From the IMG/VR virus record IMGVR_UViG_3300042691_025708, positions 1 through 22,921 of that record: DNA of 22,921 nucleotides; one strand, 5' to 3'. The notes under the pieces are model-generated. The model was not told the origin of the DNA and made no database searches. It was given only the letters and a program-made list of their open reading frames with translations. The translations under genes and the position numbers were made by a program. This document shows positions 1-22,921 of this stretch, in pieces. Every line of letters starts with the position of its first letter. The first letter of the stretch is position 1. Origin of the DNA: a virus.

Positions 1-612
1 AATGGAGGCATGCAAGGTTTTGATACGACAGTGGGCACCGTCTCTACCGACAAGCAAGGACACAAACACCATCATCGCTATCTTAGCGCGATGGCCACCC
101 GCACCGAAGCCGTGGCACGGTGGCTTTGGGTACAGGGACATGGAGACATGTACGGACGCGACCTTAAGCCCCAATATGCCCGACCGGAAGGTGACGAACA
201 CGGCCGGTGGAAGGCGCCCCCTGTGGATTGGCTCGCCACCCGCACCGAATCCATGGGAAGGTGGCTCACCGGTCCGCCGTTCTCTATCTATCAAGGTTCA
301 GCCTACGACCTCGCGCCACCTACCGATGCGCGGGAGTGGGTGGTTTTCATAGACCCGCCTTACGTTGGTACAAGCGGCTATAAATCGAATCTGCCGCGTG
401 AGCAGGTCATAGAGATAGCGAAGCGATGGAGCCGGGCGGGCGCGCTCGTCTGCATCTCCGAGGCGGTGCCGATTCAGATCGCGGGATGGTACCACCTGCG
501 GATCGACCACGCGCGGCGAGGGCAGAAGCGGACCTTCGGCGCTACAGAGGAGTGGCTCACGATGAACCGCCCGCCGGTCGCGGTGCCGGGAGAGCAAGCG
601 CGGTTGTGGTGA
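1..612 (+). CDS. D12-class DNA adenine N6-methyltransferase, 5' partial
   Basis: The protein carries the catalytic DPPY motif of amino-group methyltransferases in the context VVFIDPPYVGTSGY (DPPY near residues 115-118 counting from the ATG at position 10), followed by a region typical of phage Dam-like enzymes (RGQKRTFGATEEWLTMN). Such enzymes transfer methyl from S-adenosylmethionine to adenine, often to protect phage DNA from restriction. The frame is open to base 1 and the N-terminal SAM-binding FxGxG motif is not in the window, so the gene most likely begins upstream. The ATG at 10 has GGAGG only one base away, too close for a normal ribosome site. A short sequence is duplicated inside the gene (94-108 and 235-249, giving ATRTEAVARWLW and ATRTESMGRWLT). 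Family assignment is firm; specificity is unknown. Confidence 0.82.
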   Translation, partial: NGGMQGFDTTVGTVSTDKQGHKHHHRYLSAMATRTEAVARWLWVQGHGDMYGRDLKPQYARPEGDEHGRWKAPPVDWLATRTESMGRWLTGPPFSIYQGSAYDLAPPTDAREWVVFIDPPYVGTSGYKSNLPREQVIEIAKRWSRAGALVCISEAVPIQIAGWYHLRIDHARRGQKRTFGATEEWLTMNRPPVAVPGEQARLW

Positions 613-641
613 TTGGTCCTGGTGGATTCGGGATGTATAAT
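613..641 (+). promoter_or_regulatory. Candidate sigma70 promoter (upstream member of tandem pair)
   Basis: TTGGTC (613-618) and a perfect TATAAT (636-641) are separated by 17 nt, directly after the methyltransferase stop codon. Its predicted start near 648 would fall inside the 18-bp box at 644-661, as expected for a repressor-controlled start. The -35 matches only 3 of 6, so this is a motif-level call. Confidence 0.45.
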
Positions 642-643
642 AA

Positions 644-661
644 ATCTTGCGAAAGATGTTG
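644..661 (+). repeat. 18-bp palindromic box, copy 1 (putative operator)
   Basis: ATCTTGCGAAAGATGTTG is identical to 1783-1800. It contains the inverted repeat ATCTT-GCGA-AAGAT and its last bases form the start of a -35 box (TTGACG at 659-664). Both copies lie in non-coding gaps just upstream of a small gene, and the helix-turn-helix gene at 1442-1756 lies between them. A regulator-binding site is the simplest reading; as RNA it could also form a 5-bp hairpin with a GCGA loop. Confidence 0.6.
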
Positions 662-687
662 ACGTCAGGAAGGGGAGGACATATAGT
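659..687 (+). promoter_or_regulatory. Strong candidate sigma70 promoter for the 734-1756 operon
   Basis: TTGACG (659-664, 5 of 6 consensus) and TATAGT (682-687, 5 of 6) are separated by exactly 17 nt. The -35 overlaps the end of the 18-bp box. Transcription would start near 694, so the leader RNA would begin with the hairpin at 694-723. Confidence 0.68.
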
Positions 688-693
688 TATTTC

Positions 694-723
694 ACCAGGG
701 CGGACAACAACCAACCGCCTGGT
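694..723 (+). promoter_or_regulatory. Leader hairpin abutting the ribosome site of the 734 gene
   Basis: ACCAGGGCGG (694-703) pairs with CCGCCTGGT (715-723) with one bulged G, leaving an A/C-rich 11-nt loop. The AGGAG ribosome site begins at 724, immediately after the stem. The hairpin coincides with the predicted 5' end of the transcript, so it may stabilise the mRNA or gate translation. Confidence 0.5.
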
Positions 724-733
724 AGGAGTCAAA

Positions 734-964
734 ATGTTTACCTTCCAGGCTACTTCCTCCGCCCACGTCAATGCCCCCGACTCTGCTTTCAGCACCATCA
801 GCCGCCACCGCACTAAGCTTGGCGCCGCCCGCGCCTACGATGCGGCCCGCAAGGCGATGGTGAAGCGCTGCGGCGGCTCCGCGTGGGATCGCAACTTCCG
901 GGTGCTTGACGCCGACGGCCGTGAGCTTGACCTCTTTGACCTCGCGGCGATGGTCGCGAAGTAG
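734..964 (+). CDS. Small protein of unknown function, 76 aa
   Basis: First gene after the promoter at 659-687. The ATG at 734 has AGGAG at 724-728; the open frame extends upstream to 647 but that part covers the promoter and hairpin, so the ATG at 734 is preferred. The protein has an Ala/Arg-rich middle (KLGAARAYDAARKAMVKRCG) followed by a short segment SAWDRNFRVLDADGRELDLF that reads like a beta hairpin. No signal peptide or membrane segment is seen and I do not recognise the family. As the first product of a regulated early operon it may be a host-interaction or regulatory protein, which is inference only. Confidence 0.7.
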   Translation: MFTFQATSSAHVNAPDSAFSTISRHRTKLGAARAYDAARKAMVKRCGGSAWDRNFRVLDADGRELDLFDLAAMVAK

Positions 965-983
965 CCCCCACCCAACCCCGCCC

Positions 984-1010
984 GGCCCGTACCTCGCGAG
1001 AGGACGGGCC
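984..1010 (+). repeat. GNRA hairpin repeat, copy A
   Basis: Arms GGCCCGT-A-CCTC (984-995) and GAGG-ACGGGCC (1000-1010) pair as 4+7 bp with one bulged A and a GCGA loop (996-999). Copies B (2099-2125) and C (2379-2405) differ only by a GCAA loop. The AGGAG ribosome site of the next gene starts 9 nt after the hairpin. The stem is followed by TAAGCC, not a U-run, so it is a poor intrinsic terminator. Confidence 0.75.
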
Positions 1011-1029
1011 TAAGCCGTCAGGAGCCCTC

Positions 1030-1176
1030 ATGCGCTACTCTATCCGCCCCCTTGGGGGCACCCAATGGACCACCACCAAGACCCTCGCCGCCGCACGGCG
1101 AGAGGTCAAAGCAGCCGCCCGCGTTGGGCTGGTTTGCGTCATCATAAATACCAAGACCAACGAGGTGATCAAGTGA
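1030..1176 (+). CDS. Small basic protein of unknown function, 48 aa
   Basis: The ATG at 1030 follows AGGAG (1020-1024) at 5 nt. The frame runs to a TGA at 1174-1176 that overlaps the GTG start of the next gene (GTGA), a coupling arrangement that supports both. The product starts MRYSIRPLGGTQWTTTKTL, continues with an Ala/Arg/Lys helix and ends with a hydrophobic strand (VGLVCVIINTKTNEVIK). It reads like a small alpha/beta phage protein. No family is recognised. It lies directly downstream of hairpin copy A, which may control its translation. Confidence 0.65.
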   Translation: MRYSIRPLGGTQWTTTKTLAAARREVKAAARVGLVCVIINTKTNEVIK

Positions 1177-1445
1177 AACCAAGATTCAAGCTGACCCGCG
1201 CCGAGTTTGGCGCCTACCTTGCGGGCGGGCTCGATCCCGACCGCGAGCATGAGATTGACGTGGCTTATTTGAGCAGTGGTCTGACCAAAGCTCAAGAGTC
1301 CCGCATCAATGACCTCCCAACCGGCCACCCCATCGCGCGTCGGACCTCGGCACTTCTCGAGCGCTCCGGCATTGACGCCGAGATCGAGGCGTTCCGGGCT
1401 GAGTGGTGGGCGTGGAGCGCGCCTGTGATGGGAGGTGCGCCATGA
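1173..1445 (+). CDS. Small acidic protein of unknown function, 90 aa
   Basis: I take the GTG at 1173 as start: GAGGTG at 1162-1167 is 5 nt upstream and the GTGA overlap couples it to the 48-aa gene. An open frame reaches 1065 but reads through the upstream gene out of frame and is low-quality sequence. The protein (KPRFKLTRAEFGAYLAGG..., ending WWAWSAPVMGGAP) appears mostly helical, with an acidic patch DPDREHEIDVAYLSS near the middle. No known domain is recognised. Its TGA overlaps the ATG of the regulator gene (ATGA), so it is probably co-translated with it. Confidence 0.68.
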   Translation: MKPRFKLTRAEFGAYLAGGLDPDREHEIDVAYLSSGLTKAQESRINDLPTGHPIARRTSALLERSGIDAEIEAFRAEWWAWSAPVMGGAP

Positions 1446-1756
1446 CCCGCAACCGTGGCGGGCGCCCGCGCTCCGACACCGCCCGCGAGGTTGAGCATTA
1501 CCCGGCGAAAGAGGCCGCCGCGATCGTGCGGTGGATGCTCGCGACCTACCCGACCGACGAAGAGCGCGACATCGCCGGGCTTGCCCGATTCCTCGGGATG
1601 AGCCGGTCGAACCTGAGCGCCATCCTCTCAGGCAAGCGGCCGCGCGCGACCGCCGCGACGGCAGCGCAGCGATGGGCGGACCTCGGGCTGCCGGCGTATC
1701 GGGTCGTGCTGCGGTTCGAGGAGGGCGGGGTAGGGGTGGAGGTAGAGGGACTTTGA
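1442..1756 (+). CDS. Helix-turn-helix DNA-binding regulator, 104 aa
   Basis: The ATG at 1442 has GGAGGT five nt upstream and overlaps the preceding stop (ATGA). Residues about 43-66 (DIAGLARFLGMSRSNLSAI) match a helix-turn-helix: a first helix, the turn GMS and a recognition helix RSNLSAILSG, followed by the basic stretch KRPRA. The N-terminus is also basic (TRNRGGRPR). This is the only obvious transcription regulator in the window. It closes the operon starting at 734, and the two identical 18-bp boxes lie upstream of that operon and 26 nt after this gene's stop. Autoregulation through those boxes is therefore plausible but inferred. The fold resembles XRE/Cro-like proteins; the exact family is uncertain. 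Confidence 0.78.
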   Translation: MTRNRGGRPRSDTAREVEHYPAKEAAAIVRWMLATYPTDEERDIAGLARFLGMSRSNLSAILSGKRPRATAATAAQRWADLGLPAYRVVLRFEEGGVGVEVEGL

Positions 1757-1782
1757 TGCGCTCTTTCTGCGGTGTCTCAAAT

Positions 1783-1800
1783 ATCTTGCGAAAGATGTTG
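1783..1800 (+). repeat. 18-bp palindromic box, copy 2 (putative operator)
   Basis: Exact second copy of ATCTTGCGAAAGATGTTG (compare 644-661), in the gap between the regulator gene (stop 1756) and the 76-aa gene at 1850. As in copy 1, the final TTG starts a -35-like hexamer (TTGCAG 1798-1803). Confidence 0.6.
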
Positions 1801-1826
1801 CAGACGTGGCGGGGATAGAATAATCT
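1798..1826 (+). promoter_or_regulatory. Candidate promoter for the 1850 gene
   Basis: TTGCAG (1798-1803) is followed by an A/T-rich block, ATAGAATAATCTTTATT, at 1815-1831. At 17-nt spacing the -10 would be TAATCT (3 of 6); TAGAAT at 1816-1821 is a better hexamer but its spacing from TTGCAG is only 12. The shared box and position argue for a promoter here, but it is clearly weaker than the one at 659-687 and may need an activator. Confidence 0.42.
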
Positions 1827-1849
1827 TTATTCATCAGAACGGAGCAACA

Positions 1850-2080
1850 ATGAACGTCAAGCAAGCCATCGAAGCCCACCGCATCAGTCTCCAGGCCCGC
1901 GCTGTGTGGCGCAATCAGCTCACCGCCGGTGATACGGTCGGTATCACCGACACCGATGGGCGGTGGGTCATCGAGCGCATCGAAGGCGATACGGTCGAGG
2001 CGCAGAAGGTCAACCCCGCCACCGGCAAGCCTTGGCAGGCATCGCGCCGGTTCAGCCGGATGCGCTGCTACCCGGTGTAG
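1850..2080 (+). CDS. Small protein with predicted beta-barrel segment, 76 aa
   Basis: The ATG at 1850 has GGAG at 1841-1844, five nt upstream, and follows box 2 and its promoter. After a short N-terminal helix (VKQAIEAHRISLQARAVWRN) the sequence alternates like a small SH3/KOW-type beta barrel: GDTVGITDTDGRWVIERI followed by EGDTVEAQKVNPATGKPW. The C-terminus is basic (ASRRFSRMRCYPV), compatible with nucleic-acid binding. I do not recognise a named family. Hairpin copy B follows 18 nt after the stop, repeating the box-gene-hairpin order seen at 644-1010. Confidence 0.7.
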   Translation: MNVKQAIEAHRISLQARAVWRNQLTAGDTVGITDTDGRWVIERIEGDTVEAQKVNPATGKPWQASRRFSRMRCYPV

Positions 2081-2098
2081 CCCGCACCTGAGTCGCTC

Positions 2099-2125
2099 GG
2101 CCCGTACCTCGCAAGAGGACGGGCC
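2099..2125 (+). repeat. GNRA hairpin repeat, copy B
   Basis: Same arms as copy A with a GCAA loop (2111-2114). It is followed by TTTAGAGGT and then AGGAG at 2135-2139, again 9 nt after the stem. Three Us follow the stem, so weak termination or attenuation is possible. Confidence 0.75.
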
Positions 2126-2144
2126 TTTAGAGGTAGGAGCGGCG

Positions 2145-2177
2145 ATGATGCCGCCCACGAACAGGAGAAAACCATGA
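2145..2177 (+). CDS. Ten-codon leader ORF (MMPPTNRRKP)
   Basis: An ATG at 2145 lies five nt after the AGGAG at 2135-2139 that belongs to hairpin cassette B. The ten-codon frame ends with TGA at 2175-2177, overlapping the ATG of the 65-aa gene (ATGA). GCGGC (2139-2143) and GCCGC (2150-2154) can form a small hairpin over its start. It may be a leader peptide that couples translation to the downstream gene, or the remnant of a lost gene. Size alone makes it uncertain. Confidence 0.4.
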   Translation: MMPPTNRRKP

Positions 2178-2371
2178 GCACCAACGTCAACCTCGTGACC
2201 ATCACCACCCGCAAGGCCCGCAAGAGCGACGCCACCACCTGCGACCGCGTCGCCACCATCAAGCCCAAGGGGCGCGAGACTTGGCGGGTCTGCTACAACA
2301 GCAGCCTCGGCCTGGACTTGGGCGGGGTCAAAGCGCTCTACCCGGAAGCGGAGATCCGATTCGCGGAGTGA
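2174..2371 (+). CDS. Small protein of unknown function, 65 aa
   Basis: The ATG at 2174 has AGGAG nearby (2163-2167) inside the leader ORF and overlaps that ORF's stop. The N-terminus is Thr/Lys/Arg-rich (STNVNLVTITTRKARKSD); the rest contains two cysteines (DATTCDR, WRVCYN) and ends GGVKALYPEAEIRFAE. It is soluble and probably alpha/beta. No family is recognised. It is bracketed by hairpin copies B and C, so both its production and its transcript end may be controlled by this repeat. Confidence 0.65.
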   Translation: MSTNVNLVTITTRKARKSDATTCDRVATIKPKGRETWRVCYNSSLGLDLGGVKALYPEAEIRFAE

Positions 2372-2378
2372 ATAGCCC

Positions 2379-2405
2379 GGCCCGTACCTCGCAAGAGGAC
2401 GGGCC
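2379..2405 (+). repeat. GNRA hairpin repeat, copy C
   Basis: Identical in stem and loop to copy B. The downstream 9-nt spacer is TTTGAAGTC, followed by AGGGA (2415-2419), a degenerate Shine-Dalgarno with no ATG at the expected place (CTG instead). The next gene starts 93 nt after the hairpin with a different ribosome site. The cassette looks decayed here. Confidence 0.72.
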
Positions 2406-2498
2406 TTTGAAGTCAGGGACCGCTGGCCCTCTCCGGCGGCGCGGATCTGCTCCCGGCGTAATGGGGGCGGCGTAGGGTCCACGAGACGGACAAGGATC

Positions 2499-3185
2499 AT
2501 GCCCACGCTCAAAAAAACCTCCCTGCCGTCTGAATTGCTGGGGGCAACTCCGTGCCCTTGCCCTCGCCGGCTTTCGCCGGAGTGCGCGAAAGCCGATGAC
2601 GCCCGGACTGCTGCCCGACAAAAGGTCTTCCAATGGCCTGAAACCGCTGCGGTTATCGCCTCGCGGCGGGCGTTTGAGGACGCCCGCAACGCAACCATCA
2701 ACCTTCCAGGTGGTACTCATCCGGGAGGGGTGTTCCGTCCCCACCTGCAAGATCTGTACAGTGCTGTAGAATCCGCCTTGCGCGCGATGAATGCGCGCAA
2801 AAATGATCCCGAGTGGGCGGAAGTCCTCAAATCAGAAGCCACGGTCATTGCGACCGTAAGGATGGATATGGCTGCTACCTTTGGTCCAACTTTCCGATGG
2901 AAAGATTGGGACGATTGGGTACAGGCAGGGGGTTCGGACTTAGAGGGAGTCCCCGTCACAAAGAGCAGGAACCCCTCACACATCGTGGTGCGCGGGGAGC
3001 GCACGCCGCTCCGCAATATCAAAGAGCTGGCCACCGCCCTTGCTGAGCATTGGCAGCTCCCAAGTCGTAAGGTGACCGACCCCTTCCCGCGTGGCGGGTC
3101 GGTTACTGCGTGGACGGAAGAGTCCCAGCCTGACGGCGGGGATTTCAACTACATCGTGACCATCAGCAGCGGGTGGCGCCAATGA
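2499..3185 (+). CDS. Hypothetical protein, 228 aa
   Basis: The ATG at 2499 has AAGGA three nt upstream. The product has a Cys/Pro-rich start (ATPCPCPRRLSPECAK), a helical middle (FRPHLQDLYSAVESALRAMN; PEWAEVLKSEATVIATVRMD) and a Trp-rich segment FRWKDWDDWVQAGG. The C-terminal third (SHIVVRGERTPLRNIKELATAL, ending FNYIVTISSGWRQ) looks alpha/beta. No signal peptide, membrane helix or known catalytic motif is visible. By eye codons here are less GC-ending than in neighbours, which hints at separate acquisition. The stop overlaps the start of the next gene (ATGA), so the two are likely produced together. Confidence 0.68.
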   Translation: MPTLKKTSLPSELLGATPCPCPRRLSPECAKADDARTAARQKVFQWPETAAVIASRRAFEDARNATINLPGGTHPGGVFRPHLQDLYSAVESALRAMNARKNDPEWAEVLKSEATVIATVRMDMAATFGPTFRWKDWDDWVQAGGSDLEGVPVTKSRNPSHIVVRGERTPLRNIKELATALAEHWQLPSRKVTDPFPRGGSVTAWTEESQPDGGDFNYIVTISSGWRQ

Positions 3186-3781
3186 ACTCCACCCGTTGGA
3201 TCTACCCCATCCCCTCCGCGCCCCCGCGCGACCCGTCGTGGGTATGCTACGGCCCCGACCGCGACCGTCCCGCGTGGGGTGGCTACGAGCCCCGCCGCGC
3301 CGACGAGGCACCCTACCATCCCTCGCTCGCGGCCGAGCGCGCCTTGTCAGATTGGGGGCGCGACCCGGAGCAGGCCCAATGGTGGGCCGACAGCTCCGAC
3401 ACCCGGCTCTTACGGGGCGCCGATGGCTGGCGTGTCGAGGCCCCCGCCGACAGGCCCTCAATGCGTGTCGTGTGCATCCTCCGCGACGCTGCCCATGAGG
3501 GCGCGGACCATGACGCCATCGCGGGCGCGTTGCCCGAAGAGCGCGCCTACGCGGCGACCTACCGCCGCCACTGTCGCCGCGATGGGCGCCCACACCCTGA
3601 CCTTGCCGCATGGTCGGCAGGGTGGCGCGGGGAGGTCTGCCCCCCACACCCGGAGATCCCGCCCCACTACGAAGGTGGCCCTAAGGGCGAAATCACACCC
3701 GAAATGGCCCAAGTGTGGGCGTGGTCGTGGGCGTGCGGCGCCGCCGTAAAGCAGGGGACTCCGCAGCCGGAGCGCCCATAG
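3182..3781 (+). CDS. Trp/Pro-rich hypothetical protein, 199 aa
   Basis: The ATG at 3182 overlaps the upstream TGA (ATGA). A GTG nine nt earlier is possible but less likely. The protein is unusually rich in Trp, Pro, Arg and Ala with many W-x pairs (PAWGGYEPRRADEAPYHPSL; EQAQWWADSSDTRLLRG; ITPEMAQVWAWSWACGAAV). It has regularly spaced helices in the middle (MRVVCILRDAAHEGADHDAI). No domain is recognised and there is no membrane segment of adequate length. It pairs with the 228-aa gene; an unknown phage-host interaction role is possible but not shown. Confidence 0.66.
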   Translation: MNSTRWIYPIPSAPPRDPSWVCYGPDRDRPAWGGYEPRRADEAPYHPSLAAERALSDWGRDPEQAQWWADSSDTRLLRGADGWRVEAPADRPSMRVVCILRDAAHEGADHDAIAGALPEERAYAATYRRHCRRDGRPHPDLAAWSAGWRGEVCPPHPEIPPHYEGGPKGEITPEMAQVWAWSWACGAAVKQGTPQPERP

Positions 3782-3787
3782 CCACCA

Positions 3788-3844
3788 CCCGCCGGACCGG
3801 GCTGCAAGGAAGCCCCGGCGGGCATCACAAGGGAGCCGGTCCCT
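3788..3844 (+). terminator. Two adjacent hairpins in the 3782-3869 gap, possible terminator
   Basis: The first, 3788-3822, pairs CCCGCCGG with CCGGCGGG (8 bp) plus inner GGCT/AGCC. The second, 3830-3844, pairs AGGGA with TCCCT around GCCGG and is followed by CTTTCC. The second has the shape of a weak intrinsic terminator. Either could also be a leader structure for the gene at 3870. Confidence 0.42.
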
Positions 3845-3869
3845 CTTTCCCAAGCCGGCAGAGGTCAGT

Positions 3870-4121
3870 ATGTCCATGAACCCCAAGCTCGCGCGGCGGC
3901 GCCGTGACGAGCGCTTTATCAAGAACTGCGGGCGTATTGCCCGCGCGATTTGGGGCGGCGAGCTTCCGCCCATCGGCCGCGTCAGCGCTGCCGACTACTC
4001 CCGGTGGCAGCACGCCGCCGGGTATAGCAACCTCGCGACGACTTATGGTGTGTCTTCCCGCGCCGAGCGCGCGGGCATTCGTGCGCGCCATCCACAGGTA
4101 CTCCAAGCCGGCAGGGAGTGA
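3870..4121 (+). CDS. Small basic protein of unknown function, 83 aa
   Basis: The ATG at 3870 has GAGGT about six nt upstream. The N-terminus is highly basic (NPKLARRRRDERFIKN), followed by RIARAIWGGELPPIGRVSAA and DYSRWQHAAGYSNLATTYGV. The charge and small size would suit a DNA- or RNA-binding protein, but no motif is diagnostic. It is separated from the upstream pair by two hairpins and from the next gene by 30 nt, so it probably heads a short two-gene unit with the membrane protein that follows. Confidence 0.62.
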   Translation: MSMNPKLARRRRDERFIKNCGRIARAIWGGELPPIGRVSAADYSRWQHAAGYSNLATTYGVSSRAERAGIRARHPQVLQAGRE

Positions 4122-4151
4122 CTCCGCGCCCGCGTTGGGGTAGGATGGGTC

Positions 4152-4484
4152 ATGCCACAGGACCAAGCCACCGACCCCAATATCTCCCCCCAAGTGCGTT
4201 GGTGGCTTGGGGTGCAAGCCCGCTACCGCGCAAGAGGAATACAGGTAGAAGCGCGGGATATCGTTGTCGCCGTTCGTGCGGCGCGTGCGCGCTCGGATGC
4301 GACCGCACTATCCGCACTTGCTGAGCAGATAGACCGCCTCGCAGTCAGGGCTCAACTCGTCGCCACGACCGCAAGCGCAGCCACGCAAGCACCGCCGCCG
4401 CGCGTGATTCATGGGGCGGTGGTGGGCTTGGTCGTTGGCCTGACGGTCGGGCTCGTCATTGGATATGGGCTACGAACGCCTTGA
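4152..4484 (+). CDS. Small membrane protein with C-terminal glycine-zipper helix, 110 aa
   Basis: The ATG at 4152 has TAGGAT about eight nt upstream. Residues 1-75 are hydrophilic and Arg/Ala-rich with a long helix (RDIVVAVRAARARSDATALS). Residues about 86-107 (VIHGAVVGLVVGLTVGLVIG) form one transmembrane helix with repeated GxxxG spacing, which often drives helix packing. The C-terminal tail is only a few residues, so it is a tail-anchored-type protein. Its 3' end overlaps the convergent gene on the - strand by 29 bp. A role in lysis timing (holin or antiholin) or superinfection exclusion is possible; neither is shown. Confidence 0.66.
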   Translation: MPQDQATDPNISPQVRWWLGVQARYRARGIQVEARDIVVAVRAARARSDATALSALAEQIDRLAVRAQLVATTASAATQAPPPRVIHGAVVGLVVGLTVGLVIGYGLRTP

Positions 4485-4752
4485 AGTCGTCGAAACAGCC
4501 CGCCATGGCGGACCGGTCACGCAGGTTGGTTTGCCACCATGCCCCGAACGCGCCATAGCCGAGCGTGTCGAACGACGACACATCGTCCTGTTCTGCCGCT
4601 TGGACCATGGAGGCCCACGTCTGAAGCGAGGTACAGACCGGGCTGAGGGTGTCGATACTTGCGCTTCCCCTGTGCAGGTGAAAGCGGAAGTCAACGAACT
4701 GCCCACCCGAATAATGCACACGGAACGTGTTATTATCGCAGTTGTCACCCAT
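4456..4752 (-). CDS. Hypothetical protein at the end of the late operon, 98 aa
   Basis: The ATG at 4752 has GAGGTG five nt upstream and overlaps the preceding stop by 8 nt. The product is acidic and aromatic-rich: GDNCDNNTFRVHYSGGQFVD, then a region with TLGYGAFGAWWQTNL and a C-terminal helix CFDDFKAFVAHIQ. Three cysteines are present. There is no signal peptide or membrane segment. It follows the lysis genes and ends 29 bp inside the convergent + strand gene. I do not recognise it. Confidence 0.6.
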   Translation of the reverse strand: MGDNCDNNTFRVHYSGGQFVDFRFHLHRGSASIDTLSPVCTSLQTWASMVQAAEQDDVSSFDTLGYGAFGAWWQTNLRDRSAMAGCFDDFKAFVAHIQ

Positions 4753-4939
4753 GGCGCACCTCGCGACGACGCGCGCAGAACAGCTCCGCGTCGTCGGCTA
4801 CTCGGTCGCCATCCTCTTCGTCGGGCTCGTCGGTCGGGTCGGGCGGGAAGGTCGGCACGGTCAGGGCCGCCTGTTGGAAAGGCGAGGGCTTAGGGCGCTG
4901 TTGGTTCAGCAACAGCAGGGGCGGGATTAGGTTGACCAT
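4745..4939 (-). CDS. Small proline-rich acidic protein overlapping the holin-like gene, 64 aa
   Basis: The ATG at 4939 lies inside the end of the 124-aa gene in another frame, with GGAG six nt upstream. The protein begins with a hydrophobic run (MVNLIPPLLLLNQQRP), continues Pro-rich (LTVPTFPPDPTDEPDEEDGD) and ends basic (CARRREVRHG). A small Pro-rich gene nested into the end of a membrane-protein gene recalls outer-membrane spanin subunits, but the lipobox cysteine near the N-terminus is absent, so I do not call it a spanin. Overlaps on both sides support co-translation within the lysis cassette. Confidence 0.52.
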   Translation of the reverse strand: MVNLIPPLLLLNQQRPKPSPFQQAALTVPTFPPDPTDEPDEEDGDRVADDAELFCARRREVRHG

Positions 4940-5264
4940 GAATAGCTCCGATGGCTGAGATAGCTTGGGGAATACCGGGAAATATGGCGCCTGACAGCGC
5001 AAGGGCAAGCAGGGCAAAGCCGAGGGCAAGCAAGGTCTGAGCAGGCGTAGAGAGCCCACGCACCGCCCCAAGTACCGACGACAGGCGCCCGGCTTCGAGC
5101 GCGGCGACACGTGCGGTGAGCGCGGCATGGTCGGCGCGGATCTGCTCAACCTCGTCTCCGGCCTTCTTCGCGGCGCGCTTGGCGTCGGCGGAAGCCCGGC
5201 CGGAGCGCGCGACAAGCTCGGCAAGGCGCTCCAAATCGTCAGGGGGCGGGGTGGTAGGGGGCAT
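4890..5264 (-). CDS. Holin-like membrane protein with coiled coil, 124 aa
   Basis: The ATG at 5264 overlaps the endolysin stop (TGATG). Residues about 9-57 form an amphipathic, charged coiled coil (DDLERLAELVARSGRAS; EQIRADHAALTARVAALEAG). A single hydrophobic helix follows at about 75-95 (AQTLLALGFALLALALSGAI), then a Pro/Ala-rich tail. This layout and the place directly after the endolysin fit holin or XhlA-like holin-associated proteins, which let the endolysin reach the wall. The long open frame up to 5321 is an artefact of overlap with the endolysin gene. No sequence motif is decisive, so the role rests on topology and context. Confidence 0.6.
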   Translation of the reverse strand: MPPTTPPPDDLERLAELVARSGRASADAKRAAKKAGDEVEQIRADHAALTARVAALEAGRLSSVLGAVRGLSTPAQTLLALGFALLALALSGAIFPGIPQAISAIGAIHGQPNPAPAVAEPTAP

Positions 5265-5980
5265 CAGACCGCCGCCCTCAGCCCGTCCGGCCCACGGATC
5301 GCGGACTCGGCCGAGGCCCACGCGATCAGCCCATCGGCAAGCACCGCGCCGATCCGGTCGAGGCCGTCAAGCGTCCACAGCGCGGCGTGGGCGGGAGAGT
5401 CGATGAACCCGGGCTCAAAGATGACGCCACAGATGCCGGGAATCGGGTAGGTATCGCGGATGCAGACATGGCCGCGCGTCCACCATGACCAGTCCTCTGT
5501 GCCGTCGGGCTTTCGGGTCGGCTTGCGCCCGGCTTGGCGCGCGCGCTCCACGTCAGCGTAGAGCGGGTCGGTGCGCGTCTTGGTGATCTCGGGCAGGATG
5601 GCGATGCCCTTGGTGGACCGGAACGCGCCCATCAGCAAGTTTACCGCCTCGTTCCCGCGCTTTGACTCCGCGAGCGCACGAGCAAGCGCATAGGTGCCGC
5701 CGCCTGCGTTGACGTGGCATTGGACATATATCCCGCGTGTAACGCCGCGTTCTTTGGCATACTTGGCGATGCGCTCGCACCTGTCGCCGTATTTGCCACC
5801 GTCGATCCATTCGACCATGATTCCGGCTGCTTGAAGCAGGCGCATCGCGCGGTGGCCGTAGACGGAGGCGAGGTCGTATTCTACAAGGTCGCGGTTGGTG
5901 GGGTGTGTGGCGCCCGGATCGAAGACGCCGGCCCGTGTGGAGCTGTCACCATGTCCGGGACCGAGGTAGACGCAGATCAT
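5264..5980 (-). CDS. Endolysin, N-acetylmuramoyl-L-alanine amidase (Amidase_3)
   Basis: Zinc amidase that cuts the bond between MurNAc and L-alanine in peptidoglycan. The 238-aa product shows the family signatures in order: LGPGHG (zinc His10), LVEYDLA (zinc Glu34), VQCHVNAGGG (zinc His89) and VIFEPGFIDSPAH (catalytic Glu189). It consists of the catalytic domain alone, with no wall-binding repeats and no signal peptide, so it should depend on a holin; this form is usual for phages of Gram-negative hosts. I chose the ATG at 5980: GGAGG lies four nt upstream and it overlaps the esterase stop (ATGA). The frame extending to 6349 reads through the esterase and is a shadow. Confidence 0.9.
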   Translation of the reverse strand: MICVYLGPGHGDSSTRAGVFDPGATHPTNRDLVEYDLASVYGHRAMRLLQAAGIMVEWIDGGKYGDRCERIAKYAKERGVTRGIYVQCHVNAGGGTYALARALAESKRGNEAVNLLMGAFRSTKGIAILPEITKTRTDPLYADVERARQAGRKPTRKPDGTEDWSWWTRGHVCIRDTYPIPGICGVIFEPGFIDSPAHAALWTLDGLDRIGAVLADGLIAWASAESAIRGPDGLRAAV

Positions 5981-6774
5981 GGGGCCTCCAATGCCGCAAG
6001 GATAGCACCGCACACCCCCGACGTCACGCAGTCCGCGCTCAGGAGATACCGGTGCGTCAGGTCGGCGCGTGGGATCGTCAGCCCCTCGGCCCAAACCGCA
6101 GCCGACCAGCTTGTAGGGTCGGTCCACCCGACGCCGCCCATGATCGTGGGATCGGCTTGGCTTGTCAGGATCGTAGCGGGGTGCTCTGCCTGAAGCTCGA
6201 CTGCGTAGAGGCTCGTCAGCACCGAGCCCCACAGCGTCAGCGCGCCGGTGATCTGGGCCTCGGCCGCGTAGCCGACAGGCACGTAGCAGCCGTCGGCGAC
6301 CAGCGCCGCGCCCGGCCAGAGGTCGGCACCGGCGTAGACACCGAAGCACCCGGCCGAGCTGCCCGCCAGTACCACCCGGTCACCAGCGGGGATCGCGAGG
6401 TCGGCAGCGATGGCCTCAAGCTGCCGACGCCCCTGGAAATACCACGCGCCCGCAGAGGTCGCGGCCGGTGCGTCGAGGTCGCCGCTGTAGAGGTCGCTGG
6501 AGCAGTAGTGCGCCACCACCACGTTGACGCCGCTCAGGTCGAGGCTGAACAAACCGGTCGAGACCGGCAGCGGCAGCGTCGCGCCGTCGGCGTAGGGCGG
6601 TGTTGTGCCAGGGGCGCGGTCGCGGCAGAAGGCGCGCTGATCGTCGCAGTGCCCCCCGCCGGGGAGGTAGATCAGCCACCGATCCGAGCCCGGCGACTCG
6701 GCGAGGTAGTAGGCCGCTGGTGTGCCGTCGTTGCACAGTGCGCCGAGCTTGAGTAGGGTTGCGATTATGGCCAT
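5977..6774 (-). CDS. Notum/pectin acetylesterase-like serine hydrolase
   Basis: This 265-aa alpha/beta hydrolase matches the pectin acetylesterase (PAE)/Notum family by several motifs in order: an N-terminal CNDGTPAAYYL, WLIYLPGGGHC (family GGGWC) at about 33-43, the hallmark HYCSSDLYSGD at 89-99, and the nucleophile motif LAGSSAGCFG with Ser140. Asp208 (SQADPT) and His241 (LTHRY) are candidates to complete the triad. Known members remove O-acetyl groups from pectin or the palmitoleoyl group from Wnt. No signal peptide is present. It lies between small tail protein and endolysin, overlapping the first by 10 nt and the second by ATGA. It may be a tail-borne deacetylase of host surface glycan or a helper of lysis that removes peptidoglycan O-acetylation; context cannot decide. 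Confidence 0.85.
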   Translation of the reverse strand: MAIIATLLKLGALCNDGTPAAYYLAESPGSDRWLIYLPGGGHCDDQRAFCRDRAPGTTPPYADGATLPLPVSTGLFSLDLSGVNVVVAHYCSSDLYSGDLDAPAATSAGAWYFQGRRQLEAIAADLAIPAGDRVVLAGSSAGCFGVYAGADLWPGAALVADGCYVPVGYAAEAQITGALTLWGSVLTSLYAVELQAEHPATILTSQADPTIMGGVGWTDPTSWSAAVWAEGLTIPRADLTHRYLLSADCVTSGVCGAILAALEAP

Positions 6775-7178
6775 GTGATAAACACGTCCAATCGCGTGAT
6801 GTTGCCGCTTGATGCGAGGTTTGGCGCACAGTACAGGCAGCCGTTGGCGTCGGTGCGGAACAGGATGCCACTGTCCAACTTGGCGCCTGACACAACCGGC
6901 GCTTTGTTGTAAGTCGTGGCTGAACCTGCTTTGTCAATCTCTGTGGTCGTGTCGGCGGTTGTGTCGTTGTTGTAAAACGCAACCTGATTATTGACCGAAG
7001 AGGTCATGTCATACCGACGCATCACGAGAGTCTTGCTTGCGGGCAGGCCCGAGAGCTTGATCCAGCCGGATGTGGTCTCCGCGTAGACAGCATCAAGGGT
7101 GAAGCTGTACGTGACCCGCAGGTTGGACAAGTCCATCTGTTCGGTTGCAGTCAGGGTTTTGGTTACGGTGATAGCCAC
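6765..7178 (-). CDS. Small beta-rich tail-tip protein, 137 aa
   Basis: The GTG start at 7178 directly follows the TAA of the hub gene, with GGGAGA about six nt upstream. The sequence is beta-rich and Thr/Ser-rich (TVTKTLTATEQMDLSNLRVT; GWIKLSGLPASKTLVMRRYD), as in small tail or fibre proteins, and ends NITRLDVFITWP. No membrane segment or catalytic motif is visible. Its position after the hub suggests a tail-tip or adhesin accessory. Because it overlaps the esterase start, it may be the structural partner that holds the esterase on the virion, which is inference. Confidence 0.62.
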   Translation of the reverse strand: MAITVTKTLTATEQMDLSNLRVTYSFTLDAVYAETTSGWIKLSGLPASKTLVMRRYDMTSSVNNQVAFYNNDTTADTTTEIDKAGSATTYNKAPVVSGAKLDSGILFRTDANGCLYCAPNLASSGNITRLDVFITWP

Positions 7179-8735
7179 TTAGATTCTCCCATCCCGCACA
7201 GGAGAGCGCGGGAAAAGCTTGATTCGGCAGGTCGGCGGATCGGTCGATAGCCCGACCTGTGAGACGTAGCCGTACCGACTCGTCAGCCCGTAGTCCGGGT
7301 CGGTGAGCCGCACGATTTGACCCGCGCGCAGCTCGGGACAGGCGCCGGGGTCATAGTAATAGTCGAGGTACGAGGCAGGTAACGCCCGCCGGTTGGCGAT
7401 AGAGACGAGCGCCCGCCGCGCTGTCGCGTCGTCCCATGTGCAGGACCAATTCAGCGTTGGTGCGACCGACACCCCATACACCTCTTTAGACCAGAAGCAA
7501 AGGGCGTTATTTGTGTCGTCTACCGTGACAGTCTTCATGTACCGCTGATAGAAGTGGTCATAGAAGTAGTTGAGGATAAACCGATTATACGGCGTTGTCC
7601 CCTCTATCTTCAGCCCGCCGACAGTCCCAAGCAGGTGCGTCGGCGCGGTCAGATCCACCTCGGGACGGAGGTTATCCAAGTCAATGTAGGCAAACCATAG
7701 GCCGTCATTGGACTGCATTTTGACGAGCGGGAGATAAGGAAGCAAGCGCTCTTCGATGATATCAAGTGCGTTCGTCTCCTCATCGACGTAGACACCACCG
7801 CGCCACCCGCGCAGCCTATCCAACGCAGGGCGCATCCTGACCCAATCCACCGCCGCGCCGGAGCGGACAAGCAGCCAATGGAGCGCGTCCGCGAGGTCTT
7901 GCACAGGGCGATCACCTTCGACGGCGCGAACCCCACCGGCTACAGCGTCGAAGGTGAACGCCAATGCAGATCCGCTAAAGTAGTCGTGCAAACCTACAGT
8001 ATCCTGAAGCACGCACACCGGTTCTCCCGCGTCGGTCACGGTGTTGACCGGGGTATCGTGCGCCGGAGCGAGCGCGGCCCCATCGCCGTAGACAATGACA
8101 ACGGTTGTCGTGTCGTGGAAATGGTGACCGGCCAACACAAGCTCATCGGCTGAACCGGAAGAGCCCACCTTGTAGCCGGGGATTCGGTAGCATGGACCGA
8201 TAATCAGCGGGAACTGCTGACCCTCCAACGAGGTCGGCATAATCCGGGTGTCGTACTCGGCCTCGATGTCGCGTTCAGCATCCCCAACAGAGTCAGAGTT
8301 GGCGTTGATCGGGATGGATTCGATGGTAAAGCTAAGCGGCTCGTTCGCCCGCCCAAGCTCCGCAAGCTGCACCCGACCCGTCAGCAGGATCCGCCGCGCG
8401 GTGTAGTCCTCGTCGGGCCACCACAACGCCACCTCTGCCGTCGAGGCCGAGAAGAGGTATCCCTGAAGCTCCAAGACCGCCGGGTCAATATGGGGCGGCA
8501 TCGTCGCCGATACCCGCACCTGTGCCGCCGATCCGATGGCGTCGGTCGCGAGGTAGTCTACCTCCTCGGCGAAGTCCTCGATCTGCGCGCCGCCGAAGTA
8601 ACTGAGCGGCCCGTCGCCGGTCGCGTAGGGGACAGAGGCCTCCTCGGTCGCCACCCGGACCGTCGTACCCGGCAGCCGGATCGTCACGAGGTAGACGCCG
8701 ACGCGCCCGCGCTCGATCTGCGCGCGGCGGCTCAT
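7179..8735 (-). CDS. Tail hub / baseplate-like minor tail protein, 518 aa
   Basis: The ATG at 8735 overlaps the stop of the large tail protein (ATGA). The sequence is beta-rich throughout with regions typical of siphovirus tail hub proteins: an N-terminal half with VYLVTIRLPGTTVRVATE and ARRILLTGRVQLAELGRA, and a C-terminal part with NRFILNYFYDHFYQRYMKTV and ACPELRAGQIVRLTDPDYGL. The last resembles the part of central tail proteins that describes orientation and binding of the tip. The position after tape measure and distal tail protein supports this. I cannot name the family exactly. It probably forms the central hub through which the tape measure and DNA exit. Confidence 0.62.
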   Translation of the reverse strand: MSRRAQIERGRVGVYLVTIRLPGTTVRVATEEASVPYATGDGPLSYFGGAQIEDFAEEVDYLATDAIGSAAQVRVSATMPPHIDPAVLELQGYLFSASTAEVALWWPDEDYTARRILLTGRVQLAELGRANEPLSFTIESIPINANSDSVGDAERDIEAEYDTRIMPTSLEGQQFPLIIGPCYRIPGYKVGSSGSADELVLAGHHFHDTTTVVIVYGDGAALAPAHDTPVNTVTDAGEPVCVLQDTVGLHDYFSGSALAFTFDAVAGGVRAVEGDRPVQDLADALHWLLVRSGAAVDWVRMRPALDRLRGWRGGVYVDEETNALDIIEERLLPYLPLVKMQSNDGLWFAYIDLDNLRPEVDLTAPTHLLGTVGGLKIEGTTPYNRFILNYFYDHFYQRYMKTVTVDDTNNALCFWSKEVYGVSVAPTLNWSCTWDDATARRALVSIANRRALPASYLDYYYDPGACPELRAGQIVRLTDPDYGLTSRYGYVSQVGLSTDPPTCRIKLFPRSPVRDGRI

Positions 8736-11695
8736 ACGAACTCCGTCAGCGTGAGCTGCGCAACGCGCGAGAAGTCATCGAAGCCCTCGCCCGTGACATT
8801 CTCCAGCCCGAACGCACCATCTATCGTGACGAGCCGGAGCGCTTGGGGTACGCCGGTATCGGGCCAGAAACAGACCGGCTCCCGTCCCACGTCAAGCGCC
8901 TGCATGAACGCCGACAACTGCGCGGGGTATCCGTCAAAGTTCCGGTCCATCGGGTCCCATGCGATGCGCCGCGACCACTTCGTGGGGCCGCGCTGCCGGA
9001 TGGACGTATAACCTGCGTCGGATGCGCTCTTTGACAGCATCGGCACAAGTTCGGTCACGAATTGGCTTGCGTAAGGGACCGTCATCGTGTGGCGCGTGCC
9101 GACGTAGAAAGTGCCGGTCTCCCATGCATTTTCCTGGCTATCTGCCTGAATCGATGCGCCCTCGATGACGAGCCGTAGATACTCCGCGCCTGTCGCCACC
9201 GGGATAAACGCCGCCATCCGGTCGCCGTACACCTTGACCGCCGCGCCGGTATGCGCGCTTAGGTCCGCCGCGACGAAGATCCGGCCCGCGCTGTTGTCGG
9301 TGATCTCATAAGCTTGGGCACCCGCGACGAGCAGATACCACTTGCGCCCCATGACGGACCGATATCCGCCCGGCGCAAAGGGGAACCCGTCTACCTCGAT
9401 AAAGCCCTTCCCCCCTGCGCTCGCGACACCCGACCACACCACCGCCGACATCGAAGCCGAGCCGGCCGGGGTAGCCCACGAGTCAGAGCTATTCCATTCG
9501 ACCCGCGCGTTGGGGTAGTTGGTGCCGACCAATGCGAAGGCATCGAAGTAGAACAGGCGCGAGTTTCCGTAGAACACGGCGTTCTGGTTACTATTATCGT
9601 CAGCCTTCCACCGTGACGAGGGCCGCGCGTTCGCCCACACCAACGCGGCCCGGTGCTGATACGTCGTTGTCAGGGTGTAGGTATCGCCGGCCGCGCCCAC
9701 GCCACCATAGGCACCAACGTAGACGTCAGACTTGACGAAGACCGGCTTGGAAAGCGAGATAGCCCGGCCCGTCAGGTCGGTCGGGTTAGTGAACCCGGCC
9801 GAAAGCCCGTTGTCATCTTCGTAGATCGCCACAAGCTGAATCGTCCAATCGACCGCGCCTGCATCCGTGCCGCCGAAGCGCACGAAATCACCGGTCGAAC
9901 CGGCAAGCTCAGCGATGGCTTGGTTGCTGATGATGGGCGTCCAGAACGTGTCACCGGCCGCACGAGCCGACGCTGACGCAAGCCCACCTCCGGCAGACGG
10001 ATAGTCATGGTGGAACGCGACGAGTAGCTCAAAGTTACTCGTCGTGTCAAGGCTGACAGTCGCAAGTGTCCCGCTATTGTCGAGCGCCCGGATCTGCGTT
10101 GTGCTGAACCGGAACTCCACAAACTGCCGGTTTGTCCCGTCATCTATGCTGATGACGAGGATAGAGCGCCGGTCCGCGACCGACCCATCCGACGACACCT
10201 TGCCGATAAAGAGCAGATGCCGTGATTCACCGGTAGCAGGCGAGAAAGCAGCGGTATTCGAGGTGTAGTAGCTGTTGACCGCGCCCGTGCCGATGATCCG
10301 CGTCCCGTTGATCGTCGTCGAAACGGTCGCGCCCGCGCCTACATCGGTCTTGGTGTACCCAAGGTTATCGGGCAAATCATAGCCGGTCAGGCTGCTTTCC
10401 ATGAAGGCGTATGACCCGTTGTTATTCCGGGTCAAGCTGTCATATCCGCCGAACCATAGCTCTTGTGTGCTGTCGTCGTCAGCAACGGTCGTCACATCGG
10501 TCACGCCCAACAGAACCAAGCTCGACTCAAAGCGCCCAAGCGACAGGCTCTTATAGCCGATATTCGAGGTATTCCCGTCAATCCACACGGTCTGATAGGC
10601 CGTCGATGTCCCGCCCACCGCCACAAAGCTCATGCCCCCATCGTGAGACGCCCGCGCGTCAATGGTGCGGCACGGGCTGTGCGTGACACCACAGAAGACA
10701 TAGATCGACCCGTCATCGTGCGTCACCGCCCCAAAAGCCGGGCTTGCTGCCACCGCGTTGAGCGCCGTGTCGGTGTAGTCGCCGAGCGCGCCGCCCGCAG
10801 GCAGGGTGTAGGCGTAGATGCTCCCATCTGCTGAAGTCGAGGCGAAGAGCACAACCCCATCACCGGCCGGTGTGGTCGCGAGCGCATGACCGCGCAGGGC
10901 AGAATCAGACCCGGTGCCGCTGAAGGTTTGTCCGCCGTCAAAGCTCCACATCACGTATAGCGTCGCCGAGGTCGCATCCGACGCGCCGGACACGAGGCAG
11001 ACCGCATCACCCGCCACCTCGGCCGAAAGTGCCGGGCCGCGTGTAGCTCGGGTGTCTTTGCTCCACAGGGACCACGTTGCGCCGTTGTCGGTCGAAGTGT
11101 AGGCGTAGACCTTGCTCAAATAGTCAACGTAGGCAATCAGCCGCCCACTCTTGAGAATCACCCAAGCCGGCCGGCGGTTGACCGCTACATCCGAGCTTGC
11201 GGCCCGGATATTGACCTCGGTCCATGTCGCCGTGGTCCGGCTTGCCTTGTAGCGAAAGACCGGGGTTTGCGTCCCACCACTGTTGTGCTTCAGTGCGACG
11301 TAGCCAATCGACCCGTTGGGGAGCCTGCGGACCGGGCAGACCTGCGGATAGTCGTCGGTCGCGTCAGCCATGGCCGAGGTGCGGCAGTAGGTGACAAAGG
11401 GCACGTCCGTATATCCGCGCCATTGGGAGCTTGAATCAGTGGTATTCTTCCACCGCATCGTACACCCGACCAGATCCGACGAAGGCGCAGCCGAGCCCAC
11501 CGCTACGCCGCCGGTCTGAAGCGCGATGTCGAGGCTCACCGCCGCCGATGGTACGCCGGAGGAGGAGAGTAGCAGGGTTCCGGCGTTGGATGTGGATGCT
11601 TCAGCGACCCCGACGGTGAGCCCGTTCTCATCCGAAGCTGAGAGAACTCGGCTTACAGATGCAAGGTGGGTTTGCCGTAAGAAAGCGCCGGGCAT
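8732..11695 (-). CDS. Large tail protein with sialidase-type Asp-box propeller, 987 aa
   Basis: The ATG at 11695 has GAGGA six nt upstream; a TTG two codons earlier is less likely. Three Asp-box motifs (SxDxGxxW/F) occur at about residues 201-208 (STDNGATW), 251-258 (SFDGGQTF) and 350-357 (SHDGGMSF), the signature of sialidase/BNR beta-propellers. A lectin/LamG-like stretch follows (FVEFRFSTTQIRALDNSGTL, roughly 500-620). The final 200 residues (GGYRSVMGRKWYLLVAGAQA; WSRRIAWDPMDRNFDGYPAQ) look like a distal-tail or baseplate domain. So a tail-anchored C-terminus seems fused to a carbohydrate-facing N-terminus. Asp boxes alone do not prove enzymatic activity; it could be a receptor-binding adhesin or a glycan depolymerase. 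Confidence 0.72.
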   Translation of the reverse strand: MPGAFLRQTHLASVSRVLSASDENGLTVGVAEASTSNAGTLLLSSSGVPSAAVSLDIALQTGGVAVGSAAPSSDLVGCTMRWKNTTDSSSQWRGYTDVPFVTYCRTSAMADATDDYPQVCPVRRLPNGSIGYVALKHNSGGTQTPVFRYKASRTTATWTEVNIRAASSDVAVNRRPAWVILKSGRLIAYVDYLSKVYAYTSTDNGATWSLWSKDTRATRGPALSAEVAGDAVCLVSGASDATSATLYVMWSFDGGQTFSGTGSDSALRGHALATTPAGDGVVLFASTSADGSIYAYTLPAGGALGDYTDTALNAVAASPAFGAVTHDDGSIYVFCGVTHSPCRTIDARASHDGGMSFVAVGGTSTAYQTVWIDGNTSNIGYKSLSLGRFESSLVLLGVTDVTTVADDDSTQELWFGGYDSLTRNNNGSYAFMESSLTGYDLPDNLGYTKTDVGAGATVSTTINGTRIIGTGAVNSYYTSNTAAFSPATGESRHLLFIGKVSSDGSVADRRSILVISIDDGTNRQFVEFRFSTTQIRALDNSGTLATVSLDTTSNFELLVAFHHDYPSAGGGLASASARAAGDTFWTPIISNQAIAELAGSTGDFVRFGGTDAGAVDWTIQLVAIYEDDNGLSAGFTNPTDLTGRAISLSKPVFVKSDVYVGAYGGVGAAGDTYTLTTTYQHRAALVWANARPSSRWKADDNSNQNAVFYGNSRLFYFDAFALVGTNYPNARVEWNSSDSWATPAGSASMSAVVWSGVASAGGKGFIEVDGFPFAPGGYRSVMGRKWYLLVAGAQAYEITDNSAGRIFVAADLSAHTGAAVKVYGDRMAAFIPVATGAEYLRLVIEGASIQADSQENAWETGTFYVGTRHTMTVPYASQFVTELVPMLSKSASDAGYTSIRQRGPTKWSRRIAWDPMDRNFDGYPAQLSAFMQALDVGREPVCFWPDTGVPQALRLVTIDGAFGLENVTGEGFDDFSRVAQLTLTEFV

Positions 11696-11700
11696 ATACA
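11672..11700 (+). promoter_or_regulatory. Candidate promoter for the antisense lipoprotein gene
   Basis: TTGCCG (672-677 within the 11-kb block, i.e. 11672-11677) and TATACA (11695-11700) are 17 nt apart, each matching 4 of 6 consensus bases; TACAAT at 11697-11702 matches 5 of 6 but at 19-nt spacing. The element lies within the 5' end of the oppositely oriented tail gene and would give a leader of about 10 nt. Confidence 0.42.
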
Positions 11701-11717
11701 ATCCTCAGAAGGTCAAG

Positions 11718-12038
11718 ATGCTTTACTATATCCTACTCGCCTGTAATAGCGCTACACCCCAAGATACCGCGCAGCCGATAGAGCGGCGTAGCGAGCCGAC
11801 TATTTCCTATACCCGAACCGAGGTCATCTGCGAAGGTGGCTACTTCGCATGGACCCCGCCGACGGAGCCCATCGTTTCGCTGTCCATGGTCGCGACTCGG
11901 TACGAGCCGACCGGGGAAGCGTCGGTATGGGACCGCACCGAATGGCTGCAAGGTGCGCGGCTCGACCTCCCTTCCTCGCCTATCCTGTGCATGGACGACG
12001 AAGAGGCATGGATCGTCGTAGGGGTGTGGTCGGAGTGA
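11718..12038 (+). CDS. Moron-type short lipoprotein, 106 aa, antisense to the late operon
   Basis: This is the only + strand gene inside the late operon. The ATG at 11718 has AAGG five nt upstream. The product begins MLYYILLACNSATPQ: a very short signal with lipobox LLAC, so Cys9 would be lipidated. The mature part is acidic and beta-like (VICEGGYFAWTPPTEPIVSL; EASVWDRTEWLQGARLDL) with two more cysteines (38 and 91) that could form a disulfide. The frame is open upstream to 11526 but that runs through the divergent tail gene. It ends 2 nt from the tape-measure stop. Phage lipoproteins such as T5 Llp block superinfection; that role here is inferred from orientation and signal, not homology. 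Confidence 0.66.
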   Translation: MLYYILLACNSATPQDTAQPIERRSEPTISYTRTEVICEGGYFAWTPPTEPIVSLSMVATRYEPTGEASVWDRTEWLQGARLDLPSSPILCMDDEEAWIVVGVWSE

Positions 12039-12040
12039 CG

Positions 12041-19596: not shown

Positions 19597-20199
19597 TTAT
19601 GCCTTCGCCGCTTTGCTGCGGTCAAGCCTGGGTTTATAGATTTTGGCCCAAAACGCATCCGGGTCCATCCGGTACGCGGCGGCTTGGGCCTTGACCGCCT
19701 CTTGATGCTCGGCAGGGATGGCGCTTGCTTTCGCGCCCGAACCCGCCATCACACCCGACGGCAGTCCGCCGCCGCCCGCACCCGCGAGCTTGCGCGCGTA
19801 AGTAAGCCGCTTGTCCGGGTCGGGGATCTCCGCGACGACCTCTTGCAGCTCCTTAGAGAGCCCCTTGGCGATCTCGGCCGCTTCAGCCTCGACCGCCTTG
19901 ACACGGGCCGCTTCGCGCTGCTTGTAGGTCTTGACCTCGGCCTCAAGCGCGGCAGCGCGCTCTTTCTCGGCGGCGTAGAGTTTCTCGTGCTCACCGCGCT
20001 TCAGCGCCGCTTCTTCCTCGGCCTTCTTCTGCGCGGCCATGCGCTCGGCCTCTTTGGCCTGCTGCTCAGCGCGGTAGGCGCGCAGCTCCGCAAGCTCGGA
20101 GGCGATGGGATCAGGCTTGGTCTCGGGCGCGGGCGCGGTCTTGGTCTCGGCGGGCTTGCCGCCTGCGTCGTCAGGGGAGCGATAGAGGTGGGCTTGCAT
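19597..20199 (-). CDS. Scaffold-like protein, 200 aa
   Basis: The ATG at 20199 has AGGA only one nt upstream, a poor ribosome site; the hairpin at 20214-20239 lies just before it. The protein is highly charged and helical: a Pro-rich N-terminus (DDAGGKPAETKTAPAPETKP), a long Ala/Glu/Lys coiled coil from about 30 to 125 (RAYRAEQQAKEAERMAAQKK; EKERAAALEAEVKTYKQREA), a flexible Gly stretch and a basic C-terminus (KIYKPRLDRSKAAKA). This arrangement, with a capsid-binding basic tail, is that of internal scaffolding proteins. It immediately precedes decoration and capsid genes. Confidence 0.8.
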   Translation of the reverse strand: MQAHLYRSPDDAGGKPAETKTAPAPETKPDPIASELAELRAYRAEQQAKEAERMAAQKKAEEEAALKRGEHEKLYAAEKERAAALEAEVKTYKQREAARVKAVEAEAAEIAKGLSKELQEVVAEIPDPDKRLTYARKLAGAGGGGLPSGVMAGSGAKASAIPAEHQEAVKAQAAAYRMDPDAFWAKIYKPRLDRSKAAKA

Positions 20200-20207
20200 G
20201 TCCTAAC

Positions 20208-20234
20208 GGTATAGGCGCTCTGACAAACTGTCAA
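20208..20234 (-). promoter_or_regulatory. Weak candidate promoter for scaffold-capsid genes
   Basis: On the - strand, a perfect TTGACA (20234-20229) is followed after 15 nt by TATACC (20213-20208). The spacing is 2 nt short. Predicted transcripts would start almost at the scaffold ATG. The -35 lies within the hairpin, so the palindrome could serve as operator. Confidence 0.32.
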
Positions 20235-20239
20235 GCGCC
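20214..20239 (-). promoter_or_regulatory. Intergenic hairpin between Mu F-like and scaffold genes
   Basis: GGCGCT-TGACA pairs with TGTCA-G-AGCGCC around a GTT loop: 11 bp with one unpaired G, starting 4 nt after the upstream stop. It is followed by TATACC rather than Us, so it is not a normal terminator. It may be an RNA-processing or translation-control element for the highly expressed scaffold/capsid genes, or a DNA operator. TGAC-ATTTA-GTCA adds a second small palindrome overlapping the upstream stop. Confidence 0.5.
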
Positions 20240-20243
20240 TTGA

Positions 20244-21248
20244 CTAAATGTCATAGCGCGCCCGCAGTTCGCCGAGGTTCAGCAGCCGCCCCTGATCGCT
20301 GAACCCGGTCAGCGGCACCGTCCCTGCTCGCCACAGAGTAGCGCGCGTCTTGCCTAAGATGTCGTCTTGAACCGCCTGCTTTTGCCGACTCAGCCACTTG
20401 TCAAAGCTCGTACTCGTCGCGGCCTCACCATCGAATCCGCCCGGCTCCTTCAGGCCGAGCTCCCTCCACGACTTGGTGACCGGTGCGAGGAAGCAGCGAC
20501 ACCGAGGATGGAGCGGCGGGATGCGCTCTAAGCCGACGGGCTTACCGTTGACGAGGGGATACACTTTGTTGTGCTTCGCGGCGCAGATTGGGCAAGTGCG
20601 GCTATCCAAGGTGGCGAGGTACTGAACGCCCTTGATTACATCCTCGTTGCGCGCATAGGTCCGCAGCGCTGTCTCATTGGCCACCCGCTGAATCTCGGTG
20701 CGCGCGATGGCGACCACCCGGTTTCGGTAGGTATCGACGATGCCCGACGCCGCAAGCAGGGTCGCCGCCCGGTCCATCGACAGACCGCGCGCCAATGCCT
20801 GCGCGATCACGCTCTGAACCTCGTCATGCGCCGCCATCAGGTCGATAGCGAGCGCGGCCCGGTAGCCGCCGACCGGGGTGGACAGCGCGACCAAGACCTG
20901 ATCCTCCGGCAGCCCGACCCAATCCGGGCCGACAAGCCCACCGATCCGCGTCGCCTGAAACCGTGCCTCAGCCGCCGCCGCCTCGGCCAAGCGGGCATCC
21001 AGGGTCAAGCCAAGCTCTCGGTTCAGCCGGCGGATTTCGCCTGCAAGCGCATTGGCCCGGAGTTGTAGCCGCTCGATCTCGGCTTGAGTCATCGATCCGG
21101 GGCTTCGCAGCTCGGAGAGCACCGCCTTGAACGCGGCATCGTAGGCGGTCAGCATCGCACGCACGGTGCCGCCCTCGTACCGGAGAAGGGCGATCCGGTG
21201 CGAGGTGATCAGGTCGAAGAGCTGTTCATTGATCGACGGCATCGTCAT
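20244..21248 (-). CDS. Mu F-like / SPP1 gp7-type head morphogenesis protein, 334 aa
   Basis: The C-terminal half has the Mu F-like signature: IARTEIQRVANETALRTYAR at about 181-200, then YLATLDSRTCPICAAKH and IPPLHPRCRCFLAPV, whose C-x2-C and H-x2-C-x-C residues look like a metal site. The N-terminal 130 residues are helical. SPP1 gp7 and Mu gpF bind the portal inside the procapsid and are ejected minor head proteins. I chose the ATG at 21248; TTG at 21251 and ATG at 21242 are alternatives and none has a clear ribosome site. The start overlaps the 57-aa gene by 23 nt, so translational coupling is likely. Confidence 0.86.
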   Translation of the reverse strand: MTMPSINEQLFDLITSHRIALLRYEGGTVRAMLTAYDAAFKAVLSELRSPGSMTQAEIERLQLRANALAGEIRRLNRELGLTLDARLAEAAAAEARFQATRIGGLVGPDWVGLPEDQVLVALSTPVGGYRAALAIDLMAAHDEVQSVIAQALARGLSMDRAATLLAASGIVDTYRNRVVAIARTEIQRVANETALRTYARNEDVIKGVQYLATLDSRTCPICAAKHNKVYPLVNGKPVGLERIPPLHPRCRCFLAPVTKSWRELGLKEPGGFDGEAATSTSFDKWLSRQKQAVQDDILGKTRATLWRAGTVPLTGFSDQGRLLNLGELRARYDI

Positions 21249-21399
21249 CAAATGAAATAGATATATGGACCTTGGGCCGGTCCTTTTCTGGAAAGGCCGC
21301 TATGGCAGCATCAAGCTCTTCAAGCACCTCCCTCAGCCTGACAAGGCAGCGGGCCAACGTGTCGATTCTCGCGATAAGCACAGGGTGATCGGCTCTCAT
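21226..21399 (-). CDS. Small protein of unknown function, 57 aa
   Basis: The ATG at 21399 overlaps the preceding stop (ATGA), and the frame ends at TGA 21226-21228, inside the start of the head-morphogenesis gene. I translated it by hand; it consists of exactly 58 codons. The product starts MRADHPVLIARIDTLARCLV, continues as an amphipathic helix RLREVLEELDAAIAAF and ends KVHISISFDDDAVDQ. No family is recognised. Coupling at both ends indicates it is a real gene, probably a small head-assembly factor. Confidence 0.62.
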   Translation of the reverse strand: MRADHPVLIARIDTLARCLVRLREVLEELDAAIAAFPEKDRPKVHISISFDDDAVDQ

Positions 21400-21767
21400 C
21401 GTCCACCATCCGGGCTTACGCCAAGAATCCGCGCCACCGTCGGCGCGACGTCGCGGATCTCATCGCGCTCGCGGAGGATGCCGTAGACCCACCGGAGCCC
21501 GGCGTTCCCGCCCCAACCCAACCACGCTTGATACCATTTCGAGGTTTTCTCATTGATCTTGGCGTAGTTCGCCGAATGGCGGTTGAAGAACGCCCACATG
21601 CGCTTGATGGTGGCGAGCCCGACGGACCGCCCACCCGATAGGTCAGCGGCGCGCTTGAGTCCGACCGCCGTCATCGCGCGGTTGGACGGCGGCTGCTTCT
21701 CGCGGATCGCCAGGGCACGCCGAGCGGCCGAGCGGACACCGGCCGGAGGGCTGTAGCTATCAGGCAT
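21396..21767 (-). CDS. SYSPP-domain head-region protein, 123 aa
   Basis: The ATG at 21767 overlaps the portal stop by 8 nt. Its ribosome site, AGGAGG nine nt upstream, is formed by portal codons for the acidic tail. The N-terminus SYSPPAGVRSAARRALAIRE and the following GLKRAADLSGGRSVGLATIK, RMWAFFNRHSANYAK and WYQAWLGWGGNAGLRWVYG match a small domain recurrent near phage portal or protease genes (xPPxxVRxxAxRAL ... TIxRMxxFFxRH ... WLxWGG). Its function is not established to my knowledge. An upstream in-frame start at 21803 would overlap the portal by 44 nt and has no ribosome site. Confidence 0.74.
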   Translation of the reverse strand: MPDSYSPPAGVRSAARRALAIREKQPPSNRAMTAVGLKRAADLSGGRSVGLATIKRMWAFFNRHSANYAKINEKTSKWYQAWLGWGGNAGLRWVYGILRERDEIRDVAPTVARILGVSPDGGR

Positions 21768-22921
21768 CGGGGTTGTCCTCCTCGTCTTCTTCGTCTTCTT
21801 CATCCTCGATCATCGTCAGCGCGTCTTCGATGCGCTGCGCGGCGTCGGGGTTGGTCGCCCGTAGCGCATCCGCAAGCTCACCGAGCGCGTCAACGGCATC
21901 GGCCATACGCGCGGCGTGGGTGTCGGTCGTGCCGTCGGGCTGCGCGCCGGGTTCGGTCATGAAGCTCGTTGCCCGTGCCGCCTGTTCGTCGCCGGTCTCG
22001 GCCGCGTACTCCTCGGGGTCCATGTCAGCAGGGATGAGCCCGAGCCGTTGCAGATGGCGTACCACGTCAGCCCGGCGGATCTCGGCCTTGACGGCGCTAA
22101 GTAGCTCGACCTCTTTGGCGCGGTTGGTGGGCAGGATCGGCGGCGCGTCGATGCGGTAGGCGCGCTCGTCAGCATCGTAGGGGACACCGCGCTCAAGGGA
22201 CGCCGCCATGTGCAGGACGGTGCATAGGGCCTCGTACCAAGGGGCGCGCATGGAGCCCATCTTGGACTCGAACAGAACGGCCCGGTATGCACGCGCTTCC
22301 CCCGACTCGGCCGCGCCGGAGTCAGAGAACAGGAACTCAGGCGACGTCTCTCGGATATGGTTGGCGAGATCGCTCATCATGGCGCGGATCTCCCCCATCG
22401 CAGCCATGGTGGGCTCTGCATACTTGACATCGCCATCGGCAGGGATGCCGTGGAGGATCTTCCCAAGCTCGCCCACGCCGTTGCTACTGTCGAGCTTGGC
22501 GCCCAAGACCGTTAGGATCGGGTTTCCGGCTCGGTGCCCGATGGCGCGCGTCTGCGTCAGATGGCTGTCTACCAACATGACCCCACGCTCCACACCATGC
22601 GCCGCGCTCAGACTGTGCGCCGGATCGGTGCCACGAATGGCGCGAAACTGAACGGCAGGGACGGCGCCGAGTGGGTTGCGGCCGCTCAGTTTGGGGTCTA
22701 CTTGGCCGTCAACCTCGACCACAATCTCCTGTGGCGTCAAGATCCGCCTGACCTTGTGGATCACGGCATCGGGCGTGCCGGTGCCGCGCACGGTCAGGGG
22801 CTTGGCCATCATGTCGATCTCGATGACGAGCCGCTCAAGCAGGGTGCCAGTCGGATCGTAGACGATCTCTTTGACCGAGCGCGGGTCGTGCCCGACGAGC
22901 ACGTACTTCCCGTCGATGCGG
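21760..22921 (-). CDS. Portal protein, SPP1 gp6-like, 5' partial
   Basis: The frame is open to the right edge (RIDGKYVLVGHDPRSVKEIV), so the N-terminus lies outside; the GTG at 22902 is not the true start. Portal-like sequence includes NPLGAVPAVQFRAI, AAHGVERGVMLVDSHLTQTR, LGAKLDSSNGVGELGKILHG and ADGDVKYAEPTMAAMGEIRA, then SDLANHIRETSPEFLF. The protein ends in a run of Glu/Asp (EDEEDEEDEEDNPDA). It forms the dodecameric ring through which DNA enters and exits the head. Gene order with Mu F-like and scaffold genes supports the SPP1-like type. The terminase would be expected just right of the window. Confidence 0.85.
   Translation of the reverse strand, partial: RIDGKYVLVGHDPRSVKEIVYDPTGTLLERLVIEIDMMAKPLTVRGTGTPDAVIHKVRRILTPQEIVVEVDGQVDPKLSGRNPLGAVPAVQFRAIRGTDPAHSLSAAHGVERGVMLVDSHLTQTRAIGHRAGNPILTVLGAKLDSSNGVGELGKILHGIPADGDVKYAEPTMAAMGEIRAMMSDLANHIRETSPEFLFSDSGAAESGEARAYRAVLFESKMGSMRAPWYEALCTVLHMAASLERGVPYDADERAYRIDAPPILPTNRAKEVELLSAVKAEIRRADVVRHLQRLGLIPADMDPEEYAAETGDEQAARATSFMTEPGAQPDGTTDTHAARMADAVDALGELADALRATNPDAAQRIEDALTMIEDEEDEEDEEDNPDA

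Follow-up and report, generated by a model that had tools for sequence, protein, structure and literature searches.

A short RNA hairpin with one bulged base, followed by a 9-nt tail and a run of purines, occurs three times in the window, a 22,921-base IMG/VR virus fragment. Judged by comparison with other phages, it is a conserved RNA element, neither a chance repeat nor one private to this fragment. The minus strand of the window encodes head, portal, and tail genes, and the plus strand carries small unknown genes together with all three cassettes. The hairpins are 27 nt long, lie at 984–1010, 2099–2125, and 2379–2405, and are identical except for the loop, which is GCGA in copy 1 and GCAA in copies 2 and 3. 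A search for the 27-nt pattern with up to three mismatches returns exactly these three matches, against 0 expected. Each copy has a minimum free energy (MFE) fold of GGCCCGT-A(bulge)-CCTC-loop-GAGG-ACGGGCC, that is, a 7-bp outer stem, a bulged A, and a 4-bp inner stem. The stems end at 1010, 2125, and 2405, and the purine runs AGGAG, AGGAG, and AGGGA begin 9 nt later each time, at 1020, 2135, and 2415, behind three different spacers (TAAGCCGTC, TTTAGAGGT, and TTTGAAGTC). The initial annotation had reported the same three copies, stems, bulge, and loops, along with the exact 9-nt distance across differing spacers, and its coordinates agree with ours throughout.

The three cassettes, all on the plus strand, differ in what follows them. 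Only copy 1 shows the plain order of hairpin, Shine–Dalgarno (SD) sequence, ATG, and gene: its spacer and AGGAG (1011–1024) provide the SD of the ORF at 1030. The copy 2 hairpin recurs unchanged in L001, an unrelated contig. Its spacer and AGGAG (2126–2139) run into a second hairpin, GCGGC-GATGAT-GCCGC (2139–2154; MFE and centroid fold), which holds ATGATG in its loop. The loop ATG opens a 10-codon ORF (2145–2177) that overlaps the ATG of a 65-aa ORF at 2174, and the latter has an AGGAG of its own at 2163–2167, its likely SD. Either the AGGAG at 2135 or that at 2163–2167 may be the working ribosome site behind copy 2. The 10-codon frame, read from the letters alone, is a possible leader ORF (MMPPTNRRKP), with its ATGs inside the hairpin loop and its stop overlapping the next gene's start as ATGA. 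Copy 3 lies 7 nt past a stop codon and likewise has a second hairpin behind it, folded as CCGCTGG-CCCTCT-CCGGCGG (2420–2439). Its spacer and AGGGA (2406–2419) are followed by no start codon within 50 nt, the earliest ATG or GTG being 55 nt past the stem, as the initial annotation had described.

The genes around the copies are small. A 76-aa ORF (734–964) ends 19 nt before copy 1 and matches no protein family above threshold. Directly behind copy 1, a 48-aa ORF (1030–1176) overlaps the ORF at 1173–1445 by 4 nt, and this in turn overlaps the ORF at 1442–1756. Another 76-aa ORF (1850–2080) ends 18 nt before copy 2, and the 65-aa ORF (2174–2371) between copies 2 and 3 returned no family in a protein family search. 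Upstream of the gene preceding copy 1, a consensus scan places a sigma-70-like promoter, TTGACG-17-TATAGT (659–687), at 10/12 positions, the number of such matches being near chance level. The –35 of this promoter is overlapped by an operator-like inverted repeat, ATCTTGCGAAAGATGTTG (644–661), which has an exact second copy at 1783–1800, upstream of the gene preceding copy 2 (0.01 expected). The 18-mer has a palindromic core and fronts both small-gene groups, and the pair is probably a shared operator of early promoters. The ORF at 1442–1756 is HTH-like, with a weak Pfam HTH_31 match, and its product could be a repressor acting on this operator.

About six further phage lineages, all of them distant, carry the bulged-A hairpin with its purine tail at +9. 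Apart from the Streptomyces phage Lizz, a lead only, the relatives are uncultured, and the phages are mutually distant: the window has only a tail-region protein in common with contigs G003 and G005, at 23–27% identity. An identical 27-mer occurs in one other viral contig, L001, the rest of which has no detectable DNA similarity to the window. L001 carries six copies, on one strand and between successive genes, each with a tail of TTAGGTGTC or a TTAGGTGGT-like form followed by AGGAGG and a start codon. Its inner stems vary yet pair (GCCC/GGGC, CAC/GTG, GCCT/AGGC), and two copies have an altered but paired outer stem (GGCCCCT/AGGGGCC, CCCCCT/AGGGGG). On the L001 minus strand, at 5640–5600 and 4180–4150, a tail-like GATTAGGTAGT-GGTGGAGGTAG precedes two genes without a hairpin; these sites suggest that the tail may also occur independently.

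Further copies come from several kinds of search. Pattern scans identify L007, L008, L010, L012, and L014. A covariance model of 14 copies, a kind of search that the initial annotation had proposed for the three window copies, recovers three more from L040, a contig absent from the training set (E 2.7e-9 to 2.2e-7), and matches the 210-kb contig G412 at an E of only 0.03. On reading, the G412 copy has the bulged A, GAAA as its loop, an inner stem paired at all 6 bp, and GAAAGG at +9. A tail-only pattern found L117 in G412, and there too a hairpin precedes the tail. A search with protein alone, using the upstream gene product that carries an SSB-like tail (DDDIPF), leads to two new contigs, L121 and L124, both of which have the hairpin at the same place, with a different loop and spacer and GTAGG at +9. 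Across L120–L124 (G002, G005, G003, G415, and G416), the product of the gene before the element has an acidic C-terminal tail of the SSB type (DDELPF, DDDLPF, or DDDIPF). The L014 upstream gene ends likewise, in GIPF, which makes two distinct groups of phages where the element comes after a gene resembling ssb. Two loci, L118 and L119, are not counted, their longer stem partly explaining the tail pattern, and the matches in Streptomyces phages Faust and TunaTartare are chance matches.

Conservation of the stem is supported by covariation. Among 19 aligned copies, 96.6% of cells are paired, two-sided changes occur at 6 of the 11 stem pairs, and none of 500 shuffles does as well; the covariation score is 0.303, compared with 0.093 ± 0.020 for shuffled alignments and at most 0.112 for slid controls. 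The first 14 copies had given 0.288 against 0.088 shuffled. Conservation of the tail length is supported by a scan blind to the tail, whose only demands were the outer arms and CCTTV and which returned 33 matches. AGG stands at +9 in 7 of the 8 bulged-A hairpins and in 0 of the 25 remaining stems that share those arms, with a p of ~2e-6 that counts related phages separately where there are about five independent lineages. A scan of all collected records for G+C-rich hairpins with a 5′ bulged A, unconstrained in sequence, yields 63 hairpins in which the AGG offset peaks at 9 (11 hairpins; next highest 6). Counts are inflated by related contigs. The tail-blind, unconstrained, and ssb-protein scans avoid circularity. 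A chance repeat is ruled out by the exact pattern count, the tail-blind scan, and covariation. The initial annotation had named a lack of conservation or covariation in relatives as grounds for dropping the idea, and both are present. The free-energy and covariation results establish an RNA hairpin rather than a function.

The general plan of the element is a stop codon, usually 15–24 nt, the hairpin, 9 nt, and purines, on the coding strand in all copies. The outer stem is almost fixed as GGCCCGU/ACGGGCC and is followed by the bulged base and a covarying inner stem of 3–6 bp. In 19/19 aligned copies, the bulged A8 and its neighbor U7 do not vary, and the outer stem conserves its letters as well as its pairing. 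The 9-nt tail ends in a pyrimidine and gives way to purines (AGG, GAG, GAA): position +9 is a pyrimidine in 19/20 copies and +10 a purine in 20/20. The GNRA loop noted in the initial annotation is common but not required: loops of UUCG, CUCG, and UCAA and loops of 3 and 6 nt also occur. L121 has U instead of A at position 23, so that the bulge can shift to U7, and in L117 a C·C mismatch stands in place of the bulge. A GNRA loop and a bulged A are usual rather than strict features.

Two arrangements follow the tail. In the direct class (window copy 1, L001, L014, and L040 copies 1 and 3), the SD either consists of these purines or adjoins them, and translation would start 18–23 nt from the stem, where the start codon is found. 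In the two-hairpin class (the ssb clade L120–L124, L010, and G412), a second hairpin intervenes and the SD lies beyond it; window copy 2 probably belongs here. The second hairpin of the ssb clade keeps AGGC/GCCT around a six-base loop that differs in nearly every contig. Window copy 3 and the L040 copy at 1711 have no gene start behind them, the latter standing before a promoter-like repeat. L040 (G007) also contains three near-identical blocks, at approximately 1332–1422, 1750–1850, and 2090–2180, in which TGAAACTAAATCGCTAAAGTGCCGAATTC...GGGTATA/GGGTCTA...ATATGG runs into start codons; these may be read as repeated promoters giving leaderless or nearly leaderless mRNAs. Because the SD can lie beyond a second hairpin and some copies lack a start altogether, the constant feature is the 9 nt from stem to purines and not a distance from stem to ribosome site. 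The fixed spacing seen in the initial annotation therefore stands as a distance to purines, and its identification of those purines with a ribosome site fails for L120–L124, L010, and G412.

We tentatively read the element as acting in cis on the transcript between cistrons, a reading that we hold at somewhat under even odds: it may be a leaky, U-poor terminator, a pause, or a 3′-end hairpin, with the next ribosome-binding site (RBS) docked onto it in some phages. The hairpin would fold in newly made RNA behind the polymerase. At 9 nt, the tail roughly equals the RNA–DNA hybrid in length, and its pyrimidine/purine end resembles the Y-1 G+1 pause consensus, so polymerase could pause at this step and be released part of the time; as an alternative step, the remaining RNA would carry a protective 3′ hairpin. 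With a U-poor tail, most polymerases would continue, and the following small gene would be made at a lower level. The next gene's SD would be supplied by the purine tail or adjoining bases in the window, L001, L014, and L040, the RBS being docked on the element, it is proposed, where space is short. In the other phages, a second hairpin would be inserted, with the SD beyond. Action on the transcript is favored because the SD is not opened by the hairpin in silico, because the U-tract scan fails on a structure with terminator arms, and because the tail ends in a pyrimidine/purine step. The start-less copies at gene ends (window copy 3 and L040 at 1711) count in its favor, as do the terminator-type outer arms and a version of the element in L005, where the same bulged-A hairpin lies 7 nt past a stop and has a U-rich tail, TTTTCTTTT. 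Counted against it are the U-tract terminator scan, which no copy of the element passes, and the stem-to-Y/R distance, which is at the short end of the 10–13 nt of pause hairpins. The SD-like purines at +9 in four lineages are superfluous for a transcription model. The six L001 copies between successive genes without clear promoters also count against it: efficient termination at serial copies would silence the region, and leakiness must therefore be assumed.

The initial annotation had leaned toward control of translation, with the hairpin docked upstream of the ribosome site at a fixed distance that matches the 30S footprint, setting initiation or preventing coupling. An SD-like purine run does begin at +9, or at +11 in two of the six L001 copies, in window copy 1, L001, L014, and two L040 copies, with start codons 18–23 nt past the stem in those copies and every copy on the coding strand. 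However, the +9 purines are not an SD in the ssb clade, L010, or G412, and start-free copies occur. In silico, for 10 of the 11 cases, SD accessibility is no higher with the hairpin than when it is shuffled or deleted, and a scheme in which it opens the RBS or acts as a standby site finds a gain over shuffles only in L001c. We consider the translational proposal rather unlikely. An extended stem that would sequester the SD was also rejected, being seen in L001f and L001d and missing from the other copies. A different role, as the binding site of a phage or host RNA-binding protein (a translational repressor or antiterminator) that recognizes the bulged A and the closing U–A pair, would account for the invariance of A8 and U7 in 19 aligned copies and for the preserved outer-stem sequence, and several copies per genome would make a regulon. 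Yet the bulge can shift to U7 in L121, L117 has a C·C mismatch, loops vary freely, and a search among the phages found no common small RNA-binding protein, leaving this role improbable. We are about equally doubtful of its broader form, an undescribed and widespread phage RNA family recognized in trans by an antiterminator or translational regulator and joining small early genes of unrelated phages into a regulon. An antiterminator-type switch in the ssb clade, pairing ACGGGC-CUUA-GCCCGU against the stem, can be drawn in L120, L122, and L123 and is lost in L121 and L124; it was rejected.

Stabilization or processing of mRNA, in which the hairpin protects the upstream 3′ end or the downstream 5′ end after cleavage in the tail, fits the stop-to-hairpin distance and the very stable stems, which suit an exonuclease barrier, as well as the position between cistrons of one operon; but it leaves the exact 9-nt tail unexplained, no known cleavage motif was recognized, and we judge it a poor prospect. 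The outer stem, GGCCCGTA...TACGGGCC, also occurs in many ordinary viral and bacterial terminators, which raises the idea that the copies are degenerate terminators that happen to precede SD sequences. This is highly improbable: AGG stands at +9 in 0 of 25 ordinary stems with the same arms, and tail length is kept across lineages though spacer letters differ. The view that the unit is more than an accidental repeat is borne out by the covarying stem and the 9-nt distance kept in distant phages, and the copies fail a standard U-tract terminator scan. Whether it is mobile or duplicated, as also suggested, has a mixed answer. The shared tails of the L001 copies and the shared inner stems of the window copies fit duplication together with small-gene modules, but the ssb clade inherits the element in place.

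Short hairpins with one bulged A are familiar from the translational operators of RNA phages such as MS2 and PP7, and that of PP7 has a 4-bp inner stem. The element resembles them in these respects and differs in its occurrence in DNA phages, its SD outside the hairpin, and its unconserved loops. Rfam 15 yields no match above gathering score in the window or five related loci, and none up to an E of 1 in 600–2600. The closest described arrangement is that of the SAS and ESAS of cluster K mycobacteriophages, as defined in print (PMC3203893). ESAS are 17-bp inverted repeats that, according to the authors, do not covary as RNA, with a SigA-like promoter inside (PMC12699233; PMC11373665). Both systems place many repeats per phage genome before small non-structural genes, with a motif that includes an SD shortly before the start codon and an inverted repeat further upstream, and W1 and L014 have the SAS core, AGGAGCCC. 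In contrast to ESAS, the element's stem covaries and holds no promoter, and the 9-nt spacing rule belongs to the element only. The 13-bp SAS, GGGATAGGAGCCC, has no match with up to two mismatches in the window or in L001; at three mismatches it has 8 window matches against 8.4 expected, none at the cassettes. A promoter scan of the cassettes found none. Membership in SAS/ESAS is ruled out by the absent 13-bp SAS, the covarying arms, and the promoter-free cassettes.

Double-hairpin, poly-U-free terminators have been proposed (PMC8355165). With intrinsic terminators, including these, the element shares a G+C-rich hairpin soon after a stop codon, the same outer arms, the placement of some copies at gene ends, and, in several, a second hairpin within 15 nt. 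It differs in its U-poor tail, its fixed +9 purines, and its in-operon placement on the next ribosome site. Under a U-tract criterion of at least 5 T in 8, no cassette is among the terminator-like matches, the first 8 nt of the tail holding 1–4. Published pause rules for RNA polymerase combine a Y-1 G+1 step with a hairpin 10–13 nt upstream (PMC12288461). Hairpin-stabilized pause sites of the his/trp leader type share the near-fixed distance to a pyrimidine–purine step, but the distance in the element is 9–10 nt and G+1 is not kept (A or G), and the element is at most a candidate pause site.

The element looks phage-borne, bacterial genome scans being limited. With strict filters and no positive control, the covariance model gives only four weak matches in 396 Actinomycetota genomes, of which L096 to L098 are read as ordinary terminators and L099 is a terminator-like hairpin, and zero matches in 398 genomes of a second phylum sample. 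No clear cassette turned up in the bacterial genomes sampled. A bacterial or prophage origin was rejected, patterns in bacterial contigs giving only chance coding matches and ordinary terminators. Lizz has one intergenic hairpin (E 1.8e-5) with the tail TGAGGCAGT-AGAAAG, before a promoter; since U-poor hairpins are numerous in this phage, it is treated as no more than a lead. In Lizz (L149), most of the longer gaps between small genes contain very stable hairpins, one or two each, that lack a U-tract, several of them before a TATAGT promoter.

Phage early regions contain many small genes without assigned function, the relative expression of which is set within one transcript. Annotation of the element is possible with the present covariance model, and the element gives a tangible case for testing how cistrons are kept apart in G+C-rich phages that do not use U-tract terminators. 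If the proposed reading is true, such a small hairpin and its tail of set length, reused several times per genome and common to distant phages, would serve as a ready-made part for gene junctions.

Follow-up and report, generated by a model that had tools for sequence, protein, structure and literature searches.

Bacterial viruses are known to modify host envelopes with esterases of only a few families, such as the SGNH enzymes of spikes and LysB. Tailspike deacetylases include gp55 of phage PP99 (PMC6989608) and gp63.1 of phage G7C, the latter as it is cited in PMC13123978. LysB of mycobacteriophages is a precedent for an alpha/beta-hydrolase esterase that acts as a third lysis enzyme (PMC5707550; PMC6116005). 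The pectinacetylesterase (PAE)/Notum family (PF03283; CAZy family CE13) occurs in plants, animals and bacteria and is essentially absent from known viruses. Here we describe a member encoded in IMGVR_UViG_3300042691_025708, an IMG/VR record of an uncultured bacterial virus (22,921 bases, all of which make up the window analysed). The enzyme family is already known; what is new is its compact, leaderless, phage-encoded form.

The esterase gene and its neighbourhood

The esterase gene lies at 5977-6774 on the minus strand, with an ATG at 6774 and a TGA ending at 5977, and encodes 265 amino acids. The reading frame was checked, and the coordinates and length given in the preliminary description are correct. 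Codon usage (0.373 bits per codon, GC3 of 0.84) is like that of the remaining phage genes, and the two alternative frames over the gene score 0.12 and -0.02 bits per codon. The ATG at 6774 is preceded by no other start codon among the open codons of its frame. We looked in this frame for the N-terminal signal peptide that is typical of PF03283 members and found none. In fact, given the lack of an upstream start codon and a domain that begins at about residue 11, no signal peptide is possible from a standard start codon, and the esterase is leaderless. This does not exclude membership in PF03283, because the family is not defined by a signal peptide.

Genes on the minus strand are ordered as tape measure, 989-aa protein, 518-aa protein, 137-aa protein, esterase, Amidase_3-like endolysin and a holin-like protein with one transmembrane segment. 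The tape-measure gene (12041-14116, minus) was identified by a match to phrog_973 (E=1.1e-17). The 989-aa product (8732-11701, minus) is probably a distal tail protein; residues 122-261 have weak BNR/Asp-box (sialidase-type propeller) similarity (BNR_2, E=2.3e-5, 24.3 bits, below the Pfam cut-off of 31.4). From its position, the 518-aa product (7179-8735, minus) is probably a tail-tip or hub protein. The 137-aa protein (6765-7178, minus) is encoded by the last gene of the tail block and matches no Pfam or PHROG family. All three of these probable tail-tip proteins (6765-11701, minus) lack a PHROG match. The 137-aa frame ends ...ATC ACA TGG CCA TAA, and its last 10 bases (6765-6774) are shared with the start of the esterase gene. 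The overlap with a small upstream gene that had been described earlier stands, whereas the label "small tail protein" reflects the position of this gene and has no family match behind it.

At its other end, the esterase gene is joined to that of a putative N-acetylmuramoyl-L-alanine amidase, a 238-aa endolysin (5264-5980, minus; PHROG 435 endolysin, E=1.7e-7; Amidase_3, E=0.003, below cut-off). The esterase stop and endolysin start overlap in the ATGA at 5977-5980 (CCATGATC), as previously noted, and the endolysin has its own GGAGG ribosome-binding site inside the 3' end of the esterase gene. The holin-like gene (4890-5321, minus) overlaps the 3' end of the endolysin gene. Its product, recognized from hydropathy and position, has a coil-like N-terminal region and one hydrophobic segment (19-residue mean of 2.28) and matches no Pfam or PHROG family; we infer the holin function from gene position.

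The esterase frame is a genuine gene: its coding style is the phage's own, and overlaps at both ends tie it into an operon that runs from tail to lysis genes. We considered a chimeric contig or host contamination as the source of the gene and rejected both, because the gene overlaps phage genes at both ends and has their codon usage.

Elsewhere in the window, a probable major head protein (18157-19152, minus) matches only the C-terminal parts of the protease-fused head families phrog_133 and phrog_4523. A frame that is open at the left edge (1-612, plus), on the strand opposite to the structural genes, contains a DPPY motif and weakly matches a DNA methyltransferase family (phrog_56, E=0.005). 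A 110-aa frame (4152-4484, plus) runs convergently to the lysis genes, and the C-terminal part of its product includes a hydrophobic segment (19-residue mean of 2.43). The head morphogenesis protein has only about 30% identity to proteins of many unrelated phages, and tblastn found no match for the portal among known phages. From the latter result and the tail-tip proteins without PHROG matches, we conclude that this phage is far from described ones. The portal was also sought in 379 Myxococcota genomes as a clue to the host; none was found, a result that is uninformative about the host.

Family membership

PF03283 is the sole Pfam match of the esterase (74.9 bits, E=8.4e-21; curated cut-off of 26.6 bits). 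In a phmmer search of solved chains, the only match was NOTUM (E about 1e-14), and searches of PHROGs and NCBIfam gave no match. The motifs on which the preliminary description based its PAE/Notum call are present (PGGGHC at residues 38-43, HYCSSDLYSGD at 89-99 and GSSAG at 138-142), and the call itself holds. By sequence comparison we firmly assign the esterase to the PAE/Notum family. Shared with the family are the CNDG, GGGxC, YCSSDxxSG and GSSAG motifs, four invariant cysteines and a probable Ser-Asp-His order. Unlike the family at large, the phage protein is only 265 aa long, lacks a signal peptide and is encoded in a phage late operon.

The closest cellular relatives found are PAEs of Myxococcota, with 42-47% identity to the esterase over residues 11-151. 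In our sample of this phylum, 140 of 284 genomes have PF03283 above cut-off. Myxococcota PAEs (e.g., loci L041-L046) have open frames of about 390-740 aa and a longer C-terminal half than the phage enzyme. Human NOTUM, a palmitoleoyl-protein carboxylesterase (4UYU), has about 36% identity to the esterase over 145 residues.

Catalytic residues and predicted structure

Against a profile of 22 PAEs, most of them myxococcal, residues 11-151 of the esterase score 132.7 bits, and the sequence beyond scores almost nothing. The C-terminal part, 114 residues and much shorter than its equivalent in cellular relatives, is hard to align (-1.8 bits against the family profile). Among 23 aligned sequences, Cys14, Cys43, Cys50, Cys91 and Asp94 are invariant. 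The four cysteines suggest a disulphide-bonded fold, as would be expected of an extracellular enzyme and would be awkward for folding in the cytoplasm.

A Ser140-Asp208-His241 triad had been proposed, and its parts fare differently. Ser140, in G138-S139-S140-A141-G142 after the YC..D block, is kept in 22 of the 23 aligned sequences; support for it is strong, and it can be predicted with certainty to be the nucleophile. Asp208 and His241 fall in conserved family columns (Asp in 21 of the 21 sequences with a residue there, His in 20 of 21) and probably complete the triad. Their support is moderate: shuffling of residues 164-265 left both columns correctly filled in 11 of 300 trials (3.7%), so the alignment is support and not proof. 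A profile built from the esterase, five bacterial PAEs and part of NOTUM covers the NOTUM catalytic domain (E=3.6e-84), and with this profile the NOTUM WLFDEAQ and LSHEI segments fall under the Asp and His columns. D340 of NOTUM is the counterpart of the catalytic Asp of the family (PMC5465549).

The Ser-Asp spacing is 68 in the esterase versus 91-116 in 19 bacterial relatives, and the Asp-His spacing is 33 versus 40-55. From these shortened distances, the phage protein appears to be a reduced PAE. The region from Ser to Asp is about 40 residues longer in human NOTUM. The oxyanion hole reads GGW in NOTUM and GGG in the phage esterase, as it does in bacterial PAEs. The GGG and the short Ser-Asp region make a small acyl group likelier as the substrate than a fatty acid, and a fatty-acyl pocket is unlikely.

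AlphaFold was run twice, and the models (mean pLDDT of 39.6 and 40.9) are too poor for triad geometry. The alignments used held four and five sequences, with only the N-terminal halves of relatives, as the C-terminal halves were not reliably alignable. Even so poor a model places a strand at 133-138, then the nucleophile, then a helix from about residue 141, an N-terminal order that would be as the alpha/beta-hydrolase fold demands. Foldseek ranked NOTUM first for the first model, with a TM of about 0.3. We discarded this match as evidence for the fold, because the alignment behind the model contained PAEs and the match is not independent.

Occurrence among viruses

Searches by tblastn of 50,697 phage records with the esterase (E up to 10) and two bacterial PAEs (E up to 1) found no PAE, which bears out the rarity in phages previously suggested. 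Motif scans directed at PAEs in 2.9 million IMG/VR contigs gave 14 pattern matches. We rejected 13 of these as nucleotide-sugar-epimerase-like or chance matches, leaving one further PAE. As the scans demand exact motifs, relatives with other codons or residues may be missed. When IMG/VR and GTDB contigs were scanned for patterns drawn from single proteins or small alignments, no relative turned up for the esterase, for the 518-aa protein or for the endolysin, and no relative of the esterase was found on the plasmids searched. We found no report in the literature searched that ties pectin acetylesterase or CE13 to a phage gene product.

Besides the phage esterase, virus records yielded a single PF03283 protein, L063, encoded at bases 263-1246 (plus) of IMGVR_UViG_3300042090_002370. 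It differs from the phage esterase in its length (327 aa), its signal-peptide-like N-terminus (secreted type) and its YCSGD subtype. The gene is at the extreme start of a 163,859-base contig; its neighbours are two similar genes in tandem, a gene for a TnpB-like transposase and one for a phosphoribosyl transferase. The position at the contig edge and the transposase and phosphoribosyl transferase genes make a virus origin uncertain, and this PAE may be of cellular origin.

Possible roles of the esterase

Our preferred reading, held tentatively and with a little less than even confidence, is that the protein is a leaderless, size-reduced PAE/Notum serine carboxylester hydrolase that is released along with the endolysin to cleave small acyl esters on host envelope polysaccharide. 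The enzyme would be made late, alongside tail and lysis proteins, and would be active through the Ser140-Asp208-His241 triad. Once the holin opened the membrane, the esterase would exit the cytoplasm together with the endolysin and cleave esters, most likely O-acetyl, on an envelope polysaccharide. As a result, the envelope would disassemble, or progeny would not stick to debris. Consistent with this is the lysis cassette itself, in which the esterase gene is followed by those of the endolysin and the holin-like protein. The catalytic domain begins at residue 11 of 265 and fills the protein, so that a virion-anchoring domain would have no room. Mycobacteriophage LysB is likewise encoded beside an endolysin and a holin gene, and the role proposed here may be comparable. 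The comparison is one of role and not of homology, as the esterase matches only PF03283 in Pfam and no PHROG. LysB belongs to a different sequence family and acts on mycolyl esters.

Export at lysis has to be weighed against assembly into the virion, as the esterase gene abuts the tail block equally, which counts against a reading restricted to lysis. As the product of the last tail gene, the enzyme could sit at the tail tip, perhaps via its 137-aa neighbour, and strip capsule or O-polysaccharide of O-acetyl groups while the phage adsorbs, as tailspikes with SGNH domains do. We regard this as a realistic possibility, if a doubtful one. The gene directly follows the tail-tip genes, with the 10-base overlap, and the weak propeller similarity of the 989-aa protein suggests contact with glycans. 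Tailspike deacetylases are established in phages (gp63.1 of G7C and gp55 of PP99), and esterases that adjoin receptor-binding proteins have been reported (PMC13123978). These enzymes, like SGNH-domain fibres, resemble the phage esterase in being phage carbohydrate esterases near tail genes. They have SGNH or other spike architecture and are fused to trimeric spikes, whereas the present protein consists of a catalytic domain alone and belongs to another family. The virion deacetylases known so far are mostly SGNH enzymes and occur as fusions with a spike or fibre; the esterase has no anchoring or trimerisation domain and no spike or fibre architecture. Moreover, its downstream overlap is with the endolysin gene.

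The preliminary description had also raised the idea of a peptidoglycan O-acetylesterase that aids the endolysin by removing O-acetyl groups from MurNAc. The coupling of the gene to that of a peptidoglycan amidase is as this idea would predict, but MurNAc O-acetylation is known mainly as a block to muramidases and lytic transglycosylases rather than to amidases, and the endolysin encoded next to the esterase is of Amidase_3 type. De-O-acetylation in aid of the amidase is less likely because it is chiefly enzymes cleaving the glycan strand that are blocked. To our knowledge, all known peptidoglycan O-acetylesterases belong to families other than PAE/Notum. We consider this role very unlikely; a LysB-like attack on another envelope ester, or a virion deacetylase, fits better. 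It is also improbable that the gene plays no part in infection, being a host-derived passenger (moron) or encoding a degenerate enzyme. In favour of this reading, the C-terminal half, shortened and barely alignable, may have lost catalysis, the gene was seen in one phage only, and PAEs are abundant in some bacteria, as in the Myxococcota sampled. Against this are the intact frame with phage-type codon usage, the full retention of the four invariant cysteines and the GSSAG, YCSSD and CNDG motifs, and the tight gene overlaps on either side.

Implications

The lysis-linked envelope role could be taken further, with the esterase as a member of a new class of lysis enzymes in phages: a mini-PAE, made without a leader, would de-esterify envelope polysaccharide together with an amidase endolysin. 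This would be a LysB-like third step, independently recruited from the PAE/Notum family, in a host group without a known step of this kind; we consider this broader proposal rather unlikely. A PAE/Notum enzyme in a phage late operon would add this family to the list of esterases with which phages modify envelopes. Stripped of its leader and much of the C-terminal half, the protein would offer structural work a minimal PAE from nature, and it would point to an esterified polymer in the host envelope as an obstacle important enough for the virus to devote a gene to it.
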